A stretch of 43,797 nt of DNA from Actinomycetota bacterium (GTDB taxonomy: Bacteria; Actinomycetota; Rubrobacteria; Rubrobacterales; Rubrobacteraceae), in assembly GCA_004563715.1 (NCBI GenBank), contig SIRX01000098.1:1-43797 (forward strand), written 5' to 3'. The notes beneath the pieces were generated by a model. That model did no database searches. It was not told the DNA's origin and saw nothing but the letters and a program-made list of their open reading frames with translations. The position numbers and the translations under genes were made by a program. Shown piece after piece: positions 1-43,797 of this stretch; positions within the stretch are counted from its first letter, which is position 1; the number at the start of each line of letters is the position of its first letter.

Positions 1-119
1 CGGACGTGGTGCCCGCGCTCATAAACGAGGCGCAGACGGAGCTCTTCCGCGAGAACCTGCGCCGGTACCTGGCGGGAGAGGACCTGGTCAACGTGCTCGA
101 CAAACGGCTGCTGTACTAG
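1..119 (+). CDS. D-2-hydroxyacid dehydrogenase, C-terminal end (partial)
   Basis: Only the last 38 codons are inside the window; the reading frame enters from the left edge and ends at TAG 117-119. The visible peptide contains NEAQTELFRENLRRYLAGE followed by VNVLDKRLLY. This matches the C-terminal helix and tail typical of D-isomer-specific 2-hydroxyacid dehydrogenases (the SerA / glyoxylate reductase fold), where an 'ENLRRYLAGEPLxNVVD' end is characteristic. These enzymes reduce 2-oxoacids with NAD(P)H in the cytoplasm. The substrate cannot be told from the tail, and the catalytic residues lie outside the window. Confidence 0.7.
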   Translation, partial: DVVPALINEAQTELFRENLRRYLAGEDLVNVLDKRLLY

Positions 120-130
120 GGTCGGCCGGG

Positions 131-158
131 TTTGCCAAAGCCCGGGGGATGGTATATT
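131..158 (+). promoter_or_regulatory. candidate promoter for the CorC/HlyC gene
   Basis: The 106-bp gap between the dehydrogenase stop and the next start holds a possible -35 TTTGCC (131-136), a 16-bp spacer and a -10 TATATT (153-158). Upstream of the -10, CCGGG and CCCGG arms around 126-147 could form an imperfect hairpin with no clear T tract. A low-confidence call from hexamer similarity only. Confidence 0.3.
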
Positions 159-225
159 TTCCCCTGGGCATCATGGATCTCAGCGAGACATCGAGTACCG
201 GCGCGTCCCTCGCGGAGGGGCGCGG

Positions 226-1614
226 TTGCAGAGCCTGGTTCGGGGGGAATTTCTGAGCGGTTTTTTTCTGGATAGCTTCCAGTTGATGGTCGCGTTCTTC
301 CTGGTGATCTTGAATGGTCTGTTCGTGGCCTCGGAGTTCGCCTTCGTGAGGATTCGGGCCACGCAGGTAGACCGCCTCGTGGAAGAGGGCCGGGCTTCAT
401 CCAGAATGGTCAAAGAAGCGACCAGCAGGCTGGACGCGTACCTCGCCGTGTGCCAGCTGGGGATCACGATCTCATCCCTGGGTCTGGGGTGGATCGGCGA
501 GCCGGCCTTCCATCACCTGCTCGAGCCTGTGTTCCGGCAGCTCGACCTGCCGGATACTACGGCGAGCCTCGTAGCCTTCGTCGTGGCGTTCGGCACCATA
601 TCTTTCCTGCACGTGGTCTTCGGGGAGCTGGCGCCCAAGACGATAGCGATCCAGACCCCCGAGAGCACCTCCCTCTTCGTGGCCCCGTTCATGAAGTTCT
701 TCTACTACCTGTTGCTGCCCGGCACCATCGTGTTCAACGGGACCGCCAACGCCTTCACCCGGATGCTCGGCTACCCGCCGGCCTCCGACACCGACCAGAC
801 CCACACGGAGGAGGAGCTACGGACGCTCATCGCCCAGTCCACGCGCCACGGCATCCTCGAAGAGGACGAAGAGCACATGCTGGAAGGCATCTTCGACCTG
901 GAAGACACGAGCGTGCGGGAGATCATGGTCCCCCGCCCCGATGTGGTGGCGCTCCCGGCGAACATCACGCTGCGGGACCTCGTCTCGGTGGCGTCGGCCG
1001 GCCACTACACCCGCTATCCGGTCTATGACACCGACGCACCCGACCGGGTGCTCGGGGCGGTGCACGTCAAGGACGTGCTGCGCGCCGTCGAGGCCGAGGG
1101 CCGCATCGAGGCGGACGTTACGGCCCGGGACCTCATGCGCGAGGTGCTCATCGTCCCCGAGAACCGGCGCATAGACGACATCCTGGCCGACTTTCAGCGC
1201 CAGGAGATCCAAATGGCCATAGTGATCGACGAGTGGGGCTCTTTCGAGGGGCTTATAACCATCGAGGACATTATCGAGGAGATCGTCGGCGAGATCCGGG
1301 ACGAGTTCGACGAGGAGGAGCCGTCCGTCCGCAAGCTGGGCGACGGGACCTACGCTGTGGACGGCCGCATCCCGATTCAGGTCGTAAACGACGCCCTGGA
1401 CACCGACTTTGCCAGCGAGGACTTCGACACTATAGGCGGCTTTGTGCTCGGCCACCTGGGCCGGCCGCCGGAGGTCGGGGACGAGGTCCGGGCCAACGGC
1501 CATGTCCTCCGCGTGGACGACATCGACGGCCCCCGCGTCGCCCAGGTCGTCGTGCGCCAGACCGGGGACGAAGACGCAGGTTCAAAAGACGCCCCCGACA
1601 GCCACGGAGGGTAG
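226..1614 (+). CDS. CNNM/CorC/HlyC-type membrane protein (DUF21-CBS-CorC_HlyC)
   Basis: A 462-residue protein of the hemolysin-C / CorC family, whose members act in Mg2+/Co2+ transport or its control at the membrane. Residues about 13-200 hold the DUF21 region, with hydrophobic segments starting at LMVAFFLVILNGLFVASEF. The linker EEELRTLIAQSTRHGILEE precedes a pair of CBS domains (about 215-340; VREIMVPRPDVV begins the first). A CorC_HlyC domain follows (about 365-445). The length is normal for the family. The TTG start at 226 follows a good ribosome site (GGAGGGG, 214-220). The acidic C-terminal tail is typical. The transported ion cannot be read from the sequence, and a purely regulatory role is possible. 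Confidence 0.88.
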   Translation: MQSLVRGEFLSGFFLDSFQLMVAFFLVILNGLFVASEFAFVRIRATQVDRLVEEGRASSRMVKEATSRLDAYLAVCQLGITISSLGLGWIGEPAFHHLLEPVFRQLDLPDTTASLVAFVVAFGTISFLHVVFGELAPKTIAIQTPESTSLFVAPFMKFFYYLLLPGTIVFNGTANAFTRMLGYPPASDTDQTHTEEELRTLIAQSTRHGILEEDEEHMLEGIFDLEDTSVREIMVPRPDVVALPANITLRDLVSVASAGHYTRYPVYDTDAPDRVLGAVHVKDVLRAVEAEGRIEADVTARDLMREVLIVPENRRIDDILADFQRQEIQMAIVIDEWGSFEGLITIEDIIEEIVGEIRDEFDEEEPSVRKLGDGTYAVDGRIPIQVVNDALDTDFASEDFDTIGGFVLGHLGRPPEVGDEVRANGHVLRVDDIDGPRVAQVVVRQTGDEDAGSKDAPDSHGG

Positions 1615-1656
1615 GCGTACCCGCCTTACCCGGGACGCCGCCGGCGCAGGTTTTCT

Positions 1657-1740
1657 CTACACCTGCTGCTGCGCAAAAGAGATGTAGATAAACACCACCA
1701 CGGCGGTCAGCACGATCACCAGTATCAGAAGCTCTCTCAT
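1657..1740 (-). CDS. 27-residue single-pass membrane peptide coupled to the ABC exporter
   Basis: A tiny ORF, ATG at 1738-1740 and TAG at 1657-1659, starting inside the stop codon of the ABC transporter gene (ATGA overlap). The GGGAGGTTGG just before the ATG is a good ribosome site. The product starts MRELLILVIVLTAVVVFIY and ends ISFAQQQV. It is one hydrophobic helix with a short polar end and almost nothing else. The coupled start, ribosome site and clean membrane helix support a real gene. Known small proteins of this kind (AcrZ, KdpF) sit beside a transporter and tune it, but this one resembles none that I can name, so a role as an exporter subunit is inference. Confidence 0.6.
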   Translation of the reverse strand: MRELLILVIVLTAVVVFIYISFAQQQV

Positions 1741-3566
1741 CCAACCTCCCTTTCTCTGATTTCTTCCCGTTCTTGCAGGGCGTGGAGCCGGGCGTAGAGG
1801 CCGCCGGTAGCCATAAGCTCCTCGTGCGTCCCGCTCTCGGCGACACGTCCTTCGTCCAGGACCAGGATGCGGTCCACGTCCCGGACGAGCCGCAGCTCGT
1901 GGGCGATGACGAAGGTGGTGCGCCCTCCGGTCAGGGCTCGCCAGCTCTCCTCCACGGCGGCGGCCGCCTCGGCGTCGAGGCCGGCCTGAGGCTCGTCCAG
2001 GATCAATACCGGGCTCTCCCGCAGCATAGCCCGGGCGATGGAGATCCTCTGCCGCTGCCCGCCGGAGAGGCTCTCGCCCCGCTCGGAGAGCACCGTCTCG
2101 TAGCCCTCCGGCAGCTCCCGGATAAACCCGTCCGCCCCGGCCAGCTCTGCCGCCCGCTCGACCTCGGCCCGGCCCGCGTCCGGCCGGCCGTAGGCGATGT
2201 TCTCGGCCACCGTCGCCCGGAAGAGCAACGGCTCCTGCGGCACGAACGTGACCTGGTCCCGGAGGGACTTGAGCGTAAAGTCCCTTATGTCCCGTCCGTC
2301 CACGAGCACGCGTCCGCGCCGCGGGTCGTAGAGGCGGGCGAGGAGGCTCGTAACGGTGGTCTTCCCGGCGCCGCTCACGCCTACGAGGGCGACCCGGTCC
2401 CCGGCCGGAACCTCGAAGCTCAAGCCCCGCAGCACGTCCCCGGCATCCTCCTCGTAAGCAAAGTGGACGTCGTCGAAGACGACCCGGCCCTCGAAGAGGG
2501 GCGCGGGAACGGCATCGGGCGACTCCTTCACGCTCGGCTCGGCCTCCAGCAGCTCGATAATCCGCTCGCCGGAGACGAGCGACTTGCCGATCTGGTTCGC
2601 CTGCCGGCTGAGGGCCCACAGCGGGGAGAGAAACAGCCCCAGGTAGGCGACGAAGACCGTGAGCTGGCCGATGGTCAGCGTGCCCGCGAGCACCTGCCGG
2701 GCCCCGAAAAAAACCACGAGCGCGGTGCCGATACCGCCGACGACCCCGAGCACGGTGCTGAACTTGGCCTCGATCAGGGACGAGTCCACGCTGGCGTTGA
2801 GCGAGTCCTCGCTTTCGCGCCGGAAGCGCTCCATCTCGTCGTCCTCCCGGCTAAATAGCTTGACCGCCCGGATGCCGGTTATGGACTCCTGCACGACGGA
2901 GGTTATGGCCCCCTCCTTGGTCCGCACCACCCGCATCCGCTCGATAAGCGCCTGCCGGTAGCGGGCCACCGCGAGGAACAGGAACGGCACCGTGACGAGC
3001 GCGAGCAGCGTGAGCTGCCAGTTGAGCCAGAACATCACGACGAGCATCCCGAGCAGTATGAGGATGGAGGAGAGGACCTCCACCACGGAGTCCACCAGCA
3101 GGGTCCGAACCTCTTTCACGTCGCTGGTCACCCGGGTTATGGTGTCACCGGTGCGCCGCCCGCCGTGGTAGTCGAGCCCGAGCTCGTGCACCTTGGCGTA
3201 GAGCGCCCGGCGCATGTCGAAGACCGTCTGTTGTCCCAACTTCTGCAGCAGATAACGCCGGAAAGCCGCCACCGACCGGGTCGTCGTAAAGACCACCACG
3301 ATCAGGAACGCTATCGCCGCGAGCAGCGCCGCGTCACCGGCCAGAAAGCCTGGCACGACCGCGGGCAGCTCGTTGTCCCGGAGCACGTAGTCGATGGTCA
3401 GGGCAAGCGGCCAGGGTTGGGCCAGGCTGGCCGCCGTCTCGGCCAGCAGCACTACGAGCGCCAGGAGCAGACCCCGGCGACGCGGCTTCAGGAAAGGCGC
3501 GAAGTGCGCGACGGCCCCCCGCAGCCGCCGGAGGCCCGCGCCGGCGTTTTTCAGACGTTTTGCCAC
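1737..3566 (-). CDS. ABC exporter, fused permease and ATPase (multidrug/lipid type)
   Basis: A 609-residue half-transporter of the MsbA/MdlB class. The N-terminal half (about 25-310) has six hydrophobic segments, consistent with an ABC exporter membrane domain. The C-terminal ATPase has Walker A GVSGAGKTT (Lys about 402), signature LSGGQRQR, and Walker B LILDEP. The D-loop region reads QAGLDA where many relatives have TSALDA. Such proteins work as homodimers or heterodimers exporting drugs, lipids or peptides; the substrate here is unknown and no partner half-transporter is adjacent. The GTG start at 3564-3566 has no ribosome site, but TATCCT lies 7 bases upstream, so the mRNA may be leaderless. 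A 27-residue membrane peptide gene overlaps the stop. Confidence 0.9.
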   Translation of the reverse strand: MAKRLKNAGAGLRRLRGAVAHFAPFLKPRRRGLLLALVVLLAETAASLAQPWPLALTIDYVLRDNELPAVVPGFLAGDAALLAAIAFLIVVVFTTTRSVAAFRRYLLQKLGQQTVFDMRRALYAKVHELGLDYHGGRRTGDTITRVTSDVKEVRTLLVDSVVEVLSSILILLGMLVVMFWLNWQLTLLALVTVPFLFLAVARYRQALIERMRVVRTKEGAITSVVQESITGIRAVKLFSREDDEMERFRRESEDSLNASVDSSLIEAKFSTVLGVVGGIGTALVVFFGARQVLAGTLTIGQLTVFVAYLGLFLSPLWALSRQANQIGKSLVSGERIIELLEAEPSVKESPDAVPAPLFEGRVVFDDVHFAYEEDAGDVLRGLSFEVPAGDRVALVGVSGAGKTTVTSLLARLYDPRRGRVLVDGRDIRDFTLKSLRDQVTFVPQEPLLFRATVAENIAYGRPDAGRAEVERAAELAGADGFIRELPEGYETVLSERGESLSGGQRQRISIARAMLRESPVLILDEPQAGLDAEAAAAVEESWRALTGGRTTFVIAHELRLVRDVDRILVLDEGRVAESGTHEELMATGGLYARLHALQEREEIREREVG

Positions 3567-3634
3567 ACGAGTTAGGATACCGCAGCGTGGGAGGATAGAA
3601 TGTATCCAGTATACCCGCCGAAACGGAGGACCAC

Positions 3635-4006
3635 GTGGCCCGCCGGGTGCTCGCCGCCGTCGAAGACCTGCTGTTCAGGAGCAAGATCCAGGAGACCGCC
3701 AGAGCGCTGGGCATCGAAGCCAGCTTTCCCCGCGGCCCGCGCAAGCTCCTCGACGCCCTGCGCGAGTCCCCGCCGGACCTCCTGGTCCTGGACCTCAACG
3801 CGGACCGCTACGAGCCCCTGGAGCTGCTCCGGCAGGTAAAGTCCGACGCCGCGACGGCGTCCGTTCCGACCGTGGGTTTTCTATCCCACGTCCAGAAAGA
3901 GCTCGCCGTCGCCGCCCGGGAGGCCGGCTGCGACCGCGTCAAGGCCCGCAGCGCCTTCACGAAGGAGCTGCCAGAGATCCTCGCCGACGGAGAAAGCGTT
4001 GGCTGA
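3635..4006 (+). CDS. orphan receiver-like domain protein
   Basis: A 123-residue protein with a single CheY-like fold and no output domain. The acidic pocket is reduced to AVED near the N-terminus, a potential phospho-acceptor is seen in LLVLDLN, and a threonine occurs at VPTVGFLSH. The usual Lys-Pro near the end is not evident (DRVKARSAFTKELP). It therefore looks like a pseudo-receiver or a divergent single-domain response regulator. The GTG start at 3635 follows GGAGGA with suitable spacing; an upstream start at 3600 lies in another frame. The stop overlaps the start of the NUDIX gene by 8 bases, indicating co-transcription. It is divergent from the ABC exporter. The function and partner kinase are unknown. 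Confidence 0.65.
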   Translation: MARRVLAAVEDLLFRSKIQETARALGIEASFPRGPRKLLDALRESPPDLLVLDLNADRYEPLELLRQVKSDAATASVPTVGFLSHVQKELAVAAREAGCDRVKARSAFTKELPEILADGESVG

Positions 4007-4583
4007 GGGAAGCTGGGAGAAGCTCTCCTCCGAGAAGCTTTTCGAGACCCCGTACTTCACCTTGCGCTCCGACCGGCTCCGGCTGCCGGACGGCGTCGTC
4101 AAGGACCCTTACTACGTCCTGGAGCGCCCGGACGCCGTTATAGTCTTTCCGCTGACGGCCGACGGCGACGTGGTGCTGGTGCGCCAGTACCGGCCGCCGC
4201 TGGAGGCGATGGAGCTTGGCCTGCCGGCGGGCCTCGTCGACGCCGGCGAGAAGCCGGAGGCCGCCGCTCGGCGCGAGCTGGCCGAGGAGACCGGCTCCAC
4301 CGGCGGCGCGTGGGAGAAGCTCGGCGCCCTCGCCTCCTCCCCGAGCCTCAAGGACAACTGGGCCCACCTGTTTCTCGCCCGCGGCGTCGAACGGACCGCC
4401 GCGCAGGCCCCGGACGAGCACGAACGGCTGGAGATAATCCACGTGCCGCTCGAAAAGCTGCCGCTTCTGGTCCGCTCCGGCGCGGTGGTCAGCTCCAGCG
4501 GCGTCGCGGCCGCCATGCTCGCCCTCGACCGGCTCGGCGTCCTGAGCGGGGGCCAGGCGCCAGCCCCGGATAAGACGCCGTGA
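3999..4583 (+). CDS. NUDIX hydrolase, ADP-ribose pyrophosphatase-like
   Basis: A 194-residue protein with a complete Nudix box, GLVDAGEKPEAAARRELAEE followed by TG, carrying the REx2EExG metal-binding glutamates. The region YYVLERPDAVIVFPLTADGD and VRQYRPPLEAMELGLPAG resemble ADP-ribose pyrophosphatases of the NudF type, which hydrolyse ADP-sugars to AMP and a sugar phosphate. Substrate choice is inferred only from this resemblance. The TTG start at 3999 lies within the end of the receiver-like gene, with GGAGAAAG upstream, so the two are probably co-translated. The stop overlaps the start of the next small membrane gene. Related NUDIX genes occur at 24981 and 32832. Confidence 0.85.
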   Translation: MAEGSWEKLSSEKLFETPYFTLRSDRLRLPDGVVKDPYYVLERPDAVIVFPLTADGDVVLVRQYRPPLEAMELGLPAGLVDAGEKPEAAARRELAEETGSTGGAWEKLGALASSPSLKDNWAHLFLARGVERTAAQAPDEHERLEIIHVPLEKLPLLVRSGAVVSSSGVAAAMLALDRLGVLSGGQAPAPDKTP

Positions 4584-4756
4584 CCGGGGAGATGTGGCAG
4601 TTTCTGGGCGTCGGGCTCGTTGGGGTCGGGGCCGGCACGCTGTGGTTCCTGCTCATCTACAAGCCGCGCCGGAGTTGGGACGGGGACAAGAACACCGGCG
4701 GAGCCGGCGAGCCCGGTGAGGAAGAAGACACCGACCGGCGGCCTCCCGGAAGCTAA
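4580..4756 (+). CDS. small single-pass membrane protein (58 aa)
   Basis: A short ORF from GTG 4580 to TAA 4754-4756. It overlaps the NUDIX stop (GTGA). The N-terminal part, about residues 5-29, is one hydrophobic helix (LVGVGAGTLWFLLIY). It is followed by a basic anchor KPRRSW and a charged, Gly/Pro/Glu-rich tail (NTGGAGEPGEEEDTDRRPPGS). By the positive-inside rule the tail should be cytoplasmic. An ATG five codons in (4592) is an alternative start, but its purine run is too close to act as a ribosome site. I recognise no family. The gene order receiver-like / NUDIX / this protein looks like one transcript. Confidence 0.5.
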   Translation: MTGEMWQFLGVGLVGVGAGTLWFLLIYKPRRSWDGDKNTGGAGEPGEEEDTDRRPPGS

Positions 4757-4785
4757 ACTTCCACCAAGCGAGCGAAAGGAGCAGG

Positions 4786-5599
4786 ATGGCGCTCACCGTT
4801 GGAAGCGGGCCGTTCGGAACAAAGGGCCGGGGCGAGTTCAACTTCGACCCGGGGATGCTAAAAGCCCACACCCTCTACTTCGAGGAATCGCCCAAAAGGG
4901 TGCGGGCCGTCTTCAACGGGACGGTCGTCGCCGACAGCAACCGCGTGAAGATGCTGCACGAGACCGGCCAGCTGCCGGTCTACTACTTTCCAGAGAGAGA
5001 CCTGGATCAGGAGTACCTGGAGAAGACGGATCACACCACCCACTGCCCGTTCAAGGGGGACGCGGCATACTGGTCGGTCCGGGTTGGCGACCGGGTGGCC
5101 GAGAACGCCGTCTGGGGCTACCCGGAGCCGCTGCCCGAGGCCCCGCCGCTCGCCGGGTACGCGGCCTTCTACTTCGACGCGATGGACCGCTGGCTGGAGG
5201 AGGACGAGGAGATCTCCGGCCACCCCCGCGATCCTTACCACCGGGTAGACGTCCGGGCCAGCTCCCGGCGGGTCGAGGTTTCCGTGAACGGAGAGAGGGT
5301 CGCCACGACCGACCGACCGATGAGACCGACCGATGATCCTCTTCGAGACCGGCCTGCCCCCGCGCTACTACGTCCCGCCCGAGGACGTGGACGCATCCCG
5401 GCTCGTCCCCAGCGATGGGCGCACCCACTGCCCCTACAAAGGCTCCACCACGTACTGGTCCGTCCGAACGGCGGGTGGCACCGCCGAGGACGTAGCCTGG
5501 AGCTACCCGGAGCCCCTGCCGGAGGCCGCGAAGGTTGCGGGCTACCTGTGCTTTCTCGGAGAGGGCGTCGAGGCGAAGGTCGACGGCGAGCCAGTTTAG
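4786..5599 (+). pseudogene. two-domain DUF427 (NTP_transf_9) protein, frameshifted by a 13-bp tandem duplication
   Basis: The gene encodes two DUF427 units. The first (ATG 4786, ribosome site AAAGGAG) contains HTLYFEESPKRVRAVFNG, then THCPFKGDAAYWSVRVGD and WGYPEPLPEAPPLAGYAAFY. The second repeats the pattern: ILFETGLPPRYYVPPEDV, THCPYKGSTTYWSVRT, WSYPEPLPEAAKVAGYLCFL. They are in different frames: frame one runs on to 5679 as arginine-rich nonsense, while the second unit ends at TAG 5597-5599. The switch lies in two tandem copies of GACCGACCGATGA (5311-5336); deleting one copy restores one continuous frame reading TTDRPMILFETG. An ATG at 5333 inside the second copy could start the second unit alone. 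DUF427 has no firmly assigned function. The frameshift could be a true mutation or a sequencing or assembly error. Confidence 0.8.
5311..5336. repeat. 13-bp perfect tandem duplication (2 copies)
   Basis: GACCGACCGATGA occurs at 5311-5323 and again at 5324-5336, directly preceded by an extra GACC. Thirteen is not a multiple of three, so the extra copy shifts the frame in the DUF427 gene. The short internal GACC repeats make strand slippage an easy origin. Confidence 0.95.
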
Positions 5600-5621
5600 G
5601 CTTTTCCGGGATCAGAGACGA

Positions 5622-5651
5622 AAAAGCCCGGAGCCTGGAGGCTCCGGGCTT
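5622..5651. terminator. bidirectional rho-independent terminator
   Basis: A perfect 13-bp stem (5622-5634 with 5639-5651) around a TGGA loop, flanked by A and T runs on both sides. It lies between the converging DUF427 and IscA/HesB-type genes and can serve both strands. The spurious extension of the first DUF427 frame runs through it, which supports the frameshift reading. Confidence 0.9.
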
Positions 5652-5675
5652 TCTTATCTGCTCCGGTGCTGAGGT

Positions 5676-6020
5676 CTAGCAGGTAAAGGAGCTGCCGCAG
5701 CCGCAGCCGCCCTGGACGTTGGGGTTGTTGACCGCGAAGCCGGCGCCCATGAGGCCGTCCACGTAGTCGAACTCGCTGCCCATAATGTAGGGGACGCTCA
5801 TGGCGTCTATAAGCACCTTGACGCCCTTCTCCTCGATGACCTCGTCGTCGTCGTTGACCTCGTCGTCGAAGTAGATCGAGTACTGGAACCCGGAGCAACC
5901 GCCGGGCCGCACGCCGATGCGGAGCGCGAGGTCTTCCTCGCCTTCCTGCGCCATGAGGGCCTTGACCTTCTCGGCCGCGTTGTCCGTCATGGATATGATG
6001 GTGGCCTGCTTCTGATCCAT
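5676..6020 (-). CDS. HesB/IscA-type iron-sulfur cluster assembly protein
   Basis: A 114-residue A-type carrier protein, which takes a nascent Fe-S cluster from the scaffold and delivers it to apo-enzymes. The three cluster-binding cysteines are seen: one in GVRPGGCSGFQYSIYF and two in GGCGCGSSFTC at the C-terminus. This spacing is the family signature (ErpA/IscA/SufA). I chose the ATG at 6018-6020 because GGGAGG sits 5 bases before it; a GTG two codons upstream (6024-6026) is possible but overlaps that ribosome site. No other isc or suf gene is adjacent. The gene converges on the DUF427 pseudogene and shares its terminator. Confidence 0.9.
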   Translation of the reverse strand: MDQKQATIISMTDNAAEKVKALMAQEGEEDLALRIGVRPGGCSGFQYSIYFDDEVNDDDEVIEEKGVKVLIDAMSVPYIMGSEFDYVDGLMGAGFAVNNPNVQGGCGCGSSFTC

Positions 6021-6065
6021 CAGCACCTCCCGAGAATGCTGTAGTTAGTCGAGCTAGATACGGGG

Positions 6066-6094
6066 ATTATTACATCGCGCCCCAACGAGTTCAA
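6066..6094 (-). promoter_or_regulatory. candidate promoter of the IscA/HesB-type gene
   Basis: On the minus strand, TTGAAC (6094-6089) and AATAAT (6071-6066) are separated by 17 bases, upstream of the ribosome site. A good fit to a housekeeping sigma-70-type promoter, with a leader of about 40 bases. Confidence 0.5.
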
Positions 6095-8313
6095 CGCCGT
6101 TTCTCCGGGCGTCCCCGCGGAAACCGGCCGCGAAGTTTGCCGCGGAGGCGCTTGCCGAACCCTTTCTTCGCCACGCCCAGGCCTTTTCTGGCCCGGTAAG
6201 CCAGCGAAGCCGGGTTGATCGCGGCGAGGACGCGGCGCCAGCGGGGCAGCCGGTCCAGTTCCCGCCGGGCGGCCCGGTAGGCCCGTCCGACGTCGTTTCC
6301 GGGGTTCGGGGCGTAGAGGTGGTCCGAGTAAGCCCGGGCGAACTCGCGGAAAGGCTTCTCGTCGAGCCCCGAGGCCCCCGCGAGAATCAGTATCCGTTCG
6401 GTCGGGGTGAGGGCGTAGGAGTCGGCGATAGACCCGTGTCCCGGCGGCAGGTGGTCTCGCAGCCGGCCCGTGAGGTCCCGGTAGAGGTCCTGAGGGCGGC
6501 CCCGCGTCAGGAGAACCCGCTTGAGCGCCGGAACGGCGAGCAGGACGAGCGGGGCGGCGAACAACAACGTCCAGATCCCTGCCGGGCGCTCGCCGGTCGT
6601 CCCGGCGTCCCGGGCCCCGTCCTCCTGGTCGGCGGGTAGCTCGGAGGGCTGCTCCTGCAGGTCGTCTGGCCCCTGGGGCGTCAGGTCTTGCTGGGAGATG
6701 GGTATCTCCGGCCGCGGGGCGTTGCGTTCCATCGCGAAGGGCAGCATAAAGCCGGGGGTCGGGTCGAAAGGATACCAGCCCACGCCGGGGAAGTAGAGCT
6801 CCACCCAGGTGTGCATGTTGGCCCCCGTCACCACGTACTCCCCGGGCTCGGTCTGTCGTCCCTGGGTCGCCCCGTAGACCACCCTCGAAGGGATGCCGCG
6901 GTCCCGGGCCAGCAGGGCCATAGAGGTCGCAAACTGGGTACAGAACCCCTCCCGCGCCCCGTCCTCGCTGAGGAAATCTTCCAGCGCCCGGTCGGCCCGC
7001 CGGAAGTCGGCGTCCAGGTTGTAGATAAAGCCCCCGTCGAAGCGCAGGTACTGCTCGATGGCGCGGGCCGAATCGTAGGGGGTGGCGGGGTTGTAGCGGC
7101 GATCTATCATCTGGGCCGTCTCGGACACCACCTCCGGTACGTTCTCCGGCAGCTGCAGGAAACGCTCCCGCACGGCTGCCGGGTAGGCTTCGCCGGCCGC
7201 CCGCAGCTGCCGGGGCGTGGGCTGGGGGACCTGGGTTACCACCCGGTAAGTCGTTCCCCTCTCCAGGGGCGCGTCCACCCTCCAGGAACCGTCGACGTTC
7301 TGCTCGGCGTCCTCCAGGGAGGTGCCCACGATCTTGTACCCCCCGAAGACCAGCTCCGTCCGGGCGTTGAGGACCTCGAACCTCTGCTGGACGTAGCGTG
7401 TCGGTACGCCGGAGGATATCTCCTCCCCGACGTCATCCCCGGGCTCCGTGGTGTCCGACCACCGGACGCCGTCGAAGTAGTCGAGGGTGCCCCCCCGCCA
7501 GCGGAGCGGCTCCGAGGTTTGGACCCTCAGGAGGGCCAGGTCCCGTCCGCCGTCGAGGTAGTCGCCCACGTCGGCCTGCACGTCGAGGCGGGTGTTGCCC
7601 CAGTTGCCCACGTTCCGCCAGTCCACGAGCCCCGGGGCCACCGTGAGGTCCGAGTACGGCAGCCGAGGCAGCAGCAGAATGACGAGCACCAGGACCGCGC
7701 CGGCCGCGACCGCCAGCCGGCCCGGGCCGCCGGCTCCCCCTCGCGAACCGGCGTTGAGCAACAGGGCCACGGCGGAGACGAGAAAGAAAAAGAAGTACGG
7801 CCCGATCCCGGCCTCGAAGTTGGAGGTGCTCAACACCGCGACCGTTACGCCCAGCATGACCACCGAGACTACCGGGCTCCCTTCGTAGAGGGTCATCGAG
7901 GTCGAGAAGGCGACCAGCACGACGACCAGCGGCACCAACAACACCAGCAGCCCCGGCTCTATGTCGTAGGGGGCCGTCTGCGCGTACATGACCTCGCCCG
8001 CCGCGTAGACGTCGTTGCCGATCTCCAGCAGCAGGTCCCGCCAGCCGGAGAGCGAGTAGGGCGGCCAGCCGTAGACCGCGAGCACCGTGTACAGGACCGC
8101 GGCGGGCGGTATGAGGATAAAGCGGTACGCGCCTGCCGAGCCGACCGCCAGGGCTACCAGCGTGGCCCCGAGCATCGTGGCGAAGGCTTTGCCGGCGGCG
8201 TCCGTGGTGAGCCCGTCGGGGACGGCCATGTCCCCGGTAAAGACCACGCTGAAGGCGAGCCCGGCCGCCAGCGCCGCCGCGTACAACCAGAACCTCACGC
8301 GCCAGCCGGCCAT
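6091..8313 (-). CDS. TgpA-like membrane transglutaminase (DUF3488 / transglutaminase core / DUF4129)
   Basis: A 740-residue protein. The N-terminal 220 residues form about six or seven hydrophobic segments. A large extracytoplasmic part carries a transglutaminase-like core with an apparent catalytic triad: Cys458 in EGFCTQFATSMALLA, His501 in NMHTWVELYFPG, Asp517 in WYPFDPTPGF. One more membrane helix (WTLLFAAPLVLLAVPAL) is followed by a cytoplasmic DUF4129-like region and a very basic tail. The TgpA family is poorly characterised; in Pseudomonas TgpA is essential and probably acts on the cell surface. The ATG at 8311-8313 overlaps the stop of the DUF58 gene (TGATG), completing the common MoxR-DUF58-transglutaminase operon. 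Confidence 0.88.
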   Translation of the reverse strand: MAGWRVRFWLYAAALAAGLAFSVVFTGDMAVPDGLTTDAAGKAFATMLGATLVALAVGSAGAYRFILIPPAAVLYTVLAVYGWPPYSLSGWRDLLLEIGNDVYAAGEVMYAQTAPYDIEPGLLVLLVPLVVVLVAFSTSMTLYEGSPVVSVVMLGVTVAVLSTSNFEAGIGPYFFFFLVSAVALLLNAGSRGGAGGPGRLAVAAGAVLVLVILLLPRLPYSDLTVAPGLVDWRNVGNWGNTRLDVQADVGDYLDGGRDLALLRVQTSEPLRWRGGTLDYFDGVRWSDTTEPGDDVGEEISSGVPTRYVQQRFEVLNARTELVFGGYKIVGTSLEDAEQNVDGSWRVDAPLERGTTYRVVTQVPQPTPRQLRAAGEAYPAAVRERFLQLPENVPEVVSETAQMIDRRYNPATPYDSARAIEQYLRFDGGFIYNLDADFRRADRALEDFLSEDGAREGFCTQFATSMALLARDRGIPSRVVYGATQGRQTEPGEYVVTGANMHTWVELYFPGVGWYPFDPTPGFMLPFAMERNAPRPEIPISQQDLTPQGPDDLQEQPSELPADQEDGARDAGTTGERPAGIWTLLFAAPLVLLAVPALKRVLLTRGRPQDLYRDLTGRLRDHLPPGHGSIADSYALTPTERILILAGASGLDEKPFREFARAYSDHLYAPNPGNDVGRAYRAARRELDRLPRWRRVLAAINPASLAYRARKGLGVAKKGFGKRLRGKLRGRFPRGRPEKRR

Positions 8314-9581
8314 CAGCCGGTGAGCCTCCGCCGTCCGCCGCCGAGCCCCGCCACCCCCGACGGGTGCCGCACGGCGTGCACCACCGCGCCCGCCCGTTCC
8401 AGCCGTCCGACGTGCCGCAGGAATGCGGCCTCGCGCCGGCGGGCCTGCTCCCCGCCCGCGCCGGAGAAGTAGGTGTGGGGCGCGAGCACCACCACGACCA
8501 CGGACCTACCACCGGCCCGGAGCTTGCTCACGACGCGTGGCAAAGCCTCGTCGTTGGTGCGCGAGATCAGGATCACGCCCTCCCCAAGCTTTCCCTGCTC
8601 GTCGAGCACCACGGAGCCCAGGTCCCGGCCTCCTCCGGGCCGGACCGTCGCCAGGAGCCGCATCGCCGACCAGTAATCCTTGTCGGCGGAAGCGAACTCC
8701 GTGGCGGTGCCTTCCGGGTCCGTGCAGAGCAGCCGGAACGGCAGCCCTTCTTCTTTCAGGTGGGCCAGCACCGAGGCCGCCGCCGAGACGGCGTCTTCGA
8801 CCTGCCTCTCCGGGGCGCGCAGGCCCTGGCGGCTCAGGTCAAGGGCCACCGTGTAACGCCGGGGTGCCTGGAGGGCGAACTCCTTGACGAAGACCTCCCC
8901 GGTCCGCGCCAGGCTTTTCCAGTGTATGTGCCGCCGGTCGTCGCCCCGGCGGTACTCCCTCAGCCCGGCAAACTCTTCTCCCCGCTGGCCGAAAGAGCCG
9001 CTGGCGCCCGCCTCGGTGTTGCCCGAGCCCAGGGAGAAGCCCGCCAGGTCGTGTACCTCCGGGTAGACCACCACCTCCGTGCGTCCCGGAAACTTGCGGG
9101 TAAACTGCAAAAGACGAAAAGGGTCCAGCACCCGGACCTCCGCGGGACCGAGATCGTAGATCCCCCGGCGCCCGAAGGTAACGGGGGCCTCGACCACCTC
9201 CCCTCCGCGGCCTCTGAGCGGCGCGACCTCGAAGCGGCGCCGGCCGGAGAGCCGGTCGATCACGACGACCTCCGAGGTACCGAACCGCGAGCCGTTGGAG
9301 ACCAGGAGGTCTACGCGGGACGGGTTGCCGGCGGTGAAACGAACGCCGGCCGGCAGGCTCCGGGCAAAACCGAGGCCCCGAGACCCCAGAACCCCGAGCG
9401 CCAGCGACACGACGACGAGGCCGAGCAGGGCGTAGGCGAGCTGGTAGAACTGGGTGGTCCCGATAAGGCGCGCCACGAACAGCAAGAGGCCGCCGAACAC
9501 CAGGGCTTGCCAGCCCCGGGCCGTCGGCCGGGCGGAGAGCCGCGCGCCCGGATTCCGGCCTCTCCGGCGCGGCGCGGGCAA
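8313..9581 (-). CDS. DUF58 domain protein (MoxR-associated, VWA-like fold)
   Basis: A 422-residue protein. Two hydrophobic segments lie near the N-terminus (ALVFGGLLLFVARLIG and FYQLAYALLGLVVVSLALGV). The DUF58 signature is clear: EFAGLREYRRGDDRRHIHWK, then SLARTGEVFVKEF. The C-terminal part resembles a von Willebrand A fold (YTVALDLSRQG). Such proteins are encoded with MoxR ATPases and are thought to be the module through which MoxR acts on envelope targets. I placed the start at TTG 9579-9581, just after the MoxR stop, with GGAGG 13 bases upstream; the longer frame to 9932 is an arginine-rich shadow of moxR. The start is uncertain by a few codons. Confidence 0.87.
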   Translation of the reverse strand: MPAPRRRGRNPGARLSARPTARGWQALVFGGLLLFVARLIGTTQFYQLAYALLGLVVVSLALGVLGSRGLGFARSLPAGVRFTAGNPSRVDLLVSNGSRFGTSEVVVIDRLSGRRRFEVAPLRGRGGEVVEAPVTFGRRGIYDLGPAEVRVLDPFRLLQFTRKFPGRTEVVVYPEVHDLAGFSLGSGNTEAGASGSFGQRGEEFAGLREYRRGDDRRHIHWKSLARTGEVFVKEFALQAPRRYTVALDLSRQGLRAPERQVEDAVSAAASVLAHLKEEGLPFRLLCTDPEGTATEFASADKDYWSAMRLLATVRPGGGRDLGSVVLDEQGKLGEGVILISRTNDEALPRVVSKLRAGGRSVVVVVLAPHTYFSGAGGEQARRREAAFLRHVGRLERAGAVVHAVRHPSGVAGLGGGRRRLTG

Positions 9582-9586
9582 GCTGC

Positions 9587-10567
9587 CTACACCGCCTCCG
9601 TCACCGGCACGGTGCCCAGCACCTGACGCACGATATCCGCGGCGACGCCGCCGGTGGACCCGGAAGAACCGGAAGCCCCGTTCGCCGGCGCCTCCTGCCG
9701 GGCCTCGGGTGAGGGGATGAGCCGGTGGGAGAGCACGGCCGGGGCGAGGCTCTTTACGTCGTCGGGGATGCAGTAGGAGCGCCCACTGGCGGCGGCCCGG
9801 GCCTTCGCGGCGGCGAGCAGCATCCGGCTCGCCCGGGGCGAGGCCCCCAGGTATACGTCGGCCCGCTCGCGGGTCGCGGAGGTCACGGAGACCACGTAGC
9901 GCAGCACGGCCTCGCTGGCGTGCACGCCCCACGCCAGGCTCCGCATCCGGAGAAACTCTTCCAGGCCCACCACCGGCTCCAGGTCGGCGGTCGGGTCTCG
10001 GGCGAGCTTGAGGAGGCTCATCTCCGCCGCCTCGTCCGGGTAACCGAGGTGCATCCGGATCATGAAGCGGTCCAGCTCGGCGTGGGGCAGCGGGTAGGTC
10101 CCCTCGTGCTCAACCGGGTTCTGGGTGGCGAGCACCCCGAACGGCTGGGGCAGCCGTCGGGTCGCGCCGTCCACCGTCACCGAGCCCTCCTCCATAGCCT
10201 CCAGGAGCGCGCTCTGCGTCTTGGGGCTGGCGCGGTTGATCTCGTCCGCCAGCACCACGTTGGCGAAGACCGGTCCCTCCCAGAACTCGAAGTCCCGGTC
10301 GCCCTGGTTGTAGACGTTGAGGCCCGTCACGTCCGAGGGCAGGAGGTCCGGCGTGAACTGGATGCGGCGGAACTCGGCCTCGATGGACCGGGCCAGCGAC
10401 CGGGCGAGCAGCGTCTTGCCCACGCCGGGCACGTCTTCTATGAGCACGTGCCCCCCCGCCGCCAGCGCTACCACCGCCTGCAAGATCTCCTCGTGCTTGC
10501 CCGAGACGGCGCGCTCGACGTTGCCTACTATGCGCTCTACTGCTCCGGCGAAGTCGTTGTAGTCCAA
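9587..10567 (-). CDS. MoxR family AAA+ ATPase
   Basis: A 326-residue MoxR-type chaperone ATPase. It has Walker A EDVPGVGKTLLARSLARS, Walker B VVLADEINRASPKTQSALLE, sensor 1 GVLATQNPVEHEGTYPLPHA and the typical LDRFMIRMHLGYP segment. The last ~45 residues are low-complexity (Pro/Ala/Gly/Ser). The family remodels or activates protein complexes, often through a partner with a VWA/DUF58 fold; the DUF58 gene begins 5 bases after this stop. The TTG start at 10565-10567 has a modest AAGG upstream and fits the family N-terminus. It is the first gene of the three-gene operon and has an extended -10 promoter upstream. Confidence 0.92.
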   Translation of the reverse strand: MDYNDFAGAVERIVGNVERAVSGKHEEILQAVVALAAGGHVLIEDVPGVGKTLLARSLARSIEAEFRRIQFTPDLLPSDVTGLNVYNQGDRDFEFWEGPVFANVVLADEINRASPKTQSALLEAMEEGSVTVDGATRRLPQPFGVLATQNPVEHEGTYPLPHAELDRFMIRMHLGYPDEAAEMSLLKLARDPTADLEPVVGLEEFLRMRSLAWGVHASEAVLRYVVSVTSATRERADVYLGASPRASRMLLAAAKARAAASGRSYCIPDDVKSLAPAVLSHRLIPSPEARQEAPANGASGSSGSTGGVAADIVRQVLGTVPVTEAV

Positions 10568-10613
10568 AAGCCTTGTCCAGTGATGCTCGACGACAGATTG
10601 ACGACCGGAGATG

Positions 10614-10622
10614 ATTATAGCA
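10614..10622 (-). promoter_or_regulatory. extended -10 promoter of the MoxR operon
   Basis: On the minus strand the motif TGCTATAAT (10622-10614) is a perfect extended -10 element. It predicts a start near 10607 and a leader of about 40 bases. No convincing -35 is visible, as is usual for extended -10 promoters. Confidence 0.55.
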
Positions 10623-10658
10623 AGCCGTAAAGAGCGGCCGGCATGCCCGGGCGGGCGG

Positions 10659-11195
10659 CTAAAACGCGGCTTCGCCGTAGAACTGCTCGACGTAGCGGCG
10701 CTGGATCTCGTTGAGCCCCCGCGAGTACCAGACCATCACCACGTAGCGTGGCTCTTTGGGCGTGGTCTTGGGGTACATGCCGCACTCCATCGGCAGGCGG
10801 TTGCCCTTGCGGGCGTTGCACTTGGTGCAGGCCGTCACCACGTTGTCCCAGGTGTTCGCGCCGCCGCGCGAGATGGGCTTGACGTGGTCCCGGGTCAGGC
10901 AATCCCGCCGGTTGAGGTCGTCGCGGTGCTTGGAGCAGTACTGGCAGCGGTAGTTGTCGCGGGCGAAGAGGATGGTGTTGGTGACGTGCCGCCGCAGCCG
11001 CCGGGGTATCTCCACGTACTTTACGAGCCGGATCACGAGCGGGTAAGGATACTCGGTCTTTTCGGACCGTATCCTACGCTCCAGGTTGGCCTCCACGATC
11101 TCGGCCTTTTCGGAGACGACGAGTACGATAGCCCTCTTGGCCGACACCAGGGCCACGGGCTCGTAGCTGGCGTTAAGGGTAAGGCATTGTGCCAC
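10659..11195 (-). CDS. HNH endonuclease domain protein
   Basis: A 178-residue protein. The first 85 residues match a conserved N-terminal region (LTLNASYEPVALVSAKRAIV) found on many small actinobacterial and cyanobacterial HNH proteins. The HNH motif follows: CQYC, then LTRDHVKPISRGG, NTWDNVVTACTKCNARKG. Four cysteines (two CxxC) probably bind a structural zinc and the DH...N...K residues the catalytic metal. The C-terminal part is aromatic-rich. Despite the nuclease motif the physiological role of this widespread stand-alone family is not established. The GTG start at 11193-11195 has no ribosome site, but TAAGAT lies 6 bases upstream, so the message may be leaderless. No phage or restriction genes are nearby. 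Confidence 0.88.
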   Translation of the reverse strand: MAQCLTLNASYEPVALVSAKRAIVLVVSEKAEIVEANLERRIRSEKTEYPYPLVIRLVKYVEIPRRLRRHVTNTILFARDNYRCQYCSKHRDDLNRRDCLTRDHVKPISRGGANTWDNVVTACTKCNARKGNRLPMECGMYPKTTPKEPRYVVMVWYSRGLNEIQRRYVEQFYGEAAF

Positions 11196-11271
11196 GGCCG
11201 AATCTTAACATAACCCGATGCTTGCAAGCGTAAAATTCTTGTTAAAGAAGCGCCGCGGGCTCCGGAGACCG

Positions 11272-11682
11272 CTAGTTGGGGCCGAACAACGCCCCTTCCG
11301 GCCTCCAGGGCAGGCCCAGCCGGGGCGGGGGAGCCGAGTCCGCGAGCTTCTGCCGCGCCCGCGCCATCAGGGCCGAGAGGTCCTCGAACTCCTCCGGGCT
11401 GAACCACAGCGTGAGGTTCGCGTGGTGCAGCGTGACCTGTCCCATGGAGCAGCGCACCACCCGCGCCCGGACGCCGCGCGCCAACTCACCGTAGCGCACC
11501 GGGGTCCGCGCCGCCTGCTCCATTACCCCGGCGAGGTCCACGAACTCCGGGTGGGAGACCCGGAGCCCCACGTTCCCCCAGAGGACGCTCACTACCCCGT
11601 CCGCGCCCCGCACCACCCGGCGCCGCACGCTGTACGCCGCCAGCACGGCGGCCTCCACCCTCGGTTCCCGCCTCTCAGCCAA
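11272..11682 (-). CDS. unknown protein with an internal two-fold repeat (136 aa)
   Basis: No family recognised. The protein seems built from two related halves: SVLWGNVGLRVSHPEFVDLA then GVMEQAA in the first, and VTLHHANLTLWFSPEEFEDL then SALMARAR in the second. Each predicts two beta strands followed by a Pro-x-Glu-Phe turn and an amphipathic helix. The first half is preceded by a basic stretch (YSVRRRVVRG), the second by RGVRARVVRCS, extending the repeat. The TTG at 11680-11682 follows GAGGTAAA and fits better than the farther upstream start at 11769. A promoter lies about 50 bases upstream. Neighbours (HNH protein, ferritin) give no functional clue. Confidence 0.6.
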   Translation of the reverse strand: MAERREPRVEAAVLAAYSVRRRVVRGADGVVSVLWGNVGLRVSHPEFVDLAGVMEQAARTPVRYGELARGVRARVVRCSMGQVTLHHANLTLWFSPEEFEDLSALMARARQKLADSAPPPRLGLPWRPEGALFGPN

Positions 11683-11727
11683 TTTACCTCGCGTCCTCCA
11701 AGTGAATGAGAATCGTTTGCAGCGAGG

Positions 11728-11757
11728 ATCATACCCGACACACCCGGCCCGGCGCAA
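11728..11757 (-). promoter_or_regulatory. candidate promoter of the repeat-containing unknown gene
   Basis: On the minus strand TTGCGC (11757-11752), an 18-base spacer and TATGAT (11733-11728). It lies in the 104-bp gap between the ferritin stop and the unknown gene's TTG start. Confidence 0.45.
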
Positions 11758-11786
11758 GCACCGGGGCACTGGCCAGCCGCCGCTAC

Positions 11787-12293
11787 CTACCGCCGGGCCA
11801 GTTCGGCGTCGAGGAGCAGCAGGGCGGTGTTATCGTCGCCGGCGAGGCGCAGGCGCTCGACGACCTCGGTGGCGGACTTCTCCTCCTCGACCTGTTCGGT
11901 GACGAACCAGCTCAGCATAACCTGGGCCGGGTAGTCCTTCTCCCGGACGGCCAGGTCGTAGAGGTCGTGGATGCGGCCGGTGATCTCCTTCTCGTGCTCC
12001 AGGGCCTGCTCGAAGGCGTCGAGGGCGGAGCGGTAGGCGTGGGGCGGCGCGTCTATGGCCTGGAGATGCACGGGCTCGCCGCGGTCGAGCAGAAAGTCGA
12101 AGAACTTCATCCCGTGCTCCATCTCCTCTTTGCTCTGGTGGCGCATCCAGTGGGCGAAGCCGGGCAGGTTCGCCGCCTCGAACGAAGCCGCCATAGATAG
12201 ATAGACGTAGGCGGAGTAGAACTCGTGCTTGATCTGCTCCCCCATCGCGTCCCGGACCGCCTCCCCCATCGGGGTTTGTGTGCTCTCGTTCAT
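11787..12293 (-). CDS. bacterial non-heme ferritin
   Basis: A 168-residue four-helix ferritin, which oxidises Fe2+ and stores Fe3+ in a 24-subunit shell. Ferroxidase ligands are seen in the expected order: Glu in QIKHEFYSAYVYLSMA, Glu and His in SKEEMEHGMKFFDFL, Glu in EHEKEITGRIHDLYDL, and the Gln/Glu pair in WFVTEQVEEEKSA. The lack of a heme-binding methionine and the helix spacing favour FtnA over bacterioferritin. The ATG at 12291-12293 has AAGGGA upstream. The gene is monocistronic, with its own -10 (TATAAT at 12355-12350 on the minus strand) and a leader of about 50 bases holding a perfect 7-bp hairpin. No obvious iron-regulator site lies in that promoter. Confidence 0.93.
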   Translation of the reverse strand: MNESTQTPMGEAVRDAMGEQIKHEFYSAYVYLSMAASFEAANLPGFAHWMRHQSKEEMEHGMKFFDFLLDRGEPVHLQAIDAPPHAYRSALDAFEQALEHEKEITGRIHDLYDLAVREKDYPAQVMLSWFVTEQVEEEKSATEVVERLRLAGDDNTALLLLDAELARR

Positions 12294-12305
12294 GCTGCTC
12301 CCTTC

Positions 12306-12324
12306 CGCCGCAGGATTTGCGGCG
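12306..12324 (-). other. perfect hairpin in the ferritin 5' leader
   Basis: The arms CGCCGCA (12306-12312) and TGCGGCG (12318-12324) are perfectly complementary around a 5-base loop. They lie just upstream of the ferritin ribosome site and could stabilise or regulate the leader. It has no T tract, so it is not a terminator. The ferritin -10, TATAAT, lies at 12355-12350. Confidence 0.5.
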
Positions 12325-12350
12325 CCCGCTAGCCTCCGGTGTTACGTAGA

Positions 12351-13397
12351 TTATACCGTGGGCCGGGTCTTCGGGGCCGCGAGCACGGCCTCCAGTATGG
12401 GGGCGGCGGAGTCTCGCAGCGGGTCAACCGCCGGGAGCCCGGTCGCGTCGGCGACGGCGGCGGCGAACTCGCGGGCTTCGTCGTCCGTGAGGCCCTTCGT
12501 GTTCAGGCTCACGGCCACGACCGGCGCGGGTTTCACCAGGGCGGCGACCTCCTCGTAGAGGCGGATTATGCGGGCGGGCTCCGGGCGCGGCACGAGGCCC
12601 ATGACCTTCTCCTCCGAGGCGTCGGCGCAGAGGATGAGGCAGTCGGGGCAGGAGCCGTGCAGCAGGGAGAGCGTCACGCCCGAGTAGGCCGGATGCCCCA
12701 GAGAGCCCTGGCCCTCGACCAGGATCACCTCCGGGGAGGACTCGGCGGCGCGCAACACCAGCTGCTCGGCGGCCCCGGCCACGAAGTCCGAGACGACGGC
12801 GTCCACGCTGATCCCCCACCCCGCGATGATGATGCCCGTCTGGCCCGTGGCGATGAACTCCGTGGCGACGCCGGCCTGCCCGGCGGTCCGCCGCACCTCC
12901 AGCGTCGCGGTCATCTTGCCGATGGCGGAGCTCGTCCCGACGGTGAGCGCGACCTTCGGCTCCACCTCCAGGCCCGCACCGGAGAAGAGCGGCACGTCCT
13001 CCGGCGGCTCGCGCACGTCCCAGACCTTCTTGCCGGGGAACTCCGGCGCGAGCCGCTGGTGCAGGCCGCTGACGATCTCGACGCCCGTCTCCGCCGCCTC
13101 GCGCAGCGCGCCCATCCACTCCGGCGGCAGCTTGCCGCCCGCCGGGGCTAGCCCGACGAGCATCGAGGTCGGCCCGAACTCCAGCGCCTCCCCGACCGAG
13201 GCCACCACGGGCGCGTCGCGCCGGGCGTCCGGCATTACCTCCAGCACGCGCTGTCCGGCGAGCGAGGAATCTACGACGGCGACGACCTCGTCCTTGCCGT
13301 AGCGGAGCAGGCCGTGGGCAAACTTGGCGTTGCTGTCCAGAAAGCGGCCCTCGTCAAAGACGGCGTAGCGGCGTTCGGGAGCCTCCTGCGGGGTCAC
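12351..13397 (-). CDS. dgcN: DUF1611 protein, probable D-glutamate N-acetyltransferase (DgcN-like)
   Basis: A 348-residue DUF1611 protein. A P-loop-like stretch is visible in the second half (ALTVGTSSAIGKMTATLEV), followed by TEFIATGQTGIIIAGWGISVD and ILVEGQGSLGHPAYSGVTLS, both strongly conserved in the family. DUF1611 proteins encoded beside an enolase-superfamily epimerase have been described as DgcN, which converts D-glutamate to N-acetyl-D-glutamate in marine Proteobacteria and haloarchaea. Here the epimerase gene lies directly upstream and the two overlap by four bases (GTGA), so the assignment rests on family plus context. The GTG start at 13395-13397 is fixed by that overlap. Older annotations call the family an NAD-dependent epimerase-like protein. 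Confidence 0.72.
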   Translation of the reverse strand: MTPQEAPERRYAVFDEGRFLDSNAKFAHGLLRYGKDEVVAVVDSSLAGQRVLEVMPDARRDAPVVASVGEALEFGPTSMLVGLAPAGGKLPPEWMGALREAAETGVEIVSGLHQRLAPEFPGKKVWDVREPPEDVPLFSGAGLEVEPKVALTVGTSSAIGKMTATLEVRRTAGQAGVATEFIATGQTGIIIAGWGISVDAVVSDFVAGAAEQLVLRAAESSPEVILVEGQGSLGHPAYSGVTLSLLHGSCPDCLILCADASEEKVMGLVPRPEPARIIRLYEEVAALVKPAPVVAVSLNTKGLTDDEAREFAAAVADATGLPAVDPLRDSAAPILEAVLAAPKTRPTV

Positions 13398-14404
13398 TGC
13401 CGCGCCCCCGCCGGCTCCACCCCGAGGCCCGGGCTACCGGACAACAGGATGCGGCCCTTCTCGAAGCCGAGGCCGGTGTAGGGGTCGTCGGCGAGCAGCA
13501 AGGGGCCGTCCAGGTCCACGAAGTCCACGAGGCCGGAGATGTGGGCGGCGGCCGAGATGCCCAGAGAAGTCTCCACCATGCAGCCCAGCATCGCCATCAT
13601 CCCCAATGCGCGGGCAGTGTGGATCATCTCCAGCGCCCGCCGGATGCCGCCGCACTTGACCAGCTTGACGTTCACCCCGGTTACGCACCCGGCGAGCGGG
13701 GGCACGTCGCGGGCGGTCACGGCGCTCTCGTCGGCGATCACCGGCACCGGACGGGCCTCCCCGGTCCACCGCCGCAGCGCCTCCGGCCCGTCGGAGACGG
13801 GGACGGGCTGCTCGATCATGGTCACGCCGATGTCCTTTAACTCTCGCGCCACCTCCGGCGCATCCTCCGCCGAGAAAGCCTCGTTGGCGTCCACCCAGAT
13901 CTCCGCCTCCGGGGCCTCTTCTGAAACCGCCCGGACGGTCTCGACGTCCTCGGGGCCACCGACCTTCATTTTGAAGATCGGGAGCCCGGCCATCTCGCGG
14001 GCCCAGCGGAGGGTCGTCTCCGCGTCCGCGATGCCCAGGGTGTAGGCCGTGACCGGCTCCGGGCGCCCGAGCCCGAGCAGCCGGTAGACGGGAACGCTGA
14101 GCCGCTTAGCGGCCAGGTCGTGGAGGGCGGCGTCGAGGGCCGCGAGGGCGCTGGGCGGGAGGCCGGCGTTGGCAGCGAGCGTGCCCTCCACGTCCCACGG
14201 GTCTTCTACCTCCACCGACTCCAGGGCCTGCTGGGCCGCGGGGGCGCTCTCCCCGTAGTAGCCGGTGGGCGCGGCCTCGCCACGGCCGACCGTGCCGGCC
14301 TCCTCCAGCTCCAGGATCACGCGCTCGAAAGCGTCGGCCGAGCTGCGGGCTATGGTGAAGGTGCGCTCGGGGTACACCGTGATGGTCTGTACGTTCAAAT
14401 CCAA
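13394..14404 (-). CDS. dgcA: enolase-superfamily epimerase, dipeptide epimerase / DgcA type
   Basis: A 336-residue MLE-subgroup enolase-superfamily enzyme. All catalytic positions are seen: the KxK motif in FKMKVGG (Lys145, Lys147), metal ligands Asp172 (WVDANEAF), Glu198 (IEQPV) and Asp225 (IADES), and Lys247 in NVKLVKCGG. Opposed lysines imply proton exchange at a C-alpha, as in Ala-Glu dipeptide epimerases. Beside a DUF1611 gene the described reaction is racemisation of N-acetyl-D-glutamate to N-acetyl-L-glutamate (DgcA). Epimerisation of peptidoglycan dipeptides is the main alternative. I chose TTG 14402-14404, six bases after GGGGAG; the frame further upstream to 14467 is not family-like. 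The stop overlaps dgcN. Confidence 0.8.
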   Translation of the reverse strand: MDLNVQTITVYPERTFTIARSSADAFERVILELEEAGTVGRGEAAPTGYYGESAPAAQQALESVEVEDPWDVEGTLAANAGLPPSALAALDAALHDLAAKRLSVPVYRLLGLGRPEPVTAYTLGIADAETTLRWAREMAGLPIFKMKVGGPEDVETVRAVSEEAPEAEIWVDANEAFSAEDAPEVARELKDIGVTMIEQPVPVSDGPEALRRWTGEARPVPVIADESAVTARDVPPLAGCVTGVNVKLVKCGGIRRALEMIHTARALGMMAMLGCMVETSLGISAAAHISGLVDFVDLDGPLLLADDPYTGLGFEKGRILLSGSPGLGVEPAGARQ

Positions 14405-14436
14405 GCTCTTCTCCCCCCTCAACCGTCGACGGCCGC

Positions 14437-14469
14437 ATTGTAGCGGTATCCGGCGGTTTGGTTCCAATC
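14437..14469 (-). promoter_or_regulatory. candidate promoter of dgcA-dgcN
   Basis: On the minus strand TACAAT (14442-14437) is preceded, after a rather long 19-base spacer, by TTGGAA. It would give a leader of about 27 bases before the dgcA TTG. Confidence 0.35.
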
Positions 14470-14515
14470 CGGCCGCGGGACGATTCCGGGTGGTGAACGG
14501 GTGGCGGATAACGTT

Positions 14516-14521
14516 TATACT
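14516..14521 (+). promoter_or_regulatory. candidate -10 of the response regulator/kinase operon
   Basis: TATACT lies about 38 bases before the TTG start of the response regulator, in the 154-bp gap between divergent operons. No clear -35 is seen. Nothing else recognisable lies in this gap apart from the opposing dgcA promoter. Confidence 0.4.
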
Positions 14522-14558
14522 TTGTGGGCTTCCGCCGGGCTAGTAGGAGTGACGTAAC

Positions 14559-15290
<732 letters not shown>

Positions 15291-15309
15291 GAGCTTCGAG
15301 GGCCGCGCC

Positions 15310-16056
15310 GTGAGCCGGAGCCGGCGGGAGGTCAGTTACTTCAGCATTGACGAGTTGGAGCGCGTCAACAAGATCCGGCGCGACTTCATCGCCAACGTCT
15401 CCCACGAGCTCAAGACCCCGGCCACGAGCCTCCGCCTCCTGGCCGAGAGCCTGGAGGAGATCATCGACGAGGACCCCTCACAGGCCCGCCTGTTCGCCAG
15501 CCAGCTCCGCAGCGAGACCGAGCGCCTCAGCCAGCTCATCACCGACCTCCTGGACCTCGCGCGTCTGGAGAGCGGGGAGGGCCTGGAGGCGCCGGGACCC
15601 GTGGACGTGCGCGGCCTGCTCATGGGCGTGCTCTCCCGGATGCGCCGCGCGGCCCGCCAGAAGAACATCACTTTCAAGTGGAAGCGCTTCGGCCGCGCCG
15701 CCGATTACACCGTGCAGGGTGACGAGACGCAGCTGACATCCATGTTTACCAACCTGATAGACAACGCCGTCAAGTACACCCAACCCGGCGGCCGCGTCGA
15801 GGTGACCGGCGACTCGGACGAGGAGACGGTGGTAATAAGCATATCCGACACCGGCATCGGCATCCCCGAGAAAAAGCTCGCCCGCATCTTCGAGCGCTTC
15901 TACCGGGTGGATAAGGATCGCTCCAAGTCCACCGGCGGCACGGGCCTCGGCCTCTCGATCGTCCGCCACGTCGCCGAAAATCACGGCGGCCGCGTCACGG
16001 TCGAGAGCGCCGCCGGCGAAGGTTCTACCTTTACCGTGTACCTGCCCCGCAGCTAA
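15310..16056 (+). CDS. histidine kinase lacking a sensor domain
   Basis: A 248-residue kinase with only the catalytic parts. HisKA begins almost at the N-terminus (FIANVSHELKTPATSLRLLA, phospho-acceptor His). The ATPase domain shows the N box (NLIDNAVKYTQPGG), G1 (ISDTGIGIPEKK), F (IFERFYRVDKDRS) and G2 (GGTGLGLSIVRHVAE). No membrane helix, HAMP or PAS remains; DELERVNKIRRD before HisKA looks like the exit helix of a lost PAS domain, as in PhoR/SenX3 kinases. No start codon exists upstream in frame back through the regulator's stop, so GTG 15310 is the best start (GAGGG 7 bases before). Either a truncated kinase or one that is soluble and gets its signal from a partner. Confidence 0.88.
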   Translation: MSRSRREVSYFSIDELERVNKIRRDFIANVSHELKTPATSLRLLAESLEEIIDEDPSQARLFASQLRSETERLSQLITDLLDLARLESGEGLEAPGPVDVRGLLMGVLSRMRRAARQKNITFKWKRFGRAADYTVQGDETQLTSMFTNLIDNAVKYTQPGGRVEVTGDSDEETVVISISDTGIGIPEKKLARIFERFYRVDKDRSKSTGGTGLGLSIVRHVAENHGGRVTVESAAGEGSTFTVYLPRS

Positions 16057-16206
16057 CCGCCCCGTGAACAGCGTCCAACTTAAAGTCCGGCACGACTTCC
16101 GCCGATAACCGGTTCGACGTCCGGGGTTGCGACGCATAACGTCCCGGCGCGAGGGTGGAGAGACCCGAAGGGTGAAGAGCCAAAGAAAAAGGAGTTGCGA
16201 GTCACC
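16057..16206 (+). other. 150-bp intergenic leader before the hybrid kinase
   Basis: No ORF of note. The last 60 bases form a purine-rich leader with a small hairpin ACCCGAAGGGT (16163-16173), ending in AAAAAGGAG before the kinase ATG. I looked for a c-di-GMP or other riboswitch because a GGDEF gene follows, and found no match to a class I core. A promoter is not obvious. Confidence 0.35.
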
Positions 16207-19200
16207 ATGTCTTGGGATACCGGCGTTCCCGAAAACCCGGTTAGCGTTCCAGAACCCGGCAAAGACAGCCGGACGGCAGAACGCCTGAGCGCGCTCCGCG
16301 CCCACATCGCGGAGCGCTCGGAGCCAGATCAAATTCTCCAACAGACAGTAGACCAGGTGCGCGGCATATTCGGCACCGACCTGTGCATGGTGAGCCTGAT
16401 TTTTCCCGAAGCCCAGTACTTCCGGGTGTGCTCGGAAGACCTACCTGCGGATCTGGCCGGTGCGCAGCAGGATCCAGCCGAGCACAGCATGTGCCGGTAC
16501 GTGGTGGAGAGCGAGGCGCCGTTCGTGGTGGAAGACTTCCTGGCCACCGAGGAGTTCCGGGAGCAGCACCTCTGCGTCAACCACGGCGTGCGCTTCTACG
16601 CCGGCGTCCCGCTAACCACCTCCGACGGGCACACCATCGGCTCCCTGTGCTTGCTGGACAGTCGTCCCAGAGAGTTTAGCGAAGTAGAGACAAACCTTCT
16701 CTCCGCGTTCGCGCAGGCGATGGCCAGCCGCCTGGAGTTACTCGACGCGCTTGGCCGCGAACAGGAGGCTCGAAAAGGCGAAGCCCGGCGAAGCCGTGAG
16801 TTGCGGCGCTTCCTGGAGGTCTCTCCGGACATAATCGCCACCATAAACGCCGACGGGACTATCCGGTCGGTAAACCCGGCGACCGAAAAGCTCCTGGGTT
16901 ACGAGAGCGCGGAGCTGGTTGGCGCCAGCTACCTGGACTTTGTCCACCCGGCCGACCGGGAGCGCGGCGCGGACCTGGCGGCGCCCCTCGGGGACGAAAA
17001 GCGGGAGACCCGGTTCGAGATTCGCTGTCGGCGCAAGGACGGCGGCATTGTCTGGATCGACTGGAGCGTAATGTCCGCGCCGGAGGAGGACGCCGCTTAC
17101 TGCGTGGGACGCAACGTTACCCCGCGCAAGAACGCGGAGAAAGCCCTGCGCCGCGAGAGCGAGCTGGCGGAGCTGCTCCAGGCGGTGACCGTGGCCGCCA
17201 ACGAGGCTTCGGACTTCGAAGAAGCGGTGCGATGCTGCCTGGAGATAGTCTGGGGCCACATGGGATGGCCGGTAGGGCACGCGTACCTACCGGAAGACAA
17301 ACCCGACGGCAAACGGGCCTGGAAAGACCTCTGGCACCTGGAAGACCCCGGGAGGTTCCACACGCTCGTGCAAGCCATGGAGGACATGGAGGGCGCGTTC
17401 TCCGACACCGGGCTACCGGCCCGCGTCCTGACCGACCGGGGACCGGTCTGGATACCGGACCTGGAGCAAGACGGCGGCTCTCCCCAAACGACGGTGCTTG
17501 AGGAGAACGGCCTCCGCTCCGCCCTGGCGTTTCCGGTGCTGGCTGGCGAGGAGACCGTAGCCGTGCTGGAGTTCTTCAGCGAGGAAGCCACGGAACCCGA
17601 CAGACGGCTCCAGGCCACCCTGGCCCAGGCCGGCAACCAGCTCGCCCGGGTTGCCGAGCGCGAGCGGGCCGCGAGAGATCTCCGCGAGAGCGAGGAGCGC
17701 TTCCGGGCCATCTTCGAGGACACCGCGCTGGGTATCACCATAACCAATCTGGAGCGGAGGCTGCTGCAGACGAACGTCGCCTATCAGCGCATAACGGGCT
17801 ACAGCGCCGAAGAGCTGTCGGGCAAACCGATAGCGGAGCTTACTCACCCCGACGACGGAGCCGAGGACGAGCTTCTCATCGAGAAGGTTTCGACCGGCGA
17901 GCTAGACCGCTACCAACGGGAGAAGCGCTACGTTCGCAAGGACGGCGAGACGATCTGGGTAAGCCTGACGGTTTCGGCTGTGAGGGATGAACGCGGCGCG
18001 GCCCGGTTCCTGGTGGGCGTGGTCCAGGACATCACCGGCCGCAAGGAGATCGAGCTGGTGCTCAGGCTGCGCGACCGGGCCGTCGCCGCCAGCTCCAACG
18101 GCATCGTGCTCTCGGACATGAGACAGCCCGACGAGCCCATCGTATACACCAACCCCGCCTTTGAGGCCATGACCGGCTACACCGCAGAAGAGGTGCTCGG
18201 CCGCAACTGCCGCTTTCTACAGGGACCGGAGCGCGACCAGCCAGCCCTCGCCAAGCTGCGCCGGGCAATCCGGGAGGAGCGGCCCTGCACGGTGGTCTTG
18301 CGCAACTACAAAAAGGACGGGACGCTCTTCTACAATGAGCTCTCGGTCTCTCCGGTGCGGGACGAGGAGGGGAAGCTCACCCACTTTGTCGGGGTGCAGA
18401 ACGACGTCACCGCGCGCAAGAAGGCCGAAGATGCCCTGCGCGAGAGCGAGGAGCGGTTCCGCACCCTCACCCAGGCCGCGCTCGAGGCGCTCGTCGTGAG
18501 CGAGGGGGGCGAAATACTGGAGGTAAACCGCGCCTACACGGAGATGTTCGGCTACGAGCCCCAAGAGATGATCGGACGGGAGGCGTTGATCGGCATAGCC
18601 CCCGAGTCACGCGATCTGGTGCGCAAGAACATTGCTTCCGGATACAGGGAACCTTACGAAGCCGTGTGCCTCAGGAAGGACGGCTCGCGCTTCGACGCGG
18701 AGATCCGGGGACGACCCTATTCCTACCGCGACCGGTACGTGCGCATAACGGCCATCCGGGACATAACCGAACGCAAGCGAGCCGAGCAGGAGATCAAAGA
18801 GCTCAACGAGTCCCTGGAGCGCCGGATAGCCGAGCGCACCCGGCAACTGGAAGCCGCCGTCGCCGAGACCCGGAGCAGCGAGGAACGCTACTCTCTGGTA
18901 GTGGAAGCCTCCAACGACGGTATCTGGGACTGGGACCTCCGCGAGAACAGCCTCTACTGGAACGACCGGCTCTACAAGATTCTGGGCCTCTCGCGCGCCG
19001 CCCTTGAGCCGACCCCGCGAAGGTTCCTGGGCCTCGTCCATCCCGACGACCGGCGGAGAGTGCGACGGGAGCTCAAAGCGCACCTGGAACACGGTCAGGA
19101 GTACAGCATGGAGTTCCGCCTGCGGCACGCCTCGGGCGGTTACCGCTACTGCGAAGGCCGGGGCAAGGCGCAGCGAGATGAGAACGGGGAGCCCATCCGC

Positions 19201-21891
19201 ATGGCCGGCGCGGTCAGCGACATCACCGAGCGCAAGCGGGCCGAAGAGGAACTGCGCCTGCGCGACCGGGCCGTCGCCGCCAGCTCCAACGGCATCGTGC
19301 TCTCGGACATGAGACAGCCCGACGAGCCCATCGTATACACCAACCCCGCCTTTGAGGCCATGACCGGCTACACCGCAGAAGAGGTGCTCGGCCGCAACTG
19401 CCGCTTTCTACAGGGACCGGAGCGCGACCAGCCAGCCCTCGCCAAGCTGCGCCGGGCAATCCGGGAGGAGCGGCCCTGCACGGTGGTCTTGCGCAACTAC
19501 AAAAAGGACGGGACGCTCTTCTACAATGAGCTCTCGGTCTCTCCGGTGCGGGACGAGGAGGGGAAGCTCACCCACTTTGTCGGGGTGCAGAACGACGTCA
19601 CCGCGCGCAAGAAGGCCGAGGAAGAGGTGCGGGAGCTGAACCGCACCCTCGAAGCCCGCGTAGAGGAGCGCACCGCCCAGCTGAGGGATACCGTGTCGCA
19701 GCTCCAAGCCGCGAGGGAGGCCGCCGAGGCGGCGAACAAGGCCAAGAGCGAGTTTCTAGCCAACATGTCCCACGAGATCCGCACCCCCATGAACGGCGTC
19801 ATCGGGATGACCGAACTCCTGCTGGATACGAACCTGGATGCCGAGCAGCAGGAGTACGCGGAGACCGTCCGGCGCTCGGGGGATGCTCTGCTCACGATCA
19901 TCAACGACATCCTGGACTTCTCCAAAGTGGAGGCCGGCAAGCTGGAGCTCGAGAGCGTAGAGTTTGGCCTGGTTGGGGTGGTCGATGAGGTAATGGCGCT
20001 CCTGGCCGAGCGGGCGCACGCCAAGGGGCTTGAGCTTGCGAGCTTCGTGGAGCCGGAGGCTCCCGCACTGGTGCGGGGCGACCCCGGCCGGCTGCGCCAG
20101 GTGCTCACCAACATCGTGGGCAACGCCGTCAAGTTCACCGAGGAGGGCGAGGTGGTACTGTACGTCGAGCCGGTTGCTGCCAGCAGGGGAGCTATACCAA
20201 GAAACGGCAAGGTGGAGATACGCTTCGAGGTGCGAGACACCGGCATCGGGATGACCGAAGAGCAACGGGCGCGGCTTTTCCAGTCCTTTACGCAGGCCGA
20301 CGCCTCCACCACCCGCCGTTACGGCGGCACGGGCCTGGGGCTCGTCATCTCCAAGCAGCTCGTGGAGATGATGGGCGGTGAGATCGGCGTGCGGAGCGAG
20401 CCCGGGGCGGGCTCTACCTTCTGGTTCACCGTGAAGCTGGAGCAGCCCCACCACGGCCACCGGACTAGCGCCTTCCTCCCCACAAGCCCGAAAGCGGACC
20501 TCCTCGCGAACCTCAGATGGCTGCGGGTGCTCGTCGTCGACGACAACGCAACAAACCGCCAGATACTGCTGAAGCAGACCGCCTCCTGGGGGATGTCCCC
20601 CCTGGCTGTCGGGTCCGGCCCCGAAGCCCTGCAAGAGCTGGAGCGGGCCGCGCGTGAGGACGAACCCTACGACATGGCCATCCTCGACATGCAGATGCCC
20701 GGGATGGACGGCCTAGAGCTTGCGGGGAAGATAAAGGGCGACCCCGCCATTTCGAGGACCCGCCTGGTGATGCTCACTTCCATCGGCTCCTGGGGCGTTC
20801 AGAGCCGGCAAGCCCACAGAGACGGTTCTCTGGAGAACCGACGAAAAGAAGAGGCGGGCCTCGAAGAAGCGGACATCGAGGTGTGCCTCACAAAGCCCGT
20901 GCGCCAGTCGGAACTGTACAATACCCTGGCCGCGCTGGTATCCGGCAGGGGCTCGGACGACGAGCGGGACGGAGCCCAGGACGCGGACGACGCCAGAGGC
21001 ACGCAGGACAGGCCCCGGCGAGACCGGCGTGGGGGAGAGGCCGCACCGTCCGGGGAGGTTGCCGGGAGCAGCCCCGCGGGGCGTATCCTGCTGGCCGAGG
21101 ACAACGCCGTAAACCAGAAGGTGGCCGTAAAGATGCTCCAGAGGCTCGGTTACGAGGTAGACGTCGTTGCCGACGGGGGGGAGGCCCTGGAAGCCCTCCG
21201 AAACGCCTATTATGGAGCGGTGTTGATGGACGTGCAGATGCCCCAGATGGATGGCTACGAGGCCACCGCCGAGATAAGGCGGCGCGAGGAACGTGTTAGC
21301 GAAGAGCGGGTGGCGCGTGTCCCGCGTGTCCCGCGTGTCCCGATCATAGCGATGACGGCCAACGCCCTGGAGGGGGACCGGGAGCGGGCGCTGGAGGCTG
21401 GTATGGACGACTATATCTCGAAGCCGGTGAGATCTGAGGAGTTGGAAGCCGTCCTGAGCCGGTGTGTGAAGCCCCGCGCCGCCGACGAAGCTCCCCCAAG
21501 AAAGCACGCCGGAGAGGGACTCCCGGAAGACACCGGCACCCTCGACACCGGCACGCTCGACACCGCCACCCTGGACCGCCTGCGGGAACTGGGCGACGAA
21601 GATATCCTGAAGGAGCTCGTGGACGTATTCGTACAAGATGCCACCTTCCGCCTCACGGCCCTGAGGGAGGCTATAGCCAATAGCGACTTCGCCGCTGTAG
21701 AGCAGGCGGTTCACACCCTCAAAGGAAGTAGCGCCAACCTGGGCGCCATCCGGCTAACCGCCCTCTGCGCGGAACTTCAGGAGACCGTAAAATCCGGCGA
21801 GGGGTCGCGCACGCCGGATTTGTTGGAGCACCTGGAGATAGAATTCGAGCGTACCCGCCGCGCCCTGGAAGTCGAAACGGGAAAAGGTTGA
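16207..21891 (+). CDS. giant hybrid histidine kinase with two LOV domains (GAF-PAS-GAF-PAS-LOV-PAS-PAS-LOV-HisKA-HATPase-REC-REC-HPt)
   Basis: 1894 residues, no membrane helix, so probably cytoplasmic. Approximate order: GAF 38-180, PAS 198-313, GAF 318-485, PAS 492-618, LOV 621-741, PAS 742-862, coiled coil, PAS 892-1015, LOV 1018-1138, coiled coil, HisKA (His1189 in [16 protein letters not shown]), HATPase 1291-1411 (DTGIGM, GGTGLGL), REC1 (Asp1494), REC2 (Asp1675), HPt (His1836 in [12 protein letters not shown]). Both LOV units carry GRNCRFLQG (Cys668, Cys1065), [18 protein letters not shown] and [10 protein letters not shown], the features of flavin-binding blue-light sensors. The BarA-like His-Asp-His parts form an internal phosphorelay. 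I chose ATG 16207; the TTG at 16195 touches the ribosome site. A REC-GGDEF gene follows and is the likely acceptor. Domain swaps or duplication are indicated by a 362-bp repeat. Confidence 0.93.
18067..18428 (+). repeat. 362-bp direct repeat, copy 1 (encodes LOV1)
   Basis: By eye identical base for base to 19258-19619, offset 1191 bp (397 codons, same frame). It spans one complete LOV domain, from [12 protein letters not shown] to the start of the exit helix (TARKKAE). No third-position differences are seen, which points to a recent duplication or to ongoing gene conversion. Confidence 0.95.
19258..19619 (+). repeat. 362-bp direct repeat, copy 2 (encodes LOV2)
   Basis: Partner of 18067-18428. 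Sequence similarity stops abruptly at both ends (AGG vs CGC before, AGAT vs GGAA after), so the repeat boundaries coincide with the domain boundaries. Confidence 0.95.
21316..21342 (+). repeat. 9-bp tandem repeat x3 inside REC2
   Basis: CGTGTCCCG occurs three times in frame (21316-21324, 21325-21333, 21334-21342), encoding RVP-RVP-RVP just before the conserved IIAMTAN strand of the second receiver. Relatives usually have one VP here, so this is a small in-frame expansion in the loop before the switch threonine. Confidence 0.9.
21529..21573 (+). repeat. 15-bp imperfect tandem repeat x3 in the REC2-HPt linker
   Basis: Three units of the type GACACCGGCACCCTC, with one or two changes, encode [15 protein letters not shown]. 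It lies in the flexible linker between REC2 and the HPt domain, where length change should be tolerated. Confidence 0.8.
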
Positions 21892-21975
21892 GGCTACAAC
21901 GTTCCTCGCGTGTGACAAACGTTAACATGGAGCAGCCGCCCATGACGGGTGCCGTGCCGGCGAAGGAAAGATAGG

Positions 21976-22938
21976 GTGCGGGTTCTCGTCGCCGAGGACG
22001 AAGCCGTGTCCAGGCTCATACTGCAGCGGGCCGTGGAGAAGCTCGGCCACGAGTGCCTGTCGGCGAACGACGGGGAGCAAGCGTGGCGGTTGTACCGGGA
22101 GACATCCGGGGTGGACGTCGTTATCAGCGACTGGATGATGCCCGGCACGGACGGCCTGGAGCTGTGCCGCCGCATCCGGGCGGAGAACCGGGATGGGTAC
22201 ACGTACTTCATCTTCCTGACGGCGCTCGGAGACAAGGAGCACCTCCGTATGGGCCTCGAAGCCGGCGCCGACGACTACCTCTCCAAACCGCTCGACCGCG
22301 AGGAGCTGGAGGTGCGCTTGATCTCGGCCTCCCGCGTTACCTCGTTGCACCGGCAGTTGTCCGAGCAGAAGTCGGAGCTGGAGAGGCTCAACTCGCGCCT
22401 CGCGGAGCAGGCCCGCACGGACCCGCTGACCGGCCTCGGCAACCGGCTCCGCATGGAAGAAGACCTCGAAGTGCTCCACGCCCGCATGCAGCGTTACGGC
22501 CAGACCAACTGCGCCATCCTTCTGGACATAGACCTGTTCAAGCCCTACAACGACACGTACGGCCATCCCGCGGGCGACGAGGTGCTGCGAAGGGTGGCCG
22601 GGGTGATCGGGAGCTACTGCCGCAGCGGCGACTCCGCTTACCGCTACGGTGGAGAGGAGTTCCTGATCATCCTTCCCGAGCAACAATTGAAAACCGGCGT
22701 CTCAATCGCCGAGCGCCTGCGCCGGACGGTGGAGACGCTGGAGATACCGCACGATGCTAAGGAGCCTCCGGGGTTCGTAACCATCAGTGCCGGGGTAGCC
22801 GCGCTCTCCGGTGAGGACGGAGAGGCCACCGACACCCTGCTGAAGGAGGCCGACGAGGCGCTTTACGAAGCCAAGCGCACGGGCCGGAACCGCGTCAAAT
22901 CCGCCCCAGGGAAAGGGACCGGCTTCGACGACCGGTGA
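21976..22938 (+). CDS. REC-GGDEF response regulator, diguanylate cyclase
   Basis: A 320-residue PleD/WspR-type protein making c-di-GMP from two GTP. The receiver (1-120) has acidic residues in VAEDEA, acceptor Asp52 in VVISDWMMPG, Thr in FIFLTALGDK and Lys in DDYLSKPLD. A coiled coil (LHRQLSEQKSELERLNSRLA) leads to the GGDEF domain with RTDPLTGLGNR, the active-site loop YGGEEF (225-229), and a product-inhibition I-site RSGD at 216-219. All key residues are intact, so it should be active. GTG 21976 has AAGGAAAG upstream; another GTG at 21949 is less well placed. It lies 84 bp after the LOV hybrid kinase, the probable phosphodonor. Confidence 0.92.
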   Translation: MRVLVAEDEAVSRLILQRAVEKLGHECLSANDGEQAWRLYRETSGVDVVISDWMMPGTDGLELCRRIRAENRDGYTYFIFLTALGDKEHLRMGLEAGADDYLSKPLDREELEVRLISASRVTSLHRQLSEQKSELERLNSRLAEQARTDPLTGLGNRLRMEEDLEVLHARMQRYGQTNCAILLDIDLFKPYNDTYGHPAGDEVLRRVAGVIGSYCRSGDSAYRYGGEEFLIILPEQQLKTGVSIAERLRRTVETLEIPHDAKEPPGFVTISAGVAALSGEDGEATDTLLKEADEALYEAKRTGRNRVKSAPGKGTGFDDR

Positions 22939-22981
22939 TCAAAACCCGCTCCCGGACACTACGCGAAAAGGAGGCTGACCG

Positions 22982-23668
22982 GTGGAACACAGAGCGAGCG
23001 AGCCCGGAGGATCTACCAACGAACTGTGGCGCTCCATAGAGGGTGTCTACGCCAACATCCGATCCCACCCCTTCCTGGCCGGCCTCACTGACGGCACGCT
23101 GCCGCGGGAATGCTTCCGGCACTACGTCCTCCAGGACGCGCTCTACCTCCGGGATTACGCCCGCGCCCTGAGCCTCGCCGGGGTCCGCTCCCCCGAAGAG
23201 GACACGCTCGTCATGTTCAACGAGCACGCGGCGGGCGCGATCCTGGTGGAGCGCAGCCTCCACGACGGTTTTTTGAAAGACCTCGGCATCCCGGAGGACG
23301 AGCTAGACCGCACCCCGATGGCCCCGACGACCTTGGCCTACACCAGCTACCTGCTGCGGGTGGCCTCTCTCGGCGACTACCCCGAAGTCCTCGGGGCGGT
23401 ACTGCCCTGCTACTGGATCTACGCCGAAGTCGGCAAGTCTCTGCTCACCAAGGGCTCGCCAGATCCCATGTACCGGAAGTGGATCGGAACCTACGGCGGA
23501 GAAGAGTTCGGGGCGCTGGTCGAAGCCGTGCTCGGCGTGACAGACCGCGCCTGCGAAGGCCTGAACCCAGCCCAGAAAACACGGGTAAAGGCTGCCTTTG
23601 CGACTACCAGCCGCTACGAGTGGATGTTCTGGAACATGGGCTGGACGCTTGAAGGCTGGCCGGTTTAG
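22982..23668 (+). CDS. tenA: TenA family aminopyrimidine aminohydrolase (Cys type)
   Basis: A 228-residue TenA (thiaminase II) protein. The family hydrolyses 4-amino-5-aminomethyl-2-methylpyrimidine, a thiamin breakdown product, to the HMP used for thiamin synthesis. Family landmarks: HPFLAGLTDGTLPRECFRHY then VLQDALYLRDYARAL, TLAYTSYLLRVA, the active-site Cys in LPCYWIYAEVG, and YGGEEFGALVEAV. The presence of the Cys puts it in the TenA_C group. GTG 22982 follows AAAGGAGG. It is on the plus strand, 43 bases after the cyclase gene and converging on the minus-strand thiamin operon, so it is not under the TPP riboswitch. Two further TenA paralogues are inside that operon. Confidence 0.9.
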   Translation: MEHRASEPGGSTNELWRSIEGVYANIRSHPFLAGLTDGTLPRECFRHYVLQDALYLRDYARALSLAGVRSPEEDTLVMFNEHAAGAILVERSLHDGFLKDLGIPEDELDRTPMAPTTLAYTSYLLRVASLGDYPEVLGAVLPCYWIYAEVGKSLLTKGSPDPMYRKWIGTYGGEEFGALVEAVLGVTDRACEGLNPAQKTRVKAAFATTSRYEWMFWNMGWTLEGWPV

Positions 23669-23702
23669 GGACCAGCCCTACCCGGAGCATCGGTCGCGGA
23701 AG

Positions 23703-23909
23703 CTAATCTCCGTTTTTCTTGACCCAGTTGCCCTTGTCGTTCTTCTCGTACTTCTGCTCGACCGCGCTCCAGGCGACCCGATGCGCCCGGCTCTCCTCGT
23801 CGTACCGCTCCTCGGCGGAGTTGAAGGCTTCCTTGTATATCTCCTGTGCATGCCTGGGCAGGTTGTTCTTGACGCCTTTGGGTAGCTCCGTGATCTTCTG
23901 GTAGGGCAT
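23703..23909 (-). CDS. ChaB family protein
   Basis: A 68-residue protein of the ChaB family: PYQKITELPKGVKNNLPRHA, QEIYKEAFNSAEERY, then a conserved HRVAWSAVEQKYEK with a lysine-rich end. The length matches the family. ChaB was named in E. coli beside the ChaA cation antiporter and proposed as its regulator, but its function is not established. The ATG at 23907-23909 has AAAGG upstream. It is 87 bp downstream of thiL on the same strand; that gap holds a hairpin CCGGAG...CTCCGG (about 23960-23981) with no T tract, so it is unclear whether chaB is the last gene of the thiamin operon or a separate unit. Confidence 0.85.
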   Translation of the reverse strand: MPYQKITELPKGVKNNLPRHAQEIYKEAFNSAEERYDEESRAHRVAWSAVEQKYEKNDKGNWVKKNGD

Positions 23910-23996
23910 GCTGCGGCCTTTCTAGCTCGGGCTTACGGGCTTTTCTTACCCCGCCCGGAGAAATCGAACCCTCCGGCCGCCAGCGGCGCCGGGAGG

Positions 23997-24932
23997 CTAC
24001 CGGGCGAAGTGGTTCCAACCGGAGAGGCCTTCGACGGGCTTTCCGGACCGGAGAAAGACCACCTCCTTCTCCGTGATCTCCCCGACCACGGTCACCGGAA
24101 CGTCCGTCTCCTCCACGAAGGCCTCCAGCAAGCCCTCCGGCGCGGCCACGAGCAGCTCGTAGTCCTCGCCGCCGGTCGCCGCCAGGACCTCCGGGTCTTC
24201 TCCCCGGCGTTCGAGGTACCCGCGCGTGTCGCCCGCGACCGGCAGCTTCTCAAGCTCTATCCGGCAACCAACCCCGCTCCGCTCGCAGATGTGCCGCGCG
24301 TCGGAGGCCAGCCCGTCGGAGAGGTCTATCATGGCGTGGACGCCGAGCCGGGCGGCGGTCCTGCCGGCGGACACCCGGGGCTCGGGCCGCAGATGCTTGC
24401 GGACCAACCTCTCCAGACCCCCGTCCCCGCTCTCCAGAGCCAGAAACCCCGCAGCCGCCGCGCCAAGCTCCCCGGTAACGGCCAGCAGGTCACCGGCCCG
24501 CGCCCCGGAGCGGAGCACCGGCGGCTGGAAACACTGCCCGAGTATAGAGACGTCGATCGTGAGGGCCCCAGAGCCCGTAGTATCGCCGCCGAGCGGGTAG
24601 ACGCCGAAACCCTCGCAAGCCTCCAGCACCCCCTGAAAACAACGGAGCGTGGTCTCCGGGTCCGGGGCACCGCCAGAAGAGAGGACGAACCGGGGCTCCG
24701 CGCCCATCGCGGCGACGTCCGAGACGTTTACCACCACGGCCTTGTAGCCCACGTCCTCGGGCGAAGCCCACCCCTTGAAGTGATGGCCCTCGACGAGCAT
24801 GTCGGACGCCGCCACCCAGGTTGCCTCCCCCAAACGCAACACGGCGCAATCATCCCCCACCGGCACCAGCACTTCCGGCGGAGCCTCCGGAAGCCTGCCG
24901 GAGATCCAGCTTATTACATCGAACTCGTTCAA
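23997..24932 (-). CDS. thiL: thiamin-monophosphate kinase ThiL
   Basis: A 311-residue ThiL, which phosphorylates thiamin monophosphate with ATP to the cofactor thiamin diphosphate. Diagnostic parts: PVGDDCAVLRL, ASDMLVEGHHF, the nucleotide/metal region VNVSDVAAMGAEPRFVLSSG, PLGGDTTGSG, MIDLSDGLASDARHI and TGGEDYELLVAA. The length is standard. The TTG at 24930-24932 (MNEFDVI) has GGAGG 12 bases upstream. It follows the double-NUDIX gene by 48 bp on the same strand and is the last clearly thiamin-related gene of the operon. Confidence 0.95.
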   Translation of the reverse strand: MNEFDVISWISGRLPEAPPEVLVPVGDDCAVLRLGEATWVAASDMLVEGHHFKGWASPEDVGYKAVVVNVSDVAAMGAEPRFVLSSGGAPDPETTLRCFQGVLEACEGFGVYPLGGDTTGSGALTIDVSILGQCFQPPVLRSGARAGDLLAVTGELGAAAAGFLALESGDGGLERLVRKHLRPEPRVSAGRTAARLGVHAMIDLSDGLASDARHICERSGVGCRIELEKLPVAGDTRGYLERRGEDPEVLAATGGEDYELLVAAPEGLLEAFVEETDVPVTVVGEITEKEVVFLRSGKPVEGLSGWNHFAR

Positions 24933-24980
24933 CGGTCCGGTGAGCCTCCGGATAAGTCATTTTGTGTTGCTGCATTAATG

Positions 24981-25865
24981 CTAATCGTCTTTTTCCTCCA
25001 GCGTCCGGATCGCCGCCCACAGGGTCTCCGTCTCCCGGGGAGCATACCAGGTGGGTAGTTTACGCCACTCGGCTTCGATGACCCAGAGGTAGTCTCCGTG
25101 CGCGGCGTCTTCAATGCGGACCTCACCGCCGGGGTGGCGGCTGATAAACCCCACGCCCGCGTAGAGTTCCCGGTCTTCGGGGTGACGCCAGGGCTCCACC
25201 CGGGCCCACCAGGCGGACGTGGGCTCGGCCGTCACCCCGGTCTCCTCGTAGAGCTCGCGCCGGGCGCCGGAGACGAAATCTTCCCCGGCCTCCAGCAGGC
25301 CACCGGGGTTCTCCCAGAGCCCCACGGGTGGCTTGCGGCGGCGCAGGAGCAGGGCGCGCGGCTCGGGGCCGTCGAGGTCCACCAGCACGGTACCGGCCCC
25401 CAGGTGGGCGCGAACCACAGCCTGGTCGCCCTGGAGCGCGGGCTTCGGGGGTTCCGGCGAGGGATCTCGTGGCAGGCGGCGCAGGTGCGGGGCGACGCGC
25501 CGCCGGTTCTCGGGGCTCCACCAGCTCGGGAGCTCCAGCCACTCCTCCACGCTAGCCCAGCGGTAGTCCAGGTGCTCGTGGGAGAGACGCACCGCGCTAC
25601 CGCGGGTCCGGCCCATGTAGGTAACGGCGGCCAGGGCATCGCCGTTCGGGCCGGTACCGACCCAGGTGGCGAGGATGCGCTGGGGGGCCACGAGCAGGCC
25701 GGTCTCCTCGTAGACCTCGCGGACGGCGCCGCGCTTGAAGCTCTCGCCGGTGGCGAGGCGGCCCGCCGGCGGGTCCCAGGTGCCGGTGGGCCGCTGGAGC
25801 AGGAGCACCCGGCCGTCGTCGCGTACCGGCAGGATGCCAGAGACCAGGTCCGCCGTGACGCTCAC
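24981..25865 (-). CDS. double NUDIX-domain hydrolase in the thiamin operon
   Basis: A 294-residue protein with two NUDIX domains in tandem. The first Nudix box reads GRLATGESFKRGAVREVYEE-TG, the second GGLLEAGEDFVSGARRELYE-ETG; both retain the REx2EE core. Tandem NUDIX proteins are uncommon. Inside a thiamin operon a housecleaning role is plausible: some NUDIX enzymes hydrolyse diphosphates of damaged or toxic thiamin analogues (for example oxothiamin diphosphate), and others HMP-PP. That is inference from context. The GTG start at 25863-25865 overlaps the thiE stop (GTGA), so translation is coupled. Confidence 0.85.
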   Translation of the reverse strand: MSVTADLVSGILPVRDDGRVLLLQRPTGTWDPPAGRLATGESFKRGAVREVYEETGLLVAPQRILATWVGTGPNGDALAAVTYMGRTRGSAVRLSHEHLDYRWASVEEWLELPSWWSPENRRRVAPHLRRLPRDPSPEPPKPALQGDQAVVRAHLGAGTVLVDLDGPEPRALLLRRRKPPVGLWENPGGLLEAGEDFVSGARRELYEETGVTAEPTSAWWARVEPWRHPEDRELYAGVGFISRHPGGEVRIEDAAHGDYLWVIEAEWRKLPTWYAPRETETLWAAIRTLEEKDD

Positions 25866-26485
25866 GATAGCACCGAGCGCAGCCTGCGGGCGGCCTCCTC
25901 CGGGTCGTCGGCGTCCAGTACGGCACGTACCACGGCGAAGCCCGGCGCCCCGGCAGCGGCCACCGCCGGGGCATTGTGCAAATCTATGCCGCCTATGGCA
26001 AACCAGGGGACGGGGAGGTCCTGGCGGGCGACCGCCTCGACGAGGGCGAGACCCGCAACGTTCGCGTCGGACTTCGTCGGGGTGGCGAATACGGTCCCGA
26101 TCCCGAGGTAGTCGGCGCCCGCCGCGGCGGCCTGGCGGGCTTCCTCGACGCTGCCCGCCGAGAGGCCCACGACGGCGTCGGGACCGAGGGTCTCGCGGGC
26201 CTCGGCGAGAGAAAGGTCTTCCTGTCCGAGGTGAACGCCGGCGGCACCGGAGAGCCGGGCCAACTCCGGGTCGTCGTTGACGGTGAAGAGGCTCCCGCCG
26301 CGGGCGCAGACCTCCCGGAGCTCCTCCGCCAGCGGAAGCAACTCTTCCCTCGTCGCGCGCTTGTCGCGGAGCTGCACTACGTCCACCCCGCCCCGGACAG
26401 CGGCGGCCACCCGGTCGGGAAGGTCCAGGCGCGGGTCGGTAACGAGCAGCAGCCGCGCCTCGCGGATGGCGTCCCGGGCGGTCAC
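25862..26485 (-). CDS. thiE: thiamin-phosphate synthase ThiE
   Basis: A 207-residue TIM-barrel enzyme joining HMP-diphosphate to thiazole phosphate to give thiamin monophosphate. Characteristic segments: LLLVTDPRLDLPDRVAAAV, VDVVQLRDK, LFTVNDDPELARLSGAAGVH followed by LGQEDLS, GLSAGSVEEARQA, GADYLGIGTVFATPTKSD and PWFAIGGIDLHN. GTG 26483-26485 overlaps the DUF2071 stop by four bases; the frame upstream of it is a shadow of that gene. The stop in turn overlaps the NUDIX start. Confidence 0.95.
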   Translation of the reverse strand: MTARDAIREARLLLVTDPRLDLPDRVAAAVRGGVDVVQLRDKRATREELLPLAEELREVCARGGSLFTVNDDPELARLSGAAGVHLGQEDLSLAEARETLGPDAVVGLSAGSVEEARQAAAAGADYLGIGTVFATPTKSDANVAGLALVEAVARQDLPVPWFAIGGIDLHNAPAVAAAGAPGFAVVRAVLDADDPEEAARRLRSVLS

Positions 26486-27240
26486 GGTTCTACACGCCGG
26501 GGCGGCCAGGCAACCACGTCGAGCCGGTGGGCGTAGTGCAGCAGTGGTTCGGTATCCGGCAGCCCGACCCCGATCTGGGCCGTCATCTCCAGCCGCTCCG
26601 TCTCTACTTCGGCCCGCTGGAGCGGCCACAGCTCGTGGTGGATGTCGCCGCGACGCACCCGCCCCCTGCCATCCGCGCTGTAGAGGCAGTAACGCTCGGT
26701 GAGGAAGTGCTCCAGCGATCCGGGCCGCGAGCCGAAGGCCTCTCCGGCGGGCTTGTAGCGGCCCCGGAACTCCGCTGGCGGCGCGTTCCGGTGGGTACGG
26801 ACGCCCGCGTAGCGGACCTCCTCGCCCTGGACGCGGCAAGATATATCGGCGTCGTAGTAGGGCAGCTTGAAGGTGGCCCGGGCGAGGCGGACGGCCACCG
26901 GGTTGTGGGCGTCCAGGCTGAAAAACCAGATGCCGGGCTTGCCACCAGCGGTGACGTAGGTGCGGAGGTTAAGCTCCGGGAAGTCCGAGAGAGGTGGGAC
27001 GGCCGGCAGAAAGCGGGGCCGCACGCCGCTCATCCGGAACGGCACCACGCCGAGCCAGGCGTCGCCGTCGAAGGTGTCCAGCTCCAGGGCTGGGGGGATC
27101 AGGGACCGGAGCGCCTCGGCGGGCACGGGCCAGTGCATAAAGAGCAGCTCGTGCCAGCTCATCGCGAGCACCCACGGTCCCCCGGGGAGCGGGTACGGGC
27201 GGTGGTCCGCCTGGTCCAGGATCTTCTCCGCCACCGACAT
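26482..27240 (-). CDS. DUF2071 (YqjF family) protein
   Basis: A 252-residue DUF2071 protein. The family signature is visible: WHELLFMHWPVPAEALRSLI, then PPALELDTFDGDAWLGVVPF, RPRFLPAVPPLSDFPELNLR, and GIWFFSLDAHNPVAVRLAR. Its fold is related to acetoacetate decarboxylase, but no reaction is known. Here it lies between thiW and thiE with a four-base overlap into thiE, which suggests co-translation. It is 44 bp after thiW and has no good ribosome site of its own. Whether it takes part in thiamin metabolism is unknown. Confidence 0.88.
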   Translation of the reverse strand: MSVAEKILDQADHRPYPLPGGPWVLAMSWHELLFMHWPVPAEALRSLIPPALELDTFDGDAWLGVVPFRMSGVRPRFLPAVPPLSDFPELNLRTYVTAGGKPGIWFFSLDAHNPVAVRLARATFKLPYYDADISCRVQGEEVRYAGVRTHRNAPPAEFRGRYKPAGEAFGSRPGSLEHFLTERYCLYSADGRGRVRRGDIHHELWPLQRAEVETERLEMTAQIGVGLPDTEPLLHYAHRLDVVAWPPRRVEP

Positions 27241-27284
27241 ACCGCAATCCTAGGCCAACGCCGGGGCTCCGTCCATACGGGCGT

Positions 27285-27788
27285 TCACAGGGCGCCGGCG
27301 CGGCGGAGGGCCTTGAGCACCAGGTAGCCGATAACGGCGCCGGGGACGCTGGAGAGGGCGAAGGCGACCATCAGGGCGAAGAGACCCCCGGCGGCCTCCC
27401 CGATAAACGGCGAGATCAGGAGCGCACCCAGCGTGGCCCCGAGGAGCACGGTGCCCACGGGCTCGAAGAAGGCGGCTTCGTCGCGGCGCAGGAACCGGTA
27501 GGCGAGGCCGACGGCAAGGGCCCCGAACGGGCTGCCGGGAAAGGCGAAGAGGGTTCCGGTCCCGATGGAGACCCGGATCGTGGCGGTGACGAGCGCCGAG
27601 CCGGCGGCCCACCAGGGTCCGAGGAGTACCCCGGCGACGGCGTTGATCGCGTGCTGGAACGGGAAGACCCGGGCCCCGACGACGGGGAGGGCGAAAGAGG
27701 AGAGGAAGACGCCGAGGGCCGCGAAGATACCGGCCAGGACCAGCTTGCGGGTCATGCTGTTCGGCAGGCTACGTGTGAGGTTACTCAT
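27285..27788 (-). CDS. thiW: ThiW, ECF transporter S component (thiazole uptake)
   Basis: A 167-residue membrane protein with about five or six hydrophobic segments. The conserved stretch GARVFPFQHAINAVAGVLLG then PWWAAGSALVTATIRVSIGT, and GTLFAFPGSPFGALAVGL, match the ThiW family of energy-coupling-factor substrate-binding subunits, predicted from co-regulation to import hydroxyethylthiazole. That fits its position directly after thiM, the kinase for that compound; the ATG at 27786-27788 overlaps the thiM end by 8 bases. The energising EcfA/EcfT subunits are not in this window and must be encoded elsewhere. Confidence 0.85.
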   Translation of the reverse strand: MSNLTRSLPNSMTRKLVLAGIFAALGVFLSSFALPVVGARVFPFQHAINAVAGVLLGPWWAAGSALVTATIRVSIGTGTLFAFPGSPFGALAVGLAYRFLRRDEAAFFEPVGTVLLGATLGALLISPFIGEAAGGLFALMVAFALSSVPGAVIGYLVLKALRRAGAL

Positions 27789-28581
27789 TGGAGCGTTCCC
27801 GGATCTCGAACTTGTCTTCGAGCCGGGATGGTTCGTCAGCGAGGGCGGCGAGGGCGTCCAGGAGGCGCGGCTCGAAGGTGCCGGGGCCGTCGGCTTTCTC
27901 GGCGGCGACCTCCCCGGCGCGCCCGAAGTACGCCAGGGCCGCGGCGACCGTCTCGGCCCCGCTGCCGCCAGCGGCGGCGAAGCACCCGACGACCGCTGTG
28001 GAGGCGCAACCGCTCCCGACGACCCGGCCCAGCAGGGGGTGGCCGTTCTGGACGGCCAGCGTGAGCGAACCGTCGCTCACGAAGTCCGTCTCCCCCGTGG
28101 CGGCGACGGTGACGCCCAGGACCCGGGCGGCCTCGGAGGCGGCCGCCTCGGCGTCGCCCGCGAGGCTCTCGACGCCCCGCACCTCGGCGGAGAGCCCGGC
28201 CAGGGTGGCTATCTCGCCGGCGTTGCCGCAGACGGCGGCGACCTCCAGCTCCGCGAGCAACTTCTCGGAGGTCGCCGTCCGGAGCGCGGTGGCCCCGGCC
28301 CCGACGGGGTCGAGGACCACGGGTATGCCGCGCTCGTTCGCACTCCGGCCGGCCAGCAGCATGGACTCGACGGAGTACGAGTCCAGCGTGCCGATGTTGA
28401 TTACGAGCGCGGAGGCTGCGGAAGCCATCTCCGCGACCTCCTCCCGGGCGTGGGCCATGACCGGCAGCGCCCCGGTAGAGAGCGTAGTGTTGGCGACCAG
28501 GTTGACGGTGACGTAGTTGGTGATGTGGTGGACCAGCGGGCGCTCCGCGCCGATCCTCCGCAAGGTTTCTTCGGCTCTCAC
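27781..28581 (-). CDS. thiM: hydroxyethylthiazole kinase ThiM
   Basis: A 266-residue ThiM, which phosphorylates 4-methyl-5-(2-hydroxyethyl)thiazole during salvage. Family motifs: PLVHHITNYVTVNLVANTTL, PVMAHAREEVAEMA, PVVLDPVGAGATALRT, CGNAGEIATL and GRVVGSGCASTAVVGCFAA (anion hole and active-site cysteine region). The length is typical. The GTG at 28579-28581 overlaps the thiD stop by four bases. It stands between thiD and its likely transporter partner thiW. Confidence 0.95.
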   Translation of the reverse strand: MRAEETLRRIGAERPLVHHITNYVTVNLVANTTLSTGALPVMAHAREEVAEMASAASALVINIGTLDSYSVESMLLAGRSANERGIPVVLDPVGAGATALRTATSEKLLAELEVAAVCGNAGEIATLAGLSAEVRGVESLAGDAEAAASEAARVLGVTVAATGETDFVSDGSLTLAVQNGHPLLGRVVGSGCASTAVVGCFAAAGGSGAETVAAALAYFGRAGEVAAEKADGPGTFEPRLLDALAALADEPSRLEDKFEIRERSNE

Positions 28582-29387
28582 AGCTCAGTTCCTTCCAGGT
28601 TGGCTTCTTGCAGGATCCGGCCCAGCGCGTGGACCGGGCCGGCGCCGGCCCCGATCTCGCCGAGCCCGTGCGCCACGGCCTCGGAGGCTACCGCGCGGGC
28701 GCGGCGGGCGGCTTCTTCCAGCTCGTATCCCCGCGCCAGAAAGCTCGCCAGCGAAGAGGAGTGGGTGCAGCCCGCCCCGTGGGTGTTCTCCGAGGGGTGG
28801 GTGGGACCCTCGATCTTGACGAAGTACCGGCCGTCGTAGAGCAGGTCGGCCCCCGAGGCGGTGTGCCCCCCGGTGATGACGACGGCCCCAGGCCCGAGGC
28901 CGTGCAGCTCCCGGGCGGCCTCCGTGATGCGCTCCTCGTCCACCTCCTCTCCGAGCAGGGCGAATGCCTCGTTCACGTTGGGCGTTATGGCGGCGGCCAG
29001 CGGGAAGAGTTCCTTTTTATATGTTTCCACCGCCTCGTCTTCCAGGAGCTTCGCCCCGCTCTCGGCGACCATCACCGGGTCTACGACCAGGTTCGGCAGC
29101 TCTAGGCGGCGGACGGCGTCCGCGACGGCGGAGATTATCCCGGCGTTGAACAGCATACCGGTCTTAACGGCGTCGGCCCCGATGTCCGAGACGACGGCTT
29201 CGATCTGGTCCACCGCAACCCGCGGTGGGAGGGCGTGGATGCCGGTCACGCCCACAGTGTTCTGGGCGGTGGTGGCGACGATGGCGGTCGTTCCGTAGAC
29301 GCCGCAGCGCAGGAACGCCTTCAGGTCGGCCTGGATGCCGGCGCCCGCGCCCGAGTCGCTGGTCGCCACGCTCATTACCCGTTTCAC
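28578..29387 (-). CDS. thiD: HMP / HMP-phosphate kinase ThiD
   Basis: A 269-residue ribokinase-family enzyme that phosphorylates hydroxymethylpyrimidine twice. Seen: SDSGAGAGIQADLKAFLRCG (family usually DPSGGAGIQAD), VYGTTAIVATTAQNT, AVKTGMLFNAGII, VVDPVMVAESGAKLL, ITPNVNEAFALLG and the catalytic region HPSENTHGAGCTHSSSLASF. The ThiD family usually has G-AGC/D-T-S-A; here G-AGC-T-H. I placed the start at GTG 29385-29387, just behind GGAGGTGAG; the longer frame to 29423 runs into the previous gene. The stop overlaps thiM. Confidence 0.94.
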   Translation of the reverse strand: MKRVMSVATSDSGAGAGIQADLKAFLRCGVYGTTAIVATTAQNTVGVTGIHALPPRVAVDQIEAVVSDIGADAVKTGMLFNAGIISAVADAVRRLELPNLVVDPVMVAESGAKLLEDEAVETYKKELFPLAAAITPNVNEAFALLGEEVDEERITEAARELHGLGPGAVVITGGHTASGADLLYDGRYFVKIEGPTHPSENTHGAGCTHSSSLASFLARGYELEEAARRARAVASEAVAHGLGEIGAGAGPVHALGRILQEANLEGTEL

Positions 29388-29391
29388 GAAC

Positions 29392-30843
29392 TCACCTCCG
29401 GAGGGTAGCTTTCTCTCTATCAAGGTTCTGCACAGAGCCGGCGAGCGTGTTCAGGTCGAAGGTGCTCCGCCGGGGCGTGAGCACGACCGAGACGGCCACC
29501 GAGACGGCGGCGGCCGCGACGAAGGCCCCGAGGAGGCTGCCGCGGGTCATTTCCGGGTCCGGGAAGAGCAGGGCGCCGGCGCCGAGCCCGGCCAGGGTGG
29601 CCACCACCGCCGCCCGGCCGGTGTACCGCTCGCTGTAGAGCCCGTAGAACATGGGGAACACCGCCGCCGCGCAGACCAGGTCGGCGAGCAGCAGCAGGTA
29701 GAGCACGCTGTAGCCCTGGGCGGCGATGGCCAGGAGGGGCACGGCGAGGACCAGGGTGGAGAGCCGGGAAGCCCCCAGCAAGAACCGCGCCCGGGCCCGG
29801 GGGACCGCCCGCCGCAGGTCCACGGCGACGATGCTGGCGATGCCGTTGAAGAGCGAGTCGGCGCTGCTCATGACCAGGGCGAGCCCCAGGACCACGAGCG
29901 CGGCCGCCAGCCAGCCGGGCAGGGCCTCCAGTAGCACGCCGAACAGGGCGATAGAAGGGGTCTCCGCCAGCCCCAGCCCAACCGCGGCCAGCCCGAAGAG
30001 GCCCGTCACGAACACCAGGGGAACGACCACCACGGCGGAGATCAAGAAGCCCCGTCTCAGGGCGCCGGGGTCGCGCACAGCGTAGACCCGCTGCCAGTAG
30101 CCCTGGTGGAAGAGGTTGGCGGCCAGGATGGCGATAATGAAGGTCAGCGCCGCTTCGAGCCCCGTTATGTTGCCCCACTGCAACAGCTGCGGGGCTTCCT
30201 CTGCGAGCCCGGCGGCCGCCGGCCGGAAGCCGCCCAGCAGGAAATACGCCGCGACCACGACGACCGCGAGGAGCGGCAGGATCAGGGCGCTCTGCACGCT
30301 GTCCGTGAAGATCGAGGCCCTCAGCCCGCCGTAGGCGGTGTAGGCCAGGGTGGCGGCCACGACGGTCAGAGCCGTGGCCCACAGGGGAACGCCGGCGACG
30401 AGGTTGACGATGAGGGCCATCCCGGTGACCTCCGCAGCCAGGAAGATGAACATGTAGAACAGCATCACGAACAGGGTGAAGAGGTACATGCCCCGACCGT
30501 AACGGTAGAAGACGTACTCGGTCAGCGAGTGGCCCCCGGGCATGACGCGGCGGATGCGCTGCCCCAGGAAGATAAAGGCCACGAGCGGCGCCGCCGCCCC
30601 CAAGGAGTAGCCCAGGATGGCGGGCAGGCCGCCCCAGGTGGCCGCCTCCGCCGGGCCGAACAGGATCCAGGCCCCCATCCCGGAGGCCACCAGCGTGGCC
30701 GCGGCGGCCACGCTCCCAACGGTGCCCCGGGCGGTTACGTACTCCTCCAGGGTGACGCCCCGGCCCCGGAAGTAGAAGATGCCGGCCGCCGCGAAGCCCA
30801 GCGACACGAGCAGCACGAGCGTAAAGGCGAACCAGGCGCTCAC
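29392..30843 (-). CDS. sodium:solute symporter family transporter, probable thiamin-precursor uptake
   Basis: A 483-residue SSS (PanF/PutP) family protein with about 13 hydrophobic segments. Family landmarks: FYFRGRGVTLEEYVTARGTV, GWILFGP-like GAWILFGPAEAATWGG, RRVMPGGHSLTEYVFYRYG, YTAYGGLRASIFTDSVQ, and LVMSSADSLFNGIASIVAVD. It sits between tenA and thiD in a TPP-riboswitch operon. A PanF-like transporter, ThiV, was earlier predicted from genome comparison to take up HMP or a related pyrimidine, and this may be its counterpart. The substrate remains inference. GTG 30841-30843 follows GAGGTGG. Confidence 0.85.
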   Translation of the reverse strand: MSAWFAFTLVLLVSLGFAAAGIFYFRGRGVTLEEYVTARGTVGSVAAAATLVASGMGAWILFGPAEAATWGGLPAILGYSLGAAAPLVAFIFLGQRIRRVMPGGHSLTEYVFYRYGRGMYLFTLFVMLFYMFIFLAAEVTGMALIVNLVAGVPLWATALTVVAATLAYTAYGGLRASIFTDSVQSALILPLLAVVVVAAYFLLGGFRPAAAGLAEEAPQLLQWGNITGLEAALTFIIAILAANLFHQGYWQRVYAVRDPGALRRGFLISAVVVVPLVFVTGLFGLAAVGLGLAETPSIALFGVLLEALPGWLAAALVVLGLALVMSSADSLFNGIASIVAVDLRRAVPRARARFLLGASRLSTLVLAVPLLAIAAQGYSVLYLLLLADLVCAAAVFPMFYGLYSERYTGRAAVVATLAGLGAGALLFPDPEMTRGSLLGAFVAAAAVSVAVSVVLTPRRSTFDLNTLAGSVQNLDREKATLRR

Positions 30844-30865
30844 CGGCGCCCACCTCTATCCTCGT

Positions 30866-31501
30866 TCACTTTCTACCTCCGTTCTGGTCGTTGGCCGTGA
30901 AGAAGGCCAGCTCGAGCTTCATCGCCCGGCGGTAGGCGTTACGCACGGCTGGCTCGTCCTCCGAGTAACGGTCGAGCAGCCCTTCGAGCCGGACGGCCAG
31001 CGCCTCGAACTCCTCGCTGGAGTACGTCTCGATCCACTCCGCATAAGGGTTGTCCTCGTCCGGTCTCTCCCCGGCCAGGGACTGCCCCAGGAAGGCGTAG
31101 AGCCTCATGCAAGGCGTCATGGCGGCGCAGGTCTCACCCACGCTGCCGAGGGAGGCGGTCGCCAGCAGGAAGTCCGTGTAGGCGAGCGTGGCCGCGGCGG
31201 GCGCGACCGCCTCCAACCCAACCCCCCACCGGGCCGCGTAGCCCTCGTGCAGCTTCAGTTCCTCCAGCACCCCCGAAAGCAACTCCGCGAAGTCCTGCAG
31301 GCCGCCCCCGTCGGGGCATCGGGCCAGGGCCAGCGCGTAGGCGCGGGCGAAGCTCTCCAGGAAAAACGCGTCCTGGGCGACGTAGCCCTGGAAGCTCTGC
31401 AACGGCAGGCTCCCGTCAGCGAGCCCGCGCACGAAGGGGTGCTCGAGCGCCGCCCGGGCGAGGTCTTCGTTCTCCCGCCACAACCCCCTTGCCAGGCTCA
31501 T
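30866..31501 (-). CDS. TenA family protein, second paralogue (Cys type)
   Basis: A 211-residue TenA homologue. Recognised by HPFVRGLADGSLPLQSFQGY then VAQDAFFLESFARAYALA, TLAYTDFLLATASLG, a cysteine at MTPCMRLYAFLGQSL in the place of the catalytic Cys, and YSSEEFEALAVRLEGLLD. This fits the TenA_C group that hydrolyses aminomethyl-pyrimidines. ATG 31499-31501 overlaps the stop of the next upstream tenA (ATGA); I reject the longer frame to 31750, which is a shadow. It differs clearly in sequence from the copy at 22982, so it is not a recent duplicate. Confidence 0.88.
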   Translation of the reverse strand: MSLARGLWRENEDLARAALEHPFVRGLADGSLPLQSFQGYVAQDAFFLESFARAYALALARCPDGGGLQDFAELLSGVLEELKLHEGYAARWGVGLEAVAPAAATLAYTDFLLATASLGSVGETCAAMTPCMRLYAFLGQSLAGERPDEDNPYAEWIETYSSEEFEALAVRLEGLLDRYSEDEPAVRNAYRRAMKLELAFFTANDQNGGRK

Positions 31502-32121
31502 CGTCCACCGCCCAACCAGGCCATCTGCCAGAAGTCTCGCTCCAGCCGGCAGACCTTCAGAAAGGCCGCGGCGGCCCGTTCCCGCTCCTCCTCGCCGGCG
31601 TCCCGCAGGGCGGCGTCGGCGGAGTCCTCCAGCCCGGCGACGTAGTCGGCGAACTCCGGCGTGGTCCAGTGCTCGACGAACTCCCGGTAGTCCGGGTGCC
31701 CCGGCGCGGCGCCCCGCCAGGACTCGAGGTACACCTCCTCCAGGGCCCACAGGGCGGTGATCGCCACGGGGTAGGGCTCGTTCTCCAGCCCCGCGAGAAA
31801 GTCGCGGTAGGCTCCGGTAGCCGGGAGGAACGGCGCGTCCAGCCCCAGCGCCCGCTCTCCGGCCTTCTCCTCAAACCAGCCGAGCTCGGCCTCGACGGCG
31901 ACCAGGCCGCCGGCGAGCACCGCCTGGTCCGGCCGCGGCGAGCGGGCCAGCAACCGGGCCTGGAACACCAGCAAGTCGGCCACGAACCGGTAGTCCTGCG
32001 CCAGCCAGGACTCGAAGGCCCCGGCGGGCAGGCTCCCGTCACGCACCGACTCCAGGAAAGGATGGCTTACGGCTTCCCGCCATTCCGCCGGGTAGCCTGG
32101 TGGCAGGTCCCGGGCCCTCAT
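31498..32121 (-). CDS. TenA family protein, third paralogue (TenA_E-like, no catalytic Cys)
   Basis: A 207-residue TenA homologue: HPFLESVRDGSLPAGAFESW then LAQDYRFVADLLVFQA, and YRDFLAGLENEPYPVAITAL. In the place of the catalytic cysteine stands ITALWALEEVYLESW, with glutamates instead, as in the TenA_E group. TenA_E proteins have been linked to salvage of formylaminopyrimidine and aminopyrimidine breakdown products. ATG 32119-32121 overlaps the thiT stop by four bases and its own stop overlaps the following tenA. Having a Cys-type and a Glu-type TenA side by side suggests they act on different degradation products. Confidence 0.87.
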   Translation of the reverse strand: MRARDLPPGYPAEWREAVSHPFLESVRDGSLPAGAFESWLAQDYRFVADLLVFQARLLARSPRPDQAVLAGGLVAVEAELGWFEEKAGERALGLDAPFLPATGAYRDFLAGLENEPYPVAITALWALEEVYLESWRGAAPGHPDYREFVEHWTTPEFADYVAGLEDSADAALRDAGEEERERAAAAFLKVCRLERDFWQMAWLGGGR

Positions 32122-32687
32122 GCGACCTCCCGGACGGCCGTCTGGGAGCCGAGCTTCTGCTGCCGGGCCGAAGGCAACGCCTGGGAGAGCGCCCGGAGCA
32201 ACGGAACAACGACGAACAGGGCGACGAGCAGGCTCGGCACCAGGTAGGCCGCGTTGTAGGCCGCCGAGTACACCAGCGGGTTCCAGCCCTCCGGGGCGTA
32301 GGCGGCGAAGAACGCCACGCCGGAGACGAAGTGGCAGGCGAAGCGGGCGGCCACCGCGGTGACGGTCCCCAGCATCGCGCCGCGCACCGTGGGCGGAAAG
32401 AGCCCGGCGAGCCCGAGGGCGGCAAAGGGCAGCGGGTAGTCGAAGAGCACCTGCACGGGGTGTAGGATCACCGGGTTGACCGCCAAGTTCAGCAGCCCGT
32501 AGGCTCCGCCGGCGAGCACCCCTACCCTCCAACCCTGGCGCAAGGCCAGCAGTATAAGGGGCAGCATCTCCAGGGACACCGAGCCGCCGAAAGGCATCCT
32601 GAAGACCGTTATGAGGCCCAGAACGAACGCCAAGGCTATCGCGAGCGCCGCCTCGGCGAGAACCCGGGTATCTTTGAACGCGTTCAA
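32118..32687 (-). CDS. thiT: ThiT, ECF transporter S component for thiamin
   Basis: A 189-residue membrane protein with about six hydrophobic segments. Diagnostic ThiT stretches: MPFGGSVSLEMLPLILLALR, GWRVGVLAGGAYGLL, HPVQVLFDYPLPFAALGLAG, CHFVSGVAFFAAYAP and NPLVYSAAYNAAYLVPSLL. These line the thiamin-binding pocket in characterised ThiT. It needs the shared EcfA/EcfT module, not present here. The TTG start at 32685-32687 is 7 bases after AAGGAGG, and that ribosome site lies within a hairpin downstream of the TPP riboswitch, so translation is probably repressed by TPP. It is the first gene of the operon. Confidence 0.92.
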   Translation of the reverse strand: MNAFKDTRVLAEAALAIALAFVLGLITVFRMPFGGSVSLEMLPLILLALRQGWRVGVLAGGAYGLLNLAVNPVILHPVQVLFDYPLPFAALGLAGLFPPTVRGAMLGTVTAVAARFACHFVSGVAFFAAYAPEGWNPLVYSAAYNAAYLVPSLLVALFVVVPLLRALSQALPSARQQKLGSQTAVREVA

Positions 32688-32721
32688 GGCGCATCCTCCT
32701 TCGGATGTGTGGGGATGCGCC
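32688..32721 (-). promoter_or_regulatory. ribosome-site hairpin, probable riboswitch expression platform
   Basis: On the minus strand GGCGCATCC (32721-32713) pairs perfectly with GGATGCGCC (32696-32688), ending one base before the thiT TTG. The loop holds the ribosome site AAGGAGG, itself able to fold as TCC-GAA-GGA. There is no T tract, so control of translation rather than of termination is likely. Confidence 0.7.
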
Positions 32722-32734
32722 GACAAGACTCTGG

Positions 32735-32815
32735 ATCTCCCTGCGCCGGCATTACCCGGATCAGGTTCAGCGGGTCGGCGTCTGCGGACGCCCTCTCAGC
32801 CTCGCGGCTCCCCGG
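32735..32815 (-). ncRNA. TPP (thi-box) riboswitch
   Basis: Read on the minus strand, the conserved core is complete: GGGGAGC at the 5' end, GGCTGAGAGGG (pyrimidine-binding J3-2 region, near 32790-32800), GACCCGCTGAACCTGATC, then GGGTAATGCCGGCGCAGGGA. This order and spacing define the thiamin-diphosphate riboswitch. It precedes thiT and an operon of thiamin genes that ligand binding should repress. A -10-like TACACT lies at 32839-32834, overlapping the end of the upstream NUDIX gene. Confidence 0.97.
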
Positions 32816-32831
32816 TTTGCTTTGCTGCTAC

Positions 32832-33383
32832 TTAGTGTACATCAACCGGCCCGGTGCCCGCCAGCAGCAGGAGCCCCAGGACCGTCGCCGCGTCGGTGAT
32901 ACCGCCCTCCTTCACCAGCTTCCGGGCCTCTTCCAGCGGCAGCTCTACGACCTCGATAAACTCCGTGGGCTCCGGCCGCGGCCCCTCCACCTTCCACGCG
33001 GCCTGGCAGCGGAAGAGGTGACACACCTCGTTGCTCCGCCCGGTGCTGGTGTGGACGGAGGTCAGGTACTCTAACCCCCGGGCTCCGTAGCCGGTCTCCT
33101 CGAGCAACTCCCGTTCCGCCGCCCGCCGGGGATCTTCGCCCGGGTCCACACCGCCGCTGGGCAGCTCCAGCGTGAAGCCCCCGAGCGGCTGGCGCCACTG
33201 GCGAACGAGCACGATCCCGCCAGCCGCCGTCACCGGCACGACCGCCGCGAAGCCGCCGGCCTCCAGCACCCCGTACTCGATGATCGCGCCGTCGGGCAAC
33301 TCCACCCGGTCCACCCGGAAGGCGCACCAGGGGTTTTCGTAGGCGTAGTCCCGCTCGAGCGTCCGCCAGCTACCGTCTCTCAT
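32832..33383 (-). CDS. NUDIX hydrolase, ADP-ribose pyrophosphatase-like
   Basis: A 183-residue NUDIX protein with box GGVDPGEDPRRAAERELLEE-TG and flanking LVRQWRQPLGGFTLELPSGG, resembling NudF-type ADP-ribose pyrophosphatases. TSVHTSTGRSNEVCHLFRC and PTEFIEVVELPLEEA are also typical. The ATG is at 33381-33383. It ends 17 bases before the TPP riboswitch and on the same strand, so it may be transcribed into the thiamin operon, but no functional link is shown. It is divergent from the SRPBCC gene with 42 bp between them. Confidence 0.87.
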   Translation of the reverse strand: MRDGSWRTLERDYAYENPWCAFRVDRVELPDGAIIEYGVLEAGGFAAVVPVTAAGGIVLVRQWRQPLGGFTLELPSGGVDPGEDPRRAAERELLEETGYGARGLEYLTSVHTSTGRSNEVCHLFRCQAAWKVEGPRPEPTEFIEVVELPLEEARKLVKEGGITDAATVLGLLLLAGTGPVDVH

Positions 33384-33411
33384 GGCGGGTAGAGTTTAGC
33401 GCACCGCGTTG

Positions 33412-33417
33412 TATAAT
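33412..33417 (+). promoter_or_regulatory. -10 element giving a leaderless SRPBCC message
   Basis: A consensus TATAAT ends 8 bases before the GTG start at 33426, with no ribosome site between. Transcription would begin at or within two bases of the start codon. Confidence 0.6.
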
Positions 33418-33425
33418 CCCGCCTC

Positions 33426-33950
33426 GTGAACGCCACCGGAGACAGAAACCCCAGGGGACTCCTGGAGGGGTTCAGGCTCGGCGCGAGCCTGTTCGTCCCC
33501 GCCCCCGCGGCCCGGCTCTACGAGGCCCTGCTGGACGTGGGCAGCTTCCCGCGCTGGGTCCCGGTGGTACGGCGTGTAGAGGTGCTCGAAGGGCCTCCGG
33601 GGCCGGGCATGGTCTCGGAGTGGGAGGTCTCGCTGCTCGGGATAAGGAAGAAGGTGCTCAGCGTCCTGGAGACGGCGGAGAACTCCACCCTGCTACGCTG
33701 GTCCTACGGAGGACCCGTCCTCGGCTGGGGAGAATGCGTGCTGCAGGACCGGGGCGGCGGCACGCTGGCCTCTTTCTCCACGGAGCTGCGCGTCGCAGAG
33801 CCGGTGTTGGAGAAGCTGACACGCAGGTTGCCCGTCTACAGCCTGGCCACGAGCCAACTCCGGCGCTCGCTGGCCCATCTGGGGCAGATGGTCTGCGACG
33901 AGGCGGGCTCCAACCAGGTGCTGGTGGGCCCGCTGGTGGAGTCCCGTTAA
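33426..33950 (+). CDS. SRPBCC (START/polyketide-cyclase-like) family protein
   Basis: A 174-residue protein of the SRPBCC fold, a helix-grip fold that binds hydrophobic ligands. Typical pieces: FVPAPAARLYEALLDVGSFP then RWVPVVRRVEVLE, WEVSLLGIRKKVLSVL, WSYGGPVLGWGECVLQD, and a C-terminal helix KLTRRLPVYSLATSQLRRSL. The first Pfam-like part corresponds to Polyketide_cyc/COQ10-type domains. The ligand is unknown. The GTG start at 33426 lies 8 bases after TATAAT, with no ribosome site, so I regard it as leaderless. It converges on fdxA. Confidence 0.75.
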   Translation: MNATGDRNPRGLLEGFRLGASLFVPAPAARLYEALLDVGSFPRWVPVVRRVEVLEGPPGPGMVSEWEVSLLGIRKKVLSVLETAENSTLLRWSYGGPVLGWGECVLQDRGGGTLASFSTELRVAEPVLEKLTRRLPVYSLATSQLRRSLAHLGQMVCDEAGSNQVLVGPLVESR

Positions 33951-33962
33951 CGAAAACGCAGG

Positions 33963-33988
33963 AAAAAGGAGGGGCCGCAGCCCCTCCT
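33963..33988 (-). terminator. rho-independent terminator of fdxA
   Basis: A 9-bp stem (33967-33975 with 33980-33988) with a 4-base loop. On the minus strand it is followed by TTTTTCC, on the plus strand by no T run, so it mainly serves the ferredoxin gene. Confidence 0.8.
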
Positions 33989-34024
33989 GACCGACCTTCC
34001 CAACGGGTCTTCCGGAAACCCTAC

Positions 34025-34258
34025 TTACTCGAAGTAGTCGGCGTTCTTGGAGATGTAGGACTCCATCTCGTCGGGAACCTCGTCCTCCGGATAGATGGCC
34101 TCCACCGGGCACTCCGGCTCGCAGGCGCCGCAGTCGATACACTCCTCGGGGTTGATCAGGAACTGGTCGCCGGCGTCGTAGATGCAGTCGACGGGGCAGA
34201 CCTCGACGCAACTCTGGTCCTTGGTGCCGATGCACGGCTCTGTGATCACATAGGTCAT
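34025..34258 (-). CDS. fdxA: seven-iron ferredoxin FdxA
   Basis: A 77-residue ferredoxin with two cluster sites: CIGTKDQSCVEVCPVDCIY and CIDCGACEPECPVEAIYP. The first motif, with extra spacing between cysteines, is that of the [3Fe-4S][4Fe-4S] type common in actinobacteria; the second is a standard CxxCxxCxxxCP. It carries electrons at low potential for redox enzymes and P450s. ATG 34256-34258 follows GAGGAGG. A -10-like TATAAC is at 34308-34303, and two TGA-N6-TCA palindromes lie further upstream, next to a Crp/Fnr regulator gene. A terminator follows the gene. Confidence 0.93.
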   Translation of the reverse strand: MTYVITEPCIGTKDQSCVEVCPVDCIYDAGDQFLINPEECIDCGACEPECPVEAIYPEDEVPDEMESYISKNADYFE

Positions 34259-34358
34259 ACTCTCTCAGCCTCCTCTCGGGAACCTCTCGCTCGTCTACCC
34301 GCGTTATATCAGCGCGGACAAACCCCAACCACGACCCGATGCCCCCCATCATCGCGGG

Positions 34359-34395
34359 CCATGACTGGGGTCATGGACGCGTGTGACCCAGATCA
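34359..34395. promoter_or_regulatory. two candidate Crp/Fnr-type operators upstream of fdxA
   Basis: CCATGACTGGGGTCATGG (34359-34376) is a near-perfect palindrome containing TGA-N6-TCA at 34362-34373. A second TGA-N6-TCA (TGACCCAGATCA) is at 34384-34395. The two are 22 bases apart, about two helical turns, in the 163-bp gap between fdxA and the crp/fnr-like gene. From the predicted fdxA start (~34296) the centres are about 72 and 94 bases upstream. Confidence 0.5.
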
Positions 34396-34421
34396 AAAAC
34401 AGTTCTTACTGCAAACTGCTC

Positions 34422-35171
34422 TCAGGTGCGGGCCCGAAGTTCGGCGGGTTTGAGTATGGTGATGGCTTTGTTGTCCAGCTCCAGGATGCCGTCGCGGGCG
34501 AGCCGGGAGAGGGCTCGGGAGAGAGCTTCGCGCGAGATGCCGGTAGCCTCGGCCATCTCCTGGCGGGAGAGCGAGGGCTCGAAAACGACGCCCGTGCGAG
34601 TCACGCGGCCCTCCTCGGTGGCGAGGTTCAGCAGCATGCGGGCGACGCGCTGCGGGGCGCTGTGGAAGACGAGGTCGCCCACGAGGTCCTCCAGCTCGCG
34701 GTTGCGGGCGGCCAGGGTGCGGGCGAGGCGGATGGCGCCCTCGGGAAAGCGGCCCATGACCTCCAGCAGGTCGTCCCGGAAGACCGCGTAGAGCACGCAG
34801 TCGGTGAGGGCCGTGGCGCCCTGGCTCTGAGGCTTGCCCTCCAGCGCCGAGGCGAGGCCCACCACCGAGCCGTCGCCGACGACGCCCAGGATCTGGTCCC
34901 GGCTCTTCGGGCCTCCGGAGGAACGGTAGAGCTTTATGCGTCCCTCGCGGGTGAAGTACACCGCCCCCGACGGCTCCCCCTCGCGGTAGAGTGCGGTTCC
35001 GGCCCCGATCTCCAGCACTGCGGCGGCGATGGCGAGAGCCTGAAAGAAGTCCTCCTCCAGACCCTCCAACACCTCGAACTCCTTGAGCCCATCTAGCTTC
35101 GTCAGGTGCTCTACGGCCCGGCAGCGGGCCCCCGGCAGCCGGGCCCAGGAGGGCGGCGCGTTCTCACCGTA
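34422..35171 (-). CDS. Crp/Fnr family transcriptional regulator
   Basis: About 249 residues. The N-terminal cyclic-nucleotide-binding-like beta roll shows LEIGAGTALYREGEPSGAVY then FTREGRIKLYR, and VVGLASALEGKPQSQGATAL. A long dimerisation helix follows (LARTLAARNRELEDLVGDLV), then a winged helix with recognition motif LSRQEMAEATGISREALSRA. There is no cysteine cluster of the Fnr type and the phosphate-binding Arg of Crp is not obvious, so the effector is unknown. I chose GTG 35169-35171, which has AAGGA at the right distance; ATG 35192 gives seven more residues but has no ribosome site. A TATAAA at 35223-35218 is a likely -10. Confidence 0.88.
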   Translation of the reverse strand, partial: YGENAPPSWARLPGARCRAVEHLTKLDGLKEFEVLEGLEEDFFQALAIAAAVLEIGAGTALYREGEPSGAVYFTREGRIKLYRSSGGPKSRDQILGVVGDGSVVGLASALEGKPQSQGATALTDCVLYAVFRDDLLEVMGRFPEGAIRLARTLAARNRELEDLVGDLVFHSAPQRVARMLLNLATEEGRVTRTGVVFEPSLSRQEMAEATGISREALSRALSRLARDGILELDNKAITILKPAELRART

Positions 35172-35352
35172 CACGGCCTGTGTCCTTATCATCCGAAAAA
35201 GCAGATCTCACGAACCCTTTATACGCCAAGTCACGAGAATTTGCAGTAAGCCGGCCATCCTGTAGACCCCGGGAGCCCGGTCCCATAAGATAACCTGCAC
35301 GGGAGCGGGGTCGAAAGTCCCGGCCGGAGACCGTGCGAGCAAAGGAGTTTTC

Positions 35353-36063
35353 ATGTTGGAAGGCAAGGTAGCGATGATCACCGGCGCGAGCCAGGGCCTT
35401 GGGAGGGCGCTCGCCCACGCCTACGCGGAAGAGGGCGCGAAGCTCGTCATAAACGCCCGCCGCGAGGAGAGCATCCGGCCCGTCGCCGGGGAGATCGAGA
35501 AAAAGGGCGCGGAAGTGCTGGCGCTCGCGGCGGACGTCTCGGTGAGCGAGGACGTGCGGCGGCTCGTCGACGCGGCCGTCGAGCGGTTCGGCCGGATAGA
35601 CGTGCTCGTCAACAACGCCGGGGTACTGGGCCCGCGGGTGGAGATCCTGGAATACCCCGAGGACGAGTGGCGCAAGGTCATAGACGCCAACCTGACCGGC
35701 CTCTACCTGGTTAGCAAGGCGGCGATACCCCACATGCCGGAGGGCGGGTCGATTATCAACGTGGTGAGCGGTGTGAGCGTCGAGGGCCGGGCCGAGTGGG
35801 GCGCGTACTCCGTCAGCAAGTTCGGCGTGGAGGGCCTCTCCCAGATCCTGGCCGCCGAGCTTAAAGAGCGCGGCATCCGCTCCAACGCCGTGGACCCCGG
35901 CGGGATGCGCACCGACATGCGGGCCGCTGCCTATCCCGAGGAAGACCCCACGACCCGCATAACCCCCGAGGAGAACACCAGCGTGTTCCTCTACCTGGCC
36001 TCCGACGAGTCAGAGGGCGTGACCGGCAAGCGGTTCAAAGCGCAGGAGTTCCAGAAAGCATAG
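35353..36063 (+). CDS. SDR family oxidoreductase
   Basis: A 236-residue classical short-chain dehydrogenase. Cofactor site TGASQGLG near the N-terminus, acidic turn AADVS, NNAGVLGP, catalytic Asn in VIDANLTGLYLVSKAA, Ser in VVSGVSVEGRAEW, Tyr-Lys in YSVSKFGVEGL, and PGGMRTDM. The NARREES segment after the second strand favours NADP(H). The substrate is unknown. ATG 35353 follows AAAGGAG. The 180-bp gap upstream, shared with the divergent regulator gene, contains GC-rich self-complementary stretches (35265-35330) but no clear promoter for this gene. Confidence 0.92.
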   Translation: MLEGKVAMITGASQGLGRALAHAYAEEGAKLVINARREESIRPVAGEIEKKGAEVLALAADVSVSEDVRRLVDAAVERFGRIDVLVNNAGVLGPRVEILEYPEDEWRKVIDANLTGLYLVSKAAIPHMPEGGSIINVVSGVSVEGRAEWGAYSVSKFGVEGLSQILAAELKERGIRSNAVDPGGMRTDMRAAAYPEEDPTTRITPEENTSVFLYLASDESEGVTGKRFKAQEFQKA

Positions 36064-36070
36064 GTTCGGG

Positions 36071-36505
36071 GTGCTGACCATCGAGGAGTACCGGGTCCTC
36101 AACGCCTGTGCCGACGAGCCGGAGCTCTTCTACTTCCCTTTCGCGGAGCTCAACTACGGCAGCCCGATACTCGCTGTTTACAACGTAACCCCGGATCAGA
36201 AGGCTGGAGCAGATCGAGAACCAAAGGTTTCCGGAGAAGCGGTGGCGCGTATTATCACCGGGCTCATCCGCGCGGGCCTTCTGCGATGCTGCCGGGCACC
36301 CCGCGAAGCGGAACGGTGCCGCGAGGTCTCGGAGCCTTACGAGAAGGAGTTTGCCGTATACGCCGGCTACGATTGCTTGAGCTGGCAGCACCACGTCGAG
36401 CGTTTCGGGTACGGCCCGCACGAGTTCGAGGTTACGGAAGCCGGGCTGGAGGAGATCCGGAAGCCCATCTACGACCGTTGCCCCCGGAAGCTGGGCTGGG
36501 AGTAG
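36071..36505 (+). CDS. unknown protein, cysteine-rich (144 aa)
   Basis: No family recognised. The gene starts 7 bases after the SDR stop (GTG 36071), so the two probably share a transcript. The first half resembles a winged-helix unit: TIEEYRVLNACADEPELFYF, then VSGEAVARIITGLIRAGLLR, consistent with a helix-turn-helix plus wing. The middle is rich in Cys and charge (RCCRAPREAERCREV). The end, YGPHEFEVTEAGLEEIRKPI, again reads like a wing followed by a helix. A small DNA-binding or zinc-binding protein is possible but unproven. It converges on the sortase gene with only 2 bases between stops and no terminator. Confidence 0.55.
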   Translation: MLTIEEYRVLNACADEPELFYFPFAELNYGSPILAVYNVTPDQKAGADREPKVSGEAVARIITGLIRAGLLRCCRAPREAERCREVSEPYEKEFAVYAGYDCLSWQHHVERFGYGPHEFEVTEAGLEEIRKPIYDRCPRKLGWE

Positions 36506-36507
36506 CC

Positions 36508-37146
36508 CTAAGCTACATCTACCAGCTCGGCCTGGACGATCAGGCGGTCGGAGTAGTCGGGGAGGGTGCAGGTCTGGAGGGTGACGATGTTCTTGCCGGG
36601 GACCGGCTCGGTTACGGAGAGGTCTGTGGGCCCCACCACGAACTCGCTAAAGACCCGGTAGGTGTAGCGGGTACCGTTGGCGTCTTCGAGGAAGATCTCA
36701 TCCCCGTTCGTCAGCCTGTTGAGGTCGAAGAAGGCGAGAAAGCTGTCGGTGCCCGGGTAGCCAAGCCGGTGGCCGGCGATGTAGACGTTGGCCTCTTCCT
36801 CCCAGGGGAAGCCGGTGCCTTCGAGGTGGATGGCCGCGTTCTCGCCCAGGGCGTCGATGTCGGCACCCGGCGAGTAGGGCACGGTGTCGTCCTCGATCCG
36901 GCTCATCTTGGGGACCGTCAGCTTGAGAGTCTTATCCTCCGGCCCTCCGGCGGCTACCTCGCCGCCGGAATCCAGCTCGGGCACGTTGAAGCCGCCGGGT
37001 TGGGCCTCGTTGGTGGCCGGGTTGTCCAGGCTCTGCCCGAAAAAGAACGCCGTGAGGAGCGCGACGCCACCCAGGATCATGGCCAGGCTCAACAGCCCGG
37101 CGAGCAGGCCCCCGAGTCGGGATTTGCGGTTGCTGTACTTTTTCAT
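36508..37146 (-). CDS. sortase, class E-like
   Basis: A 212-residue membrane-anchored cysteine transpeptidase that would attach surface proteins to the cell wall. A basic start and one helix (about 11-36) anchor it, followed by a Pro/Gly-rich linker and the sortase barrel. The catalytic triad is visible: His126 in YIAGHRLGY, Cys193 in TLQTCT, Arg201 in DYSDRLIVQ. TLQTCT and the single N-terminal anchor fit class E (or D/F) enzymes of actinobacteria. No sorting-signal substrate gene is in the window, so it is probably a housekeeping sortase. ATG 37144-37146 is 10 bases after TAGAAT (minus strand 37162-37157), giving a very short leader. Confidence 0.88.
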   Translation of the reverse strand: MKKYSNRKSRLGGLLAGLLSLAMILGGVALLTAFFFGQSLDNPATNEAQPGGFNVPELDSGGEVAAGGPEDKTLKLTVPKMSRIEDDTVPYSPGADIDALGENAAIHLEGTGFPWEEEANVYIAGHRLGYPGTDSFLAFFDLNRLTNGDEIFLEDANGTRYTYRVFSEFVVGPTDLSVTEPVPGKNIVTLQTCTLPDYSDRLIVQAELVDVA

Positions 37147-37173
37147 AGTGAGCCTGATTCTAACATCGACCCG

Positions 37174-38055
37174 CTAATCGCTCTTTTCTACCGGCAGGTC
37201 TTCCCTGGAACCCCACTCGTTCCAGGAGCCGTCGTAGTTAGTGAGTTTGCGGTAGCCCAGCCGGTGCAGCGCGAAGAGCGGCACCGTGGCTGCCACCCCG
37301 CCGTTACAGTAAGCCACGATGGGCCGCTCCCGGTCTTCGGGCACACCAGCTTCCCGCAGCTTCTCTTCCACGACCTCTTCGGGAAGAAAGCCGCCCTCGG
37401 GGTCCAGGAGGCTGTCAGCGTGGAGGTGGCGCGCGCCGGGCACGCGGCCGGTCCGGCCCTGGCCGCGCGAGACCTCGCCCGTGTACTGACCCCGGTCGCG
37501 GGCGTCGAGGATAAAGCTCTCTGCCCCATCGGCCGCGGTTAGAACCGCCCCGGCGGTGGCGCGCCAGCCCGGCCGCGTCCGGGGAGTGAAGTTGGCCGGG
37601 GCGGGGTTCGGCACCTCGTCCGTTACCGGACGGTCCTCCGCGATCCAACGCTTCCAGCCGCCGTCGAGGACGGAGACTTTCTCGTGGCCGTAGTAGGTGA
37701 GCGCCCACCAGAGGCGGGTGGCGAACTGGCCGCCCGCGTGGTCGTAGGCGACGACGTGCGTGTCATCGCCGATGCCAAGCGAGCCCATCAGCGAAGCGAA
37801 GCGGTCCGGGGGCGCCACCTGGACCGGCACCGGGTCTTCGGGGTCGGTTATGTCCCGGGTCCAGTCCACGTACACGGCGCCGGGTACGTGCGCCGCCTCG
37901 TACTCGTCACGGGCGGCCAGGTACTCGGCTTCCTGGCGGCCGCCGCCCAGGTCCCTCTTTCTCACGTAACCCCGCACGTCCACCACGCGCAGGTGCGGGT
38001 CGACGAGATGTCCCTCCAGCCAGACCGGCTGGACGAGGGTATCGAAGTCCTTCAT
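37174..38055 (-). CDS. sseA: thiosulfate/3-mercaptopyruvate sulfurtransferase (two rhodanese domains)
   Basis: A 293-residue tandem rhodanese. The N-terminal, non-catalytic unit includes HVPGAVYVDWTRDITDPEDP and THVVAYDHAGGQFATRLWW; the C-terminal unit holds the active-site Cys250 in IVAYCNGGVAATVPLFAL. The loop CNGGVAA resembles mercaptopyruvate sulfurtransferases (CGSGVTA) and thiosulfate sulfurtransferases (CRxGxRS) about equally, so the donor is uncertain. Such enzymes move sulfane sulfur to cyanide or other acceptors in the cytoplasm. It follows the CCA-adding enzyme gene by one base on the same strand. Confidence 0.9.
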   Translation of the reverse strand: MKDFDTLVQPVWLEGHLVDPHLRVVDVRGYVRKRDLGGGRQEAEYLAARDEYEAAHVPGAVYVDWTRDITDPEDPVPVQVAPPDRFASLMGSLGIGDDTHVVAYDHAGGQFATRLWWALTYYGHEKVSVLDGGWKRWIAEDRPVTDEVPNPAPANFTPRTRPGWRATAGAVLTAADGAESFILDARDRGQYTGEVSRGQGRTGRVPGARHLHADSLLDPEGGFLPEEVVEEKLREAGVPEDRERPIVAYCNGGVAATVPLFALHRLGYRKLTNYDGSWNEWGSREDLPVEKSD

Positions 38056-38056
38056 C

Positions 38057-39583
38057 TCATTCCTCCTCGAAAAGGTCGTGGTCGCGGGCGTAGGCGTGGG
38101 CCAGCTCCCGCGCTTTTTCAGTGTCGTCCTGGGAGAGGCGGCCCTCTACGACCTCGCCCTCCAGGTAGTCTTTTAGGGGTTTGATCCAGCGTCCCGGTCC
38201 CCGGCCGAACATCGCCATCAGGTCGTTGCCGTCGAGCGGGCTCTTGAGCTTCTCGATCTCGTCCTGCTCCCGGACCTCTTCGACCCGTCCTTTGAGGCTA
38301 CGCCACGACTCCTCGGCGACGCGCCGGCGGCGCGGGGCGCTGCCGGTTATGTCGGCGCGGGCGAGCTTGAGGAGCGTATCCACCGTGGCGAGCGTCCGGC
38401 CGCCGCGCACGAGGTGCGTGTCCCGGACAAAGCGCCGCACGGCGGAGTCGGTCCACGGGTCGCGGCCCACGGCGTAGCTCATCGGGCGCATGTGGTGGGC
38501 GACGAGGTGGCTCACGGCGTCTACGTCGTCCTTCGGGTAGGCGAGCCGCTTCATCGCCCGCCGGGCGATGGCCGCCCCGACGTTCTCATGGCCGTAGAAA
38601 TGGACTTTCTTCGGCACCGTCCGGCCGCCGCACCGCTCGCACTCCCCCTCGCCGGTGGTCTTGCTAACGGACTTCGTGCCGCAGAAGGTGCAGCGGTGCT
38701 CGTAGACCAGGGTGCGAGGCTTGCCGATGTCGTGGAAAAACGCGGCCTTGCGCAGGACGGGGTCCGGCTCGACGTTGCCGACCACGATCAGGGTGTGCTC
38801 GAAGACGTCCTTGTGGTGGAACTCCGCCTCCTGCTCCACGGCGAGCGTCTCCAGGAACTCCGGCACGACGTACCTCATGAGCCCGAGCCGCACCAGCGTC
38901 CGGAGCCCGCCGGAGACGTTCTTCGAGACCAGGATCTTCTCGAACTCCTCCCTGATACGCTCGGCGGAGATGCTCTCCAGCCAGCCGGCGTTCTCCCGGA
39001 TGGCTTTCTCCAGGTCCGGGGTCATGGCGAAGGGCTTCTCCGGCTCCGAGAGCGTCGCCTCGAAGCGCACCGCCCGCAGCATCCGCAGCGGGTCGTCGCG
39101 CATCCGGTCCAGCGGGTCGCCGACAGGCCGGATCACGCCGCGCTCCAGATCCTCCCGGCCTCCGAAAGGGTCCAGGACCCCGCCAGAGAGCGTGTCGGCG
39201 GCGATGGCGTTGATGGTGAAGTCCCGCCGCGCCAGGTCTTCCTCCAAGCTGTCTCCGAAGTCCACCTCCGGGTGACGGCTGCCCGCGGTGTACAGGTCGC
39301 TCCGGTAGGTCGTCACCTCCACGTCGTAGCCGGACAGATGGGCGCCGATGGTCCCGAACCGCTCGCCCACGGCCCACAGGTGCTCCGCGTGCGGCCTGAG
39401 GAGCCTCTTCACCTCACCCGGGCGCGCGCCGGTCGCCGCGTCCACTTCCGGGTGCGTCCCGCCGAGCAGCGCGTCCCGCACGTAACCGCCCACCAGGTAC
39501 AGTTCGTACCCCGCCTCGCGGAAATCTTCCCCGAGGCGCGAGAGGGGTTCCGGTATCTTCACGCTGTTTACGCCGGTCATCAC
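38057..39583 (-). CDS. cca: CCA tRNA nucleotidyltransferase with HD domain and inserted zinc ribbon
   Basis: A 508-residue class II nucleotidyltransferase that adds or repairs the tRNA 3' CCA end. Motifs: YLVGGYVRDALLGG, then PEVDAATG, RRDFTINAIA and DPLRMLRAVRFEA. The usual DxD metal pair is here Glu46-x-Asp48. The C-terminal half has an HD domain (FFHDIGKP, His284-Asp285). Inside it, between HDIGKP and FYGHENVG, sits a Cys4 insertion: CTFCGTK (Cys298, 301) and CERCGGR (Cys315, 318), a zinc-ribbon-like element not seen in standard members. GTG 39583 (or ATG 39580) lies 7 bases after TAGAAT, with no ribosome site, so it is probably leaderless. Poly(A) polymerase is the alternative assignment for this fold. 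Confidence 0.88.
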   Translation of the reverse strand: MMTGVNSVKIPEPLSRLGEDFREAGYELYLVGGYVRDALLGGTHPEVDAATGARPGEVKRLLRPHAEHLWAVGERFGTIGAHLSGYDVEVTTYRSDLYTAGSRHPEVDFGDSLEEDLARRDFTINAIAADTLSGGVLDPFGGREDLERGVIRPVGDPLDRMRDDPLRMLRAVRFEATLSEPEKPFAMTPDLEKAIRENAGWLESISAERIREEFEKILVSKNVSGGLRTLVRLGLMRYVVPEFLETLAVEQEAEFHHKDVFEHTLIVVGNVEPDPVLRKAAFFHDIGKPRTLVYEHRCTFCGTKSVSKTTGEGECERCGGRTVPKKVHFYGHENVGAAIARRAMKRLAYPKDDVDAVSHLVAHHMRPMSYAVGRDPWTDSAVRRFVRDTHLVRGGRTLATVDTLLKLARADITGSAPRRRRVAEESWRSLKGRVEEVREQDEIEKLKSPLDGNDLMAMFGRGPGRWIKPLKDYLEGEVVEGRLSQDDTEKARELAHAYARDHDLFEEE

Positions 39584-39590
39584 GGGTTAG

Positions 39591-39596
39591 ATTCTA
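39591..39596 (-). promoter_or_regulatory. -10 element giving a leaderless cca message
   Basis: TAGAAT on the minus strand, 7 bases before GTG 39583; no Shine-Dalgarno sequence lies between them. Confidence 0.5.
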
Positions 39597-39640
39597 GTAG
39601 CTGAACGCCCTGCGTCTATACAAGCCCGGAACAACGGGCG

Positions 39641-39666
39641 TAAAAGCCGGCAGATGGCCGCCGGCT
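39641..39666 (-). terminator. candidate terminator of the STAS gene
   Basis: AGCCGGC and GCCGGCT (39645-39651 and 39660-39666) form a 7-bp stem overlapping the stop codon, followed on the minus strand by TTTTA. A second short hairpin (GCCCG...CGGGC, 39624-39639) lies beyond it. A modest terminator. Confidence 0.5.
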
Positions 39667-40000
39667 AGCCGGAGATAGCCGCTTCGCGGGAAGGAAAAAC
39701 GTCGAAGTACTCTCCGAAGCCGGTAACGCCGAAGATACGCTTCACGGCCTCCGACGGGGAGGCGAGGCGGAAGTCCACGCTTTGCTGGTCGAGCTGGTCC
39801 TTGGCCCGCATAAACATGGATAGGGCGGTAGAGTCCATAAAAGTGATCCCGCCCAGGTCCACCACCACGGCGCCGCCCTCGCCGGCCCCGCGCTCGATGG
39901 CGTACTGAACTTTGGGCGCGGTGTGGAGGTCCACCTCGCCCCGCACCGCGATAACGGAGTATGCGTCGGAGTGCTCGACGACGCTTACCTCAAAGTCCAT
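39665..40000 (-). CDS. STAS domain anti-sigma factor antagonist
   Basis: A 111-residue single STAS domain of the RsbV/SpoIIAA type. It has IAVRGEVDLHTAPKVQYAIE, the strand VVVDLGGITFMDSTALSMFM containing the phosphorylatable serine in MDSTALS, and the C-terminal helix KRIFGVTGFGEYFDVFPS. These proteins, when unphosphorylated, bind an anti-sigma kinase and free a sigma factor, usually of the sigma-B group. No kinase, phosphatase or sigma gene is adjacent. ATG 39998-40000 follows GGGGAA; the longer frame to 40120 has no support. A sigma-B-like promoter lies 50-75 bases upstream, so the gene may be self-reinforcing. Confidence 0.9.
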   Translation of the reverse strand: MDFEVSVVEHSDAYSVIAVRGEVDLHTAPKVQYAIERGAGEGGAVVVDLGGITFMDSTALSMFMRAKDQLDQQSVDFRLASPSEAVKRIFGVTGFGEYFDVFPSREAAISG

Positions 40001-40048
40001 GCCGCATTCCCCACTTTCGACTCCAGGTACGCCACAGCGCAAGGATAT

Positions 40049-40074
40049 TAACCCAACTGCTCCGAATGTTAAAC
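40049..40074 (-). promoter_or_regulatory. candidate sigma-B-type promoter of the STAS gene
   Basis: On the minus strand GTTTAA (40074-40069), 14 bases, GGGTTA (40054-40049). The sigma-B consensus is GTTTAA-N12-15-GGGWAW, so the match is 6/6 and 5/6. A TAATAT overlapping it (40050-40045) could also act as a normal -10. Confidence 0.45.
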
Positions 40075-40114
40075 CACACCTTTCCCGTCTCCTCCCCGAA
40101 AATACGGTCTCTGG

Positions 40115-40120
40115 TAACAT
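40115..40120 (+). promoter_or_regulatory. -10-like element before the NYN gene
   Basis: TAACAT ends 8 bases before the first ATG (40129), with no well-placed ribosome site for that start. Confidence 0.35.
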
Positions 40121-40128
40121 TGAAGGTC

Positions 40129-40710
40129 ATGGAGCAGCGAATGCCGACAGAGCGGGTGGCGATCTTCGTCGACGGGGCGAATCTCTACCACTCGATCAAG
40201 AGCTACTACAAAGGTGTTCTGGACTACGAACAACTGCTCTCGGCGGCCCTCGACGGTCGTAAGCTGCTGCGGGCGACCTTCTACATCGTCGAGAAACAGG
40301 AGCCGGACGAGACCTCCGGGACCCGCTCCTTTGTCTACAACCTGAACAAGTTCGGCTACAAGGTGCGCTCCAAGCCCCTCATCGTCCACGAAACGACGAC
40401 GCCCGAAGGGGAGAGAAGCATCTCGCACAAGGGCGACTGGGACATTGGCATTATCGTGGACATGATGCGCCTCGCCGAACACGCCGACACCTACGTGCTG
40501 GTCTCCGGCGACGGCGACTACGTCGAGGCCGTCGAGTACCTCCAGAGCGAGAAGGGCCTGCGCGTCGAGGTCGTGAGCGCCGCCCAGTGTACCGCCCAGA
40601 CCCTCCTGGACGTCTGCGACCTCCACACCGACCTGGCCGACATCCCGAACCTGTTCCGGGAGAAAACGCCGGGCTACCGGCACCAACAGGCTACCGGCGT
40701 CTCGGCCTGA
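40129..40710 (+). CDS. NYN domain (LabA/DUF88) protein, probable RNase
   Basis: A 193-residue NYN-domain protein of the LabA/DUF88 group, a PIN-like nuclease fold. The acidic metal-site residues are seen at RVAIFVDGANLYHSIKSYYK, DWDIGIIVDMMRLAE and VLVSGDGDYVEAVEYL. Its N-terminal and C-terminal ends are short. Such proteins are thought to be metal-dependent ribonucleases but few have been tested. There is a choice of start: ATG 40129 is 8 bases after TAACAT and would be leaderless; ATG 40141 has GGAG six bases upstream. It diverges from the STAS gene. Confidence 0.85.
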   Translation: MEQRMPTERVAIFVDGANLYHSIKSYYKGVLDYEQLLSAALDGRKLLRATFYIVEKQEPDETSGTRSFVYNLNKFGYKVRSKPLIVHETTTPEGERSISHKGDWDIGIIVDMMRLAEHADTYVLVSGDGDYVEAVEYLQSEKGLRVEVVSAAQCTAQTLLDVCDLHTDLADIPNLFREKTPGYRHQQATGVSA

Positions 40711-40718
40711 GCCTGTAT

Positions 40719-40764
40719 CCCGGCCAGGAGGCAACGTCCCCGAACGGGACGGCGCGAAGCCGGG
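40719..40764. other. self-complementary sequence between converging NYN and murB genes
   Basis: An inner hairpin CGTCCC/GGGACG (40735-40740, 40746-40751) lies inside an outer CCCGGC/GCCGGG (40719-40724, 40759-40764). There is no T run on either side, so I do not call a rho-independent terminator, but its position between convergent stops suggests a 3'-end structure. Confidence 0.4.
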
Positions 40765-40765
40765 C

Positions 40766-41659
40766 CTAAGGCTCCCCCACCACGCGGACTTCGGGCTCCA
40801 GATCTATGCCCAGCCTCTCGCGCACGGTGGTTTTTACCAGCCGGATCAACTCCAGGGCGTCCTCCGCCGTGCCGCCGCCAAGGTTGACGAAGTAGTTGGC
40901 GTGTACCGGCGAGACCTCGACGTTGCCTACCCGCGTGCCCTTGAGCCCGGCGGCCTCTATCACGCGGCCGGGGAAGTCACCCGGTGGACGCTTGAAGGTC
41001 GAGCCGCAGCTCGGCTTGTTCGGGGAGCCGCCCATTCGCTGCTTTCGGAACCCTTTTATGCGGGCCTTCAGTTCCTCCGGGTCGCCGGGCGCGAGCGTGT
41101 AGCCGGCGCGCAGCACCACCCAGTCCGGGTGCTCGTGCAGGACGCTGCGCCGGTAGGAGAGGCCCAGTTGCGCGTTCGGCACGCGGTCCACCTCTCCGCC
41201 GCGGAAAACGTCCGCCCAGTCGAGAACCTCCACGGTCTCCGAGCCGTAGGCCCCGGCGTTCATGAAGACCGCGCCCCCGACGGTGCCGGGGATGCCGGTC
41301 GCGAACTCCAGGCCGGCGAGGCCGCGCGCGGCGGTCGTGTTGGCGAGCACGGGGTAGAGCACCCCGGCGTCGGCTACCACCCGGTTTCCGGTGACCTCCA
41401 CGTTCGTGAGCGCCTTGGCGAGCCGGATTACGAGCCCCCGGATGCCGCCGTCGCGCACCAGCACGTTCGTCCCGCCGCCGAGCACGGTGACCGGGAGCCC
41501 GTGCTCGCGGGCTTTCCGCGCCGCATCGATCAACTCCTCGACGCTCCGGGGCTCCAGGAGGATGTCGGCGGGGCCCCCGATCTTCCACGCCGTGTAGCGC
41601 CGCAGCGGCTCGTCGAACTTGGCCGTGGGAAACAGCGCGTGTAAAGTATCCAGATGCAC
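40766..41659 (-). CDS. murB: UDP-N-acetylenolpyruvoylglucosamine reductase MurB
   Basis: A 297-residue flavoenzyme making UDP-N-acetylmuramate for peptidoglycan, with NADPH. Landmarks: TAWKIGGPADILLEPRS, VLGGGTNVLVRDGGIRGLVI (FAD site), GLEFATGIPGTVGGAVFMNA, GAYGSET, LSYRRSVLHEH, the catalytic serine in KPSCGSTFKRP, and VHANYFVNLGGGTAEDALEL. The YSGSR-type substrate tyrosine loop is compact, as in type II MurB. I chose GTG 41657-41659, which lies 7 bases after TATATT and lacks a ribosome site; the frame to 41722 adds residues upstream of the promoter. It stands apart from other cell-wall genes. Confidence 0.93.
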   Translation of the reverse strand: MHLDTLHALFPTAKFDEPLRRYTAWKIGGPADILLEPRSVEELIDAARKAREHGLPVTVLGGGTNVLVRDGGIRGLVIRLAKALTNVEVTGNRVVADAGVLYPVLANTTAARGLAGLEFATGIPGTVGGAVFMNAGAYGSETVEVLDWADVFRGGEVDRVPNAQLGLSYRRSVLHEHPDWVVLRAGYTLAPGDPEELKARIKGFRKQRMGGSPNKPSCGSTFKRPPGDFPGRVIEAAGLKGTRVGNVEVSPVHANYFVNLGGGTAEDALELIRLVKTTVRERLGIDLEPEVRVVGEP

Positions 41660-41666
41660 CAGGGAG

Positions 41667-41672
41667 AATATA
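41667..41672 (-). promoter_or_regulatory. -10 element giving a leaderless murB message
   Basis: TATATT on the minus strand, 7 bases before the murB GTG; the bases between (CTCCCTG) contain no Shine-Dalgarno sequence. Confidence 0.5.
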
Positions 41673-41749
41673 GAGTACGGGAGAAGGTTTTGCAGGCTCC
41701 CCGGGGGCCGCGGTTCAGGCACAAACCGGAGCTAAAGGAGGTGCCGGGC

Positions 41750-41803
41750 ATGGAGACACAAGCAGCGAATCCGAGCCAACCTCGTCCAGGTGGTACGCGA
41801 TGA
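41750..41803 (+). CDS. 17-codon leader peptide coupled to the pyrophosphorylase gene
   Basis: A short ORF with an ideal ribosome site (AAAGGAGGTG, 41734-41743) before ATG 41750. It encodes METQAANPSQPRPGGTR and stops at TGA 41801-41803, which overlaps the next ATG (ATGA). The strong site in front of such a short frame and the exact overlap suggest that translating it delivers ribosomes to the following gene. It has no run of one amino acid codon, so classical attenuation is unlikely. Confidence 0.5.
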   Translation: METQAANPSQPRPGGTR

Positions 41804-42840
41804 AGGCGATGGCGCTGGCGGCCGGTAAGGGTACCCGGCTCTTCCCTCTCACGGGCGAGGTACCCAAGCCAATGGCCCCGGTCGTGGACACCCCGATAAT
41901 CGAGCACATCTTCGGCCTGCTGGCCACCCACGGCGTGGACGAGGTCTACGTGAACGTCCACTACCTGGCCGACGCCCTGCTCGAGGCCTACGGTGAAGAG
42001 TCCCGGGTAAACGGCATGTCGGTGAGCCTCAGCCGGGAGGAGCGGCTGCTGGGAACCGCCGGGGGCGTGCGGCGGCTGGCGGAGAAGTTCGACGACACCT
42101 TCGTTATCGTCTCCGGCGACGCCCTAACCGACGTGGATATCCGGGAGCTGGTCACCTTCCACAAGGAGAAAGACGCTTTAGCGACAATCGCGCTCCACCG
42201 GGTCTTCGACACCTCCGAGTTCGGGGTGGTCGAGATAGACGAAGAAGACAGCATCCGGGGGTTCCAGGAAAAACCCGACCCGCAGGAGGCGATCAGCACG
42301 CTCGCCAACAGCGGTATCTACGTCTTCGAGCCGCGGGCGCTAGAGTACATCCCGGAGGACACCTTCTTCGACTTCGCCCGGGACGTCTTCCCGAAGTTCC
42401 TGGAGAACGGGGAGCGTTTCGTAGGCTACCAGGGCGACTTCTACTGGTCGGACATCGGGACGCTGGAAGCCTACCGGCAGGCCCAGTACGACGTGCTCTC
42501 GGGCCGGGTGCGGGTAAAGATCCCGGGCGAAAAGCGCGGGGAGAACCTCTGGATCGGGGAGGACGCCCAGATCCACCCCTCCGCCAGCCTCGAAGGCTAC
42601 GTGGTGGTGGGACGTGACGCGGTTATCGGGCGGGACGTGGCGCTCGCGGGCGACGTCACGGTAGGGAGCGACTGCTGGGTGCGGCCCGGGGCGACGATCA
42701 AGAGCAGCATCCTGCTCCCCGGCGCCAGCGTGGGCGACGGCGCCTACCTGGAAGACTGCATCGTAGGCCACCGCTACGACGTTCGGCCCGGCGAGACGAT
42801 CAGGGGCGGGGCCCTGATCCGGCGCTCCTCGCGCGCTTAA
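41800..42840 (+). CDS. NDP-sugar pyrophosphorylase (mannose-1-phosphate guanylyltransferase-like)
   Basis: A 346-residue nucleotidyltransferase. The N-terminal GT-A domain has the signature LAAGKGTRLFPLTGEVPKPM, then LLGTAGGVRRLAEKF, IVSGDALTDVDI, GFQEKPDPQE, and DFYWSDIGTLEAYRQA. The C-terminal part is a left-handed beta helix of hexapeptide repeats (IHPSASLEGYVVVGRDAVIG). Such enzymes activate a sugar phosphate to GDP-mannose or dTDP/UDP-glucose for glycan synthesis; the resemblance to GDP-mannose pyrophosphorylase-like ManC/GMPP proteins is good, but substrate is not certain. ATG 41800 has only a weak AGGTGG and probably depends on the coupled leader peptide. It converges on the regulator gene with 7 bases between stops. 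Confidence 0.88.
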   Translation: MKAMALAAGKGTRLFPLTGEVPKPMAPVVDTPIIEHIFGLLATHGVDEVYVNVHYLADALLEAYGEESRVNGMSVSLSREERLLGTAGGVRRLAEKFDDTFVIVSGDALTDVDIRELVTFHKEKDALATIALHRVFDTSEFGVVEIDEEDSIRGFQEKPDPQEAISTLANSGIYVFEPRALEYIPEDTFFDFARDVFPKFLENGERFVGYQGDFYWSDIGTLEAYRQAQYDVLSGRVRVKIPGEKRGENLWIGEDAQIHPSASLEGYVVVGRDAVIGRDVALAGDVTVGSDCWVRPGATIKSSILLPGASVGDGAYLEDCIVGHRYDVRPGETIRGGALIRRSSRA

Positions 42841-42847
42841 GAGCGTC

Positions 42848-43540
42848 TCAAGACCTCTGATCCGGCTTGACGAGCCGGTAGCCGAAACCCCGGACGGTCT
42901 CTATGAGGCGGGGCTTTGAGGAGCTGTCGCCGAGCTTGTTGCGGAGACGCTGGACGTAGACGTTGACGGTTCGCTCGTCTATGTACTCGTCCTCGCCCCA
43001 GACCTGCCGCAACAGCAACGGCCGCGGGAAGACCCGGCCGGGGCTCTGGGCCAGCGTGTGCAGCAGTTTGAACTCCCGGGGGGAGAGAAGTATCTCCTCT
43101 CCCCCTTTCCGCACGGAGACCTGCTCCGGGTCGATCTCCAAATCTCCTACGTAGACCTTCCCCGGCGAGGCCCCGGCATACTCCTTTTTGCGGAAAATTT
43201 GCTTTACCCGCGCCACCAGTTCCCGAGGGTTGACCGGCGAGCGCATATAGTAGTCAGCGCCGAGTTCGATGCCCACGATCCGGTCCATCGTATCCTCGTC
43301 CCGCAAAAGCGCGACGGTCGAGACCCCCGGTTTCTGCACCGCAGAGATCACCTGAAATCCCCGCTCGTCGGGCAAGCGGTTGTCTACTATGGCGACCCCG
43401 AAGTCCTGGCCTTCGGCCACCTTCCGTGCCTGAGCCCCCGTTCCGGCCGGCAACACCCGCCATCCCTCTCCCGAGAGGGATCGCCGCAGATGCAACCGCT
43501 CTTCATCGTTTGCTATAACGAGCAGAACAGTTTCACTCAA
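42848..43540 (-). CDS. OmpR-type winged-helix regulator with a degenerate receiver
   Basis: A 230-residue protein. The C-terminal DNA-binding domain is normal: REFKLLHTLAQSPGRVFPRP, then YIDERTVNVYVQRLRNKLGD and ETVRGFGYRLVKP. The receiver is unusual. The acidic pair is replaced (LLVIANDEE for the usual VVDDEE), the switch Thr is missing (VALLRDEDT), and the Lys-Pro is changed to Ser-Pro (YYMRSPVNPREL). An Asp remains in AIVDNRLPDERG. It should therefore be insensitive to ordinary phosphorylation. TTG 43538-43540 has AAGGTGA 10 bases upstream. No kinase gene is adjacent. A TATAAT promoter lies upstream. Confidence 0.85.
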   Translation of the reverse strand: MSETVLLVIANDEERLHLRRSLSGEGWRVLPAGTGAQARKVAEGQDFGVAIVDNRLPDERGFQVISAVQKPGVSTVALLRDEDTMDRIVGIELGADYYMRSPVNPRELVARVKQIFRKKEYAGASPGKVYVGDLEIDPEQVSVRKGGEEILLSPREFKLLHTLAQSPGRVFPRPLLLRQVWGEDEYIDERTVNVYVQRLRNKLGDSSSKPRLIETVRGFGYRLVKPDQRS

Positions 43541-43586
43541 GCTACCACGATCACCTTATTCTCTAACACCAGCAACGACCTACTAA

Positions 43587-43592
43587 ATTATA
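43587..43592 (-). promoter_or_regulatory. -10 of the degenerate-receiver regulator
   Basis: A consensus TATAAT on the minus strand in an unusually AT-rich gap (43541-43664), about 47 bases before the TTG start. No good -35 is seen. Confidence 0.5.
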
Positions 43593-43623
43593 TCCTCAAA
43601 CCGTACCGGATAACCTTCTGGCC

Positions 43624-43652
43624 TTGAGTACCCTCCAGGTCGGGGTTATCAT
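43624..43652 (+). promoter_or_regulatory. promoter of tRNA-Arg
   Basis: TTGAGT (43624-43629), a 17-base spacer and TATCAT (43647-43652). It predicts transcription from about 43659, just before the mature tRNA. Confidence 0.7.
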
Positions 43653-43664
43653 AGACGGTTGAGT

Positions 43665-43738
43665 GCGCTCGTAGCTCAGCCGGATAGAGCGTCTGACTAC
43701 GAATCAGAAGGTCGCAGGTTCGAGTCCTGCCGAGCGCG
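43665..43738 (+). tRNA. tRNA-Arg (anticodon ACG)
   Basis: All four arms fold: acceptor GCGCTCG/CGAGCGC (43665-43671, 43731-43737), D arm GCTC/GAGC, anticodon arm TCTGA-CTACGAA-TCAGA with anticodon ACG (43699-43701), and T arm GCAGG-TTCGAGT-CCTGC. The discriminator base is G, and CCA is not encoded, consistent with need for the CCA-adding enzyme. The A of ACG is normally edited to inosine to read CGU, CGC and CGA. Confidence 0.97.
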
Positions 43739-43743
43739 CTTCC

Positions 43744-43770
43744 AAAAGCCCTGCAAATGTAGGGCTTTTT
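43744..43770 (+). terminator. rho-independent terminator after tRNA-Arg
   Basis: AAAAGCCCT (43744-43752) pairs with AGGGCTTTT (43761-43769) and is followed by a T run. It closes a single-gene tRNA transcript. Confidence 0.9.
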
Positions 43771-43797
43771 TTCTTAGTTACAGGTTCTCTGTACAAG

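Follow-up and report, generated by a model that had tools for sequence, protein, structure and literature searches.

Does the DUF427 gene that starts at position 4786 of this window still encode a two-domain protein, and what is to be made of the short repeat inside it? The window is the whole 43,797-nucleotide stretch of Rubrobacteraceae DNA that was analysed, and within this two-domain gene it carries two perfect, adjacent 13-base units (GACCGACCGATGA; 5311–5323 and 5324–5336). What is seen is either a frameshift allele of an ordinary kind or an error of assembly. Probably, 13 bases were recently duplicated in tandem by chance, which introduced a frameshift into a conserved two-domain DUF427 gene of this Rubrobacteraceae bacterium and left an allele with lost or reduced function.

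A 13-base tandem duplication inside a two-domain DUF427 gene

A first-pass annotation had noticed the tandem duplication at 5311–5336, and its boundaries proved exact. The two units are identical and the identity does not extend past their ends; position 5310 differs from 5323, and 5337 from 5324. The main frame runs from ATG 4786 to the stop at 5677–5679, and the remainder of domain 2 lies in the +1 frame, which stays open only between 5324 and its stop at 5597. The features of the locus are as follows.

4786..5310, + strand: intact 5' part (residues 1–175), with a complete DUF427 domain 1, the linker and the opening strands of domain 2; PF04248 120 bits, positions 1–91 of 93
5311..5323, + strand: repeat copy 1; the main frame reads the native residues DRPM, and the +1 frame has a TGA stop at 5321–5323
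5324..5336, + strand: repeat copy 2; the main frame is shifted, the open +1 frame begins, and ATG 5333 is included
5333..5599, + strand: out-of-frame remainder of domain 2, 88 codons plus stop, with Pfam positions 1–17 of 93 missing; PF04248 100.7 bits, positions 18–91
4786..5679, + strand: reading frame as it stands from ATG 4786; of its 297 codons about 179 are native and 118 frameshifted, and it runs past the native stop
5623..5652, unstranded: hairpin with a 13-bp stem, a possible terminator, where the DUF427 gene and the iron-sulphur assembly gene converge; the fold of 5612–5672 is at −30.2 kcal/mol

The PF04248 (DUF427) model matches both pieces far above its curated cut-off of 22.1 bits. 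A six-frame search extends the domain 2 piece to Pfam positions 14–91; the start of the domain sits in the other frame, and no single frame of the window holds a complete domain 2. The start codon at 4786 has a good ribosome-binding site, with a pairing energy to the 16S end of −8.2 kcal/mol.

The position of the break was examined on the AlphaFold model of L003, a relative whose gene is intact (not of the window protein itself), built from 31 of the 80 relatives described below and having a mean pLDDT of 88.3. The break corresponds to residues 176–179 of this model, between strands 170–175 and 179–183. Judged from the model, it falls within domain 2, past the first strands of that domain, and is neither in the linker nor between the domains. 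The first-pass picture of two domains joined in one frame by removal of one repeat unit is thus partly retained: the duplication does break a one-frame two-domain gene, but the break is inside the second domain rather than between the two.

A solved DUF427 protein from Rhodobacter sphaeroides (3DJM) matches window domain 1 in sequence (E 1e-11) and the L003 model in fold, with a TM-score of 0.85–0.93 according to target length. It differs in having a single domain, and its function is not assigned. One report (PMC4287342), in its available part, assigns DUF427, a domain of unknown function, to the beta-tent fold and describes it as lacking the zinc site.

Relatives encode both domains in one frame

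Relatives were sought in one genome per species. The search confirmed 209, of which 80 were kept, and the frame, join, conserved-column and repeat counts use all 80. Both DUF427 domains are in a single frame in every one of them (80/80). The distance from residue 175 to the Met codon at 5333 is 22 nt in the window versus 9 nt (three residues) in each relative, and the excess of 13 nt is therefore one repeat unit. No length variation at the join was seen among the 80 relatives, which are other species and not strains, and in the 50 nt that surround the join none of them (0/80) shows perfect tandem repetition with a period above 5.

The family search gave a consistent result. Tandem-domain DUF427 genes are present in 27 of the 38 other genomes (28 pairs), and every pair is in one open frame; adjacent DUF427 matches were paired by reading the match table, which contains no such pair for the other 11 genomes. 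Widening the search to the order added nothing to the 39 genomes of the family search, and the genus is represented by this genome alone. No independent copies of the locus were found among viral contigs. The earlier claim that the duplication disrupts an otherwise one-frame gene is borne out by these comparisons. The case named as refuting it, relatives that normally encode two separate one-domain proteins, is excluded, both by the 80 relatives and by the tandem-domain family genomes (27/27 single-frame). The proposed copy-number comparison, carried out here across species, likewise found the single-copy spacing throughout.

The window gene is therefore like the tandem-domain DUF427 (NTP_transf_9, PF04248) genes of Rubrobacteraceae and other Actinomycetota in its domains, their order, their spacing (bar the 13 nt) and its conserved positions, and unlike them in that its frame is broken inside domain 2. 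An annotation pipeline would call it either one protein of 297 residues whose tail is spurious or two proteins, whereas the relatives encode one intact two-domain protein, and caution is warranted.

Gene neighbourhoods were also compared. The upstream response-regulator-like and NUDIX genes adjoin the DUF427 gene in 2 of the 80 relatives and so speak for orthology there; in the examined DNA of the other 78 they were not found. The convergent iron-sulphur gene lies beside the DUF427 gene in none of the 80, within the DNA examined.

Two further observations concern DUF427 copy number. One family genome has two tandem-domain DUF427 genes (G036:C102:4475-5119 and G036:C132:18042-18698), with one second-domain match being weak at 61.8 bits. 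The genome studied here has a further, single-domain DUF427 gene at G000:C175:44941-45216 (L081), in an open frame of 177 codons and with a score of 124.3 bits.

Conserved positions and the age of the break

With conservation in at least 95% of the 80 relatives as the threshold, 52 columns qualify, and the window keeps every one of them: 36 ahead of the break and 16 beyond it. Substitution patterns were compared using 17 of the 80 relatives (L001–L017). On the domain 1 side, pN/pS is 0.438 versus 0.369 among intact genes; on the domain 2 side it is 0.567 versus 0.452. The ratio is raised a little, and to a similar extent, on both halves and so gives no clear sign of relaxed selection after the break. 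On the domain 2 side the terminal branch makes up 0.716 of a total of 6.14, compared with 0.306 of 3.89 on the domain 1 side, and the somewhat long domain 2 branch could reflect some relaxation. From these sequence comparisons, the break is most likely recent, or not real.

If it is not real, the strain would have an intact gene, the second copy having come from an error in sequencing or assembly. The fully intact conserved positions on either side of the break and the intact genes of all 80 relatives examined fit such an error, as does the draft state of the genome (176 contigs, estimated contamination 2.5%). Against it, a perfect 13-base duplication is an unusual kind of short-read error, and, by codon composition, most of the window's other large reading frames appear undamaged. 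We regard an error as possible but on balance unlikely, and favour a genuine frameshift allele.

The second domain as a possible separate product

The frame opened by ATG 5333 could in principle split the gene into two working proteins. Its 88 codons score 100.7 bits against PF04248 with their conserved positions intact, and the first-pass annotation had suggested that the second copy creates this ATG and that domain 2 might still be made from it. Neither suggestion fared well. Both repeat copies carry an ATG, and the residue at the position of ATG 5333 is Met in 17 and Lys in 32 of the 80 intact relatives, so that the codon position is inherited and the ATG is not new in any functional sense. 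A protein started there would begin at Pfam position 18 of 93 and lack positions 1–17; on the model of the intact relative L003, it would be without strands 154–158, 162–167 and 170–175. There is also no clear ribosome-binding site. The 16S-end pairing upstream of ATG 5333, at −2.7 kcal/mol against −8.2 kcal/mol at the gene's own start, is no better than typical: of the 311 plus-strand ATGs tested, 60% pair at least as strongly. Moreover, the upstream frame has no stop near 5333, which re-initiation would need. A split into two functional proteins is accordingly judged very improbable.

The two frames might instead be joined by a programmed +1 ribosomal frameshift after 5324, since neither frame 0 nor the +1 frame meets a stop over 5324–5596. 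However, the arrangement is present in 0/80 relatives, and, by inspection only, the start of the overlap has neither a stop codon nor an obvious slippery site. We consider programmed frameshifting extremely unlikely.

Origin of the duplication

On the favoured reading of a chance duplication, the second unit would have arisen by replication slippage, perhaps aided by the GACC-rich run at the site. The absence of flanking identity beyond the unit ends weakens a simple slippage model. End-joining was considered as another source and is not favoured, because a search of the genome gave no Ku gene (PF02735). A target-site duplication that a since-lost insertion element left behind would be a further conceivable source.

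To place the repeat against chance, perfect primitive tandem duplications of period 13–30 were counted in a sample made up of the window and 20 further stretches (in total about 11% of the genome; 776 N removed before the count, periodic units filtered). Five were present in 380,454 bases, the window included, and none in any of five order-3 Markov simulations of the same length, which keep the 3-base context. Short tandem duplications thus exceed composition chance in this genome, and the one at 5311–5336 is not unique. Two of the other four have units of 15 bases (a multiple of 3), one of 13 and one of 16. Among the three viewed in gene context (the period-15 pair aside), only 5311–5336 breaks a gene. 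The other 13-base repeat (L131, 768–793) and the 16-base repeat (L141, 9983–10014) are neither of them clearly within a gene.

A close likeness is to the short-duplication loss-of-function alleles of Xenorhabdus lrp, in which an adjacent duplication likewise lies within the gene. According to the available part of that report, three of 25 mutations were tandem duplications; they span 26–116 bp and were seen in cultures, whereas the window duplication is of 13 bp and known from one assembly (PMC6786866). No comparable 13-bp case was found in the literature searched.

A repeat of this kind could also act as a phase-variation switch, loss or gain of a copy turning the two-domain protein on or off, as the first-pass annotation had proposed. 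The repeat lies within a coding frame and its unit length is not a multiple of three, as in repeat-driven phase variation; with two perfect copies side by side, one could physically be lost with precision. Precise deletion at a 38-bp direct repeat in Mycobacterium smegmatis is given as about 6e-6 in the available part of one study (PMC3519483), and tandem-repeat copy number at M. tuberculosis promoters is reported to be phase-variable in the accessible portion of another (PMC12817950); both speak for a switch. Unlike in repeat-driven phase variation, however, the window has two copies only and no copy-number variation is observed among relatives. No such repeat and no variation in length at the join occurs in the 80 relatives, which leaves a switch without support. 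In Xenorhabdus lrp, the consulted part of the report gives zero genetic reversions among phenotypic reversions of eight isolates, with the duplication carriers unspecified (PMC6786866), a further point against it. A phase-variation switch is thus very unlikely. The specific form of a minimal two-copy switch, in which the duplication is a reversible OFF state and cells recover the two-domain protein by losing exactly one unit with appreciable frequency, seems to us scarcely plausible.

Predicted fate of the product

If the frameshift allele is real, translation from 4786 would yield a complete domain 1 and the first strands of domain 2, followed by about 118 unrelated residues. The ribosome in the shifted frame would pass the native stop and read through the hairpin at 5623–5652. 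Because this frame overruns the hairpin and its next stop is at 5677–5679, a transcript ended at the hairpin would have no in-frame stop. The product of such a stop-less transcript may be cleared by tmRNA, and a tmRNA gene is present in the genome. Domain 1 might still fold; domain 2 would be lost. A real allele would suggest that the domain 2 half was dispensable under the sampling or culture conditions.

The hairpin was not listed as a terminator by a consensus scan. A stretch resembling it in sequence is found in another family genome at G001:C13:23948-23982, where query positions 919–951 (window 5618–5650) are 94% identical; the DUF427 pair of that genome lies elsewhere, on C72.
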